In this document: positions 1 through 64,000 of the stretch, piece after piece | Layout: every line of letters begins with the position of its first letter | Numbering within the stretch: the stretch's first letter is position 1 | Assembly: GCA_030537855.1 (NCBI GenBank) | Contig: JAUNVD010000006.1 | Coordinates: forward strand, 1 to 64,000 | Reading direction: 5' to 3' | Origin: Tissierellia bacterium | GTDB lineage: Bacteria > Bacillota > Clostridia > Tissierellales > Peptoniphilaceae | DNA length: 64,000 nt | Translations under genes and position numbers: made by a program | The notes under the pieces: model-generated | What the model was told of the DNA's origin: nothing | Database searches by the model: none | What the model saw: the letters and a program-made list of their open reading frames with translations, nothing else

Positions 1-50
1 TAGGTTCTTGCTTTTTTATTTATGAAAGAAATAAAGTTAGTAAATTTTAT

Positions 51-125
51 TATACCGAAATTCATACCATTGCATCGTCACAAAGGACCTAGAGGTCACG
101 GGTTCAAATCCCGTCGGTAGCTCCA
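51..125 (+). pseudogene. tRNA-like remnant, copy 1
   Basis: The 3' part is a good tRNA: T-stem 98-102/110-114 with loop TTCAAAT, acceptor strand CGGTAGC at 115-121, discriminator T and encoded CCA at 123-125. The 5' part does not fold. TATACCG at 51-57 matches the acceptor at only five of seven positions, no D-stem forms, and the anticodon-stem positions do not pair. The 75-nt length is right for a tRNA, so this is either a decayed tRNA or a 3' end joined to foreign sequence. The amino acid cannot be assigned. Confidence 0.6.
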
Positions 126-130
126 TTTGA

Positions 131-165
131 AAGCAGGAATCTTTCTAGGTTCTTGCTTTTTTATT
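131..165 (+). terminator. Rho-independent terminator after tRNA remnant 1
   Basis: Inverted arms around AAGCAGGAA and TTCTTGCTT are followed by a T-run. The right arm belongs to the start of the next 145-bp unit. One arm base differs from copy 2, leaving a wobble or mismatch. Confidence 0.75.
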
Positions 166-195
166 TATGAAAGAAATAAAGTTAGTAAATTTTAT

Positions 196-270
196 TATAC
201 CGAAATTCATACCATTGCATCGTCACAAAGGACCTAGAGGTCACGGGTTCCAATCCCGTCGGTAGCTCCA
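196..270 (+). pseudogene. tRNA-like remnant, copy 2
   Basis: This is the second copy of the tRNA 3' end, 145 bp after the first. Its T-loop reads TTCCAAT instead of TTCAAAT, so it has begun to diverge. As in copy 1, the acceptor 3' strand and CCA (268-270) are kept while the D-arm and anticodon arm cannot form. It is unlikely to give a functional tRNA. Confidence 0.6.
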
Positions 271-275
271 TTTGA

Positions 276-308
276 AAGCAAGAATCTTTATAGGTTCTTG
301 CTTTTTTA
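276..308 (+). terminator. Rho-independent terminator after tRNA remnant 2
   Basis: AAGCAAGAA and TTCTTGCTT pair perfectly and are followed by six T residues. It separates the tRNA-like repeats from the CNNM-family gene. Confidence 0.8.
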
Positions 309-355
309 ATATTTTATGACAAAATTTCATATGTTTGGCGTAAGGAAGGATTTTT

Positions 356-364
356 TGATATAAT
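356..364 (+). promoter_or_regulatory. Extended -10 promoter of the CNNM gene
   Basis: TGATATAAT is a consensus extended -10 element 28 bases before the start codon. The upstream TTGGCG at 335-340, spacer 18, is a fair -35 box. Confidence 0.55.
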
Positions 365-392
365 AAGACCAATACTATAAGGAGGGCATATC

Positions 393-1751
393 ATGGACGA
401 TGGTGGTGTCGGGCTGGTTCCGAAACTTCTATTAATTGTAATATTAACTGGGATTAATGCATTTTTTGCGTCAGCAGAAATGGCATTAGTATCTTCTAAT
501 AAAAATAAAATTAATAATTTAGCAGAGGAAGGAAATTCAAAGGCAAAAGCCCTACTTGATGTGACTAAGGATCAAACTGGATTTTTATCTACGATTCAAG
601 TTGGGATAACTTTAGCAGGGTTTTTCTCTTCCGGTTCTGCTGCAACTAGTATTTCTGTGCTATGGGGTGATTATTTATTGGCATCAGGTATTCCCTATGC
701 GAGAACTATTGCTTTTGTTGTAGTAACTTTTATCCTATCTTATATTACTTTGGTTTTTGGTGAACTGGTACCAAAAAGAATCGCTCTACAGAATGCAGAA
801 GCGGTTGCAATGAGAGATGCCAAAATTATAAAAGTTGTTTCTATATTGGCAGCACCTTTTGTCAGTTTACTCTCTATTTCAACGACAGTTGTATTAAAGA
901 TGCTTGGGAAATATTCAGAAGATGTGGAAGAAAAAATTTCTGAAGAAGAATTAAAAAGATATATAAAAGTTGGTCAGGAACAAGGGGTTATTAATCCAAG
1001 TGGTGAAGAAATGATTATTTCCATTTTGGATTTTGACGATAAATTGGCCTATGAGATTATGACTCCAAGAACTAGCATTTACATGATAAATTATGATGAA
1101 TTCGGACCGGATAAAATTGAAGAACTTTTAGAAACCGGATATTCTCGTGCTCCTGTATATAAAGATAATACGGATAATATTGTGGGTATTGTTTATATTA
1201 AGGATATTTTTAAAGAGTTCCGTAACAATAATTATAATAATATTGATATTGATAAGATTTTAAAGGAACCTTATTTTGTACCGGAAAGTAAAAATATTGA
1301 TTTATTATTAAAGGAACTACAAGCAACAAAAAATTATATTGCCATTTTAATTGATGAGTATGGTGGTTTTTCCGGGATGGTTACGGTGGAAGATATTGTG
1401 GAAGAAATTGTTGGGGAAATTGAAGATGAATATGACAAGGGGCAAGAAGGTATTTTACAAATAGATCCCTCCACCTTTGTTGTAGATGGAAGTATGGACT
1501 TAGACGATATTAACCATGAGCTAGATTTAAAACTAAATTCTGACAATCATGAGACTTTAAGTGGGTTGACCATTGAGTTATTAGGGTTTATTCCGGAAGA
1601 TGACGATCCTCACCATTATTCTGTACTTTTTGAAGATAAGTACCAGTTGACGGTACTGGGAGCTAGAGATAAGCGTTTGGAAAAGGTTGAGATAAAAATA
1701 TTGGAAAATGCTTTGGAAGAAGAAAACCTAGAGACAGTTTCTAAAAAATAA
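393..1751 (+). CDS. Hemolysin C/CorC (CNNM) family CBS-domain membrane protein
   Basis: A 452-residue integral membrane protein of the CNNM/CorC family, whose members move or sense divalent cations such as magnesium. Residues about 10-190 form the DUF21/CNNM membrane domain with the typical FGELVPKRIAL segment. Residues about 205-335 form a pair of CBS domains (MTPRTSIYMIN, then YIAILIDEYGGFSGMVT), and the last 100 residues are the CorC/HlyC C-terminal domain. The length is usual for the family. A clear GGAGGG precedes the ATG by 8 bases. The gene stands alone between the tRNA-like repeats and a strong terminator. 'Hemolysin' is a historical name; ion transport or efflux is the better supported role, and the substrate is not visible from sequence. 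Confidence 0.9.
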   Translation: MDDGGVGLVPKLLLIVILTGINAFFASAEMALVSSNKNKINNLAEEGNSKAKALLDVTKDQTGFLSTIQVGITLAGFFSSGSAATSISVLWGDYLLASGIPYARTIAFVVVTFILSYITLVFGELVPKRIALQNAEAVAMRDAKIIKVVSILAAPFVSLLSISTTVVLKMLGKYSEDVEEKISEEELKRYIKVGQEQGVINPSGEEMIISILDFDDKLAYEIMTPRTSIYMINYDEFGPDKIEELLETGYSRAPVYKDNTDNIVGIVYIKDIFKEFRNNNYNNIDIDKILKEPYFVPESKNIDLLLKELQATKNYIAILIDEYGGFSGMVTVEDIVEEIVGEIEDEYDKGQEGILQIDPSTFVVDGSMDLDDINHELDLKLNSDNHETLSGLTIELLGFIPEDDDPHHYSVLFEDKYQLTVLGARDKRLEKVEIKILENALEEENLETVSKK

Positions 1752-1781
1752 ATATAGTGGATTAGATTTTTCAAATTCTAT

Positions 1782-1829
1782 AATATCTGTTGGTGGATAC
1801 TTTTTTATCCCCTAACAGATATTTTTTTA
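1782..1829 (+). terminator. Terminator after CNNM gene
   Basis: AATATCTGTT at 1782 pairs with AACAGATATT at 1814-1823, followed by a run of T. Confidence 0.8.
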
Positions 1830-1838
1830 TCTAAAATG

Positions 1839-1876
1839 TTGACAAAATTGTCAAGTGACAAAGTAGGAAATTTCCT
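1839..1876. promoter_or_regulatory. Two palindromes upstream of the SLH protein
   Basis: TTGACA-AAAT-TGTCAA (1839-1854) is an inverted repeat with 6-bp arms, and its left arm is itself a perfect -35 hexamer. Ten bases on lies the perfect 12-bp palindrome AGGAAATTTCCT (1865-1876). Both are in the 190-bp spacer ahead of the S-layer-type gene and are plausible operators, though short palindromes in AT-rich DNA can arise by chance. Confidence 0.4.
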
Positions 1877-1944
1877 CAATTTTAAATTATATCATGATAA
1901 ATTATAAGTAGATATATTTAAATTTTGGAAAAGGATGTGAAATC

Positions 1945-4329
1945 ATGAAAAGGAAACAAAGGATATGCTTCATTTTAGCTCTAATTATGGTTTTATTACA
2001 AGTACCACTTAATGTTTTTGCTGCTGATTTTCCTGATACCAAAAATCACTGGGCAAGAAATTATGTGGATTGGGCAACGAAACAAGGCTACATACAAGGA
2101 TATCCCGATGGTACATTTAAGCCGGATAATCATATGACAAATGCAGAATATTATCGTGTGACCAATCAATCAGAACCGCCACCAGAGGCCGATCCCAATC
2201 CAAATCCTGCTCCTAAGCCTGATAATCCAAATCCTGGACCTGACACTCCCGATGACCGACCTCCAATGGCGGCAAAGGATATTGTTGTGGAAAAAAGTTT
2301 TACTTCAGTTAAGAAAGATGACTGGTTTTATTTGGAATATCAAAAAGGCATTTCCAAAGGCTATCTTACAGCAGCCGATGCGAAAAGAGTAGGAAATCCC
2401 AATGATAAGATGACTAGAGAAGAAGCAGTTCGGATTTTAGCCTTTAATCAAAAATGGAGTGAAAACCCGGGGGCTACTGGTAAATTTAAGGATGCAGGAG
2501 AAATATCCGATATTTGTAAAGGATATGTTGGCGCTGCTGTGGAAAATCAAGTGATTAATGGATATCCTGACGGCACCTTCCGTCCAAAGGCTCCTTTGAC
2601 ACGGGCCGAAGTGGTAACGGTTTTAGCAAAATTAAAGAAAGCGGATATTCAACCGGTGTCTAGCACATGGCACTGGACTTTTGAAAATGATATCCCATAT
2701 TTTCAGAAGGGATATTCTTTAAATGAAAGTGAAGTCCAAAAGGTCTATGATACTTTCTATCCAAAGGATGCCCAGATGCTATTAGATGACATTGAAAAGT
2801 CTAATTTAGATGGCTGGGGAGGCTCTTGTTTTGGATTTGCCCTTACTGTTGAAATGTATAGGGATCAAACCTTTAAGGTGGAAAAATTAAATACTCCACA
2901 AACCTCAGATATCAGTAAAATTGTACCAGATCAGGATCAAAATTATAAACCTCAATCAGTTTTAAATTTTTATCAAATGATCCAATCTACAGGAGTGTTT
3001 AAAAATTGGCTTGTTAATAAAACGAGACCGTGGATGATAGTACCAAATTCGAAATATCAATGTGTAAACTTGAATACCTTTGTTAAAGAAACCAAGGCAA
3101 AGATTGACAAAGCGAAAAGTGAAGGTGGGTTGGCACAAATATGTATTGGTATTGGTGGTAGTGGTGGACATGCCCTTACTATCCATGACTATGAAGTAAA
3201 AGGTGATAAATTTATCATTAAGGTTTATGATCCAAATCTCCATTGTAAAGAAATTGTAGTATTGCCCAAGGAAAACAGATCTTATGGGATTAATCTTGGG
3301 ATCAATGCTTCCATGGTAGATGGAGAAAGTAGAAGTGAACTTGTGTATTTGTTTACCTTCCGAGCTAAAGAATTAATGAACGCTTTAAAGAATAAGACCA
3401 AGGGCGGGTTAAATTTCATGTCCGTCAAAAATTCAACGGAAGTACAAACAATGGATGGAAAAACCTATACACTAAACAAAGATTATAAAGAAGGTGCCAT
3501 TCTTCCAGGATTTGATAAAAAAAGAACCACCTATGTCCTTCCCGATAGTGACTACTATATCCTTCCTGGTGGAGAAACGGAATTTTCCTATACTAGTGAC
3601 GATTCCTATATTAGTGTGGAAACGGATAATGCTACAAGAACCACTATTAAAGATGATGTGGCAAATGTGGAAGGTCAAAAAGGGAACTATAAAATTACCA
3701 TTGCTTCCAATGATAAGCCTAAGGACTTCAAATATCATTCCATAACCATTGAAGGAAAAGATGCCAATAATCTTCGTTTGGCAAAAGGAGAAGAGGGCTT
3801 TGATCTTCAAGGAGATAATTTAAAAGGTGTGAAAATTAAAGGAAATGATGGTGGAAAAGTCAATGAAGTCACCATTAATACGGACAAGAAAAAGGTAAGT
3901 ATTGGGGATGATAATGGACAACTTGTTACAGATGATGGTGTCGGAGTAGCAGGGGGCAAGCCGGATGATCCATATTATGAAAAACCTGATGCCAATCATC
4001 CGTTAGTAGGTAGTTGGAAAGGTCGTATAACTGTAGAAGGTATGGGAGAGCAGTCCTATAAAGTTCATATTGGGAACCAAAATGGAAATACTTTTACCCT
4101 TACCGGACAATCAGATCTTGATGACGGCTCTCGTCTTGTCTTTGTAACCACATGTCAGTATGATCCTAAAACAAAGATGATTCAAGTGGCTCCTACTACG
4201 AATATTAAAGAAGCCACCGGCTATTTTGCTAGTATGAATGGTTTGGAATTTAGAGGTGCCAGCTACCATCTTAGTGGAGATAAGTTGGAAGCTGCAGATA
4301 GTATGACTAGAGATTTAGTAAGATATTAA
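1945..4329 (+). CDS. S-layer-homology protein with papain-like cysteine peptidase domain
   Basis: A secreted 794-residue protein. A signal peptide (about 1-27, ending NVFA) is followed by three SLH motifs, at roughly 28-75, 117-165 and 180-230, that would anchor it to the secondary cell-wall polymer. A proline/asparagine-rich linker (about 76-110) splits SLH 1 from SLH 2. Residues about 270-470 look like a papain-fold peptidase or transglutaminase-like domain: GGSCFGFA with Cys295, GGHALTIHDYE with His409, and VYDPN with Asp429 as the likely third residue. The remaining 300 residues are beta-rich, ending in a compact domain from about 680 (HPLVGSWKGRI). The triad spacing fits a C39/papain-like fold, but I recognise no named family. 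It is monocistronic, with a terminator after it. Confidence 0.8.
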   Translation: MKRKQRICFILALIMVLLQVPLNVFAADFPDTKNHWARNYVDWATKQGYIQGYPDGTFKPDNHMTNAEYYRVTNQSEPPPEADPNPNPAPKPDNPNPGPDTPDDRPPMAAKDIVVEKSFTSVKKDDWFYLEYQKGISKGYLTAADAKRVGNPNDKMTREEAVRILAFNQKWSENPGATGKFKDAGEISDICKGYVGAAVENQVINGYPDGTFRPKAPLTRAEVVTVLAKLKKADIQPVSSTWHWTFENDIPYFQKGYSLNESEVQKVYDTFYPKDAQMLLDDIEKSNLDGWGGSCFGFALTVEMYRDQTFKVEKLNTPQTSDISKIVPDQDQNYKPQSVLNFYQMIQSTGVFKNWLVNKTRPWMIVPNSKYQCVNLNTFVKETKAKIDKAKSEGGLAQICIGIGGSGGHALTIHDYEVKGDKFIIKVYDPNLHCKEIVVLPKENRSYGINLGINASMVDGESRSELVYLFTFRAKELMNALKNKTKGGLNFMSVKNSTEVQTMDGKTYTLNKDYKEGAILPGFDKKRTTYVLPDSDYYILPGGETEFSYTSDDSYISVETDNATRTTIKDDVANVEGQKGNYKITIASNDKPKDFKYHSITIEGKDANNLRLAKGEEGFDLQGDNLKGVKIKGNDGGKVNEVTINTDKKKVSIGDDNGQLVTDDGVGVAGGKPDDPYYEKPDANHPLVGSWKGRITVEGMGEQSYKVHIGNQNGNTFTLTGQSDLDDGSRLVFVTTCQYDPKTKMIQVAPTTNIKEATGYFASMNGLEFRGASYHLSGDKLEAADSMTRDLVRY

Positions 4330-4345
4330 ATCAACATAGTCTTAA

Positions 4346-4379
4346 AAAAGGTGTTAGGATTTCCTAGCACCTTTTCTAT
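4346..4379 (+). terminator. Terminator after the SLH protein gene
   Basis: AAAAGGTG-TTAGG and CCTA-GCACCTTTT form a long stem with a short loop, followed by a T-rich tail. Confidence 0.8.
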
Positions 4380-4421
4380 TTCCATCAATTCTAGAAAAAC
4401 CATGATTTTTATACAAGGTTA

Positions 4422-4430
4422 TGGTACAAT
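4422..4430 (+). promoter_or_regulatory. Extended -10 promoter for serS
   Basis: TGGTACAAT fits an extended -10 element just upstream of the T-box leader. No good -35 box is seen. Confidence 0.4.
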
Positions 4431-4444
4431 AATAGCAATTGAAT

Positions 4445-4616
4445 AGGATGAGGAAGAGGAGTAGTAAAAATAGGATGCGTTAAGAGAGCTCCCGGTTGGT
4501 GAAAGGGAATCGTGGAATATTTTGAATCCACCTTGGAGTCCAATAGATGAAGTGAGCTATGGCTAATTAGGGTGGCAACGCGGGTCCTCTCGTCCCTTTG
4601 GGATGAGGGGTTTTTA
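4445..4616 (+). promoter_or_regulatory. T-box riboswitch (Ser) controlling serS
   Basis: The untranslated leader has the T-box hallmarks. GAGGAAGAGGAGTAGTA lies near the 5' end of stem I. The specifier region reads GAA-TCC-ACC, placing TCC, a serine codon, at 4527-4529. The conserved T-box AGGGTGGCAACGCGGG is at 4569-4584. A terminator hairpin follows (CCTCTCGTCCC/GGGATGAGGGG, about 4585-4610, then five T). Uncharged tRNA-Ser would pair with TCC and, through its CCA end, with the T-box bulge, favouring the antiterminator and serS expression. T-box families are well established; the specifier assignment here is by eye. Confidence 0.93.
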
Positions 4617-4634
4617 TATTTTTAGGAGGATGAA

Positions 4635-5918
4635 ATGCTGGATATTAAGTTTGTAAGAAATAATCCTGAAGTGGTAAAGGAAAATATGAAGAAGAAATAT
4701 CAAGAGGAAAAGCTTCCCCTTGTGGATAAGGTTATTGCATTGGACGAAGAATTCCGTCAAGCAAAGACAAAGGGAGATGAACTTCGTGGTGATCGAAATC
4801 GAATTTCCAAAGAAATCGGTGGGTTTATGGCCAAGGGAGAAAAGGATAAGGCGGAAGAAGCTAAGGCTAAGGTAGTAGAAGTCAATAAAACTTTAGAAGA
4901 TCTGCAAGAAAAGGAAAGAGTCCTTGAAAAAGAGATTCGAGATATTATGATGGTGATTCCACAAATCATGGATGATACGGTTCCTTTAGGAAAAGATGAC
5001 ACTGAAAATGTGGAATTAGAGAAGTTTGGAGAACCTAGAGTACCAGATTATGAAATTCCATACCATATTGATATTATGGAAGGTGTGGACGGTATTGACT
5101 TGGAGGCAGCAAGAAAGACTTCTGGTAATGGCTTTTATTATTTAAAAGGGGATATTGCTAGACTTCATTCTGCAATTTTAAGTTATGCTAGGGATTTTAT
5201 GATTGATAAAGGCTTTACCTACTACATTCCTCCTTTTATGATTCGCTCACAAGTGGTTACAGGGGTGATGAGTTTTGAGGAAATGGAAGACATGATGTAT
5301 AAAATCGAAGGGGAAGATTTATATTTAATTGGTACTAGTGAGCATTCTATGATTGGAAAGTTTATTGATACTTTAAATCCAGAGGAAGATATGCCCCTTA
5401 CCTTAACTTCCTATTCTCCTTGTTTCCGAAAAGAAGTAGGGGCTCATGGAATCGAAGAACGTGGGGTGTATCGAATCCACCAATTTGAAAAGCAAGAAAT
5501 GGTGGTTATTTGTAAACCTGAAGATTCTCCTTATTGGTATGATCAACTTTGGCAGAACACGGTGGATTTTTTCCGTTCTTTAGATATTCCTGTAAGGACT
5601 TTAGAATGTTGCTCTGGTGATTTAGCAGATCTTAAGGTAAAGAGCTTGGATGTGGAAGCATGGAGTCCTAGACAGAAAAAGTATTTTGAAGTAGGTTCCT
5701 GTTCAAACTTAGGAGATGCTCAAGCTCGAAGATTAAATATTCGTCTTCGTGGAAAAGATGGTAATTATTTTGCCCATACTTTAAATAACACTGTGGTGGC
5801 TCCTCCAAGAATGCTTATAGCCTTTTTGGAAAATATGGTACAAGAAGATGGTTCCATCCTTATTCCTGAACCATTACAACCATATATGGGGGGACTAAAA
5901 GTCATTCATAAAAAATAA
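4635..5918 (+). CDS. serS: Seryl-tRNA synthetase
   Basis: A 427-residue class II aminoacyl-tRNA synthetase that charges tRNA-Ser (and tRNA-Sec where present) in the cytoplasm. The first 110 residues form the charged antiparallel coiled-coil arm that grips the long variable arm of tRNA-Ser. The catalytic core carries motif 2 (FRKEVGAHG...GVYRIHQFEKQE) and motif 3 (NNTVVAPPRMLIAFLEN). Full length for the family. AGGAGG lies just before the ATG. The gene follows a serine T-box, which supports both the identity and regulation by serine-tRNA charging. Confidence 0.98.
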   Translation: MLDIKFVRNNPEVVKENMKKKYQEEKLPLVDKVIALDEEFRQAKTKGDELRGDRNRISKEIGGFMAKGEKDKAEEAKAKVVEVNKTLEDLQEKERVLEKEIRDIMMVIPQIMDDTVPLGKDDTENVELEKFGEPRVPDYEIPYHIDIMEGVDGIDLEAARKTSGNGFYYLKGDIARLHSAILSYARDFMIDKGFTYYIPPFMIRSQVVTGVMSFEEMEDMMYKIEGEDLYLIGTSEHSMIGKFIDTLNPEEDMPLTLTSYSPCFRKEVGAHGIEERGVYRIHQFEKQEMVVICKPEDSPYWYDQLWQNTVDFFRSLDIPVRTLECCSGDLADLKVKSLDVEAWSPRQKKYFEVGSCSNLGDAQARRLNIRLRGKDGNYFAHTLNNTVVAPPRMLIAFLENMVQEDGSILIPEPLQPYMGGLKVIHKK

Positions 5919-5971
5919 ATTCCTATTTTTTGTTTAAATATATATAATTTATGGTATAATTTTTTATAAGT

Positions 5972-6084
5972 CAAAGGGGAGTAGCTTAACTTCCTTCGTC
6001 GTCATTACGGAATTTCCCGGCGAAGGACCATATTTGGTAGCAAGACCTTTGTTTAAGTTTTATGCTTAAGCAAAGGTCTATTTT
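5972..6084 (+). promoter_or_regulatory. yybP-ykoY (manganese) riboswitch
   Basis: The leader contains the conserved AAAGGGGAGTAGC box, the CGTCATTACG segment and GGTAGCAAGACC, the typical parts of the yybP-ykoY Mn2+ aptamer. P1 would be CAAAGG (5972-5977) with CCTTTG (6046-6051). The same CCTTTG is also inside the left arm of a 15-bp hairpin (6043-6057/6065-6079) followed by ATTTTATT. The two structures exclude each other, so manganese binding would stabilise P1, block the terminator-like hairpin and switch on the downstream ATPase gene. Confidence 0.9.
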
Positions 6085-6102
6085 ATTGTAAGGAGTGGAA
6101 AA

Positions 6103-8814
6103 ATGGAATGGTTTAATAAAAAAATTCCAGTGGTACTAGAAGAATTAAATGTTCAAAAAGACCTGGGGTTAAATGATGAACAAGTTAAAGAAAGACTGGA
6201 AAAATATGGATCAAATCAACTAGAAGAACAAGAAAAGAAGCCATTTATTAAAAAATTAGCGGAACAGTTTTTAGATCCGATGATTATTATCCTTTTAATT
6301 GCTAGTATTGTTTCTGCAATTATGAAGGAATGGGTGGATTCTATTATTATCATAGCTATTGTAATCGTCAATGCTATTTTATCTTTAACTCAAGAAGGAA
6401 AGGCAGAAGAAGCGATTGCAGCGTTAAAGAAAATGAGTTCACCGAAGGCAAAGGTACGAAGAAATGGGAACTTAACAGAGGTGGATTCTCAAAATCTTGT
6501 TCCAGGAGATATTGTTATCTTGGAAACTGGAGATATTATTCCTGCAGATTTACGTCTTATCGAAAGCTCTAATTTAAAAATTGATGAAGCTTCTTTAACA
6601 GGAGAGTCGGTACCTGTGGAAAAAGATGCTAAGGCTCTTTATGAAGGGGTTATGGAAATTGGAGATCGTGAAAATGTAGCCTATTCTTCTACGATTGTTA
6701 CCTATGGACGAGGGGTCGGTGTTGTAACAAAAACAGGTAAATTAACAGAAATAGGAAAGATAGCAGAATCTATTTCAAATTTAGAAGATGAAGAAACTCC
6801 TCTACAAAGAAAATTAGCTGGTTTATCAAAATCATTGGGTTTTTTACTGGTTGGAGTTTGTATTTTAGTTTTTGTAGTTGGACTTATATATAAAATGGAC
6901 ACATTGAGTATGTTCATGACTAGTATCTCTTTGGCAGTTGCTGCAATTCCAGAAGGTTTACCTGCAATTGTAACAATAGTTTTATCCATTGGTATGGGAC
7001 GTATGGCGAAGAAAAACGCCATTGTAAAGAAACTTTTAGCTGTAGAAACTTTAGGCACGACAACAGTCATTTGTTCCGATAAAACTGGAACCTTAACACA
7101 AAATGAAATGACAGTGACAAAAGTTTATGTCAATGACCAAACCCTAGATGTAACGGGAACTGGTTATGAACCAAATGGTTCTTTTACTATGGACTCTAAA
7201 GAGATTGGGCCAGAGGATATTCCAGGATTCCATTATTTAGGGATGATTGGTGCCTTAACCAATGATTCAGAATTAGTAGAAGAAGAAGGACACCTAACGA
7301 TGCATGGAGATCCAACGGAAGGTGCCTTAGTGACTATGGCTGGAAAAGCTGGTTTAAATCAAAAAATCTTGGAAAAAGACTATCCAAGGGTGGAAGAAAT
7401 TCCTTTTGATTCTGAACGTAAGATGATGACGACTTTTCACAAGAACTTTATAGATTCTCCTATCGTATCTTTTACAAAAGGTGCCCCAGATATTATTTTA
7501 GAAAGATGTAATAAAATATATCTTGGTGGAGAAAAGCAAGATCTAACTGAAGAACTTCGACAAAAAATTCTAGATAAGAACTCAGAGTTTGCAAGACAGG
7601 CTTTACGAGTATTAGCATTTGCATTTCGAGAGTATTCTGAAATCCCTGGAACGATTACTAGTGATACCATAGAAAAAGATATGGTTTTTGTTGGCTTGAC
7701 TGGTATGATTGACCCTGCAAGACCTGAGGTTAAAGAAGCTATTAAAGAGTGTCGAAGTGCAGGTATTGTTCCAATGATGATTACAGGTGACTATTTGGAA
7801 ACTGCAGTTGCCATAGCTAAGGATTTAGGAATTGCACAAAGTGAAGAAGAGGCGATTATAGGGCGAGAGTTAAATGAAAAAACCCCAGAAGAGTTACAAG
7901 AAATTGTAAAGAAAAAGCGGGTGTATGCAAGGGTTAGCCCAGAAAACAAAGTGCAGATTGTTAGTGCATTAAAGACCAATGGTCAAATTGCAGCAATGAC
8001 GGGAGATGGTGTTAATGATGCTCCAGCAATTAAACGAGCAGATATTGGACTGGCAATGGGAATTACAGGAACAGATGTTGCAAAAAACACAGCAGAAGTT
8101 ATTTTAACAGATGATAATTTTGCAACGATTGTCCATGCTGTAGAAGAAGGACGAATTATTTATTCGAATATAAAGAAATTTGTTGGATTTTTACTTTCTT
8201 GTAATTTAGGAGAAGTGCTAATTGTACTTCTTGCCATTATGCTAAAGTTACCTGTACCTTTACTCCCTATACAATTACTATGGTTAAATTTAGTGACAGA
8301 TTCTTTTCCTGCATTAGCCTTAGGGGTGGAACAAGGAGAGGCAGATATTATGTATGAACCTCCAAGGTCCCCAGATGAGCCGATTTTAGATAAAGAAATT
8401 AAAGTGACGATAGGGATTCAATCCATTGCTATCACAGTGGCAACATTAGGAGCTTTTATTATTGGGCTACAAAGATTTGGAGATACTGGGGAAGGTCTTA
8501 TGGCTGCAAGAACCATGGCTTTTGCAACCTTGATTTTATCTGAGTTGTTACGGTCTTATTCTGCAAGGTCCATTAATTTTACTTTGTTCCAAATTGGAAT
8601 TTTTTCCAATAAAACTTTGGTAAAAGCAACAACTTTATCCTTTCTCCTTATGGTAGCAGTTATGTATATTCCATTTTTAGAGAAATTATTCCATTTAAAA
8701 GATCTAGGGTTTAACGAATGGGTTATTATTATTGTTGCATCTTTCATTCCTTTTATTTTAGGAGAAATTCAAAAGAAAATACGATTTAAAAAATTACATC
8801 AAGAATTTAAGTAA
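6103..8814 (+). CDS. P-type (P2A, calcium-type) cation ATPase, probable Mn2+/Ca2+ exporter
   Basis: A 903-residue P2A ATPase that drives cation export with ATP. An N-terminal cation-ATPase domain (1-70) leads into the first membrane pair. The actuator domain carries TGES (about 166-169), the M4 ion-binding segment is PEGLPA (about 283), the phosphorylation site is CSDKTGTLT with Asp326, the hinge is GDGVNDAPAI (about 634), and the C-terminal membrane helices complete the SERCA/PMCA-like layout. Relatives are annotated as calcium pumps. The manganese riboswitch directly upstream argues that the physiological job is manganese efflux, as for P2A ATPases placed under this riboswitch in other Bacillota. 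That substrate is inferred. A terminator closes the unit. Confidence 0.93.
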   Translation: MEWFNKKIPVVLEELNVQKDLGLNDEQVKERLEKYGSNQLEEQEKKPFIKKLAEQFLDPMIIILLIASIVSAIMKEWVDSIIIIAIVIVNAILSLTQEGKAEEAIAALKKMSSPKAKVRRNGNLTEVDSQNLVPGDIVILETGDIIPADLRLIESSNLKIDEASLTGESVPVEKDAKALYEGVMEIGDRENVAYSSTIVTYGRGVGVVTKTGKLTEIGKIAESISNLEDEETPLQRKLAGLSKSLGFLLVGVCILVFVVGLIYKMDTLSMFMTSISLAVAAIPEGLPAIVTIVLSIGMGRMAKKNAIVKKLLAVETLGTTTVICSDKTGTLTQNEMTVTKVYVNDQTLDVTGTGYEPNGSFTMDSKEIGPEDIPGFHYLGMIGALTNDSELVEEEGHLTMHGDPTEGALVTMAGKAGLNQKILEKDYPRVEEIPFDSERKMMTTFHKNFIDSPIVSFTKGAPDIILERCNKIYLGGEKQDLTEELRQKILDKNSEFARQALRVLAFAFREYSEIPGTITSDTIEKDMVFVGLTGMIDPARPEVKEAIKECRSAGIVPMMITGDYLETAVAIAKDLGIAQSEEEAIIGRELNEKTPEELQEIVKKKRVYARVSPENKVQIVSALKTNGQIAAMTGDGVNDAPAIKRADIGLAMGITGTDVAKNTAEVILTDDNFATIVHAVEEGRIIYSNIKKFVGFLLSCNLGEVLIVLLAIMLKLPVPLLPIQLLWLNLVTDSFPALALGVEQGEADIMYEPPRSPDEPILDKEIKVTIGIQSIAITVATLGAFIIGLQRFGDTGEGLMAARTMAFATLILSELLRSYSARSINFTLFQIGIFSNKTLVKATTLSFLLMVAVMYIPFLEKLFHLKDLGFNEWVIIIVASFIPFILGEIQKKIRFKKLHQEFK

Positions 8815-8820
8815 AAGAAA

Positions 8821-8844
8821 GTCGAGGAAGTCCTCGGCTTTTTT
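8821..8844 (+). terminator. Terminator after the cation ATPase
   Basis: GTCGAGG and CCTCGGC pair across AAGT (one G-U), followed by six T. Confidence 0.85.
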
Positions 8845-8925
8845 ACTGACGAAAAAAAGGTCATATGTTACAATAAATAAGTATTCGTATAAAATTTTAT
8901 AGTGAAAATAAAGATAGAGGTGTAT

Positions 8926-9753
8926 ATGAATTTTTTAAAAGTATTTATCCTTGGTATTGTAGAAGGAATGACGGAATTTTTACCTGTAAGCTCGACAGGT
9001 CATTTAATTTTATTTCATCAATGGTTCCAATTATCTCCTGAAAGTTTTCAAAATGCTTTTGATGTTATTATACAGCTGGGAGCAATTTTATCAGTAGTTG
9101 TACTTTATTATCGTCGATTAAATCCACTGAGTAAGTATAATGAAAATGGGGCAATAAAGACAAAGTATGAAAGAGCCATGGGATGGAATCTATGGGTGAA
9201 GGTAATTGTGGGTGTTATCCCTGCAGGTGTTCTAGGTTTTCTCTTTGACGATTTTATTGATGAACATTTATTTAGTCCCTATGTAGTTGCAGTGATGCTT
9301 ATCTTTTGGGGAGCGATTATCATTATTATGGAGTCAAAAACTAAAAGGAAAATTAAATATGAAACTACGAAAGATATTCCCTTAAAGACAGCATTTCTCA
9401 TTGGTCTTTTCCAATGCCTTGCTATGGTTCCAGGAACTAGTCGATCAGCAGCCACGATTATTGGTGCCATTGCCTTAGGAACAGGAAGGGTGGCAGCTGC
9501 AGAATTTTCTTTTTACCTTGCGATTCCTACAATGATTGGGGCAACTTTACTTAAAATGGTAAAAAATGCAGGAGGATTTACACTATCTCAATGGTTTTAT
9601 ATCTTTCTAGGAGGGCTAATCTCTTTTATCACGGCTATTTTGGTTATTCGTAAATTTATGGACTATATTAAAAAACATGATTTTAAGGCTTTTGGCGTAT
9701 ACCGTATTATCATTGGTTTCTTTGTTTTAGTTTATTTTGCTATAGTAAAGTAG
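8926..9753 (+). CDS. uppP: Undecaprenyl-diphosphatase (BacA family)
   Basis: A polytopic membrane enzyme that dephosphorylates undecaprenyl diphosphate, recycling the lipid carrier for peptidoglycan and wall-polymer synthesis; the family also gives bacitracin tolerance. The family motifs are present: GIVEGMTEFLPVSSTGHLIL near the N-terminus and VPGTSRSAATIIGAI in the second half. A GTG further upstream (8902) is open, but AGAGGTG lies 5 bases before ATG 8926 and the homologous region begins there, so I use 8926 (275 residues). The next gene begins 8 bp after the stop, suggesting co-transcription. Confidence 0.96.
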   Translation: MNFLKVFILGIVEGMTEFLPVSSTGHLILFHQWFQLSPESFQNAFDVIIQLGAILSVVVLYYRRLNPLSKYNENGAIKTKYERAMGWNLWVKVIVGVIPAGVLGFLFDDFIDEHLFSPYVVAVMLIFWGAIIIIMESKTKRKIKYETTKDIPLKTAFLIGLFQCLAMVPGTSRSAATIIGAIALGTGRVAAAEFSFYLAIPTMIGATLLKMVKNAGGFTLSQWFYIFLGGLISFITAILVIRKFMDYIKKHDFKAFGVYRIIIGFFVLVYFAIVK

Positions 9754-9760
9754 GTGAAGG

Positions 9761-10567
9761 ATGAAAGTTGGAATTGTACAAAATAAAATTGGTGACAATT
9801 TGTTAAAAAACATTCAACGAGCTAAAGAATTAGGAAAGATACTTATTGATCAAGGTGCAGAGTATATAGTTTTTCCAGAGCTTTTTCAATGTCCCTATGA
9901 AGACTCTTATATTAAAGATTTTGCAAATAAAGATGAAGGACGTACTTTTGACATGTTAAGAGAATTGGCAAGAAGTGGAGTGTATGTTATTGGAGGAACT
10001 TTTCCAGAACTAAGAGGTAAGGATATTTATAATACTTCCTATGTATTTAATCCAAAAGGTGAAGTAATTGGACATCATGATAAAAATTATTTATATACTT
10101 TTAAGATCCCTGGAAAAATAGATTATGACGAAGGAAATATTTTCACTCCTGGCCATGGGTTTTCAACATTTGAGACAGAGGACGGGATATTTGGATTAGG
10201 TATTTGTTTTGATATTCGATTTCCTTTCCCATTTGAAAAAATGGCTATGGAAGGAGCAAAAGTCATTTTTTTGCCAGGAGCGTTTCATCATAAAGTGGCA
10301 AAAGCTCATTGGGAACTTGTACTACGTGCGAGAGCAGTTGATAACCAAGTTTTTATGGTAGGTGTTAGTCCTGCTAAAGGGGAAGGACCTTCAAAAAATT
10401 ATTATGGCCATTCTTTAGTTGTAGACCCTTGGGCCAATGTTATTTCCGCTTTTGGATTTTTTGAAGAAATTGGAATTGTAAATATTGATGTAAATGAAGT
10501 GGACCAAGGGAGAAAAGAACTTCATATCTTTAAAAGAAAACAAGCAGATTACAAGGCTAGAAGTTAA
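9761..10567 (+). CDS. Carbon-nitrogen hydrolase (nitrilase/omega-amidase family)
   Basis: A 268-residue cytoplasmic amidase of the nitrilase superfamily. The catalytic Glu-Lys-Cys triad is visible: VFPELFQCPY (about Glu43), HDKNYLYTF (about Lys112) and GLGICFDIRFP (about Cys149). Length and motifs are closest to the Nit2/omega-amidase group, which deaminates alpha-keto acid amides such as ketoglutaramate, but the specificity cannot be read from sequence. It is probably transcribed with uppP, 8 bp upstream, without an obvious functional link. Confidence 0.9.
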   Translation: MKVGIVQNKIGDNLLKNIQRAKELGKILIDQGAEYIVFPELFQCPYEDSYIKDFANKDEGRTFDMLRELARSGVYVIGGTFPELRGKDIYNTSYVFNPKGEVIGHHDKNYLYTFKIPGKIDYDEGNIFTPGHGFSTFETEDGIFGLGICFDIRFPFPFEKMAMEGAKVIFLPGAFHHKVAKAHWELVLRARAVDNQVFMVGVSPAKGEGPSKNYYGHSLVVDPWANVISAFGFFEEIGIVNIDVNEVDQGRKELHIFKRKQADYKARS

Positions 10568-10649
10568 ATATTAGTGGAACTTATACTCTTTTCATGGTAA
10601 AATAATATTATTAATATTTGCTCTATGGAAATGAAAATGGAGGGAGCCT

Positions 10650-11003
10650 ATGAGTGTATTTCAAGAAAATGTAAAAGGAGATTTTGAAATCTTCGAGAAA
10701 TATTTTATTTCTTCTGTAGAAAAGGAATTAGGTTCCACCCGTCTAGCCGGAAAACAATGTTTTGAAAAGGATGACTTTATTTTACACATGTATGTGTTAG
10801 AAAAATATTTCTGGAGGAATAATACCTATTCTTCCTTGACTCTTACCTTATCTCAAGAGGAAGATGATATTAAAGTTACGGCCATTGCTTCCGGTTCAGG
10901 GGTAGGTTTACTTGGGTTTGACTGGGGAGCTGATGAGCGCGCTATGCATGCAGTAAAGCAAGCAATCAATCAATGGAATAGCAAATTAGGAAAAAGGAAA
11001 TAA
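10650..11003 (+). CDS. Conserved small protein, possibly DUF6054-like
   Basis: A 117-residue soluble protein with good coding character and an AGGGAG ribosome site. It has no signal peptide or membrane segment. The sequence (…FWRNNTYSSLTLTLSQ…ASGSGVGLLGFDWGADERA…) suggests a small alpha/beta fold resembling the uncharacterised DUF6054 family; I hold that assignment weakly. It lies between the amidase gene and a terminator and gives no functional clue. Confidence 0.7.
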   Translation: MSVFQENVKGDFEIFEKYFISSVEKELGSTRLAGKQCFEKDDFILHMYVLEKYFWRNNTYSSLTLTLSQEEDDIKVTAIASGSGVGLLGFDWGADERAMHAVKQAINQWNSKLGKRK

Positions 11004-11026
11004 TTCCTTCTTTAGGGATGGAAAAC

Positions 11027-11056
11027 GGCCCGCCTGGTCTTTGTGCGGGTTTTCTT
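11027..11056 (+). terminator. Terminator after the small conserved gene
   Basis: CCCGC (11029-11033) pairs with GCGGG (11045-11049), followed by TTTTC. Confidence 0.65.
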
Positions 11057-11094
11057 TTGCTTAATTTTTAATCGTAAAATGATAAGGTGGAATC

Positions 11095-11925
11095 ATGGAT
11101 AAGAAAATTTTGTTAGTTAATGATATTCCTGGCTATGGAAAAGTTGCGACACAAGCAATGTTGCCGATTCTATCCCATATGGGATACCGTGTATTTAATT
11201 TGCCTACAGCGTTAATATCAAATACTTTGGATTATGGGAAGTTTGAAATTTTAGACACAACAACATATATGAAACATACCATAGAACTTTGGAAAGAACT
11301 TGGATTTACTTTTGACTGTGTTTGTACTGGGTTTTTAGTCTCAGATGAACAAGGGAAACTTTTAGCAGAGTTTCTATCAAAAGAAAAGGGTTTAAAAGTT
11401 GTAGATCCTATTATGGGTGATAATGGGAGTTTGTATAATGGAGTTTCAGAAAAACGTATTGATACGATGAAAAGATTATGTAAACATTCTGATATTTTAA
11501 TTCCTAATGGAACGGAAGCTTCCTTTTTATCAAACTTATATGTGGGAGACACCTACCATACAGAAGAACAATGTTATAAAATAATAGAAGAACTTTTGCT
11601 TTTAGGAGCAAAGTCTATTGTGATTACGTCAACGAAGGATGGAACTGGAAACCACTTTATTCGAGGGTATGATGGAATAAACAAAGAGTATTTTCATGTT
11701 CCCTTTAAACATATACCAGTACGTTTTCCAGGAACTGGGGATATGTTTTCTGCAGTTATGGTTGGAGAGGTTTTAAAGGGAAGATCGTTAAAGGACTCTG
11801 TTAAGATAGCGGCACGTACCTTAGGACAATGGATTGAGGAAAATAAGGACAATAAAGATAAATTTCAAGGAATTCCTGTCGAACAATCTTTACATATTCT
11901 AGATGCTGAAGAAAAAAATCTTTGA
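11095..11925 (+). CDS. Pyridoxamine/pyridoxal kinase (PfkB/ribokinase superfamily)
   Basis: A 276-residue kinase that would phosphorylate pyridoxamine or pyridoxal, salvaging vitamin B6 to PLP precursors. It shows the N-terminal substrate segment (VNDIPGYGKVATQAMLPIL), the central DPIMGDNGSLY segment, and near the C-terminus the PfkB signature with catalytic Asp (RFPGTGDMFSAVM). The length fits the PdxK/PdxY family. It is a single gene with GGTGGAATC before the ATG. Its TGA stop codon lies inside the -35 hexamer of the next operon's promoter. Confidence 0.9.
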   Translation: MDKKILLVNDIPGYGKVATQAMLPILSHMGYRVFNLPTALISNTLDYGKFEILDTTTYMKHTIELWKELGFTFDCVCTGFLVSDEQGKLLAEFLSKEKGLKVVDPIMGDNGSLYNGVSEKRIDTMKRLCKHSDILIPNGTEASFLSNLYVGDTYHTEEQCYKIIEELLLLGAKSIVITSTKDGTGNHFIRGYDGINKEYFHVPFKHIPVRFPGTGDMFSAVMVGEVLKGRSLKDSVKIAARTLGQWIEENKDNKDKFQGIPVEQSLHILDAEEKNL

Positions 11926-11950
11926 CAAAAGGGAAGAAAACACGTATAAT
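11922..11950 (+). promoter_or_regulatory. Consensus sigma-A promoter of rpsF-ssb-rpsR
   Basis: TTGACA (11922-11927), a 17-bp spacer, then TATAAT (11945-11950): a perfect vegetative promoter. The TGA of the upstream kinase gene (11923-11925) is inside the -35 box. Confidence 0.93.
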
Positions 11951-11961
11951 TACATAGGTTA

Positions 11962-12004
11962 GAATCCTTGTTCTGGTTATAAATCAGAACCGATAGTCCA
12001 TAGG
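11962..12004 (+). promoter_or_regulatory. Candidate S6:S18 autoregulatory leader
   Basis: In the rpsF leader, GTTCTGGTT and AATCAGAAC (11970-11990) form a 9-bp stem with one G-U pair, and the 3' arm runs into CCG (11990-11992). The known rpsF leader motif is a hairpin with an exposed CCG bound by the S6:S18 complex. The location and CCG fit; the outer stem is poor by eye. Confidence 0.5.
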
Positions 12005-12016
12005 GAGGTGAAGAAA

Positions 12017-12307
12017 ATGAAAGTAAATAATTATGAAGCAGTTGTTATGTTCTACCCTGATTTTACTGATGAGGATAGAAATAAGGCACTAGACCGATTG
12101 AAAGATGTTCTTGATAAACATGGTTCAGTGAAAAATGTTGACGAATGGGGTATGAGAAAATTAGCATACCTTATTGAGTACAAGTCAGAAGCTTATTATG
12201 TTCTCATTGATTTTGAATCAGATACTGACGGAATTAATGAATTTGATCGTATTGCAAAGATTATGGATCCAGTAATGAGACATATGATCGTTCGTAAGGA
12301 CGACTAA
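12017..12307 (+). CDS. rpsF: 30S ribosomal protein S6
   Basis: Ribosomal protein S6, which binds 16S rRNA with S18 in the central domain of the small subunit. The product begins MKVNNYEAVVMFYPDF and carries the family's WGMRKLAYLIEYKSEAYYVL core. The in-frame GTG at 12008 lies within the GGGAGGTG ribosome site, so ATG 12017 is the true start (96 residues). First gene of the rpsF-ssb-rpsR operon. Confidence 0.97.
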   Translation: MKVNNYEAVVMFYPDFTDEDRNKALDRLKDVLDKHGSVKNVDEWGMRKLAYLIEYKSEAYYVLIDFESDTDGINEFDRIAKIMDPVMRHMIVRKDD

Positions 12308-12326
12308 AAAATAGGAAGGTGAACAC

Positions 12327-12851
12327 ATGAATAACGTAGCATTAATCGGTAGACTGACAAGAGACCCGGAGCTGCGCTATACTCCCAACGGATATGCATC
12401 AGTAAATTTCACGTTGGCGGTGGATCGCCGATTGAGTCGAGAAAAGCGTCAGGAAGCAGAAGCAAATAATCAACCAACAGCGGACTTTATTCGAATTGTT
12501 GCTTGGGGAAAGACGGCTGAATTAATTGCCAATTATATGACTAAGGGACGACAAGTAGGTGTGGAAGGTAGAATCCAAACGGGATCTTACGAAAAAGATG
12601 GACGTAGAATTTACACCACTGATGTAGTAGCAAGTAATATTACCTTTATTGACTCCGGACAAGGACGTTCTGGTGGAAACCAAGGTGGATTTGCACCTAC
12701 AAATCAACAAGGACCTGTCAATAATTTTCAATCATCAGGGGGCTTTAGTCCTCAAGGTGGACCAACCTTTGGACAACAGGACCAAGGAGGCGGTCAAGAT
12801 GATGATAGCCAAAGCTTTTACCCTATAGACAATGACGATATTCCGTTTTAA
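12327..12851 (+). CDS. ssb: Single-stranded DNA-binding protein
   Basis: A 174-residue SSB that coats single-stranded DNA in replication and repair. The N-terminal OB fold (1-110) opens MNNVALIGRLTRDPELRYT. A Gly/Gln-rich flexible linker follows, and the acidic tip DNDDIPF at the C-terminus is the docking peptide for partner proteins. The position between rpsF and rpsR is the standard arrangement in Bacillota and couples SSB to ribosomal protein supply. Confidence 0.97.
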   Translation: MNNVALIGRLTRDPELRYTPNGYASVNFTLAVDRRLSREKRQEAEANNQPTADFIRIVAWGKTAELIANYMTKGRQVGVEGRIQTGSYEKDGRRIYTTDVVASNITFIDSGQGRSGGNQGGFAPTNQQGPVNNFQSSGGFSPQGGPTFGQQDQGGGQDDDSQSFYPIDNDDIPF

Positions 12852-12874
12852 ACATTTGTAAAGGAGGGTAAATC

Positions 12875-13099
12875 ATGCAACGTAGATTTCGTTCCAGAAG
12901 AAAAGTTTGTCAATTTTGTGCAGACAAGAATAAAGGAATCGATTATAAAGATACACAAACGTTAAAGAAATATATTTCAGATAGAGGAAAAATTCTTCCT
13001 AGAAGAATTTCTGGAAACTGCTCCAAACATCAAAGAGAAATGACAAAAGCAATTAAAAGAGCAAGACAAGTGGCGTTAATTCCATATAGTGCAGATTAA
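12875..13099 (+). CDS. rpsR: 30S ribosomal protein S18
   Basis: A 74-residue S18, partner of S6 on the small subunit. Family motifs include CQFCADK, IDYKD and the basic [13 protein letters not shown]-terminus. CXXC (about 12-15) resembles the zinc-ribbon type (C+) of S18. AGGAGGG precedes the ATG, and a terminator follows directly. Confidence 0.97.
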
Positions 13100-13102
13100 T
13101 CA

Positions 13103-13134
13103 AAAAAGGATTTCCAAGGGGAAGTCCTTTTTTC
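13103..13134 (+). terminator. Terminator after rpsR
   Basis: AAAGGATTTCC pairs with GAAGTCCTTT around a short loop, followed by T residues. It separates the ribosomal operon from yybS-gdpP-rplI-dnaB. Confidence 0.8.
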
Positions 13135-13282
13135 ATGATGCTTTGGATAAATATATGATCTATGGGTATATATAAATGATAACCTTTATTTATAATGATT
13201 AGAGAAAGAGAATCAAAGGATAAACTATGATTACTTTTGATTTTATGATAAACTTAAAAGACATGAAAGGTGAGGTGGTTGG

Positions 13283-14197
13283 TTGAATACAGAAAATTCA
13301 AAAAGTGTGCTTATGTTAATATTAAAATCTATGGCCCTTGGCACTTTAGGTATCTTTTTTCCGGTGCTATACATTTTCTTTCCCATGCTGTTTTTAACAG
13401 AAGCGTTGGAACAAGGAATGTTTAAAATTCTATTAGCTTTTATAGGTGTATGTCTTTTAATTGGAGTGATATCACCAGTATTAGGATTTGGAATTTTCAC
13501 TCTTTTTGGCCCTTTGATTTTAATGTTACATTATTGTATTACTACAAAACGTGGAGTTTTAGAAACATTGTCTGCGTCAACAGCTGTTTTATTTACAGCA
13601 TTTTTAGTTTTAATGCATACAACTGGAATATTAGAATTGATGAAAGACCCTAATCTTCCTGCTCAAATATTAGAAACGCAAAAAGAAGTTTTAAAAAACC
13701 TAGGGGTGGCAAAGGAAACCTTATCAACATTTGATCGAGGATTCCCATTGATGTTTCAAAGAATGCTAGAAATTTTACCTTCGATTTTAGTTATTCTTAG
13801 TTTAGTAATTTCTTATGTGACCTTTAGTTTTACAGGAAGAAATTTACTAAGAAAAGGAAAGCTTATTGGTCAACCTCCAAGTTTTATTTTCTTTTCCTTA
13901 CCTTCTGGTTTACTCCCGATTTCCGTAGGTCTTATTGTAATGGGCTTTATTGGTGGAGAGGCCTTAGAAGGAACTTGGGAAATAATGATGACTAATGTAA
14001 CTGTTCTTTTTGGATTTTTATTTTTCATACAAGGACTAAGTGTATTAAGCTTTTTTGCATCAAAATTTAAAGTATTAAGTATCTTAAAGTGGATTGCTTT
14101 ATTCTTTATTATTTTGACACCAGGAATTCAAGTACCCATTGTGATGATGGGGCTTATGGAATATGTCTTTAATTTCCGTAGAATTCAACGGCTCTAA
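13283..14197 (+). CDS. yybS: YybS family membrane protein (DUF2232)
   Basis: A 304-residue polytopic protein with about eight hydrophobic segments, of the DUF2232/YybS family found just upstream of gdpP in many Bacillota. The start is TTG, supported by GGTGAGGTGG 6 bases upstream and no better ATG. Relatives resemble S-components of ECF transporters, but the role is not established. It ends 12 bp before the gdpP start, so the two are co-transcribed. Confidence 0.85.
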   Translation: MNTENSKSVLMLILKSMALGTLGIFFPVLYIFFPMLFLTEALEQGMFKILLAFIGVCLLIGVISPVLGFGIFTLFGPLILMLHYCITTKRGVLETLSASTAVLFTAFLVLMHTTGILELMKDPNLPAQILETQKEVLKNLGVAKETLSTFDRGFPLMFQRMLEILPSILVILSLVISYVTFSFTGRNLLRKGKLIGQPPSFIFFSLPSGLLPISVGLIVMGFIGGEALEGTWEIMMTNVTVLFGFLFFIQGLSVLSFFASKFKVLSILKWIALFFIILTPGIQVPIVMMGLMEYVFNFRRIQRL

Positions 14198-14209
14198 GAG
14201 GTGATTAAT

Positions 14210-16195
14210 ATGAAAAAATCCAAATGCTTTCAGTGGAAAGATTTACAACTTTATCTAGGATTTATCTTGTTGTTAAGTTTGGCCTTATTGTATGAAAATT
14301 TCTTTCTAGGTGGTGTGGCTTTAGTAATTTTTGCTTATATACTCTATTTTGCCATGCGTCAACTTGAGATTAAGAATAAAGAATATACAAATCATATTGA
14401 AATGATGAGTGAGGATTTTGATCAGGCGACAAAACATGCCATTTTCAATATGCCTTTTCCCCTAGTCATTACGGATGAGAACAGAAATATTATTTGGTAT
14501 AATACTCCTTTTCTAAATATGTTTGAAGACATGACCATTATGGATCTGCCTTTAGAAAAATTGGTCCCTTCCTTAAAAGATGTGGAAGGGGAAGAGGTCT
14601 ATCAAGTAAAACTAGAAGACAAACACTATCTTATCTTTTCAAATATCGTAGATACATCAAAAACTGAATCAGATGTAGAAACGATGTATATGTATTATTG
14701 GGTAGACAATACAGAAAAAATGGAAGTTGTAAATTGTTTCCAAAAGCAACGTCCGGTAGTATGTCTTGTTGAAGTAGATAATTTTGATGAGGCTATGGAC
14801 GCAACTCCATCTGATGATAGACCTAGAGTTCAAGCAGACCTTGATTCTTTAATTTCTTCTTATTTTTATGAATATGAATCTTTGGTACGTAAGTTTGAAA
14901 ACGATACATACTTGGTCGTAATCACTTATGAAGGATTTATGAAAATTCGAGAAAAACGCTTTGGTATTCTCGATAAAGTGAGAAATTTAAATCGAGGTAA
15001 TACTATTCCCTTATCTTTAAGTATTGGAGTTTCCTCACCAGGACTTCCTTTTAAAGATTCTTACAAAGAAGCAGATACCTGTTTAGATGTGGCTTTAGGA
15101 CGAGGTGGAGACCAGGCGGTAGTAAGAGTAGATGATAGTTACGAGTTCTTTGGTGGGAAATCAAAGGCCGTTGAAAAGAGAAATAAAGTAAAAGCTAGAG
15201 TTCTTGGAATTGCATTAAGACAATTAATAGATAAATCGTCAGAAGTATTCGTTATGCCCCATAGAAATGCAGATATGGATGCGATAGGATCAGGTATTGG
15301 AGTATTACGGGCGATTGCCAATCGTAATAAAAAGGGTTATTTAATATTAAATAACTCTAACCCTTCCATAGATAATTTAATCCTTCGTATGGAAAAAGAA
15401 GAACCAGAAATGCGAAAACAATTGATAAAAGGTGAAGATGCAGAGAATCTAGTTACCTCAGGGTCACTTCTGATTCTTGTAGATAACCATAAACCTTCTT
15501 TTACAGAATACCCTCCAATTATCGATAAGATTAATTCTATAGTAATTATTGACCATCATCGTCGTGGAAAAGAATTTGTAGAAAATCCGGTGTTAACTTA
15601 TGTTGAACCCTATGCTTCTTCAACCTGTGAGTTGGTAACGGAAATGCTAACCTATATGAGTGGTAGTTTAGATTTAACAAATTTTGAAGCAGATGCTATG
15701 ATGAGTGGAATTGTTGTGGATACGAAAAACTTTACATTTCACACTGGGGTAAGGACCTTTGAAGCAGCATCTATCCTACGACGAGCTGGCGCAGATATGA
15801 GTAAAGTAAGAGAATTATTTGAAGATGACTATGATACGATATTAATGCGTGCAGAAGTAGTTCATAATGCAAAGATAATATTTGATAATATTGCCATATC
15901 ATTTTTAGATCGTAAAGCTTCAAATTCAGTATTAGTAGCAGCACAAGCAGCAGATGAATTGTTGGATATTCACGGTATCAAAGCTTCTTTTGTATTGACC
16001 AAAAAAGAAGATGTGATCCATATTTCTGGACGGTCATTAGGGGATATTTCTGTACAATTAATTTTGGAAAAAATAGGAGGGGGAGGCCATTTAAATATGG
16101 CTGGAGCCCAGTTAGAAACAGAGTCTTTAGAAGAAGCCCAAGAGCAACTGGAAGAAGCTATTGCACAGTATCTTGAGGAAGGAGCAGAAGTTTGA
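14210..16195 (+). CDS. gdpP: Cyclic-di-AMP phosphodiesterase GdpP (DHH/DHHA1)
   Basis: A membrane-bound enzyme that hydrolyses c-di-AMP to pApA and so sets turgor, potassium uptake and wall stress tolerance. Two N-terminal membrane helices (about 12-50) precede a degenerate PAS domain (to about 160), a degenerate GGDEF domain (170-305), the DHH phosphodiesterase (MPHRNADMDAIGSGIG from about 349, IIDHHRR) and the DHHA1 end (GGGGHLNMAGAQ). AGAGGTG precedes ATG 14210; the in-frame GTG at 14201 overlaps that site. 661 residues, normal for the family. It overlaps rplI by four bases. Confidence 0.96.
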   Translation: MKKSKCFQWKDLQLYLGFILLLSLALLYENFFLGGVALVIFAYILYFAMRQLEIKNKEYTNHIEMMSEDFDQATKHAIFNMPFPLVITDENRNIIWYNTPFLNMFEDMTIMDLPLEKLVPSLKDVEGEEVYQVKLEDKHYLIFSNIVDTSKTESDVETMYMYYWVDNTEKMEVVNCFQKQRPVVCLVEVDNFDEAMDATPSDDRPRVQADLDSLISSYFYEYESLVRKFENDTYLVVITYEGFMKIREKRFGILDKVRNLNRGNTIPLSLSIGVSSPGLPFKDSYKEADTCLDVALGRGGDQAVVRVDDSYEFFGGKSKAVEKRNKVKARVLGIALRQLIDKSSEVFVMPHRNADMDAIGSGIGVLRAIANRNKKGYLILNNSNPSIDNLILRMEKEEPEMRKQLIKGEDAENLVTSGSLLILVDNHKPSFTEYPPIIDKINSIVIIDHHRRGKEFVENPVLTYVEPYASSTCELVTEMLTYMSGSLDLTNFEADAMMSGIVVDTKNFTFHTGVRTFEAASILRRAGADMSKVRELFEDDYDTILMRAEVVHNAKIIFDNIAISFLDRKASNSVLVAAQAADELLDIHGIKASFVLTKKEDVIHISGRSLGDISVQLILEKIGGGGHLNMAGAQLETESLEEAQEQLEEAIAQYLEEGAEV

Positions 16196-16638
16196 AAATA
16201 ATTTTATTAAAGGATGTAGCAAAACTAGGGAAAGAAGGAGATCTAGTAGAAGTAAGTGATGGATATGCTAGAAACTTTTTGTTTCCTAGAAAAGCAGCTT
16301 TAGAAGCAACCGGTGAAAATTTGGAACAGTGGAAAGAAAAAAAGGCGCAAGAAGAGGCTGATGAGAAAGAAAATCGGGCAAAAGCCTTAGAAATAAAAAA
16401 ACAATTAGAAAGTAATACCTTAGAACTAAAGGCCAAAGGTGGAAAAGCAGGTAGACTTTTTGGAGCGATTACTTCAAAGGATATAGCAGAAGGAATTAAA
16501 AAACAAATGGGCTTTAGTATCGATAAAAGAAAAATCGAAATGAAAGAGAATATTAAAGAAGCCGGTATGCGGACAGTGGCTATTCGAGTATATCCAGAAA
16601 TTTCAGCTGACTTAAAAGTCAATATTTCGATTGAATAG
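16192..16638 (+). CDS. rplI: 50S ribosomal protein L9
   Basis: A 148-residue L9: an N-terminal RNA-binding domain (MKIILLKDVAKLGKEGDLVEVSDGYARNFL is the family signature region), a long charged helix and a C-terminal rRNA-binding domain. The start is TTG within TTGA, overlapping the gdpP stop, with AAGGAG upstream inside gdpP. Translational coupling to gdpP is likely. dnaB follows without a gap. Confidence 0.96.
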   Translation: MKIILLKDVAKLGKEGDLVEVSDGYARNFLFPRKAALEATGENLEQWKEKKAQEEADEKENRAKALEIKKQLESNTLELKAKGGKAGRLFGAITSKDIAEGIKKQMGFSIDKRKIEMKENIKEAGMRTVAIRVYPEISADLKVNISIE

Positions 16639-16646
16639 TGACTGCC

Positions 16647-17984
16647 ATGGAAGAAATTCAAGGTCGCATTCCACCTTATGACGAGGAAGCAGAAATTTCA
16701 GTTTTAGGGGCTATGCTCCTAGGAAAAGAAAGTATAACTAGGGCAGTGGAACTATTAACTCCAAATCACTTTTATCGAGAAGCTCATGGAAAGATATTTT
16801 CTGCTATTGTCGACTTATATAATCGTAATGAACCTGCAGATCTTATTACTGTAACAGAACAATTAAAGAAAAATCAAACCCTTACAGAAGTTGGAGGGAT
16901 TTCTTATCTTGCTAGTATCTCTTCTTCTGTAGTAACCATTTCTAATGTTGAGTACTACTGTAATATTGTTAAAGATAAATATACCTTAAGGCAATTAATA
17001 GAATCTAGTGATGAAATTATGACCATCGCCTATAATCAAGAAGGTGAAGTTGCAGCAATTATTGAAAAAGCTGAGAAAAACATCTTTGACATTACCCAAG
17101 GATCTCAAAGAGGTGGGCTTATTCCCGTGAAAGATGTTCTATTAGAAAGTTTTGCCCAAATGGAAAAACGTGCAGCTAATCCAGGAGGTTTAACAGGACT
17201 AACCACAGGTTTTTTAGACTTAGATAAAAAACTTTCAGGGTTACAAAAATCGGATTTGATTTTATTAGCTGCAAGACCTTCTATGGGAAAGACTGCATTA
17301 ATGGTGAATATCGCTACTAATTCTGCAATAAAAGCAGGTGCTTCAGTGGCCATGTTTTCCTTGGAAATGAGTCGACACCAGTTGGTTCAAAGGATTATAT
17401 CTGCCTCAGCTCATGTTGACTTACAAAAAATTATATCTGGTGACTTAACAGAAGAAGAATGGCTTCGAGTGATAAATACTATGCCTGTAATTATGGATAT
17501 GAAAATTGATATTGATGATACACCAGGGATCACACCATTAGAAATGAAGGCAAAATGTCGAAGGATTAAAGTAGAAAAAGGATTGGATTTGATAGTTGTA
17601 GACTACTTGCAACTTATGCAAATGCAAGGTAGAGCTGATAATCGTCAACAAGAAATATCAGCAATATCTAGAGCCTTAAAGGGTATTGCAAAGGAAATGG
17701 AAGTACCTTTAATTGCTTTGTCCCAATTGTCTAGGGCTCCTGAATTACGACAGGAAAAACGACCTATTCTCTCTGACTTAAGAGAATCAGGTGCTATTGA
17801 ACAGGATGCGGATATTGTAATGTTTCTTTATCGAGATGATTACTATCATGAAGATTCAGAGAAACAAAATGTAGGTGAAGTTATTATTGCAAAACACCGT
17901 AACGGACCAACAGGGATGATAGAATTGGTATTCCAAAAAGAATTCACAAAATTTTTAAATAAAGAAAATGTAGAACGAAATTAG
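16647..17984 (+). CDS. dnaB: Replicative DNA helicase DnaB
   Basis: The hexameric 5'-3' helicase that unwinds DNA at the replication fork. The N-terminal primase-interacting domain (MEEIQGRIPPYDEEAEISVLGA) leads to the RecA-like ATPase, with Walker A ARPSMGKTAL (about 206), Walker B VVDYLQLM, and the C-terminal LSQLSRAPE and SDLRESGAIEQDAD segments. The family start fits ATG 16647 better than the overlapping GTG at 16638; neither has a strong ribosome site, so coupling to rplI is likely. No intein is present. 445 residues. Confidence 0.96.
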   Translation: MEEIQGRIPPYDEEAEISVLGAMLLGKESITRAVELLTPNHFYREAHGKIFSAIVDLYNRNEPADLITVTEQLKKNQTLTEVGGISYLASISSSVVTISNVEYYCNIVKDKYTLRQLIESSDEIMTIAYNQEGEVAAIIEKAEKNIFDITQGSQRGGLIPVKDVLLESFAQMEKRAANPGGLTGLTTGFLDLDKKLSGLQKSDLILLAARPSMGKTALMVNIATNSAIKAGASVAMFSLEMSRHQLVQRIISASAHVDLQKIISGDLTEEEWLRVINTMPVIMDMKIDIDDTPGITPLEMKAKCRRIKVEKGLDLIVVDYLQLMQMQGRADNRQQEISAISRALKGIAKEMEVPLIALSQLSRAPELRQEKRPILSDLRESGAIEQDADIVMFLYRDDYYHEDSEKQNVGEVIIAKHRNGPTGMIELVFQKEFTKFLNKENVERN

Positions 17985-18013
17985 GAGATGTCAATAAGGC
18001 ATCTCTTTTTTTT
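17984..18013 (+). terminator. Terminator after dnaB
   Basis: GGAGATG and CATCTCT pair around TCAATAAGG, followed by eight T. Confidence 0.85.
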
Positions 18014-19030
18014 GTCTTTTTTACTTATGTCCATCATATTATAAGGTAATAGAGGTATGGTTTTTGTCCCTAAAAAAATAAAAAAGATATTTACAATAAA
18101 AGATTTATATATTAAAATATATACATAAAATTATTTATGTATATATTTTATCTTGTACAGATAAGAATTTTCAAGTGACAGAGAAAAATGTATACATAAT
18201 AAAATATCTTAGAGGAGAGTTTTCGTAATTTTTTCACAGAAAAACCTTTGTTAGATATGATTTGGACTTTGAAAATTGAATTTTTTTAAAAAAATAGATT
18301 AGAACCTGAAAAGAATCAAAGTTTAGTTTTGAGACAAAAAATTTGCTCTATCATAAAAATAGATATTGGTTGTAAATTGACTTTTTACTTTTTAGAAAAG
18401 AGATAGCTTAAAAACATATAAGACAAAACTAATACAATAGCTACATGCTTGGTAAAATTTATTTTCTATATAAGATTTGAATCATTGGAAAATAAGAAGA
18501 AAAATAAATGAGAACACAGTTAAAAGAAAAAGAAAAATAAGTAAAATTATCTATGAATTTTATAAAGGAATTTTTACTGATTTCTTTTTGTAGTTTTACA
18601 ATAAGAGAGAATTCTTAAAACTTTAAGAACGCTTCACTCATCTATAATAAATAGTTATATAGTTTATATAAAATAGCAAATATTATACTATATTTACCAT
18701 TTATCTTAAACTATTCATAATCAAAAATTATTAAAAAAATTGATGTAAATATCAATATAAAAAAGAAAGGGAATATAAGAATATTTTTTATTAATTATAA
18801 TTAGTTTAAAGTTTTAAAGAAGAAAATATTTATTGATATTTATCAAATATATAGAAATTATAAAAGGTAAAATACTCTTGGTTTTTTATTCATAGATGTA
18901 TTCATTAAAATTTTTTCTTGGAGACCTTGAATTATAAAAAAGCCTATGTTATATTATAGATAGATTAAACTTAATATATACCAGATTAATTTTTGGCAAT
19001 AGCCCAATTGCTGATTCGAATTGATTATAC
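18014..19030. other. AT-rich gap without genes
   Basis: About 1 kb with no convincing reading frame on either strand and a very high A+T content. The only clear structure is a perfect inverted repeat at 18114-18149. I see no tRNA, CRISPR repeat or insertion-sequence end. It separates the replication cluster from the succinate-decarboxylation operon and could hold the latter's promoter, but I cannot point to a convincing one. Confidence 0.6.
18114..18149. repeat. Perfect 16-bp inverted repeat
   Basis: AAAATATATACATAAA and TTTATGTATATATTTT flank the four bases ATTA, with no mismatch. No U-tract follows, so it is not an ordinary terminator. It could be a protein-binding palindrome or a DNA cruciform site. 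Confidence 0.7.
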
Positions 19031-19151
19031 GGTGATGATAATAACAAGGATGTTTTTTTATCCTGAATTTTGTCATGACCGTTTTTATTTTTGAAAAAGC
19101 GTCGAAAGTGTCTATTTGGGAGTAAGAATTCTGATAAAAGACCTTTATCAG
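19031..19151 (+). promoter_or_regulatory. Structured leader of the succinate decarboxylation operon
   Basis: Two stems are visible upstream of the DUF3870 gene. One is a nested structure (GGTGATGA at 19031 with TCATGACC at about 19073-19080, one mismatch, enclosing AGGAT/ATCCT). The other is a clean 8-bp hairpin, CTGATAAA/TTTATCAG, at 19131-19151. They match no riboswitch class known to me. If translation starts at 19181, both lie in the untranslated leader. Confidence 0.4.
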
Positions 19152-19180
19152 GTACCTCTGACTCAGAAAGAAGGGATGTT

Positions 19181-19528
19181 TTGAATAGAAATTTAATTTT
19201 TATCTCAGGGTATACAAAATTACCTAAGGGAACCACGGCATACGAGATCTATGGGGGATTGATCTTGGCATTGGAAGTGGACAAAGAAACAGGAGTAATT
19301 ACTCAATTTGAATGTTCGTTAATTACCAAGGTTGCCATTAGTTTTCTAGAAAACATTATTGTAGGAGAATCATTATCAAGTATAGAAAGGATTGAAAATC
19401 AAATCAATCGTCTATATTTTGGAGCAGCAAAAAAAGCCGTGCTTTCTGCATTAAATATTTGTGCAGATAAGTATCAACAAATTTGTAATAATCAAGAAGT
19501 TCACGATGAAGTAGCAGAACGTAATTAA
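19181..19528 (+). CDS. DUF3870 domain protein
   Basis: A small protein of the uncharacterised DUF3870 family, recognised from ISGYTKLPKGTTAYEIYG and the ITQFECSLITKVA and ENIIVGES segments. Members often sit in catabolic operons of anaerobes, which fits here. The frame is open from a TTG at 19091, but that start has no ribosome site, and its extra 30 residues are unlike the family and overlap a stable hairpin. TTG 19181, with AGAAGGGA upstream, places the conserved ISGY motif near the N-terminus as in relatives (115 residues). Function unknown; position suggests a link to succinate or propionate metabolism. Confidence 0.75.
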   Translation: MNRNLIFISGYTKLPKGTTAYEIYGGLILALEVDKETGVITQFECSLITKVAISFLENIIVGESLSSIERIENQINRLYFGAAKKAVLSALNICADKYQQICNNQEVHDEVAERN

Positions 19529-19576
19529 GGGCTTTTATATTAAGTTAAATAAAAAATGTTACGAGGAGGTACAGTT

Positions 19577-21076
19577 TTGGATCAAAGACGCTTACGATGT
19601 AAAGAATTAGAAGAAAAGGTAATGAGTGCTGAAGAAGCTGCACAATTCATTAAGCCAGGAATGACTGTGGGTACTAGTGGGTTTACTCCTGCTGGATATC
19701 CGAAGGCGGTTCCTCTTGAACTTGCTAAAAGAGCAGAAAATGGAGAGGAATTAAAGCTAACCATTATGACTGGAGCTTCTGTAGGCCCAGAAATTGATGC
19801 AAGATTAGCAGAGTCAGGAGCGATGGTAAGAAGATATCCTTATCAAACAAATGGAACTTCACGAAAGAAAATTAATGAAGGTTCTGTAAAGTATGTGGAT
19901 ATGCACTTATCCCATAGCTCGCAACAAATTAAAGCTGGATTTTTAGGACCTGTACATGTTGCTATTATTGAAGCGGTAGCAATTACAAAAGACGGTGGTA
20001 TTGTTCCTTCCACTTCGGTAGGTAATTCTAATATTTATGTAGAAAAAGCTGAAAAAGTTATAGTGGAAATCAACACAAGTCAACCACTTGAACTAGAAGG
20101 GACTCATGATATTTATGATATTCCATTACCACCACATAGGAAACCGATTCCCTTGACAAAGGTAGATCAACGGATTGGAGTTCCATATATACCTTGTGAT
20201 CCAGATAAAATAGTTGCAATTGTTGAAACAGATATTACAGATAAATCTAGACCTGTAGCACCAATTGATGAAATTAGTGAAAAAATGGCAAAAAATCTGA
20301 TTGAATTTTTAAGTAATGAGGTAAAAGAAAATCGTTTACCTGAAAATCTATTGCCATTACAATCAGGGGTTGGTTCTGTTGCTAATGCTGTATTAGCAGG
20401 GTTGGCGAACTCACCCTTTGAACATTTAACCGTATTTTCTGAAGTATTACAGGACTCTGTATTCAGTTTAATCGACTGTGGAAAAGTTGATTTTGCTTCT
20501 GGTACAAGTATTACATTGTCTCCAGAAAAACTGGAAACTTTTCCTGAAGATATAAAAAGATTTAAAGACAAAATAATCTTAAGGCCACAAGAAATTTCTA
20601 ATAATCCGGGACTTGCTAGAAGACTTGGAGTTATTGCAATGAATACTGCATTAGAAGTTGATATTTATGGAAATGTTAACTCAACTCATGTTTCAGGGAC
20701 CCGAATGATGAATGGAATAGGTGGTTCTGGTGACTTTACCAGAGGTGGTTATTTGTCAATCTTCACCACTGCCTCAACAGCAAAGGGTGGAGCGGTTTCT
20801 TCTATTGTTCCTATGGTCTCCCATATTGATCATACGGAACATGATACGATGGTTATCGTTACAGAACAAGGTGTGGCAGATCTTAGAGGTTTGGACCCTG
20901 TAGAAAGAGCTGAGTGCTTAATTGAAAAATGTGCACATCCAGATTATAAAGATCAATTACGTGGATATCTTGAAGAAGCATTACAGCATAAGGGGAAACA
21001 CACACCTCATAATCTTGAAAAAGCTTTATCTTGGTACACAAGACTTGCTGAAACAGGCACTATGAAAGAGTCTTAA
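19577..21076 (+). CDS. Acetyl-CoA hydrolase/transferase family CoA-transferase (succinate/propionyl-CoA type)
   Basis: A 499-residue class I CoA-transferase of the acetyl-CoA hydrolase/Cat1 family. It would move CoA between acyl-CoA and a carboxylate, here most likely propionyl-CoA plus succinate giving propionate plus succinyl-CoA, closing the succinate cycle. The N-terminal CoA-binding part ([28 protein letters not shown]) and the C-terminal catalytic part with [12 protein letters not shown], holding the likely active-site Glu, are both present. The ATG at 19556 precedes and contains the GAGGAGGT site, so the start is TTG 19577. The specific substrate pair is inferred from the operon. Confidence 0.9.
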
Positions 21077-21102
21077 ATATAAATATATTAGGGGGTAAAT
21101 AT

Positions 21103-22782
21103 ATGTTATTTAACAAAGAAGAATTAGAGCAAATCAAAAAAGAAAAAGAAGGATTTGATGAAGGGGTAGAAAAAAGCCTGGAAAAATTCCCAGAACGTAA
21201 AGAAGAATTTACTACGATATCAGGAATTCCTGTACAACGTGTGTACACGCCAACGGATATTCCAGATTTTGACTATATTAAAGATTTAGGATTTCCTGCA
21301 GAATATCCCTTTACCCGTGGTGTACAAAACACGATGTACCGAGGACGATACTGGACAATGCGTATGTACGCAGGGTTTGCTACAGCAGAAGAATCGAACC
21401 AAAGATATAAATACTTATTAGAATCTGGTGGCTCTGGTCTTAGTGTAGCTTTTGACCTTCCCACCCAAATGGGTTACGACAGTGACGCCCCTATTTCTCA
21501 AGGAGAAGTTGGAAAAGTAGGTGTGGCTATAGACTCTTTAGCAGATATGGAAATTTTATTTGATGAAATTCCATTAGACAAAGTATCTACCTCTATGACC
21601 ATTAATGCTCCTGCCTCTGTCTTACTCGCAATGTATATTGCAGTAGCAGAAAAACAAGGAGTCTCTAAGGATAAATTACGAGGAACCATTCAAAACGATA
21701 TTCTTAAAGAATATGCAGCAAGAGGAACCTATATTTTCCCAGTAGGACCTTCCATGCGACTAATCACAGATATTTTTGATTACTGTACAAGGGAAGTTCC
21801 TAAATGGAACACCATCTCTATTTCCGGCTATCACATTCGAGAAGCAGGTTCTACAGCAGTCCAAGAAGTAGCATTTACCTTAGCAGATGGTATTGCTTAT
21901 ATTGAAGCAGCCTTAGAAGCAGGACTTGATATTGATAAATTTGCACCAAGACTATCTTTCTTCTTCAATGCTCATAATAATTTCTTAGAAGAAATTGCAA
22001 AATATCGGGCAGCAAGAAGAATGTGGGCAAAAATTATTAAAGAACGATTTGGAGCGAAAAATGAAAAATCGATGCGCTTAAAATTCCACACCCAAACAGC
22101 TGGTAGTACTTTAACTGCGCAACAAGTGGAAAACAATGTAGTACGAGTGGCAATCCAAACCTTAGCAGCCGTTCTTGGAGGAACCCAATCATTACACACG
22201 AACTCTAAAGATGAGGCCTTGTCCTTACCATCGGAAGTTTCTGTTCGTACCGCACTAAGAACCCAACAAATCGTCGCCTATGAATCTGGTGTTGCAGATA
22301 CAATAGATCCTTTAGCAGGCTCCTATTATATCGAAGCATTAACCAACGAAATTGAAAAAGAAGCTACGAAATTAATCGAAAAGATTGATGAACTTGGAGG
22401 AGCACCAGCAGCTATTGATAAAGGATTTATCCAACAAGAAATCATGCAAGCTGCTTACGAATATCAAAAAGCCGTAGATAGTGGAGAAGAAGTGGTGGTA
22501 GGTGTCAACAAATTTGCAGCAGAAGAAGAACCACCAACAGGACTTCTTAAAGTAGATCCAAGTGTAGGAGAAAATCAAAAGAAGAAAATCGAAGCTTTAA
22601 AAGCAAAACGGGATAACGAAGAAGTAAAGCGTACCCTAAAAGCATTAAAAGAAGCTTGTAGTACAGACGAAAACTTAATGCCATATATTCTAGATGCTGT
22701 TCATGCCTATGCAACCTTGCAAGAAATTTGCGATCAAATGCGGTCAGTATTTGGAGAATATAAGCAAACAGTAAGTCTATAA
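21103..22782 (+). CDS. Methylmalonyl-CoA mutase, catalytic (large) subunit
   Basis: A 559-residue TIM-barrel subunit of adenosylcobalamin-dependent methylmalonyl-CoA mutase, interconverting succinyl-CoA and (R)-methylmalonyl-CoA. Signature segments include [53 protein letters not shown] and [15 protein letters not shown]. It lacks the cobalamin-binding domain, which is encoded separately 25 bp downstream, the split form found in many archaea and anaerobic Bacillota. GGGGG precedes the ATG. Confidence 0.96.
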
Positions 22783-22807
22783 ACAAAGAGATAATGGGGG
22801 AAAAATA

Positions 22808-23212
22808 ATGGATCAACAAATACGTGTATTAGTGGCAAAACCAGGCCTTGATGGACATGATCGTGGAGCGAAAGTCATCGCTCGTGCATTACGAGAAGCA
22901 GGAATGGAAGTTATCTATTCTGGATTACGACAAACACCAGAACAAATTGTAGCCTCTGCAGTACAAGAAGACGTAGATGTACTAGGAATGAGTATATTAT
23001 CTGGAGCCCATGGTTATTTATTACCTACCGTCGTCAACCAATTAAAAGAAAAAGGTGTTTATGACGATATGCTAGTATTTGCTGGAGGGGTGATTCCTGA
23101 TGATGATATACCAGAACTAAAAGAAAAAGGTATCGAAGAAGTTTTCACACCTGGTACAAATTTAGAAGATGTTATCACATTTATCAAAGAAAATGTAAAA
23201 CGAAAGCATTAA
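22808..23212 (+). CDS. Methylmalonyl-CoA mutase, cobalamin-binding (small) subunit
   Basis: A 134-residue B12-binding domain. [12 protein letters not shown] holds the DXHXXG motif, whose His17 is the lower axial cobalt ligand; [17 protein letters not shown] and [10 protein letters not shown] are the other typical loops. It pairs with the large subunit just upstream to form the functional mutase. Confidence 0.96.
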
Positions 23213-23216
23213 ATGG

Positions 23217-23237
23217 GGAAGGGAGCCACTCCCTTCC
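23217..23237 (+). promoter_or_regulatory. Intercistronic hairpin in the mutase operon
   Basis: GGAAGGGA and TCCCTTCC pair perfectly across GCCAC, with no T-run. It lies between the mutase small subunit and meaB and may be an RNA-processing or stability element rather than a terminator. Confidence 0.6.
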
Positions 23238-23258
23238 AAAATATAAAGTAGGTGTACT

Positions 23259-24185
23259 ATGGAATTATGGCAACGACTAATAGAAGGGGATGAGGTAGCA
23301 TGTGCAAGATGCCTTACCATTGTGGAAAACGAACGGGAAGGGTATGTAGAACTGTTACGTAACATTCATCCTTATACTGGAAATGCTGTCATTATTGGAA
23401 TAACAGGTCCACCTGGAGCTGGAAAATCCACACTTGTCGATAAAGTTGTAAAAGAATTACGAAACGAAGATCACAAAGTAGGGGTTATTGCAGTAGATCC
23501 TACCAGTCCATTTACAAGAGGAGCCATCCTTGGAGACCGGATTCGAATGTCAGATTTAAACCTAGACCCAAAAGTATTTATACGTTCCATGGGAACAAGG
23601 GGAAGCTTAGGAGGAATATCTAAAGGGACACAAGCAGGGATTAAAGTGCTAGATGCCTATGGTTGTGACTATATCATTGTAGAAACGGTAGGTGTTGGAC
23701 AATCTGAAATCGACGTTGTAAAAACAGTAGATACTGTAGTTATGGTTATGGTTCCAGGACTTGGAGATGATATACAAGCCATCAAAGCCGGTGTTATGGA
23801 AATTGGAGACGTCTTTGTAATCAATAAGGCTGATAATGACGGAGCAAGAAAAACAAAAATAGAAATTGAAATGATGTTGGACTTTAAAAAGGATTGGGAG
23901 TTTCGTCCGCCAGTATCCATGAGTATAGCATCAGAAAACAAAGGAATTGACACTTTGGTCCAAAACATCAAAGCTCATACAAAATATTTAAACGAATCTG
24001 ATCGGTTGAAAGATCGAAGGTACCATCGAGAAGCGATGCAAGTATATCAATTTGTAGAGCATCACTTTGATAATACCTTAGAAAAAGCTATGGATCAAAA
24101 AGAAGAGGAAATCAATCATTCCTTAGAAGGAAAAACGGATCCCTATACCATTGGATTTGCACTGATTGACCAATTAATGAAATAA
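23259..24185 (+). CDS. meaB: Methylmalonyl-CoA mutase-associated GTPase MeaB
   Basis: A 308-residue G3E-type P-loop GTPase that loads and protects the cobalamin cofactor of methylmalonyl-CoA mutase. Walker A GPPGAGKST begins near residue 50; other landmarks are DPTSPFTRGAILGDRIRM, ETVGVGQSEIDV and the NKADNDG base-specificity loop. Full length. Its place directly after the mutase genes confirms the role. Confidence 0.96.
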   Translation: MELWQRLIEGDEVACARCLTIVENEREGYVELLRNIHPYTGNAVIIGITGPPGAGKSTLVDKVVKELRNEDHKVGVIAVDPTSPFTRGAILGDRIRMSDLNLDPKVFIRSMGTRGSLGGISKGTQAGIKVLDAYGCDYIIVETVGVGQSEIDVVKTVDTVVMVMVPGLGDDIQAIKAGVMEIGDVFVINKADNDGARKTKIEIEMMLDFKKDWEFRPPVSMSIASENKGIDTLVQNIKAHTKYLNESDRLKDRRYHREAMQVYQFVEHHFDNTLEKAMDQKEEEINHSLEGKTDPYTIGFALIDQLMK

Positions 24186-24195
24186 GGAGGAAAGT

Positions 24196-24609
24196 ATGTT
24201 TAAAATCTTAAACATTGACCATATTGGAATCGCTGTACCAGAACTGGACAGTGTAGAAGAAGTATTTCAAGATATTTTAGGAATTCAAAGTACAGGAAGA
24301 GAAACTGTAGAAGATCAAAAAGTGACCACTGCTTTTTATCCTATTGGAGAAACAGAATTAGAATTTTTAGAAAGTACCTCTCCAGATGGACCTATCGCAA
24401 AATATATTGAAAAAAACAATGGACGTGGTGGAATTCAGCATGTTGCCTTACGTGTAGATGACATTGAAGCTGCGATTGCTGACATCAAAGCAAAAGGAAT
24501 CACGATGATTGACAATGAACCAAGACGTGGGGCAGGAGGAGCTATGATCGCTTTTATCCACCCGAAATGTACAAATGGAATTCTTGTAGAATTGTGTGCA
24601 AGAGGATAA
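24196..24609 (+). CDS. mce: Methylmalonyl-CoA epimerase
   Basis: A 137-residue glyoxalase/VOC-fold enzyme that interconverts the R and S forms of methylmalonyl-CoA, feeding the decarboxylase. Metal-ligand positions are visible: the His in ILNIDHIGIAV, the Glu in TELEFLES, the His in GIQHVALRV and the Glu in ILVELCA. AGGAGG lies just before the ATG; the gap to meaB is 10 bp. Confidence 0.96.
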   Translation: MFKILNIDHIGIAVPELDSVEEVFQDILGIQSTGRETVEDQKVTTAFYPIGETELEFLESTSPDGPIAKYIEKNNGRGGIQHVALRVDDIEAAIADIKAKGITMIDNEPRRGAGGAMIAFIHPKCTNGILVELCARG

Positions 24610-24630
24610 GTCTTAACGGGGAGGTAAAAG

Positions 24631-26175
24631 ATGTCAGAACGATTGGAACGTTTACGAAAATATCGGGAAGAAATCTCCCAAGCCGGGGGACAAAAACGAA
24701 TAGAAAAACAACATGCCAAAGGAAAATTAACTGCTAGAGAACGCCTCCATCTACTTTTTGATGAAGGAAGTTTTGTGGAACTAGATGCCTTTGTTCGTCA
24801 TCGTTGTACTAACTTTGGGATGGAAAAAAATCGTCCCTTTACCGACGGAGTAGTAACAGGATATGGAAAAGTTAATGGACGATTGGTCTATGCCTTTGCC
24901 CAAGACTTTACCATCACTGGAGGAGCCCTTGGGGAAATGCATGCAGCAAAAATTGTAAAAGTACAAGAAATGGCTATAAAAATGGGGGCTCCCTTAGTGG
25001 GATTAAATGACTCTGGAGGAGCAAAAATCCAAGAAGCTGTCGACGCCCTTTCTGGGTATGGACGTATTTTCTATCAAAATGTTATGGGAAGTGGTGTCAT
25101 TCCTCAAATCTCAGCTATAATGGGACCTTGTGCTGGAGGGGCAGTGTATAGCCCGGCTTTAACCGACTTTATCTTTATGGTCGACCAAACATCCCAAATG
25201 TTTATAACTGGTCCTCAAGTCATTAAATCTGTTACTGGAGAAGAAGTAACCTCAGAAGAACTAGGAGGAGCCTTTACTCATAACTCCACCAGTGGAGTGG
25301 CACATTTTATGGCGCAAGACGATGAAGATTGTATTGAGCAAATTAAATTGCTTTTAGATTTCTTACCAAGTAATAACCAAGAAACGGCACCTCTTTATGA
25401 GGATCATCCAACCATTAACGAACCAGTAGAAGCGTTGGACACCATTGTACCTGAGGGAAGTAATATACCTTATGATATGAAAGATATTATTACTCACTTA
25501 GTAGACGATGGCAACTTTTATGAATATCAAATGGAATATGCGAAAAATATTATCACCGGGTTTGGACGAGTCAATGGACAATCAGTTGGAATCATTGCCA
25601 ACCAACCATCCTTTATGGCAGGTTGCTTAGACATTAACGCATCGGATAAATCCTCAAGATTTATCCGTACCTGTGACGCCTTTAACATTCCCTTACTAAA
25701 CTTAGTGGATGTGCCAGGGTTCTTACCAGGAACCACTCAAGAATATGGAGGTATCATTCGTCATGGAGCAAAAATGCTTTATGCCTACAGTGAAGCTACG
25801 GTTCCAAAAGTAACCATTATCGTACGGAAAGCCTATGGTGGCAGTTACTTGGCAATGTGTTCCAAAGAACTAGGTGCGGATATTGTCTATGCATGGCCAA
25901 GTGCAGAAATTGCAGTCATGGGACCAGATGGAGCCGCCAATATTATATTCCGCAAAGAAATCTCTGCAAGCGATACGCCAGAAGAGACCCGAGCCGAAAA
26001 AATTGAAGAATACAAATACGAATTTGCCACCCCTTACAAAGCAGCAGAGCGTGGGTTTGTGGACGATGTGATTGAACCAAGTCAAACAAGAATTCGTATT
26101 GCAGATGCCTTTGATATGCTACTTAGCAAACGAGAAAGCAATCCTGCAAAAAAACATGGAAATCTTCCATTATAA
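24631..26175 (+). CDS. mmdA: Methylmalonyl-CoA decarboxylase alpha (carboxyltransferase) subunit
   Basis: A 514-residue carboxyltransferase that moves the carboxyl group of (S)-methylmalonyl-CoA to biotin, releasing propionyl-CoA. The crotonase-like N half has GGALGEMHAAKIVKVQEMA and MGPCAGGAVYSPALTDF; the C half has VPGFLPGTTQEYGGIIRHGA and KAYGGSYLAMCSK. Length and sequence fit MmdA/PccB. The following OadG-like, biotin-carrier and Na+-pump genes point to the sodium-pumping decarboxylase rather than a biotin carboxylase complex. Confidence 0.95.
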   Translation: MSERLERLRKYREEISQAGGQKRIEKQHAKGKLTARERLHLLFDEGSFVELDAFVRHRCTNFGMEKNRPFTDGVVTGYGKVNGRLVYAFAQDFTITGGALGEMHAAKIVKVQEMAIKMGAPLVGLNDSGGAKIQEAVDALSGYGRIFYQNVMGSGVIPQISAIMGPCAGGAVYSPALTDFIFMVDQTSQMFITGPQVIKSVTGEEVTSEELGGAFTHNSTSGVAHFMAQDDEDCIEQIKLLLDFLPSNNQETAPLYEDHPTINEPVEALDTIVPEGSNIPYDMKDIITHLVDDGNFYEYQMEYAKNIITGFGRVNGQSVGIIANQPSFMAGCLDINASDKSSRFIRTCDAFNIPLLNLVDVPGFLPGTTQEYGGIIRHGAKMLYAYSEATVPKVTIIVRKAYGGSYLAMCSKELGADIVYAWPSAEIAVMGPDGAANIIFRKEISASDTPEETRAEKIEEYKYEFATPYKAAERGFVDDVIEPSQTRIRIADAFDMLLSKRESNPAKKHGNLPL

Positions 26176-26188
26176 AGGAGGATAGAAA

Positions 26189-26560
26189 ATGAATGCAAGT
26201 GCGTTATTAGAAAAATTAGCATCCGGAGCAGACTTAACCACATCGGAAAAACTCTTAGGAGGAAGTGTGGTCACTGTATTGGCTATGGCCATCGTGTTTT
26301 TGATCCTTATCCTTCTTATTGTGGCCATTGTTATCATGGGAAAAGTGTTACATCGAGAAACCCCAACGGTAGCCCCTGTCACAAAAGCTCCTATAGAGGA
26401 AGTAGAAGAAGAGGATCCCTATGAATTAGTGGCTGTAATCACAGCAGCAGTATCTGAGATGATGGGAACGAGTCAAAGTAATATCAAAGTCAAACGGATT
26501 CAACGAGTTGGTAGATCACTTCCCACTTGGGCAACCACAGGAACCAAAGAAACTATTTGA
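26189..26560 (+). CDS. mmdD: Methylmalonyl-CoA decarboxylase delta subunit (OadG family)
   Basis: A 123-residue small membrane subunit: one hydrophobic helix (about 29-52), then a polar tail. OadG/MmdD proteins tether the carboxyltransferase to the membrane pump. The family is weakly conserved, so identification rests on the single helix, size and operon position. AAAGGAGG precedes the ATG. Confidence 0.88.
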   Translation: MNASALLEKLASGADLTTSEKLLGGSVVTVLAMAIVFLILILLIVAIVIMGKVLHRETPTVAPVTKAPIEEVEEEDPYELVAVITAAVSEMMGTSQSNIKVKRIQRVGRSLPTWATTGTKETI

Positions 26561-26584
26561 GCATAAACAATGAGGAGGGTAATT

Positions 26585-26968
26585 ATGGCAAAGCGATTTA
26601 ATATAATAGTAAATGGAACAGAATATGATGTAGAAGTTGAAGAAATCAAAGAAGAAGGAGCAGGACAAGAAGTATCTAGACCAACCCCTGCTCCAAGACG
26701 GGCACCTGCAGCTCCAAAAGCTGCTCCCAAACAAGCAGCAGCACCAGCAGGAGGTGCAGGAAGTGTGACTGCTCCAATGCCGGGAACCATCAATGACATC
26801 AAAGTAACGGAAGGACAAGACGTGAAAAAAGGAGATGTATTACTAATCTTAGAAGCGATGAAGATGGAAAATGAAATCAAAGCACCGGCTGATGGAAAAG
26901 TTACATCCATCCCTGTAACGAAGGGTGCAAGTGTGAACACAGGAGATACCCTTGTTACCCTAAGCTAA
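26585..26968 (+). CDS. mmdC: Methylmalonyl-CoA decarboxylase gamma subunit (biotin carrier)
   Basis: A 128-residue biotin carboxyl carrier. An N-terminal beta segment is followed by an Ala/Pro-rich flexible linker (about 35-58) and a biotinyl domain with EAMKMEN, Lys93 being the biotinylation site. An in-frame ATG at 26570 overlaps the GAGGAGGG ribosome site, so ATG 26585 is preferred. It shuttles CO2 from MmdA to the membrane pump MmdB. Confidence 0.95.
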
Positions 26969-26987
26969 CCGAAGAAAGGAGAAACCT

Positions 26988-28184
26988 ATGTTAGAAGTAT
27001 TTTTAAACTTCTTAGAATCCACTGGGTTTGTGGCCCTTACCTGGCAACATATCGTTATGCTCATCATTGCATGTACCCTGATATACCTTGCCATTCAAAA
27101 AGGGTTTGAACCATTGTTATTACTCCCAATTGGCTTTGGGATGTTACTGACAAACCTTCCTTTGGCAGGCTTGATGGAGGCAGGGGTCAATATCTTGCAT
27201 ATTCAAGATACCAATGTAGCCCAAGGACTCATAGAAGTCACCAGTGAACTAAAACAACCAGGAGGGCTTTTAGGCTACTTCTTTATGGGAGACGAACTAG
27301 GAATATTCCCACCCCTTATCTTTATGGGGGTAGGAGCGATGACAGATTTTGGTCCCTTAATTGCCAATCCTAAATCCTTACTCTTAGGAGCGGCAGCACA
27401 ATTTGGAATCTTTATGACCTTTATTGGAGCAGTACTTCTTGGATTCCAAGGAGCCGAAGCAGCTCCCATTGGTATTATCGGAGGAGCCGACGGTCCGACC
27501 TCTATTTATTTGGCTGGGAAATTAGCTCCACATTTACTGGGACCCATTGCGGTAGCAGCTTATTCCTACATGGCTTTGGTGCCCATTATCCAACCACCAA
27601 TTATGAAAGCACTCACCACTAAAGAAGAACGAGTCATTCGTATGCCACAAATGCGTATGGTGTCGAAAACGGAAAAAATTATTTTCCCCATTATGGTTAC
27701 CTTATTGGTATCCTTGTTCTTACCACCAGCAGCACCCTTGGTCGGAATGTTAATGTTAGGAAACCTTATGAAAGAATGTGGTGTAGTAGAACGATTAAGT
27801 AAGACGGCACAAAATGAACTAATGAATATTGTAACCATTTTACTTGGAGTTTCTGTGGGAGCTAGTGCTACTGCAGAACACTTCTTAACAGCAAGTACGT
27901 TGAAAATTATGGGACTTGGTGTTGTAGCCTTTGCTGTAGGAACAGCAGCAGGAGTATTATTAGCAAAGTTTATGAATCTATTCTTAAAAGAAGGCAACAA
28001 GATCAATCCTTTGATAGGATCAGCAGGAGTATCTGCAGTACCTATGGCAGCTCGAGTCTCTAATACTGTAGGACAGGAATACGATCCAGGGAACTTCTTA
28101 TTGATGAATGCAATGGGACCAAATGTGTCTGGAGTTATTGGATCTGCAGTAGCGGCTGGAGTGTTGTTAGTATTATTTGGATAA
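26988..28184 (+). CDS. mmdB: Methylmalonyl-CoA decarboxylase beta subunit (Na+ pump)
   Basis: A 398-residue polytopic membrane protein of the OadB/MmdB/GcdB family, which releases CO2 from carboxybiotin and exports about two sodium ions. Conserved segments include [15 protein letters not shown], the [11 protein letters not shown] segment with the sodium-site Asp, and [23 protein letters not shown] near the end. Full length. Last enzyme gene of the operon; a long hairpin follows. Confidence 0.96.
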
Positions 28185-28192
28185 AGAGAAGA

Positions 28193-28218
28193 GAAATTCG
28201 GTGGAAACACCGAATTTC
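28193..28218 (+). promoter_or_regulatory. GAAA-capped hairpin between mmdB and the carrier gene
   Basis: GAAATTCGGTG and CACCGAATTTC pair over 11 bp around a GAAA tetraloop. Only a weak T-tract follows (ATACCTTTT), so it may be a leaky terminator or a 3'-end protector that sets carrier expression below that of the enzymes. Confidence 0.65.
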
Positions 28219-28260
28219 ATACCTTTTATATTCGCAAAAGAACAAATTAGGGGGTAGTAT

Positions 28261-29394
28261 ATGTTCGAATTAACGGAAATGATGATAATTTTCTTAATTT
28301 TAGTATTAGGATACGCATTAGGTCGTATCAAAGTAAAAGGTCTTTCTCTTGGGACTTCGGGAATTCTTATAGTGGCTTTAATTTTCGGTCATTTTGAATT
28401 ATTAGTTCCCGGTGTGATTAAGAGTTTTGGTTTAATTATATTTGTAGCAGCAGTAGGATTTATTGCAGGTCCTGTTTTTGTAGATAACTTTAAAAACAAA
28501 GCAACGTCTTATATATTATTAGGAGTTGTTGTAATCTTATCAGGGGCAGTGGGTATGGTAATTTGTATGAAATTACTTGATGTACCAACCCCATTAGCAT
28601 TAGGGATTCTAAACGGCTCATTAACTTCTACTCCAGGATTAGGTGCTGCCCTAGAGGCTACTGGTGATCCCCAAGCAGCGGTAGGATATGGAATAGCCTA
28701 TCCTTTTGGTGTTATTGGAGTAGTATTATTTGTACAATTATTGCCACGCTTATTAGGGGCAGATATGAAGCGTGAACAAGAAATTCTAGAAAGTAGTAGT
28801 AAAGGTTCTGGAGAGAAAATCTTAGTAAAAGAACAAAACTTACTTTCTATGGATAAATTTGGCTATTTTGCATTTGCAGTAGCTATCTGTTTAGGGATTT
28901 TATTAGGACAAGTGGAAGTTCCACTTCCAGGAGGAGCTCATTTTAGTCTAGGTAACTCAGGGGGACCACTTATTATGGGTCTTATAATTGGTAACTTAGG
29001 AAAGATTGGTCCAGTATCCTTTAAAGCTGATAAGAAAACCCTAGAGGCAATTCGAGAATTAGGTTTAGCCTTATTCTTAATGGGAACAGGTACCCAAGCA
29101 GGATCTGGTCTTGTTGAAGTGTTACAACAGTATGGTTTAAAATTATTCTTCATGGGTGTAATCGTTACCATCATTCCATTACTGGTAGGTTATATTTTTG
29201 CAAGAAAATTATTTAAGCTAGGTCTATTAGATTCTTTAGGATCTATAACAGGAGGTATGACGTCTACACCAGCGTTAGGATCTTTAATTTCTGTTGCGGA
29301 AAGTGATGCTGTGGCTGCATCTTATGCTGCAACCTATCCAGTTGCATTATTAATGGTAGTTCTGGTGAGTCAATTTACTGCATTGTTATTTTAG
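28261..29394 (+). CDS. AspT/YidE-type membrane carrier
   Basis: A 377-residue polytopic protein of the aspartate:alanine exchanger-like family, built from two homologous halves: the first carries LTSTPGLGAALEATG, the second GGMTSTPALGSLISVAE. The family includes AspT and probable dicarboxylate or amino-acid exchangers. It lacks the central TrkA-C domain of longer members, having instead a loop of about 40 residues. Lying just after the decarboxylase operon, it is a candidate carrier for succinate or a related acid; this is inference. Ribosome site AGGGGG. Confidence 0.82.
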   Translation: MFELTEMMIIFLILVLGYALGRIKVKGLSLGTSGILIVALIFGHFELLVPGVIKSFGLIIFVAAVGFIAGPVFVDNFKNKATSYILLGVVVILSGAVGMVICMKLLDVPTPLALGILNGSLTSTPGLGAALEATGDPQAAVGYGIAYPFGVIGVVLFVQLLPRLLGADMKREQEILESSSKGSGEKILVKEQNLLSMDKFGYFAFAVAICLGILLGQVEVPLPGGAHFSLGNSGGPLIMGLIIGNLGKIGPVSFKADKKTLEAIRELGLALFLMGTGTQAGSGLVEVLQQYGLKLFFMGVIVTIIPLLVGYIFARKLFKLGLLDSLGSITGGMTSTPALGSLISVAESDAVAASYAATYPVALLMVVLVSQFTALLF

Positions 29395-29419
29395 TTCATA
29401 CTCTTAAACTTTTAATACC

Positions 29420-29465
29420 AAAACAACCTGTAGGACAGAGGGAGTCTTACAGGTTGTTTTATTTT
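29420..29465 (+). terminator. Terminator of the succinate decarboxylation region
   Basis: AAAACAACCTGTA and TACAGGTTGTTTT form a perfect 13-bp stem around a 15-nt loop, followed by a T-rich tail. Confidence 0.88.
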
Positions 29466-29602
29466 ACAATATCAAAAAAATAAAAGGCTCTTATACAGAG
29501 AAAGTAGAAAATAAAAGAGAACAAGCTTCAAGCCGAAAAATAACATAAACAAGTGTTTTATACTAGCTATAGTTATGGTAAAATAGTTCTGAGGTGGGAA
29601 CG

Positions 29603-30826
29603 ATGAATATACAAGATAAAATTAGAATCTTAACAGAAGGTGCAAAGTATGATGTTTCCTGTTCCAGCTCAGGGAGTAAAAGAAGCCGAAAAAAATCAGA
29701 TATCATGGGAAATGCTCACCCTTCTGGAATTTGTCATTCATGGAGTGAAGATGGTCGTTGTATTTCTCTTTTGAAAATTTTACTTACAAATAAGTGTATT
29801 TTTGACTGTACCTATTGTATTAATCGAAGAAGTCAGTGTTCTGAAAGGGCAGAGTTCACCTCAGAAGAATTAATCGAAATCACCTGGGAGTTTTATCGTA
29901 GGAATTATATTGAAGGATTGTTTTTAAGTTCTGGAATTTATCCAAGTCCTGATGAAACGATGGAAAAATGTATCGCTGTACTTAAAGGATTAAGGCAACG
30001 AGGGTTTGGAGGGTATATTCATTCTAAAGGGATTCCTGGAGCAGATCCTTTACTTTTAAGAGAAATGGGGAAATATGCAGACAGAATGAGTATAAATATT
30101 GAATTACCTACTCAAAAGGGACTTTTAGCATTGGCTCCTCAAAAAAAGGTGGAAGTGATTGAAACATCTATGATGAGACTAAAAGAGGAAATGTTAGAAG
30201 CAAGGGAAAGTAAACATAAGGTATGTATTCCTGGAGGACAAAGTACCCAAATGATTATTGGAGCTTCTGGAGAAACGGATCGAGAAATCATCACAAAGGC
30301 AGAGTCCTTGTACCAAAAGATGTCTTTAAAACGAGTATATTATTCTGCCTTTATTCCTGTCCTTCCCTCACCTCTTGCTCCAGATATAAAAGAAGCTCCC
30401 TTACTACGAGAGCATCGTATTTATCAAGGTGATTTTCTACTTCGATTTTATGGATTTCAAGGAAAAGAGTTATTAAATAAGGAGAATCCAAATTTTAATC
30501 CATCTATAGATCCTAAGGCTCATTGGGCTTTGGAACATTTTGATCTTTTCCCTATGGAAATTAACCGAGTAAGTTACGAAGAGCTATTACGTATTCCAGG
30601 GTTTGGTCCAAGGACCGTACAAAAAATCTTAGGTGCTAGAAAATTAGCACCTTTAAAACCAGATGATTTAAAATCATTAAAAATTCCTTTAAAACGTGCA
30701 AAATACTTTATTACCGTTGGTGGAAGAGCAATGGGTCTTTTTCAAGATAATCCTGAAATGATTCGAGAAAAACTTATAGATCCAATAGCTATAGAACAGC
30801 TATCTTTTTTTGGAGGGTACTCATGA
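29603..30826 (+). CDS. Radical SAM DNA modification/repair protein with helix-hairpin-helix
   Basis: A 407-residue radical SAM enzyme. The [4Fe-4S] cluster motif is CX3CX2C (CIFDCTYC, Cys65/69/72), followed by a TIM-barrel region, and a helix-hairpin-helix DNA-binding motif (LLRIPGFGPRTVQKIL) lies near residue 330. This matches the family annotated as 'putative DNA modification/repair radical SAM protein', known to pair with a DUF4130 or uracil-DNA-glycosylase-linked partner, which indeed follows with a 4-bp overlap. The GAGGTGG site favours ATG 29603 over the GTG at 29594. The reaction is unknown. Confidence 0.9.
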   Translation: MNIQDKIRILTEGAKYDVSCSSSGSKRSRKKSDIMGNAHPSGICHSWSEDGRCISLLKILLTNKCIFDCTYCINRRSQCSERAEFTSEELIEITWEFYRRNYIEGLFLSSGIYPSPDETMEKCIAVLKGLRQRGFGGYIHSKGIPGADPLLLREMGKYADRMSINIELPTQKGLLALAPQKKVEVIETSMMRLKEEMLEARESKHKVCIPGGQSTQMIIGASGETDREIITKAESLYQKMSLKRVYYSAFIPVLPSPLAPDIKEAPLLREHRIYQGDFLLRFYGFQGKELLNKENPNFNPSIDPKAHWALEHFDLFPMEINRVSYEELLRIPGFGPRTVQKILGARKLAPLKPDDLKSLKIPLKRAKYFITVGGRAMGLFQDNPEMIREKLIDPIAIEQLSFFGGYS

Positions 30827-31542
30827 TTATTCGTTATGATGGGTCTTTTGAAGGACTTCTGTCTGTAATATTTGAAACTTGGACTAATTTCAGTCAGGTA
30901 GAAGATATTCAAAGACCTGGGCCAAAAACTTTATTTGAAGAGACATGGGTTGATACAAAAGAAGAAAATGCAAATAGGGTATATCATTGGTTGAAAAAAA
31001 CAGATCCATTATTTTTAAAAGATAAATTCCGATATGGATATTTATCAGAAAAAGAAAGGATGGATTATTTAAATGTTTACCATCTCCATTTGTTATATCA
31101 AAAGGGAAGGGAGATTCTATTAAATCCAAGTGGAAAAACCCAAGAATATTTAAAAAACATTCGTACGGTAAAAAGGGAACTTCATAGATTTACAGGGTTG
31201 ACTCGATTTGAAGAAGTTCAATCAGGTGCCTTGTATGCAGCGATTCGTCCAGAAGGGAATATACTATTACCCCTTGGTGGTCATTTTATGAAAAGACTTC
31301 CCCATGAAGAATTTTTAATCCATGACCATAGTAGGGATATTGGTGTATATCACAAAGAAGGAAATTTAGAACTGGTAGCTTTTTCATTGGAAGATCTTCA
31401 GTATAGTGACAAGGAAAAAGTGATGTCTGAGTTGTGGCGAACTTTTACAAAGGCTATCTCAATAGAAGAAAGAAAAAGTAAGAAACGTCAAATGTCTAAT
31501 ATGCCAAAGAAATATTGGGAGTTTTTAACAGAAATGCAATAA
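30823..31542 (+). CDS. DUF4130 (probable DNA metabolism) protein
   Basis: A 239-residue protein opening MIIRYDGSFEGLLSVIFETW, the hallmark of DUF4130/TIGR03915-type proteins. In other bacteria this domain is fused to a uracil-DNA-glycosylase-like domain; here it stands alone. Its ATG overlaps the radical SAM stop (ATGA), so the pair is translationally coupled and probably acts together on damaged or modified DNA. The biochemical role is not established. Confidence 0.88.
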   Translation: MIIRYDGSFEGLLSVIFETWTNFSQVEDIQRPGPKTLFEETWVDTKEENANRVYHWLKKTDPLFLKDKFRYGYLSEKERMDYLNVYHLHLLYQKGREILLNPSGKTQEYLKNIRTVKRELHRFTGLTRFEEVQSGALYAAIRPEGNILLPLGGHFMKRLPHEEFLIHDHSRDIGVYHKEGNLELVAFSLEDLQYSDKEKVMSELWRTFTKAISIEERKSKKRQMSNMPKKYWEFLTEMQ

Positions 31543-31578
31543 GGCCTTGTCAAATCAAAAATGACAAAGCCTTATTTT
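31541..31578. terminator. Bidirectional terminator between DUF4130 gene and murJ
   Basis: AAGGCCTTGTCA and TGACAAAGCCTT pair around an A-rich loop, with T-rich sequence after it on the plus strand and A-rich before it. It serves the two convergent genes. Confidence 0.75.
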
Positions 31579-33152
31579 TATTTATTATCTTTTTTATATT
31601 TTATATATTCTACAAAATCTTTTACTTCTCTAAACCCAAGGAAATATAATAAAGTACCATATAGGACAGCTGCACATAAGACTACTAGCAGTAGTAGGCC
31701 AAGTTTAGCTAGAGTTAAAGTTCCACCTAGTGGTAAATATCTCATCAACACCTGTTCCAATGGGAAGAAGGTAAGATAACAAAAGACACCCATAACAGCT
31801 CCTGCCATTAGTGTTTTTAACAAGGCTCGTAAATAAGACCGTGTTCCTAACTGGCCGATTTTTTTCCTTAAAAAATAAAAACGTAAAAGAGCTGCAATTC
31901 CTGTGGAAACAGATACAGAAGTGGCAAGTCCTTTAATACCAAAATAATTAACGACAATAATATTTAGTCCCACATTTAAAACTACATTTACAATTCCAAT
32001 GTAAAAAGGGGTTTTTGTATCTTGTATAGAATAATAAACACGATTTAATACATTGTTAATCGATAGCCCTACCAATACAGCTGCATAACATCTTAAAGCA
32101 CCTGCAGTGGCAATGGTATCTTCTGGTTGAAAGGCCCCACGTTGGAAGGCTATTTCTACCACAGGTTTTGCTAAGACGATCATTCCAATAGTAGAAGGAA
32201 TAGTAATAAGAAGAACGGCTTTTACAGCCCCATTCATAATTTGCTTTCCTAAAAGAAAATCATCTTCTGCAAAGGCCTTACTCATTGGAGGGAAGATTAC
32301 TGCTGTAATGGCAGCAATAAATATTCCAAGTATTAGTAAATTTAACTTATTGGCATAGTCCAACCGACTAACAGCTGCATTCCCAAGACCTGTTGCCAAG
32401 TATTTATTCACAATCGTATTAATATTATTAATGGAAACACTGACTAATACAGGTATTGCCAACAAGATAGCTTCTTTTGCATAGGGGTCCTTAAAATTCA
32501 ATGCTGCTTTGAGACGAAACCCAGCTTTAAAAGCATTTGGAGCTAAAAATAAAACTTGAGCTACCACTCCCAGTACAGATGCTAAGGCAACTCCATAAAT
32601 TCCAAAATGAGGAGCTAGAAAAACAAGGTATAGTATATACACAGCATTTAAAGGAAGACTTACTGCTCCTGCTGCAGCAAATTTTCGGTTAAACTGTAAA
32701 AATCCTGTAAAAACTCCAACCATAGAGGCAAAGATAATAGAAGGTACTGCTATTCGTATAAGACGAATAGTAAGGGCAAAGGTTTCAGGTTTAAACCTAC
32801 CTCCTGTAAGCTTGGCAATATAGGGTGCAAAAATCCCTCCTAATATTGTAATCGTCAATGCAATCAAACCTGTTAAAAATAACATATTACTAGTATAACG
32901 ATTTTTTTCTTTTTCCCCTAATTGTATTTCCACCTTTTGTAATTGTGGTATAAAGGTTGTGGCTATTGCTTCTGTAATTAAAGCAGACATCAAACCTGTT
33001 GAAGATTGGGCTACTGTCCAAGCCGCTTTTTCCATCCCTGTTCCAAAACGATAGGCAATTAAACTTTCTCGACCAAATCCCATAACCTTTCCAATTAAAG
33101 CAAAGATGACCAGGGCAAATGTAGACTTGGCTATATTTTTTGCATTATCCAT
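31578..33152 (-). CDS. murJ: Lipid II flippase MurJ (MviN family)
   Basis: A 524-residue MOP-superfamily membrane protein with about 14 helices that flips lipid II across the membrane for peptidoglycan synthesis. It opens NIAKSTFALVIFALIGKVMGFGRESLIAYRFG, with the conserved Arg of the MurJ cavity, and carries GxxxxxxLNRVYYSIQDTKTP-like sequence in the second half (SINNVLNRVYYSIQDTKTPF). AAGGAGA precedes the start. It could also be a related polysaccharide flippase, but length and motifs favour MurJ. Confidence 0.9.
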   Translation of the reverse strand: MDNAKNIAKSTFALVIFALIGKVMGFGRESLIAYRFGTGMEKAAWTVAQSSTGLMSALITEAIATTFIPQLQKVEIQLGEKEKNRYTSNMLFLTGLIALTITILGGIFAPYIAKLTGGRFKPETFALTIRLIRIAVPSIIFASMVGVFTGFLQFNRKFAAAGAVSLPLNAVYILYLVFLAPHFGIYGVALASVLGVVAQVLFLAPNAFKAGFRLKAALNFKDPYAKEAILLAIPVLVSVSINNINTIVNKYLATGLGNAAVSRLDYANKLNLLILGIFIAAITAVIFPPMSKAFAEDDFLLGKQIMNGAVKAVLLITIPSTIGMIVLAKPVVEIAFQRGAFQPEDTIATAGALRCYAAVLVGLSINNVLNRVYYSIQDTKTPFYIGIVNVVLNVGLNIIVVNYFGIKGLATSVSVSTGIAALLRFYFLRKKIGQLGTRSYLRALLKTLMAGAVMGVFCYLTFFPLEQVLMRYLPLGGTLTLAKLGLLLLVVLCAAVLYGTLLYFLGFREVKDFVEYIKYKKDNK

Positions 33153-33335
33153 AGAAATCTCCTTTTCCTAAATATTAAGTATATAATTCCCTTCCCTCCT
33201 TGTCAATTTGGAAATGGGTAAAAAGTCAATTCTCATTCACAAATATTAAAATATTTATGGAAATCTTAAAAAATATTGCCATTGTCGTAGTAATGTATTA
33301 TCATGGTAATAATATTTTTTCAAAGGAGGATATTC

Positions 33336-34430
33336 ATGGTATATGTAAATCAAGTTTTTGAGTTTCTTCATAGTCATCCGGAAGAAGGATGGAAAGAATA
33401 TGAAACCTCAAAATATATTATAAAAGAATTAAAGGAAATGGGTTTAGAAGTGAAAGAAAAAGCTGGTTCCGATACTGGAGTTATAGGAATTTTAGACACA
33501 AAAAAAGCTGGACCTATTTTAGGACTACGTGGGGATATTGATGCTTTAGTCTTTGAAAAGGATGGAGAAAAATATTGCTTCCATGCATGTGGACATAGTG
33601 CCCATGGGGCCATGGTACTTGCCACAGCAAAAAGATTTGCTGAAAACCCACCTTCACATGGGAAAATTTACTTTATTTTTCAGCCAGCAGAAGAAGTCCT
33701 TGGAGGAGCTGAATCTATAGTAGCCAGTCATGTGATAGACGATGTCCAAGAGATTTTTGGAATCCATTTGCGACCAGAATATGAAACACCAATGGGAGAA
33801 GCCACACCTGCCTTAGTTCATGCAGCGTCACAAAGAATTCTAGCGACTATTCATGGGAAAAATGCCCATGGTGCTAGACCTCATTTAGGAGTTAATGCTG
33901 TTGAAATCGCAGTAGCTATTACAGAAGCTTTACAAAGACTTCATTTTAATCCTAAAATTGGCCATTCCCTAAAAGTTACAAAGATAGTTGGAGGAAGTGA
34001 TATGGTTAATATCATTCCCGATCGTTGTGAAATTGGCATGGATATACGTGCTGTGGAAAATGGTCTAATGGACGAAATGCTAAAGAAAATAAAAGAAACG
34101 ATGATAGGTATTACTTCTTTAATGGGTGGAGAACTAACCTTTGATCTTCAAGGTGGCGTACCAGCTGCAGAGTATGATGAGGAATTAATAGAATCTGCAA
34201 GAGTAGCGATTGAAAAAGTCTTAGGAAAAGCAGCACCGATTGTCTACACAGAAGGGGGAGAAGATTTTCACTACTACACCCAGTTATTAAAAGCAAAATC
34301 TGTATATTTAGGACTTGGTTGTGGATTGGTACCTGGACTTCATGATCCGGAAATGACCTTTAATGAAGATGCTTTAGCAAATGGAGTGGATATTTTAGAA
34401 GAGTTATTAAAATTACGATTGGGGGAATAA
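33336..34430 (+). CDS. M20 family amidohydrolase
   Basis: A 364-residue zinc metallopeptidase of the M20D amidohydrolase group (aminobenzoyl-glutamate, hippurate or N-acyl-amino-acid hydrolases). Visible landmarks are FLHSHPEEGWKEYETS, LRGDIDAL, FHACGHSAHGAM with metal-binding Cys/His, FQPAEEVLGGAE with the catalytic Glu pair, HGARPH in the dimerisation domain, and EGGEDFHYY with the last ligand. An ATG at 33303 is in frame, but AAAGGAGG lies just before ATG 33336. The next gene, a permease, starts 1 bp after the stop, suggesting uptake and cleavage of the same substrate. Confidence 0.9.
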   Translation: MVYVNQVFEFLHSHPEEGWKEYETSKYIIKELKEMGLEVKEKAGSDTGVIGILDTKKAGPILGLRGDIDALVFEKDGEKYCFHACGHSAHGAMVLATAKRFAENPPSHGKIYFIFQPAEEVLGGAESIVASHVIDDVQEIFGIHLRPEYETPMGEATPALVHAASQRILATIHGKNAHGARPHLGVNAVEIAVAITEALQRLHFNPKIGHSLKVTKIVGGSDMVNIIPDRCEIGMDIRAVENGLMDEMLKKIKETMIGITSLMGGELTFDLQGGVPAAEYDEELIESARVAIEKVLGKAAPIVYTEGGEDFHYYTQLLKAKSVYLGLGCGLVPGLHDPEMTFNEDALANGVDILEELLKLRLGE

Positions 34431-34431
34431 T

Positions 34432-35814
34432 ATGAAGAAAAAGAAATTTGTAGTACCAAACACCTATGTATTAATAGTAGGATTTATTATATTAGCGGCA
34501 ATTTTAACATTTATTATCCCTGCAGGAGAATATGCAGTAACTGAAGTGGAAGGAAGTAGTCCATTGGTGGATCCTAATTCCTTTACATTTTTACCACAAA
34601 ATCCAGTAAAGATTGGGGATGTTTTACTATCTGTTCCTGAAGGAATGACAAATGGAGCAACGGTTATTTTCTTGACCTTCTTAGTCGGTGGATTTTTTCA
34701 AATTATTAACGATACCGGTACCATAGATCTTATGATTAATGGATCTATCAGTCGTTTAAAAGAAAAGGAATTATTAGTGATTCCTGTGATTATGATTATT
34801 ATGGGAATTTTAGGAGCTATGGGGATTGTGGTAAATGCAGCTGTGGCATTTATTCCGATTGGAATTGCTTTGGCGAAAAAAATGAGGCTAGATCCAGTTT
34901 CTGGTGCAGCAATAATGTATCTAGGAACTTATGCAGGATTTGCAACTTCCCCTATGAGTCCTTTTTCCACATTACTTGGTCAGGAAATTGCTGGACTACC
35001 ACCACTTTCAGGATTTACTTTTCGTACGATTGTAATGGCTTGTACAGTTTTAGCCACAGTTTTCTATGTATATCGTTATGCTAAAAAGGTTCAAGACCAT
35101 CCAGAACTCTCTAAACAAGACGATTTTTCTTGGGAAGATTATGGAGAACGAGAATTGATTCACGAGAATTTTGGAATTCGTCATTTTTTAGTGTTAGCAA
35201 TACTAATTGGTGGTTTTGTTATTTATGGCTATGGTGCTTATAAACTAAGCTGGGGTTTAAATCACTTATCAGCAATGATGATGGCAGTAGGAATTCTTGG
35301 AGGTATTGTAGGAGGAATGACTCCAAATAAAATGGCTCTATCTTTTATCGAAGGTGCAAAATCCATGGTTTATGGAGCTTTGGTGATAGGTTTTGCATCT
35401 GCTATAACATTGGTCCTAACAAAGGGGCAAGTGATTCATTCCATTATCTACTATTTAACCATTCCTCTAACAAAGGTGCCGCCGATTTTATCTTCCATTG
35501 GGATGTTCTTTGCAAACTTGATCTTTAATGTTGTGGTTCCTTCCGGTTCAGGGCAAGCTTATATTGTTATGCCTCTACTATCTCCAATGGCAGATGTTGT
35601 AGGCGTGGCGAGACAAATTGCAGTTTGTGCTTACCAATATGGTGACGGTATGAGTAATATTATTATCCCAACATCAGGAGTATTAATGGCAGTACTTGGA
35701 GTAGGAAAGATTCCATATGAAAAATGGGTTCGATTTGTAAGTCCTATCTTTGGTATTTGGGTAATCATTGGAACCATTGCCATGATAGTGGCCAATCTTA
35801 TAGGTTTGTCATAA
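34432..35814 (+). CDS. YfcC family permease
   Basis: A 460-residue membrane protein with about 12 helices, of the YfcC/DcuC-like superfamily (opening FVVPNTYVLIVGFIILAAILTFIIPAGEY is the family signature region). Members move basic amino acids, dipeptides or dicarboxylates. Coupling to the M20 amidohydrolase suggests that it imports an N-acylated amino acid or small peptide, or exports a product. GGGGG ribosome site overlaps the upstream stop. Confidence 0.88.
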   Translation: MKKKKFVVPNTYVLIVGFIILAAILTFIIPAGEYAVTEVEGSSPLVDPNSFTFLPQNPVKIGDVLLSVPEGMTNGATVIFLTFLVGGFFQIINDTGTIDLMINGSISRLKEKELLVIPVIMIIMGILGAMGIVVNAAVAFIPIGIALAKKMRLDPVSGAAIMYLGTYAGFATSPMSPFSTLLGQEIAGLPPLSGFTFRTIVMACTVLATVFYVYRYAKKVQDHPELSKQDDFSWEDYGERELIHENFGIRHFLVLAILIGGFVIYGYGAYKLSWGLNHLSAMMMAVGILGGIVGGMTPNKMALSFIEGAKSMVYGALVIGFASAITLVLTKGQVIHSIIYYLTIPLTKVPPILSSIGMFFANLIFNVVVPSGSGQAYIVMPLLSPMADVVGVARQIAVCAYQYGDGMSNIIIPTSGVLMAVLGVGKIPYEKWVRFVSPIFGIWVIIGTIAMIVANLIGLS

Positions 35815-35815
35815 A

Positions 35816-35838
35816 AAGAGGGGAGCCCCTCTTTTTTG
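35816..35838 (+). terminator. Terminator after the permease
   Basis: AAGAGGGG and CCCCTCTT form a perfect palindrome around AG, followed by T. Confidence 0.88.
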
Positions 35839-35999
35839 ATACCTTATTTTCTAAAGAAGGACATCAATTTTTATTCCCAGAAAAGTACTTGTTTAATTGT
35901 AGGAATCATGGGTAAAATAATAGGTAGATAAAATTTAATAATAATATAAAAGAGTTTCCCTTGGGAGGCTCTTATCTTATGGTAGGAAAGGAGGATATT

Positions 36000-37760
36000 A
36001 TGAAAAATAGAGAATTAGTAAAAAGAATTTCCCCTTATTTTTACAAATATAAATGGATTTTACTTTTAGATTTATTTTGTGCTGGACTAACAACAGCATC
36101 AGAAATGATACTTCCATTAATCTTACGATATATTACAAATACGGGAATGACAAATATGGCAGCTCTTAGTATGGGAGTAATTCTTCGTTTAGGAGTACTT
36201 TTTGCTATTATTAAGGTTATTGATATTACTGCTGGTTACTATATGACAAGTATCGGTCATATAATGGGGGCAAGAATAGAAACGGATATGCGAAGTGATG
36301 TATATAATCATCTACAAACTTTGTCAGACTCTTTCTATAATGAAACAAAAATTGGTCAAATTATGAGTCGAATTACCAATGATTTATTTGACATTACAGA
36401 ATTTGCACACCATTGTCCAGAAGAGTATTTTATTGGTGGACTAAAAATACTTATATCCTTTCTCATTTTAGCGAATATTAATCTTACTCTTACGATATTA
36501 ATTTATATGATGATTCCCATTATGATTTTCTTTGCGTCCCACTATAACAAAAAGATGCGACAAGCTCAAAAGTACCAGAGAATGCATATTGGAGATTTAA
36601 ACTCTGCGATAGAAGATTCCTTATTGGGAATACGAGTGGTAAAGTCTTTCGCCAATGAAAATTATGAAATTGAAAAATTTGAAGGGGAAAACTATAAATT
36701 TCTTGATATTAAAAAATTATATTATCGATCCATGGCTGGGTTTACAACGGTGACAAAAATCTTTGATGGTATTATGTACTTTGTTGTTATCCTTGGTGGG
36801 GGTGGATTTATGCTCACAGGAAGAATCCAACCAGGTGATTTAATTGTATATGTAATGTATGTAACATCTATGCTTGCCACAGTTAAACGAATCGTGGAAT
36901 TTACAGAACAATTCCAAAAAGGAATGACAGGTATTGAAAGATTTACAGAAATTATGGACACGGAAAGTGAAATTAAGGAAAAAGAAGATGCTACGATTCT
37001 TGAAACTATCAGGGGAGATATTGATTTTAATCATGTGGATTTCCGATATGGTAAAGATGAAGATCTTATATTAAAAGATTTTGACATTCATATTAAAGAA
37101 GGAGAAAATGTAGCTTTAGTAGGTCCTTCTGGTAGTGGAAAGACTACTGTATGTGCTTTAATTCCAAGATTTTATGATGTTGAAAAAGGCTCTGTTTGTG
37201 TAGATGGACATGATGTTAGAGATTTGGATCTTCATAGTTTAAGAGATCATATTGGAATCGTCCAACAAGATGTGTATCTATTTTCTGGAACCATTGAAGA
37301 AAATATACGTTATGGGAAATCAGAAGCTAGTCACGAAGATGTGGTACGGGCTGCAAAATTAGCTGGAGCTCTAGAATTTATAGAATTATTGCCAGATGGA
37401 TTACAAACCTATGTAGGAGAAAGAGGGGTAAAACTTTCCGGTGGACAAAAACAAAGAATCTCCATTGCAAGAGTCTTTCTAAAGAATCCACCGATTTTAA
37501 TCTTAGATGAAGCCACTTCTGCCTTAGATAATCAAAGTGAAATTGTTATCCAAAATTCATTAGAAGAATTATCGAAGGGAAGAACCACATTAACCATTGC
37601 CCATAGACTAACGACCATTCAATCAGCAGATCGGATTTTGGTAATGACAGAAAATGGAATCATTGAAGAAGGTTCTCATAAAGAATTAATGAAAAAACGA
37701 GGAGAATACTTTAAACTATATACGAAAAATGGACGGAATATTGAAAGTATTGGCGCATGA
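36000..37760 (+). CDS. ABC exporter, fused membrane and ATPase domains
   Basis: A 586-residue half-transporter of the MsbA/lipid-drug exporter type. Six membrane helices span about 1-310. The nucleotide-binding domain has Walker A GPSGSGKTT, Q-loop QQDVYLFSG, signature LSGGQKQR, Walker B ILILDEATSALD and the switch His in IAHRLTT. An ATG at 35961 is in frame, but AAAGGAGG immediately precedes ATG 36000. No partner half-transporter is adjacent, so it probably works as a homodimer. Substrate unknown. A short hairpin, AGAG-TCCC/GGGA-CTCT, lies at 35951-35972 in its leader. Confidence 0.92.
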   Translation: MKNRELVKRISPYFYKYKWILLLDLFCAGLTTASEMILPLILRYITNTGMTNMAALSMGVILRLGVLFAIIKVIDITAGYYMTSIGHIMGARIETDMRSDVYNHLQTLSDSFYNETKIGQIMSRITNDLFDITEFAHHCPEEYFIGGLKILISFLILANINLTLTILIYMMIPIMIFFASHYNKKMRQAQKYQRMHIGDLNSAIEDSLLGIRVVKSFANENYEIEKFEGENYKFLDIKKLYYRSMAGFTTVTKIFDGIMYFVVILGGGGFMLTGRIQPGDLIVYVMYVTSMLATVKRIVEFTEQFQKGMTGIERFTEIMDTESEIKEKEDATILETIRGDIDFNHVDFRYGKDEDLILKDFDIHIKEGENVALVGPSGSGKTTVCALIPRFYDVEKGSVCVDGHDVRDLDLHSLRDHIGIVQQDVYLFSGTIEENIRYGKSEASHEDVVRAAKLAGALEFIELLPDGLQTYVGERGVKLSGGQKQRISIARVFLKNPPILILDEATSALDNQSEIVIQNSLEELSKGRTTLTIAHRLTTIQSADRILVMTENGIIEEGSHKELMKKRGEYFKLYTKNGRNIESIGA

Positions 37761-37764
37761 AAAA

Positions 37765-37792
37765 CCCGGAGGGGGAACCTCCGGGATTTTTT
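37765..37792 (+). terminator. Terminator after the ABC exporter
   Basis: CCCGGAGG and CCTCCGGG pair around a purine loop, followed by six T. Confidence 0.9.
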
Positions 37793-37850
37793 GTCTATCT
37801 TCCATCATTTGCATGAAAGGAGAGGCGGAAAAAGACAAATACATATTTTC

Positions 37851-37944
37851 CAAGGATTTTAATCCTTGCATCGTGATTATAGAGCATGCCTAACCTTAGG
37901 TTAGGAAAGTAAGAAATATTGAGAGGTATTCTCAAAATCTTACT
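37851..37944. ncRNA. Candidate structured RNA: three consecutive hairpins
   Basis: Within 94 bases there are three near-perfect stems: CAAGGATT-TT-AATCCTTG (37851-37868), CCTAACC-TTA-GGTTAGG (37889-37905), and a two-level stem AGTAAGA/TCTTACT enclosing TTGAGA/TCTCAA (37908-37944). None is followed by a T-run on either strand, so they are not simple terminators. They lie between the exporter's terminator and the 3' end of the opposite-strand ABC-F gene. The strand is not determinable, and no known RNA family comes to mind. Confidence 0.5.
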
Positions 37945-38020
37945 GTATATATTGTAACTCATAAAAAAATAAAAAAACTCAAAATCTTGTCATATTTTAT
38001 TATAAAATTCCACAGTTTTA

Positions 38021-39619
38021 TTATTTTTCATTTCTATAAAAGCGAGTGATGTATTCATCATAGCCCATCTCCCGATCACGATAGGTTCCATCAGGAAAAA
38101 TTTCAATGATTCGATTAGCAATAGTATCAATAAATTGGTGATCTTTTGAAGTAAATAATATGGAGCCCTTAAAACTAACGAGACCATTATTTACAGCAGT
38201 AATACTTTCCAAGTCTAAATGATTGGTAGGTTGGTCAAACAGTAGAACATTAGCAGGGGTTAACATCATTTTTGAAAACATCATGCGAACACGTTCTCCA
38301 CCAGATAAAACAGAAGCCTTTTTTAATGCTTCATCTCCAGAAAAAAGCATTTTTCCTAAAAACCCTCGTAGATAAATTTCACTTTGTTCTTCTGAATATT
38401 GTCGTAGCCAATCTACAAGATTTAAGTCAATGCCATCAAAAAATTCTCCATTATCCTTAGGAAAATAAGTATGGGTAATGGTTTGGCCCCATTTATAGGA
38501 ACCGGAGTCTGGTTCTTTTTTTCCTTCTAGAATTTCGAATAAGGCAGTAATGGCCAATTCATTTCCAATAAAAGCAATCTTATCATTTCGATTTACACGA
38601 AATGTTAAATCCTTCAACAAAGGACCTTCTGCTCCCATAGATTGGAGTCCTTCTATATTTAAAATTTCATTTCCAGGCTCTCGACTTAAAGTAAATCCAA
38701 CAAAGGGATATCTTCTAGAAGATGGTTTAATATCATCAAGGGTAATATTGTCCAATAACTTTTTACGACTAGTGGCTTGACGTGATTTACTTTTATTGGC
38801 AGAAAATCGAGCAATAAAATTTTGTAGTTCCTTTATCTTTTCTTCTTTCTTCTTATTTTGCTCCTTAGCCATTTTTAAAGCTAATTGGGAAGATTCATAC
38901 CAAAAATCATAGTTACCCACAAAAAGATTGATCTTCCCAAAATCTATATCCACCATATGGGTACATACTTCATTTAAAAAATAGCGATCATGACTAACCA
39001 CAATAACAATCCCAGGAAAATCCCTTAAAAAATCTTCTAACCAAAGGATAGCCTTTAAATCTAAACCATTGGTAGGCTCATCTAATAACAAAATATCAGG
39101 ATTTCCAAATAGTGCTTGAGCCAACAGAACCTTAATCTTTTCCCCTTCTTCTAGATCTGCCATAAAATAATTATGTTTTTCCGTTGGAATATCCAAACCT
39201 TGGAGTAGATAAGCAGCATCAGCTTCTGCTTCCCAACCTCCAAGTTCTGCAAAAAGCCCTTCCAGTTCAGCAGCTCGAATTCCGTCTTCTTCGTTAAAAT
39301 CAGGCTTAGCATATAGGGCATCTTTTTCTTTCATAATTTCCACTAGCTTTTCATTACCAAGTAGAACAGTATCTAAAACTGTTTCCTCATCATAAGCATA
39401 ATGATCTTGGTGTAATTTACTCATACGATTATTTTTAGTCATAGAAACCCGACCAGTAGAAGGTTCCTTTTCTCCAGATAAAATTTTTAAAAATGTAGAC
39501 TTCCCTGCACCATTTGCTCCTATAATTCCATAACAATTCCCAGGACTAAACACAAGGTCCACTTCGTCAAATAAGGTTTTATCAGGGAAGATTACAGATA
39601 CATCTTGAACTTGTAACAT
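38021..39619 (-). CDS. ABC-F family ATPase (YkpA/YbiT type)
   Basis: A 532-residue soluble protein with two ABC ATPase domains and no membrane part, typical of ABC-F translation factors that act at the ribosomal E site. Domain 1 has Walker A GANGAGKST and Walker B DILLLDEPTNGLD; domain 2 has LSGGERVRMMFSKMML followed by LLFDQPTNHLDLES. The basic, Lys-rich linker (KEQNKKKEEKIKELQNF) between them is the P-site tRNA interaction motif. Domain 2's Walker A (FIGNELAITALF) is degenerate, as in YbiT relatives. I see no resistance-type linker, so a housekeeping role is likelier. Ribosome site AGAGGGCG. Confidence 0.92.
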   Translation of the reverse strand: MLQVQDVSVIFPDKTLFDEVDLVFSPGNCYGIIGANGAGKSTFLKILSGEKEPSTGRVSMTKNNRMSKLHQDHYAYDEETVLDTVLLGNEKLVEIMKEKDALYAKPDFNEEDGIRAAELEGLFAELGGWEAEADAAYLLQGLDIPTEKHNYFMADLEEGEKIKVLLAQALFGNPDILLLDEPTNGLDLKAILWLEDFLRDFPGIVIVVSHDRYFLNEVCTHMVDIDFGKINLFVGNYDFWYESSQLALKMAKEQNKKKEEKIKELQNFIARFSANKSKSRQATSRKKLLDNITLDDIKPSSRRYPFVGFTLSREPGNEILNIEGLQSMGAEGPLLKDLTFRVNRNDKIAFIGNELAITALFEILEGKKEPDSGSYKWGQTITHTYFPKDNGEFFDGIDLNLVDWLRQYSEEQSEIYLRGFLGKMLFSGDEALKKASVLSGGERVRMMFSKMMLTPANVLLFDQPTNHLDLESITAVNNGLVSFKGSILFTSKDHQFIDTIANRIIEIFPDGTYRDREMGYDEYITRFYRNEK

Positions 39620-39797
39620 TCTACGCCCTCTTTCTTACATTTAATATTAAAAACTTAAATAAGTGTACTAATATTTCAGAAGAATGTCAATATAAAGTCA
39701 AAATCAAAGGATTTTAAGACTTGATTAATGTAGAAAATTCTAGGGTAAAAATAAACTATATATGATACTGAAAAATACATAGAAAAAGAGGTGGAAT

Positions 39798-41762
39798 ATG
39801 AATAAGAAATATATATCCTTACTATTGGCATTGATATTATTTGTTACTTCCTGTGTTTTTGCAGAAGGAAATGAAGAAAAGGAAGTTGTACGATTGAAAA
39901 AACTATTTTCTATTGACGATTCCTTTGACCAATTTGATGTGGAAAAACAAAGTTCAGAACTTGGAGAAATGACAGGGTATCATTGGTATAATAATGGCCC
40001 TGGTGGAACAAATATAGATATCCTTGTAGATGATAAGGGAGAAATACGAAGTTACCGTAAATATACGGAAGAGGAAAATAAAAAACTTTATGACCCTCAA
40101 GGTCTCGAAGAAGTTGCCGATAAATACTTGAAAGAAATTTATCCAAAGGGAGCAAAAGAATATATTCGAGACGATAAAGCCAGCTATTTTGAAAAATCAG
40201 GTCAAGGAAGGTTTTATTATCAAAGAAAGGTCAATGATCTTGTGGTATTAGGAGATACCATAGAAATTAACATTAATATGGCCAACAAGGAATTGATTGG
40301 ATTTGAAAGAAGTCTAGAAATCCCCACTATATCAGCTAAGGACTTTCCAAAAGCCGACAAGTCCTTAACGGAAAAGGGGAAACAATTATTTGAAAAAGAA
40401 TTGGGACTGGTAAAGGGATTTCAAATTTTTAGTAAGGGAAAGGGTCTTTATGATGAAATCCCTTATTATGCCATGTTAAACGAAAATAAACTTATTGACT
40501 TAAAACAAGAAAAAGTTATACGTCGTCAAGAGGATTTCTTACAAGAGGAAGCCAAAGAGGTGGCAGCCGATGGACTTAGTCTTGTGGAGCAAAAGGGAAT
40601 AGATAAGGTCAAAGACGTGATATCCAAAGAAGAAGCAGAAAAAAGAATTCAAGAGTTTTTCCCTTTAAAAGGATTTAAATTAGAACGTTCTTTTTTATCT
40701 AAATATGGAGAAGACCATATTTGGAGAATGGAGTATATGGGAGAAAAGGATGAAGGACAATGGGCAAGCTTTGCCATTCATGGAAAGACTAAAGCTTTAA
40801 CTCATTTATCCATTCCAACTAAAAATGATGAGAAACAAGACCCTTCAGGCACTCCAAAGGTGGATCTTTCCAAAGAAGTAAAAGATTTTGTGGACAAGGC
40901 GGAAAAAGGATTGGAAGATCATTTAGACTTTGGGAAAAAAGAAATAGAAGGTAGTCTAGTACAATTCATTCATATTCCTAGAAAAGAAGGAGAATTTTAC
41001 TACTTTGGGGACGGGGTATCTTTAAATATCCATGAAAAGACCAAAGAAATTCAATACTACAATAAAGAATTTACCCCCTATATGGCAAAAGCACCGAAAA
41101 AAGATATTGGATTAGAAAAAGCCAAAGAAATCGCCTATAAAGAAGGAAAGCTTTCCACCATGTATATGTATGTGGATAAAAAGCCGATTTTAGTCTTTGG
41201 GTTGGAAAATCCAGTACGTGTTCATATGGAAACAGGAAAAGTAGAAGGTAATAGTGGAAGTCAAAAGAGTTTTATTTACAGAGATTTGAAAGATTCTAAA
41301 TATCCAAAAGAAATTGAAATCCTAGGTCGTTATGGCATTGGATTTTCTGGAGACACTTGGGATTCCAAAAAGGCCATAACGGAAAAAGACTTATTAACCC
41401 TTTACAACCAAGCACTTTATGATGGGGGAAGGGATCTAGAAGATATGATTCGAATCTTTGAAAAACTTACCGGAGAAAAATACTCCTCGGATAAAGAAGT
41501 TAGCACCTTTTATGGAACAAAAATAAGTTTTAAACTCAATGGATTTAAAGGCCTAGATCAGATGAAAGATGTTTTTAATCCAAAATTATTTAAAGACAGT
41601 GGAAAACATAATGACCAAGAAAAAGCTTATTTATATTCTGCTTACGCCATGGGACTTCTAGACCGAGAAGGAGAATTAAAAGGTCATGATCCTATGACCA
41701 GAGATGATTTAGCCCATATGATTTATCAAATCTTAAACTTTAAAACAGAAGAATTTTATTAA
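39798..41762 (+). CDS. Exported YcdB/YcdC-domain protein
   Basis: A 654-residue secreted or wall protein. The N-terminus is a signal peptide; VTSC resembles a lipobox, while CVFA-E would suit signal peptidase I, so anchoring is uncertain. Most of the protein is repeats of the YcdB/YcdC (PepSY-like) module at about 30-170 and 260-480 (for example YHWYNNGPGGTNIDILVDDKGEI, and KAKEIAYKEGKLSTMYMYV). The last 60 residues (AYLYSAYAMGLLDREGELKGHDPMTRDDLAHMIY) look like one SLH motif, which would bind wall polymer. Function unknown. Confidence 0.8.
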   Translation: MNKKYISLLLALILFVTSCVFAEGNEEKEVVRLKKLFSIDDSFDQFDVEKQSSELGEMTGYHWYNNGPGGTNIDILVDDKGEIRSYRKYTEEENKKLYDPQGLEEVADKYLKEIYPKGAKEYIRDDKASYFEKSGQGRFYYQRKVNDLVVLGDTIEININMANKELIGFERSLEIPTISAKDFPKADKSLTEKGKQLFEKELGLVKGFQIFSKGKGLYDEIPYYAMLNENKLIDLKQEKVIRRQEDFLQEEAKEVAADGLSLVEQKGIDKVKDVISKEEAEKRIQEFFPLKGFKLERSFLSKYGEDHIWRMEYMGEKDEGQWASFAIHGKTKALTHLSIPTKNDEKQDPSGTPKVDLSKEVKDFVDKAEKGLEDHLDFGKKEIEGSLVQFIHIPRKEGEFYYFGDGVSLNIHEKTKEIQYYNKEFTPYMAKAPKKDIGLEKAKEIAYKEGKLSTMYMYVDKKPILVFGLENPVRVHMETGKVEGNSGSQKSFIYRDLKDSKYPKEIEILGRYGIGFSGDTWDSKKAITEKDLLTLYNQALYDGGRDLEDMIRIFEKLTGEKYSSDKEVSTFYGTKISFKLNGFKGLDQMKDVFNPKLFKDSGKHNDQEKAYLYSAYAMGLLDREGELKGHDPMTRDDLAHMIYQILNFKTEEFY

Positions 41763-41765
41763 AGA

Positions 41766-41797
41766 GAAGCCGGAGATAGATTCTTCGGCTTTTTAAA
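41766..41797 (+). terminator. Terminator after the YcdB-like gene
   Basis: GAAGCCG and CGGCTT pair around a 13-nt loop, followed by T residues. Confidence 0.75.
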
Positions 41798-41914
41798 TTC
41801 TTAGATATATTTTTGTGATAATATAAAATTGTAAGCAAAAAGTAACCCATTTAGCCCTCAAATGGTATATAATACAATAAGTTAATTATTTAAGAAAGCA
41901 TCTAGGAGGAAGGT

Positions 41915-42949
41915 ATGGATAAAGATAAGAGAAGGGAAGAGCGACTACGTAGAATACGACGTAGAAAAGCAATCCAAAAAAAGAAACGTCGTCGATTATT
42001 GGCATTTATACTTTTAATTTTAATCGTATATTTTGGTATTCGTGGAGCCATAAAGTTATTTACTAGAAATACTTTTTCTCTGAAGGGTGCATCGGAAGTT
42101 CAATGGTATATTGACCAAAGAAGACGAGAAGAACGTGGAGAAGGAGACCGAACCGATGTAAAGTATCGAGGAGAAAATGATATTGTTCATATTGTAAAGG
42201 ACAAGATGACAGGATTTGATTCTTCACTAGTAAAAGGCTCTAATCATATTCGACGGGCAAAGGGATATGCTTATGATACGAAATTTGTTCGGGAAGTTAT
42301 CACTGGTGAAAAACCTTATACAGGGGAAAAAATTGCATTTTTAACCTTTGATGACGGTCCAAACCAAACAATAACACCACAAATCCTAGACACCTTAAAG
42401 AAAAACAAAGTGCATGGTACATTCTTTGTTGTTGGGAAAAGTTTAACGGAAAAAAATAAAGATGTATTGCAAAGAGAATTGATGGAAGGTCATTCTATAG
42501 CTATGCATAGTGTAACTCACGATTATAAAAAGATGTATCCAGGAAGAGTTGGAAATACCAATCGTATTGGTTATGAAGCCCAAGAAACTCAAAGGCTATT
42601 ACAAGAGCTCTTAGGAAAAGACTTTAAATCAGGAGTATGGAGATACCCTGGAGGTCATATGTCTTGGCAAGGTTTGGAAGACGGACCGGATCAAGCAGTA
42701 AAAGATGCTGGCGCTGAATGGATTGACTGGAACTGTCTTACTGGAGATGCAGAACCAAAAAGAGTGCGTCCTACCACTGTAGAGGGAGTGGTTGCATTTT
42801 TAGATAAATCTTTAAAAGCAGCTAATCATCCAGAAATGGCAGTTGTCCTTATGCATGATGCAGAAAGCAAGCAACTTACAGCAGATTCTCTTGATAGTAT
42901 TATAAAATATTTTAGAGACGAAGGATATAAATTTGGAATATTAAAATAA
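41915..42949 (+). CDS. Membrane-anchored polysaccharide deacetylase (NodB domain)
   Basis: A 344-residue protein: a very basic cytoplasmic N-terminus (RRRKAIQKKKRRR), one membrane helix (about 29-50), then an extracellular NodB deacetylase. Catalytic motifs: IAFLTFDDGPNQ with the base and metal Asp, HSVTHDYKK with two metal His, RYPGGHMSW, and VVLMHDA with the catalytic His. Such enzymes deacetylate N-acetylglucosamine in peptidoglycan and give lysozyme resistance. Clear AGGAGG and a TATAAT box about 45 bp upstream. Confidence 0.92.
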   Translation: MDKDKRREERLRRIRRRKAIQKKKRRRLLAFILLILIVYFGIRGAIKLFTRNTFSLKGASEVQWYIDQRRREERGEGDRTDVKYRGENDIVHIVKDKMTGFDSSLVKGSNHIRRAKGYAYDTKFVREVITGEKPYTGEKIAFLTFDDGPNQTITPQILDTLKKNKVHGTFFVVGKSLTEKNKDVLQRELMEGHSIAMHSVTHDYKKMYPGRVGNTNRIGYEAQETQRLLQELLGKDFKSGVWRYPGGHMSWQGLEDGPDQAVKDAGAEWIDWNCLTGDAEPKRVRPTTVEGVVAFLDKSLKAANHPEMAVVLMHDAESKQLTADSLDSIIKYFRDEGYKFGILK

Positions 42950-42954
42950 ACAAG

Positions 42955-42990
42955 AAATGAGGAAGCCATATGTAAGCTTCCTCATTTTTT
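42955..42990. terminator. Terminator between deacetylase and AtoE-type genes
   Basis: AATGAGGAAGC and GCTTCCTCATT pair, followed by T on the plus strand; the A-rich side may also serve the convergent gene. Confidence 0.82.
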
Positions 42991-43020
42991 AAATATTTTA
43001 AACTATAGTAGTGATTATTT

Positions 43021-44382
43021 TTATGTCCAAATATAGAAGAACACTGACATAAGAATACCTACATAAAGCAAGACTATTACACAGTATCCCATAATATCTT
43101 TGGCATCAAGTTTAGCTATACCTAGTGCAGGTAGTGCCCAGAAAGGTTGGATCATATTGGTCCAAGCATCTCCCCATGCAATGGCCATACTTGTAATAGC
43201 AGGATCTACTCCTAGTTTCATTCCAGCAGGCATCATAATTGGACCTTGAACAGCCCATTGTCCTCCACCTGATGGGACGAAGATATTTATTAATCCTGCA
43301 GCCCAAAAGGTAAAAGTTGGGAAAGATTTTTGAGTGGAAATATTTAGGAAGAAATTAGTAATTTCTGTTCCCAAACTAACTCCTTGTGCATTTAAGCCAG
43401 TCATAAGACCCATAATTCCTGCATAGAACGGGAATTGTAATATAATTCCCCCTGCTCCTACAATTGCTTCGTTGATTGCTTTTACATAGCGAATGGGAGT
43501 TTGATGGAATAAAATACCTAAAGTCAAGAAGATTAAGTTTACAATATTAAGATTTAGGTCTAAACCATTTTCCATAAAATGACGTACTAAAAAGATACCA
43601 GCAAGAGCTACAACAAATCCACTTAAAATTCTAGAATGTTCTAACTTTTGAGCAGGAGTTTCTTTTACCATATTTTCAGGTTCATCTTCCATTACTTCTT
43701 CCATTTCAAGTAATTTTGGGTCTACTGTAACTACTTTATCTGGATCTGGATGCATGGCTCGGTTTATTAAAGGTAAAGTTAAGATAATAAACCAAGAAAT
43801 AACTAGATTTTGCCATGAGAAAAGAGTTTCCCCTACAGGAATAACAGTAGTTAAAGCTCCTTGTGTAACTTTCGCAATTTCTTCTGCATCACTTGCTAAA
43901 GTTAAAGGAACGGAACCGGAAATCCCTGCATGCCAAACGACAAAACCAGAATATGCAGAGGCAATTAAAAGACGATAGTCAACACCTTTAATTCTTTTTG
44001 CTAATTCCTTGGCAAGTAAAGCACCAACAATAAGACCAAATCCCCAGTTTAACCAACAAGCAATGGCTGAAACAAAGGAAACCAACATAATAGCTTGAGT
44101 TGGAGTTTTTGCAATTTTTGCAAGTCTTATCAGTAAATTCTTTACAGGTTTAGAACTTGCTAAAGCATTACCAAGAACAAGTACCAATGCCATTTGCATG
44201 GTGAAAGGTAGTAAAGACCAAACTCCATTTCCCCAATGTTCCACAAGTTGTAATACAGACTGACCTGTTGTTATTAATGACAAAACAAAGGTTAAAATAG
44301 TTAGTAAAATAGCAAAAATAAATGCATCAGGTAATAATCTTTGTACCAAGGCCACACAGCCTGAGGTAAATTTTTTAAACAT
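43021..44382 (-). CDS. Short-chain fatty acid transporter (AtoE family)
   Basis: A 453-residue membrane permease with about 11 helices of the AtoE family, which moves short-chain fatty acids such as acetoacetate or butyrate. Typical segments: RLLPDAFIFAILLTILTF, LNWGFGLIVGALLAKELAKR and FVPSGGGQWAVQGPIMMPA. The start at 44382 follows AAGGAGGAAA; an upstream in-frame start (44418) has no site. In this organism it might move propionate or butyrate. A 15-bp palindrome (44473-44487) lies about 90 bp upstream. Confidence 0.9.
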   Translation of the reverse strand: MFKKFTSGCVALVQRLLPDAFIFAILLTILTFVLSLITTGQSVLQLVEHWGNGVWSLLPFTMQMALVLVLGNALASSKPVKNLLIRLAKIAKTPTQAIMLVSFVSAIACWLNWGFGLIVGALLAKELAKRIKGVDYRLLIASAYSGFVVWHAGISGSVPLTLASDAEEIAKVTQGALTTVIPVGETLFSWQNLVISWFIILTLPLINRAMHPDPDKVVTVDPKLLEMEEVMEDEPENMVKETPAQKLEHSRILSGFVVALAGIFLVRHFMENGLDLNLNIVNLIFLTLGILFHQTPIRYVKAINEAIVGAGGIILQFPFYAGIMGLMTGLNAQGVSLGTEITNFFLNISTQKSFPTFTFWAAGLINIFVPSGGGQWAVQGPIMMPAGMKLGVDPAITSMAIAWGDAWTNMIQPFWALPALGIAKLDAKDIMGYCVIVLLYVGILMSVFFYIWT

Positions 44383-44472
44383 AACTTTCCTCCTTCTGAT
44401 AAAAAATTCTTGACTCACCCTTATTATATCTCAAGGATTAGAAATAAAACATAGGATAACGCTTTTTCTTTT

Positions 44473-44487
44473 GTTTAAATTTTAAAC
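44473..44487. promoter_or_regulatory. Palindrome upstream of the AtoE-type gene
   Basis: GTTTAAA-T-TTTAAAC is a perfect 7-bp inverted repeat upstream of a TATAAT-like box that faces the fatty-acid transporter gene. It is a possible operator, though its AT-rich composition lowers confidence. Confidence 0.35.
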
Positions 44488-45090
44488 GATATTTCAAACA
44501 CGTGATGCGATAAACATTATAATTCCTAACTTTATAAAAAAGCAATATAAAAATTTTATTGAAAAAAGATTTTAGAAGAAAAATTTATAACTATCAAAAA
44601 GTAATCATAAGATAATAAAAAATTATCAAATGAGAAGGATACTTCTATTGCATGATATAATATCTGTGACAATATACTATTTTTCGAAATCTAAATCATT
44701 GTATAAAATAAATAAAGTCTTTAGAATGATTTTACTTACTTTTATTAAATATTTCAGATATGTTTTCATAATAATAGCAATTTTTATATGAAAGATACCT
44801 ATGTGTAAAGGTTCTTATTTCTTTCAGTATTTTGGAATAAAGGTGACTGGATAAATTCTTTTATTTATGGAATATTAATGGAAGATTTGAGAGATGAATA
44901 GAAGGTTGTTTAAGTAAGTTGAATCATTGGATGTACGATTACTTTTTGAATTCTTCTAATGTATCCTAATTTTAAAGACGATACTATTTAAAACACCTAC
45001 CGGAAGAAGAGTAGTTTTTTTGTAGAATCTTAATAAAGAATCTTGATTTTATCGTAATTTTTTTAACGAAAGAATTTTCTCTTTCTTTTA
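44488..45090. other. AT-rich gap without genes
   Basis: About 600 bp with no reading frame I can support and no clear repeats. A weak terminator-like element (CTAC...GTAG plus T-run, about 44997-45021) is the only structure. It may be decayed sequence. Confidence 0.55.
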
Positions 45091-45113
45091 TAATAAAAAA
45101 GAGGAGGGATTTT

Positions 45114-45599
45114 ATGAAAAGGAATCAAGAACATTTGCCGGTTTTAGGATATGGGCCATATTTTATTATATCTATGGTTGTGGTTACTGGAATATTTTAT
45201 TTTAGTATTAAATCTGGAGTTTTTGAAAGTTTATACATAGATAGTCTTTTGTTGTCACTTTTGGGGATGGTTCTAATTTTATTAGGTCTTATTATGTATA
45301 CTCTTTCTTTAGTAAAGTCTAGAATTGGAACAAAAATTAAAGAAAATAAACTGGTCACCAATGGAATTTATGGTTATGTACGAAATCCCATTTATTCCGG
45401 CTTTCTTTATGTTTTTTCAGGGTTCTTATTATTACAAAAAAATCTTATTGCATTGGTACCGCCTTTTCTATTTTGGATAGCTTTAACATTATTTATCAAA
45501 AAAACAGAGGAAAAATGGCTTATTCGAACATTTGGAAAGGAATATATTAATTATATGAAAAAAGTGAATCGATGTATCTTATGGTTTCCAAAAAAATAA
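45114..45599 (+). CDS. Isoprenylcysteine carboxyl methyltransferase-like membrane protein
   Basis: A 161-residue protein with four or five membrane helices and the ICMT/PEMT-type motif VTNGIYGYVRNPIYSGFL, which binds S-adenosylmethionine in this superfamily. The bacterial substrates are unknown, as prenylated protein cysteines are not expected here. GAGGAGGG precedes the ATG. It is the first of three predicted methyltransferases within 7 kb. Confidence 0.85.
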   Translation: MKRNQEHLPVLGYGPYFIISMVVVTGIFYFSIKSGVFESLYIDSLLLSLLGMVLILLGLIMYTLSLVKSRIGTKIKENKLVTNGIYGYVRNPIYSGFLYVFSGFLLLQKNLIALVPPFLFWIALTLFIKKTEEKWLIRTFGKEYINYMKKVNRCILWFPKK

Positions 45600-45624
45600 A
45601 GGGAGTTCTCACTCTCTTTATTTT
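45595..45624. terminator. Weak terminator between convergent genes
   Basis: AAAGGGAG and CTCTCTTT pair imperfectly around TTCTCA, followed by T-rich DNA on the plus strand. Confidence 0.5.
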
Positions 45625-46434
45625 TTAATTTGATATAGGGCAACTTTTCCACTTAACTTTCGAACTTTAGGTAATTTGCTAGCTATAGCCATAATTTTCA
45701 TTTTTAAATGCATACGATCTGCTAGGTGGATAAAATCCAAAAGTTGATACTGAGCATTCATCCTTTCCACCTCTTTAGGATCATCTTCTCCCCATTGAAA
45801 GAGGGTGTCTGATTTGGTAAGTTTTTTCATTAATTTAGGATCCCGAAGGACTTCTTCTGCACATAAATCAAAAAGTACATAGGCCCCAGGGAATCTTTCT
45901 GCTAAATAATCCAATACGAATTGTGCTTCTTCCTTTTTAAAAAATTGTAGTACCCCTTCTATAATAATAAGTACAGGACGGCTCTCCTCTTTGACTTTAT
46001 TTATCCATTCCTTTTCCAAAATACTTCCCTTTATGGACAATACACGGTCATGGTGTGGAATTAGTTCTTCACGAATATCCATAACCCTTGGAAGATCCAC
46101 ATCATACCATAGTATTTTTTGATTATCTACTCGATAAAAACGGGTGTCCAACCCGGCGCCTAAATTGATAATCAAAGTATTGGGATGTTCCTTAATAAAG
46201 GGAAGGGATACATTCATCAAATGTGGCACAACGAACAATAGTACCTATCATGGCACGATAATCGAAGTCTCCCTTGATATAGGGACGGACTTTGCTATAA
46301 ATTTCTTCAGCCATAGAATCTTTAAATAAGGGTTTCTTTTCTTTGGATTCTTGGGCCCTTGCAGCTAAGGTAATTAACATACTTTCCTCTACACCTACTA
46401 AATGAGAAGTTTTTTGTTCTATGTGGTTCATCAT
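45618..46434 (-). pseudogene. SAM-dependent methyltransferase (LCMT/PPM type), frameshifted
   Basis: Two overlapping frames make one class I methyltransferase. The upstream part (46434 to about 46200) begins MMNHIEQKTSHLVGVEES and ends ATFDECIPS; the downstream part continues FIKEHPNTLIINLGAGLDTRFYR, which holds the SAM-binding motif, to VALYQIKK. Removing one base from the G-run at 46200-46202 (a C-run on the coding strand) joins them exactly as ...CIPSFIKEHPN.... The family is leucine carboxyl/PPM O-methyltransferase-like. Either a real pseudogene or a sequencing error in a short homopolymer. An intact relative lies at 50857-51663. Confidence 0.85.
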
Positions 46435-46594
46435 ACACTCCTTTCTTTTTCATCGTATCTTCTATTTTTATTAAATAATAATTGATAAGCATTGTCAAGA
46501 CACTCACCTGGAAAACTCATTTCTTTGAAAATTTTTAAGATTATTGAAAAAGGGGTAAAGGGAGTATAAAGATATGATTAGAGAAAGGATGGAT

Positions 46595-47131
46595 ATGAAA
46601 GGAATTATTATTTATTCAAGTAGTACGGGAAATACAAAGAGAATGGCAGAATATATTGGAAATATCATTGGGGAACAATATGAGCTAGATGTTTTCCATG
46701 TGGAAGATAGCCCAAAGATCGATTCCTATGATTTTATTTTATTAGGAGGTTGGATTAATAAGGGGCATATAGATAGTAAAGCAAAAAAGGCCTGGAAGAA
46801 AATAAAAGACAAGCCCCTTGGTCTTTTTGCCACTTTAGGAGCCGATCCTAATTCGGAACATGGCCAAGATATGAAAAAGGTGTTGGAAAATTTAGTAAAA
46901 GATCATACTTCCTTAGGGGTTTATTTATGTAGAGGGACTATTGATCCAAAACTTATAAAACATTTAGAAGGTTTCTCAGGAAAAGTTATCCCAAAAGGAC
47001 TTCGAGAAAAGATTATTGAATCGGGACGAAAGGCAAGTGAGGCAACGGAAGAAGAATTAGAAGAGGCAGCAAGGTATTTTCTTAAAAATATTAAGGAACT
47101 AGATGAAAGTCCTCCAAAGGATTATGAATAA
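46595..47131 (+). CDS. Flavodoxin family protein
   Basis: A cytoplasmic FMN-binding electron carrier of about 178 residues. The FMN phosphate loop is YSSSTGNTKRMA at the N-terminus, followed by FILLGGWINKGHIDSKAKKA and FATLGADPNSEHGQDM. It resembles the flavodoxin-like proteins related to BilS of bilirubin reductase clusters, though no bilR or bilQ partner is visible. In-frame ATGs at 46574 and 46589 are possible; AGAAAGGA before 46595 and the flavodoxin fold starting right after support the chosen start. The C-terminus is helical and acidic. Confidence 0.88.
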   Translation: MKGIIIYSSSTGNTKRMAEYIGNIIGEQYELDVFHVEDSPKIDSYDFILLGGWINKGHIDSKAKKAWKKIKDKPLGLFATLGADPNSEHGQDMKKVLENLVKDHTSLGVYLCRGTIDPKLIKHLEGFSGKVIPKGLREKIIESGRKASEATEEELEEAARYFLKNIKELDESPPKDYE

Positions 47132-47150
47132 AACCTTGGCAGGGAAAATC

Positions 47151-47179
47151 TTGACATGAAAGAAGCTTTTAGCTATACT
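47151..47179 (+). promoter_or_regulatory. Consensus promoter before the CPBP protease gene
   Basis: TTGACA (47151-47156), 17-bp spacer, TATACT (47174-47179). The promoter overlaps the upstream end of the longest open frame, which shows that translation starts further downstream. Confidence 0.85.
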
Positions 47180-47215
47180 CCTTATGACATAATATATGAA
47201 TTGGAGGAAGTGGAT

Positions 47216-48013
47216 TTGAATCAGAATATAAAATCTATTGGGAAAGGAATATTATTTTTTCTTCTTTGGGCCATTGGGATAGCTCTAGTACCAATTCCTG
47301 AAACAAAAATCCCTGTTTTTTGGAGATTATGGGCAGAAGGAATTCCTTTCGTTATCACCCTACTAATAACTGGTGTTTTTCTAAAATTTGACTTCTATGA
47401 TTTAAGATTAATTCCTACAAGGAATTTTGGTAAAAATATAGGAATCGGTGTTCTAACTGGATTTTTATGGATAGGCCTTGCTATTGTTGGAATCTATATT
47501 TTAGGAGGACTTCGACTTGGAGAAAAAGAGATTGTTTCAAATCTTTATCTTTGGTTTTTTGCCTTATTTTTAAATACGATTATGCAGGAAGTTTTGGTTC
47601 GAGGATATATATATCAAAGTTTAAAATATCAAAGTAAGAAAATAGCCATTGTTTTTACCACTCTTTTATTTACCTTTTTACACGGCGGTGCTTTTGAGGC
47701 AGGTTTCATTCCTGTTTTAAATGTGGTAACGATGAGTTTATTTATGACAGCTGTTTTAGAATATACAAATTCTCTTTGGCCTCCTATTATCATTCACTAT
47801 ATATGGAATGGAGTAGGAGCTTTGATTTATGGGGGAGTATCTTTAGCCGAGGATTATCCTAGTTTGTACCAAATGGAATTTTTAGGAAGTCCTATCATAT
47901 CTGGAGGTGCTGTAAAAATAGAAGGGAGTATTGTAGTCTTATTTTTAAATATACTATTTCTTCTTATTTTCTCCTACCTTACTAAAAAAAGTAGAAACAA
48001 AAATAGAATGTAA
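47216..48013 (+). CDS. CPBP family intramembrane glutamic protease
   Basis: A membrane protein with about eight helices and the CPBP/Abi (Rce1-like) motifs: MQEVLVRGYIY (the EExxxR motif with Gln for the first Glu), FTFLHGG and IHYIWNGVG. Members process prenylated proteins or, in bacteria, act in bacteriocin self-immunity. The frame is open from ATG 47156, but that lies between the -35 and -10 boxes; TTG 47216 with GGAGGAAG is the likely start (265 residues). Confidence 0.87.
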   Translation: MNQNIKSIGKGILFFLLWAIGIALVPIPETKIPVFWRLWAEGIPFVITLLITGVFLKFDFYDLRLIPTRNFGKNIGIGVLTGFLWIGLAIVGIYILGGLRLGEKEIVSNLYLWFFALFLNTIMQEVLVRGYIYQSLKYQSKKIAIVFTTLLFTFLHGGAFEAGFIPVLNVVTMSLFMTAVLEYTNSLWPPIIIHYIWNGVGALIYGGVSLAEDYPSLYQMEFLGSPIISGGAVKIEGSIVVLFLNILFLLIFSYLTKKSRNKNRM

Positions 48014-48072
48014 AATAATTTTATATCTTTAAAGGACTTCGATGGTATTTTTTTGAAGATATAGGAATGATT

Positions 48073-48097
48073 AAGACCCTAATGTTGGGTCTTTTTA
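48073..48097 (+). terminator. Terminator after the CPBP gene
   Basis: AAGACCC and GGGTCTT pair around TAATGTT, followed by T. Confidence 0.85.
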
Positions 48098-48204
48098 TTA
48101 TGAAGAATCGATGAATTTTTAAGAAATATTCATTACATGTAAAATATAATTCTTTTCTTTTGGGAAAAGCTGTGATATGATGAGACCCTATGAAAAGAGG
48201 TACT

Positions 48205-49599
48205 ATGAATATAAAAGAAATCATTAAAGATCCCCGTCTTATCCACGGGATTGAAGCAAAAGGATATAAAGATTTTACACCGATTCAAGAAGAGATAATT
48301 CCCATGATTCAAGAAGGTGTAGATGTAATAGGACAGTCACAAACAGGTACAGGGAAAACAGCTGCTTTTGCCATTCCTTTGATTGAAAAGATTGATGAGA
48401 ACCTGGGAAAACCTCAAGTTCTTGTAGTAACTCCCACTAGGGAATTGGCTCTTCAAGTGGCAAGTGAATTTAAATCTCTTGCAAAATATCATAAAAAGAT
48501 AAAGGCAATAGCAATATATGGGGGAGACCCTATTCAAGGGCAAATCAAAGGATTAAAGGCAGGAGCTCAAATTATTGTAGGTACTCCTGGAAGACTTATG
48601 GACCATATGCGAAGAAGAACTCTTCGATTTGACCATATCCACTCTGTAGTAGTGGACGAAGCAGATGAAATGTTACGTATGGGTTTTCGAGAAGATATCG
48701 AAAATATCTTTAGCGCCTTAGAAGATTCCACCCAAAGACTTCTTTTTTCTGCGACGATGCCAAAACCTATTTTAATGATTACAGATCGATACTTATCTAA
48801 TGCAAAATATGTAAAGATAAAATCAGATTCTGTAGTTACAGATACTATCGACCAAAAAGTGGTCACCATTCGAAGTAATGACAAGAAAGATGCTCTATAT
48901 CGGATATTAGAAACAAAAAATCCTAAAAGAGGACTTATTTTTTGTAATACAAAGAGAATGGTGGATGAGATTACCAAGGAATTAAATAATAAGAGGTTTC
49001 CAGCAGATCATATCCATGGAGATATGAAACAATCCCAAAGAATTAAGGTCCTAAAACAATTTAATGATGGGAAATTACAATATCTTGTGGCTACAGACGT
49101 TGCTGCAAGGGGTTTAGATATCCAAAGTGTGGATTTAGTTGTAAATTATGATTTACCCCAATTGGAAGAATACTATGTTCATCGAATTGGACGTAGTGGG
49201 CGAGCAGGAGAACTTGGAGAATCTATTTCTTTAGTCACACATCGAGATCGAGATAAGTTTAGGGACATTGAATCCTATATGGATAAAAGAGTGGAGCATG
49301 TCCAAGTGCCTTCCATTCAAACCATGAATCAGTCTAAGATTGACGCTTTTGTCAAAGAATTGGTTGACGATATTGACGATAAAAATTTAGAAGATTATTG
49401 TGGAATTATAGACCGTATGGAAGATATGGGCTATTCCACAAGAAAAATTGCAGCGGCTCTTTTAGCTAAGAACTTAGTAGTTCAACAGAAAAAGGAGAGG
49501 GATATTAATGATCCTTCTATCTTCAAAAAGAGTAAACGTAGAAAACCAAAAGGGAAAAAATATAATAATAAGGGTAAAAAGCGTCGTAAGAGATATTAA
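48205..49599 (+). CDS. DEAD-box RNA helicase (CshA-like)
   Basis: A 464-residue ATP-dependent RNA helicase. Motifs: Q-motif FTPIQEEIIP, Walker A SQTGTGKTA, PTRELALQ, DEADEMLRMGF, SATM, TDVAARGLDI and HRIGRSGRAG. A C-terminal extension ends in a strongly basic tail (KKSKRRKPKGKKYNNKGKK) for RNA binding. Such helicases act in ribosome assembly, RNA decay and cold growth. AAAAGAGG favours ATG 48205 over ATG 48190. Confidence 0.94.
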   Translation: MNIKEIIKDPRLIHGIEAKGYKDFTPIQEEIIPMIQEGVDVIGQSQTGTGKTAAFAIPLIEKIDENLGKPQVLVVTPTRELALQVASEFKSLAKYHKKIKAIAIYGGDPIQGQIKGLKAGAQIIVGTPGRLMDHMRRRTLRFDHIHSVVVDEADEMLRMGFREDIENIFSALEDSTQRLLFSATMPKPILMITDRYLSNAKYVKIKSDSVVTDTIDQKVVTIRSNDKKDALYRILETKNPKRGLIFCNTKRMVDEITKELNNKRFPADHIHGDMKQSQRIKVLKQFNDGKLQYLVATDVAARGLDIQSVDLVVNYDLPQLEEYYVHRIGRSGRAGELGESISLVTHRDRDKFRDIESYMDKRVEHVQVPSIQTMNQSKIDAFVKELVDDIDDKNLEDYCGIIDRMEDMGYSTRKIAAALLAKNLVVQQKKERDINDPSIFKKSKRRKPKGKKYNNKGKKRRKRY

Positions 49600-49607
49600 T
49601 TCCTTTG

Positions 49608-49636
49608 AAAACATCTACATGGTAGGTGTTTTTTTG
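49608..49636 (+). terminator. Terminator after the DEAD-box gene
   Basis: AAAACATCTAC and GTAGGTGTTTT pair around ATG, with a T-run. Confidence 0.87.
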
Positions 49637-49990
49637 TTTGGGAAAAGATTGAGTTTATAGGAAATCAAAATATTTATTAATATTGTACTACTTTTCCAAT
49701 CTTTTCTATTTCAGCTCATGAAAGAGATTGTATCAGTTTTTACATCCATGGTTTCTTATTATTGGATTTTCAAATAATTTTCGAACAAATACCAAAAGAT
49801 TAAGTCCTATCTGAAAGTCGATGGACTAGAAATTTATATCCAAAAATTTATTATATAGCTAGGAATCTTTTTTCCTTTCCTATGACTACCAAGAACTTAA
49901 ATTTGAAAATGATTAATATTTTATCCTCCCTATGGTATAAGATAAATAATCCTATTTGGAACAATTTTGTAACTCCACAAACCACGAGCA

Positions 49991-50017
49991 AAGATTTCTC
50001 TTACTAGGAGAAATCTT
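49991..50017 (+). promoter_or_regulatory. Hairpin enclosing a Shine-Dalgarno sequence
   Basis: AAGATTTCTC and GAGAAATCTT form a perfect 10-bp stem around TTACTAG. The loop and right arm include AGGAGA, placed 7-8 bases before ATG 50018, so the stem would hide that ribosome site. Confidence 0.5.
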
Positions 50018-50107
50018 ATGGAAGAATCCTTGATAGAAGAAAAAGTTAGGAACTTTAATATTCAATCCATTGTAATTGTTACAGAAACAGACTCTTGGAG
50101 TTGTTAA
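50018..50107 (+). CDS. Possible 29-residue peptide
   Basis: A short frame encoding MEESLIEEKVRNFNIQSIVI followed by VTETDSWSC. It has a well-placed AGGAG site in the hairpin above and a possible extended -10 (TGGTATAAG, about 49933-49941) upstream. The acidic N-terminal half and Ser/Thr/Cys-rich end recall small modified-peptide precursors, but no modifying-enzyme cluster is evident and a frame this short can occur by chance. Confidence 0.3.
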   Translation: MEESLIEEKVRNFNIQSIVIVTETDSWSC

Positions 50108-50260
50108 AGTATATGGGATGAAAAATAAATATGTAAACCTTTAATGGTAATTTTTTTAAGAAAGTAGTAGTGAAAAGGCTTAGTAAAGATGTTATTGAAA
50201 TTCATATATTAGTACTTGTAGGAGATATTTTCATCACAGCCATTCCTTTCCTTAGACAGG

Positions 50261-50289
50261 GGATACAATTTTTCTTTAAAATTGTATCC
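50261..50289. repeat. Perfect long inverted repeat
   Basis: GGATACAATTTT and AAAATTGTATCC pair over 12 bp with a five-base centre. No T-run follows on either strand. Confidence 0.65.
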
Positions 50290-50321
50290 TCTAATTTCAG
50301 TTAATCCTTGTAAAGGAAGAA

Positions 50322-50347
50322 AAACCGTCACTATTTTATAATAGTGG
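50322..50347 (-). terminator. Terminator overlapping the end of the SRPBCC gene
   Basis: On the minus strand CGCCACTATT and AATAGTGACGG form a stem followed by TTTTTC. The stem covers the last codons and stop of the SRPBCC gene and ends the three-gene operon. Confidence 0.8.
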
Positions 50348-50845
50348 CGATTTATCTTCCTTGATATGTCCATAATCTCCAGTTTCTAAATAATTTTTCA
50401 AGTAGAGATTATCTTCTTTCATATCATTTAAAATTAAATTCCAATTAGCTTTTTTACGATTGAATACATCAAATAATAAAAAGTTTACAAGTTTTCCCCA
50501 AAAAGTATTCGGTTTTCCAAATTTTTCAATATGGGTAAAGATACATCCATTTGGACTTGATGTACCAATAAAGTTAATTTGGGCTAACCTACCAGGAGTT
50601 TCCAATAGAATAGAAAAAGATTTTTCGTCTTTTTCTATTTTTCTTATTTTTCCTATCACATTGTAAGTTACTCCATCGATCTCTTCTATAAATTGTATTT
50701 TTGTTCCAATAGCAAATTCTCCATTCTTTTTAAAGCCTTTATGATAAGGACTCCATTCATTAAAGTTTTCTTCTAACTGGAGAAGCCATTGGTATAGACG
50801 ATCAACAGGAACTCTAATCTCAATAGAGTCTTTTAATATAACCAT
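50336..50845 (-). CDS. SRPBCC (START/Bet v 1-like) family protein
   Basis: A 169-residue protein of the SRPBCC superfamily: IEIRVPVDRLYQWLLQLEENFNEWSPYHKGF is a typical opening, and IQFIEEIDGVTYNVIGKI and CIFTHIEKFG fit the beta-barrel with its hydrophobic pocket. Members bind lipids, polyketides or other small hydrophobic molecules, or carry out cyclase-type reactions. It is the last gene of the TetR-methyltransferase-SRPBCC operon; AAGGTGG precedes the start and only 11 bp separate it from the upstream gene. Confidence 0.85.
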   Translation of the reverse strand: MVILKDSIEIRVPVDRLYQWLLQLEENFNEWSPYHKGFKKNGEFAIGTKIQFIEEIDGVTYNVIGKIRKIEKDEKSFSILLETPGRLAQINFIGTSSPNGCIFTHIEKFGKPNTFWGKLVNFLLFDVFNRKKANWNLILNDMKEDNLYLKNYLETGDYGHIKEDKSPLL

Positions 50846-50856
50846 AGCACCACCTT

Positions 50857-51663
50857 TTATCCTATTTTAAGATGCACCATTTTTACCATATTAAATATAT
50901 CAGAAATTTTCATTTTCACTTTTGTAGAATTTTTTATTTCTGACTTGAAATTTGCATGACTATAGTACTTTTCATTTTTGATAAGTTGTATGGGCACTTT
51001 ACATTTTGAAATCAAGTCTTTCGGATCATCCACGGAAAAATACATAAGGGCATCTTCACGTCCCATTTTTTTCATATACTTTCGACTTTGTTTGATTCCA
51101 AAAGAAGATACTGCATCGAAAACAAGCTCAACTGGAGTAACGGCCTCTAAGCTATTGATAAATTCAATTACTTTTTCCTCTTGAAAATAATGAAAGAGAC
51201 CAGCGGCAATTAATAAAATTGGTTCTGTTGAATGTTCTCTTACTTTTTCCATCCAAGTGGTATCGAAAATTGAGTAGGGTAAGAACCAATCATTTTGTTC
51301 TTCTGGGAAAAATTTTTTTCTAAGATTTAACACATTTTCAAAATCCAACTCAAACCAATATGCCAATCCATTATTATTTCGCTGATAAAGTGATTCTAAA
51401 CCACAACCTAAGTTTACAATACTTCCTTTTGGATTTCTCTTTAAAAAATCTTGAATGTATCGATCCATATTTTTGGAACGCATAGCACTTGCCAAATGGG
51501 TATACTCTTCTTGCTGTAAAGACTTTTCAAAGTATTCTGGATATTTTTCATATATATGAAGTGCCACTTCATCATAAAAAAAATGAGGGCTATACTTTGA
51601 ACTATAAATCCTTCCAGCCATAGGAACATAAAGTGTTTCGGAAACATTTGTTAATCCATCCAT
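50857..51663 (-). CDS. SAM-dependent methyltransferase (LCMT/PPM type)
   Basis: A 268-residue class I methyltransferase related to leucine carboxyl/PPM O-methyltransferases. The SAM motif is GSIVNLGCGLESLYQR, and YWFELDFENVLNLRKKFFPE is the typical acidic second strand. The longest frame begins with TTG at 51666, but ATG 51663, 5 bases after GAGGTG, is preferred. It shares family and architecture with the frameshifted gene at 45618-46434. The gap to tetR is 12 bp. Substrate unknown; small-molecule O-methylation is likely. Confidence 0.87.
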   Translation of the reverse strand: MDGLTNVSETLYVPMAGRIYSSKYSPHFFYDEVALHIYEKYPEYFEKSLQQEEYTHLASAMRSKNMDRYIQDFLKRNPKGSIVNLGCGLESLYQRNNNGLAYWFELDFENVLNLRKKFFPEEQNDWFLPYSIFDTTWMEKVREHSTEPILLIAAGLFHYFQEEKVIEFINSLEAVTPVELVFDAVSSFGIKQSRKYMKKMGREDALMYFSVDDPKDLISKCKVPIQLIKNEKYYSHANFKSEIKNSTKVKMKISDIFNMVKMVHLKIG

Positions 51664-51675
51664 CAAATCACCTCT

Positions 51676-52314
51676 TTATAAATGGTCTAAGGTATGTAAT
51701 ACTTTCTGGCAAAATTCTTCTGGTGCTTTTAAAGTATCCAAGGTGTATTTACAAATGTATGTTGTAAGTTCTTTTTCATCTTTAAAGATAGATTTATTAG
51801 AAAACACAAAATCATAGATAAACTCTCCTATTCCACCTGTAATATATCGTGACATCCTTTGTATATGTTCAGACGAAATCCAAGGAGCACTCTTTAACAT
51901 AATTTCCCAAAGGGGAATCATTTTTTTCATAATTCTATCTTGCAAATCTAAGATAAAGAAACGATTATCTAAGGATGGTCCTCTATGAATAGCCAACCGA
52001 CTCTCTTCTAAAGTTTTCATGAATATTTCAATTCCTTGATTTATTTTCACCTCGAAGGATATGGTATCATCTTTCACAAGGGACTCTAAGTCTAAAATAT
52101 AATGTTCAATATAATTTTCCATGACTTTATGGTAAATATCCTCTTTCGATTTGAAATAATAATAAAAAACACTAGGGGATAGAGAGCGGTCATTCACCTT
52201 GTCCAATATATCTTTAACAGATGTATGATAATATCCTTTAGAGAAAAAGAGATGCTGAGCGGCATTTATAAATTCTTTTTGGCGTATACTTGAATTCTTT
52301 TTTGGTCTAGCCAT
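51676..52314 (-). CDS. TetR/AcrR family transcriptional regulator
   Basis: A 212-residue repressor. The N-terminal helix-turn-helix (IRQKEFINAAQHLFFSKGYYHTSVKDILDKV, about 8-45) is followed by SPSVFYYYFKSKEDIY, characteristic of TetR proteins, and an all-helical ligand-binding domain. AGGAGG lies before the ATG at 52314; an upstream in-frame start (52365) falls in the promoter. It heads the operon with the methyltransferase and SRPBCC genes and almost certainly represses its own promoter through the palindrome at 52327-52355. Confidence 0.92.
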   Translation of the reverse strand: MARPKKNSSIRQKEFINAAQHLFFSKGYYHTSVKDILDKVNDRSLSPSVFYYYFKSKEDIYHKVMENYIEHYILDLESLVKDDTISFEVKINQGIEIFMKTLEESRLAIHRGPSLDNRFFILDLQDRIMKKMIPLWEIMLKSAPWISSEHIQRMSRYITGGIGEFIYDFVFSNKSIFKDEKELTTYICKYTLDTLKAPEEFCQKVLHTLDHL

Positions 52315-52326
52315 ACTTCCTCCTAC

Positions 52327-52355
52327 TAGTTTATAGAACGTTATTCTATAAACTA
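52327..52355. promoter_or_regulatory. TetR operator palindrome
   Basis: TAGTTTATAGAA and TTCTATAAACTA are perfect 12-bp arms around CGTTA, 12 bases ahead of the tetR start codon and directly abutting the -10 box. Size and position are typical of a TetR autorepression operator. Confidence 0.85.
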
Positions 52356-52384
52356 AATATATCATAAATAAAGATAATTGTAAA
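52356..52384 (-). promoter_or_regulatory. Promoter of the tetR operon
   Basis: On the minus strand TTTACA (52384-52379), a 17-bp spacer, then TATATT (52361-52356). The operator begins at the next base and would cover the transcription start. Confidence 0.82.
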
Positions 52385-52391
52385 TAAATGC

Positions 52392-52416
52392 AAAAAAAGG
52401 AGTCCTTAGACTCCTT
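52392..52416 (-). terminator. Terminator of the potassium-channel gene
   Basis: AAGGAGTC and GACTCCTT pair around CTTA, with a T-run on the minus strand. Confidence 0.87.
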
Positions 52417-52419
52417 CGA

Positions 52420-53427
52420 TTATCCACTTTGTTTTACTAGTTGTAAAAGTATATCCACTTGTTCTTCGGTTCCTAGTACTATTAAAACATCTCCTTCTTT
52501 TATCGTATAATCTCCAGAAGGATTAAAGTTCATAGTATCGGAATACTCTTCTTTTACTGCCAAGACAATAAGACCTGTTTTTTTCGGAATTTCTACGTCA
52601 CGAAGTTTTTTCTCAATCATATGACTATATTGAGGAACTTCCACTTCTTCTAAGTCTAAAGCCACATTCCCCACTCTTGTGATAACATCTAGGAAGGAAA
52701 TAATTTGTGGGCGCATCATCATTCCTGCCATACGTTTCCCCCCAATTTCACTAATGGAAATAGTATTATCAGCTCCTACTTTACAAAGTTTTTCGTGAGA
52801 ACCAGGGGCGATGGAACTAGCAATAATATATAATTTAGGAGAAAGTTCTCGAGCTGTTAAGACAATCATAATATTTTCCATATCAGAAGGTAGGTTTGCT
52901 AAGAGACCTTTTGCTTTTTCTATTCTTGCTAATTTTAGTACCTCTTCAGATGTTGGATCACCACAGATTACCAAGATTCCCTTTTCTTTTAAGTAATGGC
53001 AACGTTCTTCATTATGATCAATAACCACAAATGGTGCCTCATGTCGAATAAAATCATTTATAATTGCTTTTCCAGATTCATTAGCTCCACATAGAATATA
53101 ATGATTTTGTAATGCTTTAATGGCTCCTTCCATTTTACGATCCCTCCATATATCTTGTATTCGTCCATCAATAAACATAACTAGAACTGTGGTAAAGGTA
53201 TAACCAACAGTACCTACTCCAAGAAATATTAAAAAAATAGAAAATATTTGAGCAGCTTCTGTCATCATGGTTACTTCTTTATATCCAACGGTGGAGATGG
53301 TGATAACTGTCATATATAATGCTGAAATAAAAGGGATTTTTAAAAGTAGCATATAGCCAAGGGTTCCAGCTACCAACAAGCCGCAAAATAAAACTAAAAT
53401 AATCTTCAATTTTTTACGATCTTCCAT
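52420..53427 (-). CDS. Potassium channel with RCK (TrkA-N/TrkA-C) domains
   Basis: A 335-residue ligand-gated potassium channel. Two membrane helices flank the pore with selectivity filter TVGY (about 46-49). The cytoplasmic TrkA-N Rossmann domain starts near 105 (HYILCGANESGKAIINDF) and a TrkA-C domain forms the C-terminus (PSGDYTIKEGDVLIVLG). It resembles MthK/YugO-type channels. AAGGAG precedes the start. c-di-AMP often controls such channels, so the GdpP encoded here may influence it; that is inference. Confidence 0.93.
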   Translation of the reverse strand: MEDRKKLKIILVLFCGLLVAGTLGYMLLLKIPFISALYMTVITISTVGYKEVTMMTEAAQIFSIFLIFLGVGTVGYTFTTVLVMFIDGRIQDIWRDRKMEGAIKALQNHYILCGANESGKAIINDFIRHEAPFVVIDHNEERCHYLKEKGILVICGDPTSEEVLKLARIEKAKGLLANLPSDMENIMIVLTARELSPKLYIIASSIAPGSHEKLCKVGADNTISISEIGGKRMAGMMMRPQIISFLDVITRVGNVALDLEEVEVPQYSHMIEKKLRDVEIPKKTGLIVLAVKEEYSDTMNFNPSGDYTIKEGDVLIVLGTEEQVDILLQLVKQSG

Positions 53428-53576
53428 TTTTATCTCCTTTTGATTCTTATTATGTTCTAAAAAAATTCCAGAATTTCTTGAAAGAAAGATTATTCTTATT
53501 ATACAATACTATAAAGTACTTGTCTTTAGTTTGGAAAAGTTTTTGAGAGTTTCAGAAAAATCTTGGAGGTGAACCT

Positions 53577-54365
53577 TTGAAGTATAAAAAGAGAAGTTTT
53601 GTTAATATTGTATTTTTGGCGATTACTTTGTTGTTTAATGGGTTAGGTGCTTTCGGAATTATTAATGGAATGAGCCAACAAAAGGTATCTGCAAAATACC
53701 CAACGTTTATAACTCCAGCAGGCTTTACTTTTAGTATATGGTCTGTTATTTATATTCTTCTTTTCGCTTCTGTTCTTGTTCTTTATTGGAAGAGAAATGA
53801 AGATTATTATAAAAAATTTTTAGATAAAGGAAGTTTATTATTTTGGATTTCTTGTATTTTAAATATTTTATGGGTCATTGTATTTTCCTTTGAAATGATT
53901 GGGATTTCTTTTATCCTTATTTTTCTTTTTTTAATAACCTTACTTTTTATTTTACGAACTTTGTATAAGTTTAGAAGTGATAATTCTTGGCTTTTGCCTA
54001 TTACCTTTGGTATCTATGGGGGATGGGTTTTTATTGCAACGATTGTAAATGGGGCAGCGTATTTAGAATCTATTGATTTTCAAAGATTTGGAATGAGTCA
54101 GGAGATTTTTTATTCCATTCTATTAATTGCTACTATCTTTTTGGCAATCCTTGTACAAGGGTATCACAAAAATGCTATCTTTCTATTACCAATGGTGTGG
54201 GCTTTTTATGGAATTTATAAGGCTTTAGGTCCTATATCTTCCCATAAAGTTATTCATATGATCTTAATTGGTGGCATGATTATATTTTTATTATTTATAG
54301 GTAAGGTTTTCCATAAAAATAAATATAAAATATATCCTAAGGTTTTCAAACCTATTTTAAAATAA
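53577..54365 (+). CDS. TspO/MBR-related tryptophan-rich sensory protein
   Basis: A 262-residue polytopic protein with about eight helices. TPAGFTFSIWSVIYILL and FGIYGGWVFIATIVNGAAYL resemble TspO/MBR proteins, which bind porphyrins and cholesterol-like ligands, but it is longer than the usual 150-170 residues, like a recognised long group in Bacillota. The start is TTG, 6 bases after GGAGGTG. Function unproven. Confidence 0.75.
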   Translation: MKYKKRSFVNIVFLAITLLFNGLGAFGIINGMSQQKVSAKYPTFITPAGFTFSIWSVIYILLFASVLVLYWKRNEDYYKKFLDKGSLLFWISCILNILWVIVFSFEMIGISFILIFLFLITLLFILRTLYKFRSDNSWLLPITFGIYGGWVFIATIVNGAAYLESIDFQRFGMSQEIFYSILLIATIFLAILVQGYHKNAIFLLPMVWAFYGIYKALGPISSHKVIHMILIGGMIIFLLFIGKVFHKNKYKIYPKVFKPILK

Positions 54366-54368
54366 GAT

Positions 54369-54396
54369 TGGCTACGTTGGTAGCCACTTTTTATTT
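54369..54396 (+). terminator. Terminator after the TspO-like gene
   Basis: TGGCTAC and GTAGCCA pair around GTTG, followed by CTTTTTATTT. Confidence 0.85.
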
Positions 54397-54490
54397 AGGT
54401 TGAGTTAAGAATTATTTACATATTGGCTCAAAATTGTTATAATTTAATTAATAAGATGAAGAGCGAAAAGAATAAAAATGGAGGTGTATG

Positions 54491-55402
54491 ATGAAAAAAT
54501 TATTGGTTTTTATACTTATTTTAGGTTTATTCCTACCAAGTATATCCTTTGGTGCCATCATTATTGATGAAGATGACGAACCTTGTTTAGCTAAAGATTG
54601 TACCATTGATATATACTATAGAGATTTGGCTGGTAGGGATATTCATTCAGCAAAACATGTGAAAGGTTGCTCCGGGGAAACCTTAAATATTCAAGAATAT
54701 ATTATAGATATTGCAACATTTAAATATCATCATTCGGATCCAAGTTCTGTTACATTTGAGAGGGGCAGGACTCCTATGGTAGTGATTGTTTATGAAAAGG
54801 ACTATAAGCCACAACCTGATCCAAGTCCAACGCCAAACCCGACTCCTAACCCAACACCGAATCCCAGCCCTGACCCAAATCCCAATCCAAGTCCCAATCC
54901 GTCCCCAAATCCCACACCTGATCCAAGTCCTAATCCAAGCCCCAATCCAACACCTAACCCCACACCAAATCCAAGTCCTGGGAAAAAAGAGGGCGTGGAA
55001 ACCATTATCTTTAAAATCGGGGTTTCTTCCTATACTGTAGGGGATAAAAAGGTAGAAATGGATGGAAAATCCTATATTAAAAATGATCGCACCATGGTGC
55101 CTCTTCGTTATGTTTCTGAAGCTTTAGGTTTGGTAGTTTCTTATGATGAGATTACAAGAATAGCTACCTTCGAAAAAGAGGATTTTATAATGACATATTC
55201 TTTAGATCGGGAGGAGATGTTTATCAACGGAGAGTTATATCCTTTAGAAGTGATTCCAGAAAATATTGAGGGCAGATTATATGTACCTCTAGGTTTATTA
55301 GCAGATGCTATGGGGATGACTCGAGAAGACCCTCATTCCAATTATAATATTTCTTGGGATGGTGAAAAGAGATGGGTAATTATTACAAGGGAAATTTCAT
55401 AG
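54491..55402 (+). CDS. Secreted proline-rich protein with copper amine oxidase N-terminal-like domain
   Basis: A 303-residue exported protein: signal peptide (about 1-22, ending SFG), an 80-residue N-terminal domain with CLAKDCTIDIYYRD and a third Cys, then a 55-residue repeat of P-N-P-(S/T)-type units (residues about 113-170), and a C-terminal domain of the copper-amine-oxidase N-terminal (stalk) family (YIKNDRTMVPLRYVSEALGL...LYVPLGLLADAMG). The stalk domain is a wall or protein-binding module in clostridia, not an oxidase. ATG 54491 is better spaced from GGAGGTG than 54488. Confidence 0.85.
   Translation: MKKLLVFILILGLFLPSISFGAIIIDEDDEPCLAKDCTIDIYYRDLAGRDIHSAKHVKGCSGETLNIQEYIIDIATFKYHHSDPSSVTFERGRTPMVVIVYEKDYKPQPDPSPTPNPTPNPTPNPSPDPNPNPSPNPSPNPTPDPSPNPSPNPTPNPTPNPSPGKKEGVETIIFKIGVSSYTVGDKKVEMDGKSYIKNDRTMVPLRYVSEALGLVVSYDEITRIATFEKEDFIMTYSLDREEMFINGELYPLEVIPENIEGRLYVPLGLLADAMGMTREDPHSNYNISWDGEKRWVIITREIS
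54814..54985 (+). repeat. Proline-Asn/Ser/Thr coding repeat
   Basis: About 170 bp of degenerate 6- and 12-bp units (CCAAATCC, CCCAATCCAAG-like) encoding alternating PNPS/PNPT/PDPS steps, a wall-spanning linker. Codon variation between units shows it is old or under selection. Opposite frames are open only because of the repeat. Confidence 0.85.
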
Positions 55403-55440
55403 TTTATAGAAAAATTTCATTCAAATGAATAAATAAACGA

Positions 55441-55488
55441 CCCCCACTCGTTGGACTAGGAAAGGTCTAACGAGTGGGGGCTTCTCTT
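55441..55488. terminator. Long bidirectional terminator between convergent genes
   Basis: CCCCCACTCGTT and AACGAGTGGGGG form a 12-bp GC-rich stem with a further inner stem, ending in CTTCTCTTT on the plus strand. It serves the wall protein and possibly the convergent membrane gene. Confidence 0.85.
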
Positions 55489-55501
55489 TAATAAAAACTC
55501 T

Positions 55502-56362
55502 TTAACCAAAAAGTAAAATATCTTGAATAGAAATTACATATGTTAGTCCTAAAGTACAAAGATTTGCAATGAACGCATATAAATATGGCTTTGGTGTAAT
55601 ATTTCTTTTTTTATAGATACTTCCTTCAACAAGAAATATAATGAACTCTAGTATAAAAAATAATAAGAATACAAGTAAGGAACCAAAATATAAATAGGCA
55701 AGATATAAACATAGGGTAAGACAACTTTGGGTTAATAAGTTTGCAATGGCAATAACTTTTAATTTTTCCAATTCCTTTATGTTAAATAAAAAAACGGCAA
55801 TAACCCCTTCCACTAATATGGTCATAATCAATCGGAGTAGGTAAGGGCTTATGTCAAAAAAGGTTAAGGAATTCATATTATTTTCAAATTTAATTCCATC
55901 TTTTGGAATTATAACAGTATTTCCAGAACCCCTAGTTTTCCAATCTATCTTTTTACAATCAATGGTGAATTTTGAATTAAAATACTTGGCTTTTAAGACC
56001 TCGCTAATAGCATATGTATCTATGTCTTTTCGATACATAAGAAGCTTAAAATCTCTTGGAGGATAGTATCCTGCATAGAGTTCATGATTCTTTTCTTTTG
56101 TATCAATAGCTTCTGAAAATTCTTCTATAAAATAATATCCGTCAGCGTCTTGGAAGGTTTGGAAGGGCAGGTACATATCATTGTTATACCCATCTTCTAC
56201 CCCAAAGGGGCCTGTGGATTTTTCTTTGGACAAAGCTGTAACGATAAAATCCTTTGAATTTCCTTGAAAGATAATGGTAAGAGTAGGTTTTGGACCAATA
56301 TCTCCATAGACTGTTGAGGATAACAATAGAATAATCAAAACAAACAGGATTAATTTTTTCAT
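55502..56362 (-). CDS. Membrane protein of unknown function with exported N-terminal domain
   Basis: A 286-residue protein: signal peptide (about 1-19, ending VYG), an extracellular domain of about 140 residues beginning DIGPKPTLTIIFQG, then four membrane helices between about 170 and 285. The DIGPKP opening recurs in uncharacterised clostridial membrane proteins as far as I recall. AGGTGA precedes the start at 56362; an earlier in-frame ATG (56401) has no site. No function can be assigned. Confidence 0.75.
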   Translation of the reverse strand: MKKLILFVLIILLLSSTVYGDIGPKPTLTIIFQGNSKDFIVTALSKEKSTGPFGVEDGYNNDMYLPFQTFQDADGYYFIEEFSEAIDTKEKNHELYAGYYPPRDFKLLMYRKDIDTYAISEVLKAKYFNSKFTIDCKKIDWKTRGSGNTVIIPKDGIKFENNMNSLTFFDISPYLLRLIMTILVEGVIAVFLFNIKELEKLKVIAIANLLTQSCLTLCLYLAYLYFGSLLVFLLFFILEFIIFLVEGSIYKKRNITPKPYLYAFIANLCTLGLTYVISIQDILLFG

Positions 56363-56539
56363 AAGATCACCTAGTACATCTTTATAATAATGTTCTATCA
56401 TTTACATTATATATGATTTTAAGAAAAAGTGTTATGTTGTAACCATATATTTTCAAGTGCCATTCTCCGTAGAAATATGATACACTTGTATTGATGATAT
56501 ATTGAATGAATCTATAAGGTTTAAAATAAGGGGTGTAAG

Positions 56540-57430
56540 ATGAATCAAGAACAATTACAAAGAATTCGAGATGACAAAGGATTTATTGCAGCATTGGATC
56601 AATCTGGTGGCAGTACGCCAAAAGCACTAGAGCGTTATGGTGTTATGGAAGATGCTTATAAAAATGAAGAGGAAATGTTCGATTGTATTCACAAAATGCG
56701 AACACGAATTATAAAATCACCATCTTTTACGAAAGAAAATATTATTGGGGCAATTTTATTTGAGAAGACGATGAATTCTAAAATTGATGGAAAGTATACT
56801 GGAGATTTCTTATGGGAGGATAAGGGAATCGTTCCATTTTTAAAAGTAGATGAAGGATTAGCTGAATTAAAAGATGGGGTCCAATTGATGAAACCTATTA
56901 AGGGACTGGATGAAAGATTAGCTTCTGCAAAGGAACATCATATTTTTGGAACAAAGATGCGCTCTGTTATTAAAGAATATGATGAAAAAGGAATCGATGA
57001 AATTGTACAGCAACAATATGAATATGCAAATCGAATTTTTGAAGCTGGGTTTGTACCTATCATTGAGCCAGAAGTAGATATTCATGCAGAAGAAAAGGAA
57101 AAAATTGAAGGGTATTTAAAAAAGGCCTTAGTGCGAGAATTGGAAGCTTCTGATAAAGATAAGGTATATATGTTTAAATTAACTTTACCAGAAGAAAAAG
57201 ATTTATATTTAGAGCTTTATGATTACCCACAAACATTAAAGGTGGTAGCTCTTTCTGGAGGATATACTAGAGAGGAAGCGAATCGTCGTTTACAAGAGAA
57301 TAAAAAAATCGTAGCATCATTTAGTAGAGGGTTAACGGAATCTCTTATGGTAAATCAGTCTGAAGAGGAATTCGATAAAGTTTTAAAAGATTCTATTGAA
57401 TCTATTGCAAAAGCAGGAAATGATGAATAA
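56540..57430 (+). CDS. Class I fructose-bisphosphate aldolase
   Basis: A 296-residue Schiff-base aldolase cleaving fructose 1,6-bisphosphate to the two triose phosphates in glycolysis. It opens QLQRIRDDKGFIAALDQSGGSTPKAL; the active-site Lys lies in VYMFKLTLPEEKD, and FVPIIEPEVDIH and VVALSGGYTREEA are family segments. It belongs to the bacterial class I group found in Bacillota. GGGGTG precedes the ATG. Monocistronic. Confidence 0.95.
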   Translation: MNQEQLQRIRDDKGFIAALDQSGGSTPKALERYGVMEDAYKNEEEMFDCIHKMRTRIIKSPSFTKENIIGAILFEKTMNSKIDGKYTGDFLWEDKGIVPFLKVDEGLAELKDGVQLMKPIKGLDERLASAKEHHIFGTKMRSVIKEYDEKGIDEIVQQQYEYANRIFEAGFVPIIEPEVDIHAEEKEKIEGYLKKALVRELEASDKDKVYMFKLTLPEEKDLYLELYDYPQTLKVVALSGGYTREEANRRLQENKKIVASFSRGLTESLMVNQSEEEFDKVLKDSIESIAKAGNDE

Positions 57431-57437
57431 TCAAAAG

Positions 57438-57464
57438 AACTAGCCTTATGGGGCTAGTTTTTTT
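57438..57464 (+). terminator. Terminator after the aldolase gene
   Basis: AACTAGCC and GGCTAGTT pair around a short loop, with a T-run. Confidence 0.88.
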
Positions 57465-57465
57465 A

Positions 57466-57493
57466 TAAAAAGAGAGCATCTTTATAGATGCTC
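57466..57493 (-). terminator. Terminator after queT
   Basis: On the minus strand GAGCATC and GATGCTC pair around TATAAA, followed by TCTTTTT. Confidence 0.8.
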
Positions 57494-57509
57494 CTAAAAT
57501 GTTCTTGGG

Positions 57510-57989
57510 TTATAAATTTCTTATTTTTTCCATGATTACAGAATTTTTTTGTAAACTTCGAAATAATGGAATTCCTATGATAGAGACGATTATAATCTCT
57601 GAAAGAAAAATTTGAGCACCAATAAGAAGACCATTTACTGAAGTTCCAGTGATTTTAACAATGACGAGAGATATAATAACTCCATTAAAAATAGCAGGCA
57701 TAATAGAAGCTAGATAAATATTTTTCACTTTAGTCATAGCAAAGAGAGAAAGAAAGGTAGCTAATGAACCAAAGATAACATCAATAATCCCAAAGGGAGA
57801 TGCTATATTTGCCAATCCACAACCTAGAGTCAACCCAGGAATAAAAGCTGGATTATAATAAGCTAAAAGGGTGAGGGCTTCAGGAAATCGAAATTGAATG
57901 GGGCCATAAGAAAAGGGAAATGCTATTGTAAGAACAGCATAAATCCCAGCAATCACTGCTGTTTGTACTAGAAATTTCGTGTTCTTCAT
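57510..57989 (-). CDS. queT: QueT family queuosine-precursor transporter (ECF S-component)
   Basis: A 159-residue membrane protein with about five helices of the QueT family, the substrate-binding part of an ECF transporter for preQ1 or another queuosine precursor. FPFSYGPIQFRFPEALTLLAYYNPAFIPGLTLGCGLANI is the family core. The ECF ATPase and T-component are not nearby and are presumably shared. The leader carries a preQ1-I-type aptamer, a leader peptide and a terminator, which strongly supports the assignment. Confidence 0.93.
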   Translation of the reverse strand: MKNTKFLVQTAVIAGIYAVLTIAFPFSYGPIQFRFPEALTLLAYYNPAFIPGLTLGCGLANIASPFGIIDVIFGSLATFLSLFAMTKVKNIYLASIMPAIFNGVIISLVIVKITGTSVNGLLIGAQIFLSEIIIVSIIGIPLFRSLQKNSVIMEKIRNL

Positions 57990-58010
57990 AAGAGTAGTCC
58001 CTTCTGAATA

Positions 58011-58032
58011 TAAAAAAAGCCGTTTTCACGGC
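58011..58032 (-). terminator. Attenuator hairpin upstream of queT
   Basis: On the minus strand GCCGT-GAAA-ACGGC is followed by seven T. It lies between the preQ1 aptamer and the queT start, so it is a regulated transcription terminator. Confidence 0.88.
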
Positions 58033-58040
58033 AAATCCAT

Positions 58041-58064
58041 CTAGGTTTTAATATATACATACAT
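58041..58064 (-). CDS. Possible leader peptide MYVYIKT upstream of queT
   Basis: ATG-TAT-GTA-TAT-ATT-AAA-ACC-TAG on the minus strand, preceded at 4 bases by AAGGAAG, which is the 3' tail of the aptamer. Its stop codon lies 8 bases before the attenuator hairpin. Two of seven codons are UAU (Tyr), read by a queuosine-modified tRNA. Coding status is inferred only from the ribosome site and position. Confidence 0.45.
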   Translation of the reverse strand: MYVYIKT

Positions 58065-58069
58065 ATCAC

Positions 58070-58108
58070 TTCCTTGATTTTTTTAGAATGGGTGCCAAGA
58101 AACATTCC
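58070..58108 (-). promoter_or_regulatory. preQ1-I riboswitch aptamer of queT
   Basis: Read on the minus strand: P1 GAATG/CATTC (58107-58103/58090-58086), an 11-12-nt loop TTTCTTGGCACC, and an A-rich tail TAAAAAAATCAAGG. The loop's CTTG can pair with CAAG of the tail to make the pseudoknot P2. Layout, loop length and CACC/A-rich tail agree with the preQ1-I class, with P2 differing from the Bacillus version in a compensating way. The gene it precedes is a preQ1-pathway transporter. Confidence 0.87.
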
Positions 58109-58189
58109 TTTTTTAGTGTACGGGAATTATAATAAAAAAGCAAGAATTTTTTACAGTATTCTTTTTATTTTATGAAACATGTTATAATA

Positions 58190-58198
58190 AACATCATT
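58190..58198 (+). promoter_or_regulatory. Extended -10 of the MATE gene
   Basis: TGTTATAAT lies about 30 bases before the MATE start codon, a consensus extended -10 element. Confidence 0.5.
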
Positions 58199-58227
58199 AT
58201 TAAAAATCTGAAATATTGAGGTATATT

Positions 58228-59577
58228 ATGGTTAGTAATAAATCTTTTTTTAAGATGATTCAAGGAGTTGTCATACCCTTAGCGTTACAAAATTTAATTA
58301 ATGTGGCTGTTATGGGAGCAGATGTTTTGATGCTAGGAAAAGTCTCAGAAAAAACTCTTTCTGCTGCTAGTTTGGCCAATCAGATTCAATTTGTGATGAC
58401 TCTTATCTTTTTTGGTATTGCTTCAGGATCCAATGTATTAACAGCCCAATACTATGGGAAAGGTGATATGGATACGGTAAAAAAAATATTTGGAATGGCT
58501 CTACGTTTGTCTTTAAAGATTGGCTTGGTGATTACTATTCTTGTATGGTTTTTCCCTGATGAAGCCATGAAAATATTTACATCAGACCCAGAGGTTATAG
58601 CATTAGGAATAAAATATCTACGTATTATTTGTATCTCCTATATATTTTCTGCTATTTCCATGTCTTATTTAATTTCTTTACGTAGTGTTGGGCAAGTGGC
58701 ATTTTCCACTATGGTTTATTTTATTTCGTTAATTGTAAATATTATTCTTAATTCTATTTTGATCTTTGGTCTCTTTGGTGCTCCAAGATTATTGATTCAA
58801 GGAGCTGCTATAGGAACCTTGATTGCAAGATTTGTGGAAGTTCTTTTATGTTATTGGTATAGTAAATCCTTTGGGAAATTAAAGTTGTCTTTAAAGTCTT
58901 TTAAAGTAAAAAACAAAATATTACAAAAGGACTTTTATAAATATTCTATCCCTGTTATTATGAATGAACTTTTATGGGGGTCGGGGATTGCTATGACAGC
59001 AGCGATTATTGGTCATATTGGCTCCGAGGCAGCAGCTGCAAATTCTGTAATTCAACTATTACGTCAATTAGCTATGGTTCTTTGCTTTGGATTGGCATCT
59101 GGAACAGCAGTGATTTTAGGTAAATTTCTTGGACAAAAGGAAATGGATGTAGCAAAAGAATATGGAAAGAAGTTTTTACAAGCAAGCTTTTTGACTGGAT
59201 CCATAGGTGCTTTGGTGATGATCCTACTTTTACCAATACTCCTACCCTTTCTTTCCATTAGCCCTTTGGCGAAAGAATATCTACATTATATGATTAAGGT
59301 GACTGTTTTTTATGCACTGGCACAAAGTTTAAATGCCACATTGGTAGTGGGTATATTTCGAGCAGGAGGACTTACTAAACTTGGACTTTACTTTGAAATA
59401 GGTGCTTTATGGGGAGTGTCTGTGTTGTGTGGTTGGTTAGCTGCTTTCGTATTTCAACTTGATTTTAAAATTGTATACTTAATTATCTTAGCAGATGAAT
59501 GGATTAAGTTACTTCCTGTGTTTTATTTTTACAAAAAAGGGATATGGTTAAATCACTTAACAAGAGAAAATATGTAA
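58228..59577 (+). CDS. MATE family efflux transporter
   Basis: A 449-residue protein with 12 helices of the MATE (NorM/DinF) family, exporting cationic drugs or metabolites against a sodium or proton gradient. Typical segments: VIPLALQNLINVAVMGADVLMLG, ANQIQFVMTLIFFGIASGSNVLTAQYYG, and the second-half equivalent ANSVIQLLRQLAMVLCFGLASGTAVILGKFLG. GAGGT precedes ATG 58228; the TTG at 58216 is part of that site. Sodium coupling would suit an organism with a sodium-pumping decarboxylase. Confidence 0.93.
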   Translation: MVSNKSFFKMIQGVVIPLALQNLINVAVMGADVLMLGKVSEKTLSAASLANQIQFVMTLIFFGIASGSNVLTAQYYGKGDMDTVKKIFGMALRLSLKIGLVITILVWFFPDEAMKIFTSDPEVIALGIKYLRIICISYIFSAISMSYLISLRSVGQVAFSTMVYFISLIVNIILNSILIFGLFGAPRLLIQGAAIGTLIARFVEVLLCYWYSKSFGKLKLSLKSFKVKNKILQKDFYKYSIPVIMNELLWGSGIAMTAAIIGHIGSEAAAANSVIQLLRQLAMVLCFGLASGTAVILGKFLGQKEMDVAKEYGKKFLQASFLTGSIGALVMILLLPILLPFLSISPLAKEYLHYMIKVTVFYALAQSLNATLVVGIFRAGGLTKLGLYFEIGALWGVSVLCGWLAAFVFQLDFKIVYLIILADEWIKLLPVFYFYKKGIWLNHLTRENM

Positions 59578-59580
59578 AGA

Positions 59581-59607
59581 AAACTCTAAGGCTTCTTAGA
59601 GTTTTTT
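59581..59607 (+). terminator. Terminator after the MATE gene
   Basis: AAACTCTAAG and CTTAGAGTTT pair perfectly around GCTT, followed by T. Confidence 0.9.
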
Positions 59608-59665
59608 AAAAAGAAAATAAATTTGCAGACAAAGCAAAAATGAACTAGCGTTCTAAATAAAAATA

Positions 59666-59674
59666 TGTTATGAT
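59666..59674 (+). promoter_or_regulatory. Possible promoter of the cas operon
   Basis: TGTTATGAT is an extended -10-like element about 60 bases before cas2. No good -35 box is seen. Confidence 0.4.
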
Positions 59675-59736
59675 AGAAACAATATAGTAGATATTATAAT
59701 TTAATAGAACATATAGACAAAGGTAGGGTGAAAATC

Positions 59737-60030
59737 TTGCTAGTACTTGTTACATATGATGTGGAAACGATTACAAAAGATGGTAGAAAAAGACTAAGGC
59801 AAGTTGCAAAATGTTGTGTAAATTATGGACAGCGTGTGCAAAATAGTGTCTTTGAATGTGTTGTCACACCTGCCCAACTAGCAGAAATGAAAATTAAGTT
59901 GTCGGAGCTTATCAATGATGAAAAGGATTCCTTACGAATCTATCATTTAGGAAAGAATTGGCAAATACGGGTAGAAAACATGGGGAAAAATGATACCTAT
60001 GATCCAGAACGAGATACCTTTGTATTTTAA
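59737..60030 (+). CDS. cas2: CRISPR-associated endonuclease Cas2 (type I-C)
   Basis: A 97-residue Cas2, which with Cas1 inserts new spacers into CRISPR arrays. It shows the ferredoxin-fold opening LVLVTYDVET and the I-C-like segment QRVQNSVFECVVTPAQLAEMK, then DSLRIYHLG. TTG 59737 with AGGGTG upstream places the start where Cas2 proteins usually begin; GTG 59728 is the alternative. It heads the operon, 11 bp before cas3, whereas in canonical I-C loci cas2 is last, beside the array. Confidence 0.93.
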   Translation: MLVLVTYDVETITKDGRKRLRQVAKCCVNYGQRVQNSVFECVVTPAQLAEMKIKLSELINDEKDSLRIYHLGKNWQIRVENMGKNDTYDPERDTFVF

Positions 60031-60041
60031 GGAGAGGACTT

Positions 60042-62471
60042 ATGATATTTTATGCAAGAAAAGATGATAGTGGGAAAAAACAGTTGTTAAAAGATCATAT
60101 TGAAGGAGTTCGCTCAAGATGTCTACTATCTGATGTGAAAGGATTTGACTCCACGTTAGAACTTATTGCTATCCTTCATGATATGGGGAAATACCAGGAA
60201 AAGTGGCAAGAGTATATGCTTGGAAGTTTGCAAAAAAAGGTTCCCCACTCTACCTTTGGGATGAAAGCTTTATTAGAAATGGTCAGTGGATATCTCAAGA
60301 AAAGGTCGGAAGCCTACCTTCTTCGAGATGTGGGGACCTATGTTGTGGGGGCCCATCATGGGCTTTATGATAATCTAACATTAGATGGGTATTGGAATTT
60401 AAAGGAAAAAATCAATCGGGTGGACAAAAGGAAACAGGACTATTTGGCAGGAAAGGAAGATTTTCTTAAGGAATGGGATGAGGATTATATACATACTTTA
60501 GTATCCAAATCCTTAGATGAAATGAAGGTTTATTTTGAATCTTTACCAAAAAAGACTTCGGATATGGATAAAAAAATTCATTTATTTTATCATGGTTTAT
60601 TAACGAGAATTCTTCTTTCTGTAGTAATGGATAGTGATTGGAGTGATGCCGCCAGCTTTTTTGATCCAAAAGAAAGGGAGTGGAAGGAGTATTTAAAGGA
60701 CTTTTCTTGGGAAGAGGCAATGGAAAATTTGGAAAAGAAATTAGCCACCTTTCAAGCGAATTCTAGGTTAAATGAATGTCGAAAAGAGATTTCAGATGAG
60801 TGTCTTGAAAGTTCTTCTAGAAATCATGGCATTTATAAATTAAATGTGCCAACTGGAGGGGCTAAAACTCTTGCATCGATGAGATTTGCACTACATCATG
60901 CTATAAAACATAAGAAAAAAAGGATTCTTTATCTTGCTCCATATAAAAGTATATTAATTCAAAATGCCAAAGAGTATAAAGATATTTTGTTCCAAGAAGA
61001 TGATAAAAGAGAGCTGTATATATTAGAGCATCATAGTGATATTATCTTAGAAAATATTTCTGATGAAGATTCTGAGTTTAAGAACCAAAAAGAACTTAAT
61101 GAGAAAAAAGCATATCTTATGGAAAATTGGGATGCACCTATTATTGTAACGACAGTGGTTCAGTTTTTAAACACCTTATTTTCAGGGAAAAAACAATCCA
61201 TCCGCCGGTTTCATAAATTAGCAGAGTCTGTAATTATTATCGATGAATTTCAAGCCATTCCAACAAATAGTATTGCTTTACTGAATATGGCATTAAATTT
61301 TCTTTCGAAATATTTTGGAGTAACGATTGTTTTAACTACAGCCACTCAACCACCTTTTGATATGAATATTGAAAGTATCCCAAAGTTAGAATATGAAAGA
61401 AATCCAGATCTTGTTAAAAATTATTCCAAAGATCCCGGTTTCTTACGAACTAAAATCATAGATCGTAGGGATGGCCTTGAAAGAAATGAAGAGGATATGG
61501 CAGATCTTATTGAAGAAAGAATGGACACCTTAGATTCTCTCCTTGTGATTGTAAATACAAGGGATGCGGCTTCGAGTATCTATCGTTCTGTAAAAAATCG
61601 AAATCCAAATTTTGAAATTCATTTGCTCAGTAATAATATGGTACCCGAACATCGTAGTGATGTCTTGAAGGATGTCAAAAAATTACTAAAAAATGAACGA
61701 ATTGTGTTAATTAGTACCCAGTTAATAGAGGCCGGGGTGGATATTTCATTCCAGGGGGTGATTCGTTCTTTAGCTGGACTGGACTCTATTGCCCAAGCTG
61801 GGGGAAGATGTAATCGAAATGGAGAAATGGATATAGGAGAAGTTTGGATTGTAACTTTATCTTCTAAGTTAGAAAAAACAAATAAAATTGATGATATTAA
61901 AATTGCCAAGGAGACGATGTCAGCTCTGCTAAATGATTTTCAAAAGAATCCGGAAAAATATGATGTTGATTTATTAAGTGAAAAAGCTCTTACCTTTTAT
62001 TTTAAAGAATATTATAAAAAAATTAATGAAAAGATAGAAGGTAGAATTAGAGATAAAAAAGAAATCTCCATAGTGGATTTACTTTCTTCAAACATCAATG
62101 GCTTGATGCAATATAAGGAAAACACAGGAAGAGGAGAATACCCAACGACGATTCCCCAAGGGTTTAAAACCGCTGGAGAATGGTATCAACCTATTGAGGA
62201 CAGGATGATTTCTGTTTTGGTAGATTATAAAGGAGGGAAAGATTTAATTGAAGAATTAAATAGTGCAGAAGGTATTTTTAAAGTAAAGTCTATACTTAGG
62301 AAGGCAAGTAGGTACTCGGTTCAAGTTCCTATATATAAATTTAATCAACTAAAAGAGGACGGAAAAATTTTTGAGGTTCATGAAGTTCCTGTTTTGGTAG
62401 AAGGTGTATATAAAAAAGATATAGGATTGGATATGGAAGAACCGGAAGAACCAAATAGTTTTATTTTATAG
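60042..62471 (+). CDS. cas3: CRISPR-associated helicase-nuclease Cas3 (type I-C)
   Basis: An 809-residue Cas3 that is recruited by Cascade to unwind and degrade target DNA. The N-terminal HD nuclease has LIAILHDMGKYQEKW (His46-Asp47), PHSTFGMKAL and VGAHHGLYD. The helicase has Walker A VPTGGAKT (about 269), DEFQAIP, TTATQPP, and the C-terminal STQLIEAGVDI and QAGGRCNRNG motifs. HD and helicase in one chain and the adjacent cas5-cas8c fit subtype I-C. AGGAGAGG precedes the ATG. Confidence 0.96.
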   Translation: MIFYARKDDSGKKQLLKDHIEGVRSRCLLSDVKGFDSTLELIAILHDMGKYQEKWQEYMLGSLQKKVPHSTFGMKALLEMVSGYLKKRSEAYLLRDVGTYVVGAHHGLYDNLTLDGYWNLKEKINRVDKRKQDYLAGKEDFLKEWDEDYIHTLVSKSLDEMKVYFESLPKKTSDMDKKIHLFYHGLLTRILLSVVMDSDWSDAASFFDPKEREWKEYLKDFSWEEAMENLEKKLATFQANSRLNECRKEISDECLESSSRNHGIYKLNVPTGGAKTLASMRFALHHAIKHKKKRILYLAPYKSILIQNAKEYKDILFQEDDKRELYILEHHSDIILENISDEDSEFKNQKELNEKKAYLMENWDAPIIVTTVVQFLNTLFSGKKQSIRRFHKLAESVIIIDEFQAIPTNSIALLNMALNFLSKYFGVTIVLTTATQPPFDMNIESIPKLEYERNPDLVKNYSKDPGFLRTKIIDRRDGLERNEEDMADLIEERMDTLDSLLVIVNTRDAASSIYRSVKNRNPNFEIHLLSNNMVPEHRSDVLKDVKKLLKNERIVLISTQLIEAGVDISFQGVIRSLAGLDSIAQAGGRCNRNGEMDIGEVWIVTLSSKLEKTNKIDDIKIAKETMSALLNDFQKNPEKYDVDLLSEKALTFYFKEYYKKINEKIEGRIRDKKEISIVDLLSSNINGLMQYKENTGRGEYPTTIPQGFKTAGEWYQPIEDRMISVLVDYKGGKDLIEELNSAEGIFKVKSILRKASRYSVQVPIYKFNQLKEDGKIFEVHEVPVLVEGVYKKDIGLDMEEPEEPNSFIL

Positions 62472-62482
62472 GAGGTGAGAGA

Positions 62483-63199
62483 ATGGAATATGAAAATAAG
62501 CTTACATTTCAAGTGTATGGGGCTAGGGCATTATTTTCGGACCCTGTAAGTCGGGTAGGAGGAGAAAAATTTAGTTATATGTTTCCCACGTACCAAGCTT
62601 TAAAAGGTATTACAGAAAGTATTTACTGGAAACCATCCATTGTTTGGAGGATTATTCGTGTCCGAGTTATGAATAAAATCCAAATGGAAAGTTCAGGGAT
62701 ACGCCCTATCCGCTATAATGCTAATACCAATGATTTATCTTATTATACCTACCTTAAGGATGTATGTTATCATGTGGAAGTCCAATTTGAGTGGAATAAG
62801 AATCGTCCAGAACTAAAAAACGATTGGAATGAAGATAAGCATTTTCAAATCGCAAAAAGATCTATTGAAAAAGGTGGACGTAGAGATGTGTTTTTAGGGA
62901 CGAGGGAATGCCAAGCCTATGTGGAGCCCTGTATCTTTGACGAAGGCTCTGGGCACTATGATGAGGAGAAAGAGCTAACCTTTGGTTATTCTTTTCATAG
63001 TTTTATTTATCCTGATGAACAAGAAAATGATGGGTACCAGGGCTTAACCGCTTGTTTTTGGAGACCTGTAATGAAAAAGGGAGTGATTGAATTTATTCAG
63101 CCTGAAGAGACGGAACTTAAGCGAAATATTTATAAATCTACAAAGAAAGATTTTATTCCAAATGAAAACTTTACATTCACAAAGGAGGTCATAGAATGA
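62483..63199 (+). CDS. cas5c: Cas5c (Cas5d) crRNA-processing endonuclease
   Basis: A 238-residue RAMP protein. In subtype I-C, Cas5 replaces Cas6 and cuts the pre-crRNA, then caps the 5' handle in Cascade. The typical opening FQVYGARALFSDPVSRVGGEKFSYMFPTYQALKGI and the FLGTRECQAYVEP segment are present. AGGAGGTG precedes the ATG; the stop overlaps cas8c by ATGA. Confidence 0.95.
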   Translation: MEYENKLTFQVYGARALFSDPVSRVGGEKFSYMFPTYQALKGITESIYWKPSIVWRIIRVRVMNKIQMESSGIRPIRYNANTNDLSYYTYLKDVCYHVEVQFEWNKNRPELKNDWNEDKHFQIAKRSIEKGGRRDVFLGTRECQAYVEPCIFDEGSGHYDEEKELTFGYSFHSFIYPDEQENDGYQGLTACFWRPVMKKGVIEFIQPEETELKRNIYKSTKKDFIPNENFTFTKEVIE

Positions 63200-64000
63200 G
63201 TTGGTTAAGTACCTTAGAATCTACTTATGATTACCTTTTTGAATACAGTTTAAAGAATCCCCAGGACAAAATAAAATTAATGCCACCAGGGGTGATTACC
63301 CAAAATGCTCATTTAGAGGTAGTTTTAAACCAAGACTCAGAATTTGTTCGAGGAGAATTTGTTAATAAAGAGGATGCACAAACACCGGTACCAGCGACGG
63401 TTAAATCTGCAGGGAGAACCTCTGGAGCAGCACCACATGCTATTTTTGACCAACTTATATATGTAGCAGGTGATATGAAAGATTTCATAACCAAAGAAAA
63501 AGAAAAAGCAACCATTCTTGAAAATCGCTTTAATCCTTATTTAGAAATTTTAGGCAATTGGAAAAACACTACGAAGAATGAGTATTTAGATATTGTATAT
63601 AAATATTTAGAGAAGAAAATGTTGGTGAAAGACTTAATAAAATCTAAAATATTAGAATTAGATGAAGATGGTTTTATTGATATGAAGGTGAAACGTCAAA
63701 ACACAGATCAAACAAAGTATTTTGTAAGATTTGCGATTGAAAAGGATGGTAAAAAAGAGGAGCTTTGGAATAATATGGAGCTTTTATCAGAATATTCTGA
63801 CTACTTTATGGGAAGTTTCAACTCAAAAGCTGGAGAATTTTGCTATGCAACAGGGAAGAAAGGATATATGCAAAAGCTTCATGGAAAAAACATTAGATTT
63901 GCCGGAGATGGGGCGAAGTTAATAAGTTCTAATGACTCTACAAATTATACTTTTCGAGGAAGATTTGACAAACCAGAAGAGGCATTCTTAATTAGTGGGT
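63196..64000 (+). CDS. cas8c: Cas8c (Csd1), truncated by window end
   Basis: The large Cascade subunit of subtype I-C, which reads the PAM and starts target unwinding. Only the first 268 codons are inside the window; the frame is open to the last base. It begins MSWLSTLESTYDYLFEYS at an ATG overlapping the cas5 stop, with AAAGGAGG inside cas5. The segment SAGRTSGAAPHAIFDQLIYVAG is typical of Csd1. cas7, cas4 and cas1 would be expected downstream. Confidence 0.93.
   Translation, partial: MSWLSTLESTYDYLFEYSLKNPQDKIKLMPPGVITQNAHLEVVLNQDSEFVRGEFVNKEDAQTPVPATVKSAGRTSGAAPHAIFDQLIYVAGDMKDFITKEKEKATILENRFNPYLEILGNWKNTTKNEYLDIVYKYLEKKMLVKDLIKSKILELDEDGFIDMKVKRQNTDQTKYFVRFAIEKDGKKEELWNNMELLSEYSDYFMGSFNSKAGEFCYATGKKGYMQKLHGKNIRFAGDGAKLISSNDSTNYTFRGRFDKPEEAFLISG

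Follow-up and report, generated by a model that had tools for sequence, protein, structure and literature searches.

PreQ1-I riboswitches act either on a transcription terminator or on a ribosome site. The described members of this class (RF00522; types I-III, PMC11625349) share with the element reported here an H-type pseudoknot of about 35 nt with a short P1, a UU after the P1 5' strand, a C before the P1 3' strand, an A-rich L3, an association with queT or queL, and a 3' tail that pairs with the loop and runs into the ribosome site. In C. difficile, a preQ1 switch precedes a set of queuine-salvage genes that includes queL (queK-qrtT-queL, PMC11477304), but queL is the last gene there, and the homologues in that layout have no terminator hairpin within queL. 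Leader ORFs under riboswitches are already known as well (PMC11260477; with preQ1, PMC12519234), as are preQ1-I terminators. Translation of a riboswitch-controlled uORF is needed for expression of the downstream gene in the B12 riboswitch/ppe2 system of M. tuberculosis, which differs from the present case by relying on translational termination-reinitiation, by a uORF without an intrinsic terminator and by its ligand (PMC11260477). The Listeria lmo2683-lmo2684 locus combines a preQ1-like motif with a short uORF ending in an amber stop, but there preQ1 promotes readthrough of the stop, independently of tgt and without an attenuator (PMC12519234). Lastly, leader translation selects between termination and readthrough in the bmrCD attenuator of B. 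subtilis, whereas the gate in attenuators of this type is ribosome stalling and not ligand-controlled initiation (PMC4191407). Our searches of the open-access literature turned up no preQ1 switch coupled to a terminator within a translated frame, and no report of selection at synonymous sites for a queL terminator.

The locus described here was found in a stretch of 64,000 nucleotides of a Tissierellia bacterium, referred to as the window. Its genome (G000) is a draft of 130 contigs and the only one sampled for its genus. A preliminary description had read the queT leader as a preQ1-I-type aptamer whose tail is the ribosome site of a short peptide, MYVYIKT, with a ribosome parked on the UAG stop of this peptide deciding over a terminator. 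The features of the leader are listed in Table 1. Elsewhere in the window, cas2 and then cas3 (NCBIfam) are located on the plus strand at 59728-62471, just beyond a MATE gene, and Tandem Repeats Finder detected no repeat array near them. Positions 1-308 hold 2.1 tandem copies, 98% alike, of a 145-bp unit with a tRNA-like 3' end (GGTTCAAATCCCGTC), while ARAGORN called no tRNA in positions 1-1000. Furthermore, Pro-rich tandem repeats are present at 54821-54979 within a protein of 304 aa (54488-55402).

Table 1. Features of the queT leader in the window.
Feature	Position	Strand	Basis
TATAAT, likely -10 box	58126..58131	-	sequence; box not among the results of the consensus scan
G, possible extra G-U pair for P1	58108	-	
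P1 5' strand GAAUG	58103..58107	-	sequence and P1 covariation in relatives
Aptamer loop UUUCUUGGCACC	58091..58102	-	sequence and covariation in relatives
P2 5' strand CUUG, part of the aptamer loop	58099-58096	-	
P1 3' strand CAUUC	58086..58090	-	sequence and covariation in relatives
A-rich L3, between P1 3' strand and P2 3' strand	58085-58077	-	
P2 3' strand CAAG, first part of the ribosome site	58073..58076	-	covariation and model R1
Shine-Dalgarno-like AAGGAAG, overlapping P2	58069..58075	-	sequence; GGAAGUGAU signature common to queL operons
7-codon frame MYVYIKT-stop	58041..58064	-	sequence; within chance
24-codon frame MYILKPRWICRENGFFYIQKGLLL-stop, through the terminator	57986..58060	-	sequence; chance openness 23% by shuffles; layout shared with G038
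AUGGAUUU, AUGG able to pair with aptamer CCAU (antiterminator)	58033..58040	-	predicted pairing
Intrinsic terminator GCCGU-GAAA-ACGGC (58032-58019) and U7	58012..58032	-	
queT, 159 aa, S component of ECF transporter for queuosine precursors	57510..57989	-	Pfam PF06177, 2.5e-39

A preQ1-I-like aptamer of the Tissierellales

The pseudoknot that had been proposed 5' of queT was borne out. It spans 58107-58073 on the minus strand, and both P1 and the loop/tail helix P2 covary, as is to be expected of an H-type pseudoknot. Double changes were found in 4 of the 9 pairs (three in P1 and one in P2), none of 500 shuffles equalled the observed score, and controls with slid pairings scored far lower than the true pairs. 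An A-rich L3 and a queuosine gene (queT or queL) 3' of the aptamer, both characteristic of preQ1-I, are also present. By DNA pattern the motif was found in 62 of 130 genomes of the family, mostly at queT. A covariance model, R1, was built in this analysis from aligned Tissierellales-type aptamers, leaving out the 12-nt loops, which MAFFT had misplaced. This model matches the window at G000:C30:58071-58109 with an E-value of 4e-9, and its strict matches are almost confined to the Tissierellales: 113 of 249 genomes of this order match, as opposed to five genomes in the phylum sample outside the order, all of them weakly (E>=0.002).

The search with the preQ1-I family model RF00522, which the preliminary description had suggested as a check, gave no match at this leader. 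The window had no match at the gathering score or at E<=10, its own genome had none at the queT leader, and the relatives had none at E<=0.5; weak FtrA, gltS and similar matches were judged to be chance. The window-type aptamer differs from described preQ1-I in its loop, UUU(n)CUUGGnACC, and in having a C instead of A or U just 5' of the presumed specificity C. The published rule asks for UC (type I) or AC (types II and III) directly before the P1 3' strand (PMC11625349), whereas all aligned members have CC at this place (A-C-C-C-A); the specificity position itself is a C, as in preQ1-I. As judged by sequence comparison, the aptamer is a real, preQ1-I-like variant of Tissierellales type that would, by its shape and gene context, bind preQ1 and work like preQ1-I. 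Since the Rfam model does not cover this type, such switches go unannotated.

Leader frames between the aptamer and queT

The promoter of the leader remains uncertain, because there is no good -35 box near the TATAAT. The ribosome site provided by the aptamer tail and the terminator before queT are both present as they had been placed. One terminator was found in the leader against 0.2 expected, and its location between aptamer and gene is that of a transcription-terminating riboswitch. The 7-codon frame is likewise where it had been reported, with its ATG at 58064, four bases 3' of AAGGAAG, and its TAG stop at 58043-58041, followed by 8 bases and the terminator. However, this frame is not beyond chance, a closed ORF at its place being found in 7-15% of spacer shuffles.

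A second AUG, which the preliminary description had missed, overlaps the first one (ATGTATG). The 24-codon frame that starts there, at 58060, ends in a stop overlapping the queT start codon (AUGA; queT ATG at 57989), and its spacing to the ribosome site is 8 nt as compared to 4 for AUG 58064. It appears to be a better leader candidate than MYVYIKT. It should be noted that the openness of such frames is by itself weak evidence, with chance values by shuffles of 23% for the window (24 codons) and 28% for the relative G038 (30 codons). The leader frames stay open in the window, G038 and a further relative, G512, and the peptide sequence is not conserved among them.

The closest queT relative and the variety of platforms

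G038 has the closest queT (61% identity), which is the sister of the window's queT in the queT tree with a support of 97/85. Its leader is laid out in the same way, the frame of 30 codons stopping on the start of queT. The two leaders are near-identical from the aptamer through GGAAGUGAU and unalignable 3' of it, although the distance between the QueT proteins is about 1.1 changes per site. The exact layout occurs in these two lineages only, with one species sampled per genus. The idea that G038 is also the sister of the genome was rejected, as TGT identity is 69% for G038 and 83% for genus g32; since TGT ranks g32 above G038, the queT locus may have moved between lineages.

G038 retains the ATG of the proposed peptide, and G512 and the queL operons (see below) have a start that corresponds to it, but the UAG stop and the UAU codons do not recur in G038 or in any other relative examined. 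A ribosome parked on UAG is thus not backed even by the closest queT. The same absence leaves the suggested second sensing layer, in which the UAU codons would be decoded by queuosine-bearing tRNA-Tyr, unsupported, and at least two Tyr codons were present in 11% of composition-matched frames. In most terminator-type genera, ribosome site and AUG are both missing from that place, which is the loss of ATG, stop or frame next to a retained aptamer and terminator that the preliminary description had held against its own model.

In most direct switches, queT's own AUG is located 8-12 nt after CAAG. In the queT tree, the window and G038 stand next to direct translational switches that form a clade and have an AUG at the same offset, and the platform switched many times in this tree (10 changes). 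Among the other platforms, the leaders of family f19 (L120, L121, L128, L132, L135, L142, L165-L177) carry a U6-8 tract at once or a few bases after the aptamer, followed by AGUGACUCC...GGAGU before queT; there, base pairing is possible between the U-tract and the A-rich loop, and between CUCC and the ribosome site. L086-L095 (g20, g23) have, 3' of the terminator, an element that complements the 5' half of the aptamer (e.g. UUGCCAUGAACACUCC) and also carries a CUCC opposite the ribosome site, so that a dual control of transcription and translation is possible in these leaders.

An initiation site shared with queL operons

Other families of the order have the aptamer 5' of queL-queT operons in which queL starts at CAAGGGAGUGAU(n)AUG and, where the junction could be read across (L011, L015, L040), the queL stop overlaps the queT start. 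The first gene was assigned as queL (queuine lyase) because of a weak match to the RaSEA radical-SAM model (50.6 bits, cut-off 212) and an identity of about 60% to homologues that, in four other genomes, are located just 3' of preQ1-I switches matched by RF00522. In C. difficile, queL is likewise under a preQ1-I switch (PMC11477304). The initiation signature GGAAGUGAU was present in all 11 queL-queT operons and in none of 40 direct queT switches. GTGAT at most 9 nt from the tail was found in 11/11 queL operons and 3/3 leader-ORF leaders, as compared to 0/40 direct queT switches and 0/21 leaders of two other families; GTGAT is also present in g18/g31 terminator leaders, which lost the ribosome site and the AUG.

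G512 has lost most of queL, but a 37-codon frame from the QueL N-terminus was kept (0/400 shuffles), and in its leader this frame, with a U-tract, is followed by queT. The view that the window frame is itself a QueL remnant (LKPRW..FFYI) was not supported by a profile test (p=0.59). As the frame is not detectably QueL-like, this leaves the initiation signature and the layout as the sole evidence for its descent from queL. G038 resembles the Cys motif in another frame, which is suggestive at p=0.0025 before correction over 17 leaders. At first we took the leader AUG for the former start codon of queT, left from a translational switch, but the GTGAT signature points to queL. The leader may have originated from a queL start, as GTGAT indicates, or from a translational queT switch, as the queT tree indicates, both being compatible with the sequences; the initiation region of the window looks inherited from queL. 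Loss of queL within a genus was seen in g44, where L013 (G094) keeps aptamer-queL and L179 (G499) has aptamer-terminator-queT.

Apparent selection for a terminator hairpin within queL

A hairpin with a U-tract about 80-90 nt into the gene is present in each of the ten intact, aptamer-controlled queL genes that were tested, though these share ancestry. The energies of these hairpins range from -12.9 to -20.2 kcal/mol, while synonymous-codon shuffles average -3 to -7; the real energy was reached by 0/60 shuffles in nine genes and by 1/60 in one. The stems use two different registers, and therefore the hairpin itself seems to be selected. For comparison, we inspected 13 further queL homologues. 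The 12 without a Tissierellales-type aptamer have no hairpin or a weak one (-6.1 or weaker), and the queL of L195, which follows tandem related motifs, has a hairpin of -16.3 (shuffles 0/40). These motifs consist of a unit of about 35 nt, AGAGTTTTCTTGTCACCTACTTAAAAAACAAGATAT, that occurs three times in tandem immediately 5' of queL (L195:1380-1500; G329 contig 8), and apparently represent a triple preQ1-type aptamer.

Possible mechanisms of queT control

In our view there is slightly less than an even chance that the window carries a preQ1 attenuator of queT in which aptamer-gated translation of a leader decides over a terminator inside the leader frame. The Tissierellales-type pseudoknot would end in the ribosome site of this frame, with the terminator located within the frame. 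With preQ1 bound, the pseudoknot would be locked and AAGG hidden, so that the leader is not translated, the terminator forms and queT is off. Without preQ1, a ribosome starting at 58060 (or 58064) would move into or through the terminator arms and RNA polymerase would continue; the ribosome would end on the queT start codon (AUGA), where it could restart. Readthrough would thus depend on a ribosome in motion rather than on one halted at UAG, and likewise a translating ribosome would open the intragenic hairpin of queL. We infer the four steps of preQ1 binding, leader translation, readthrough and re-initiation; the sequences themselves show the conservation and covariation of the aptamer, the order of the elements, the conserved initiation signature, selection on synonymous sites in favour of the queL hairpin and, in G512, one clear case of queL eroded to a leader. 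The logic by which preQ1 hides a ribosome site and a terminator then forms fits the queL operons, G512, G038 and the window. Gating of the terminator by leader translation, as first suggested, is therefore partly supported by the relatives, albeit in an altered form that does not involve the MYVYIKT frame. Nevertheless, transcription in B. subtilis often runs ahead of the ribosomes (PMC7858274), which weakens ribosome-gated termination as an explanation, and the predicted spacer hairpin UGAUAUGU/AUAUAUUA with AGG/CCU, which masks the two AUGs as well as some of the ribosome site, weighs against efficient gating.

The leader could also work by direct attenuation without any ribosome, a serious rival that we regard as somewhat less likely. 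The preQ1-I switch of B. subtilis works by termination (PMC11625349). In the absence of preQ1, UGGCA-CCAU of the loop and P1 3' strand would form a duplex with AUGG-UGCC(G) at the terminator's left arm; once preQ1 is bound, the pseudoknot would block this pairing and the terminator would form, the leader frames being incidental relics. Indeed, the MFE fold of the leader includes the pairing of the loop and P1 3' strand with AUGG/UGCC, and near the decision point two competing folds differ by 1-1.6 kcal/mol, which is typical of a switch. The duplex has an energy of -12.2 kcal/mol, but the match reaches only p=0.11-0.13 relative to shuffled aptamers. In genus g23 the loop-arm match exceeded shuffles in all three leaders tested (p 0.01-0.04), but there is no aptamer/arm complementarity in G038 (p=0.72), as expected if the ribosome does the work, and aptamer/left-arm complementarity is absent from the queL operons. 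Moreover, direct attenuation leaves the retention of the GGAAGUGAU AUG in G038 unexplained. We consider it improbable that the frame has no function and is left over from an earlier translational switch or queL start, with aptamer and terminator hardly communicating or queT controlled at its own ribosome site. The neighbourhood of the direct translational clade in the queT tree, with its AUG offset of 8-12 nt, the 10 platform changes and the loss of ribosome site and AUG in other terminator-type genera would agree with such a remnant; on the other hand, GGAAGUGAU with its AUG is conserved between two highly diverged leaders, and the terminator stem and U7 are intact. The model of the preliminary description in its exact form, with the left arm covered by a ribosome that stops at UAG and with Q-tRNA-Tyr reading the UAU codons as an additional sensor, seems highly improbable to us. 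The geometry would let a ribosome on UAG cover the first bases of the arm, and tgt is present in the genome of the window, but the 7-codon frame lies within chance, its stop and UAU codons are absent from relatives, and the overlapping longer frame is better spaced from the ribosome site.

Implications for queuosine salvage genes

Returning to aptamer-gated leader translation, the window seems to join both modes of preQ1-I action via translation of a terminator-containing frame. It is possible, rather than probable, that a metabolite-gated ribosome serves as the antiterminator in a system that began as a selected terminator inside queL and decayed to the gene-less leaders of the window, G038 and G512. 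If this is true, a ligand-gated attenuator would have been built into a coding gene that later decayed into a leader. The queL/queT case also offers a test for ribosome protection of intrinsic terminators in Firmicutes, where the polymerase is thought to outrun the ribosome.
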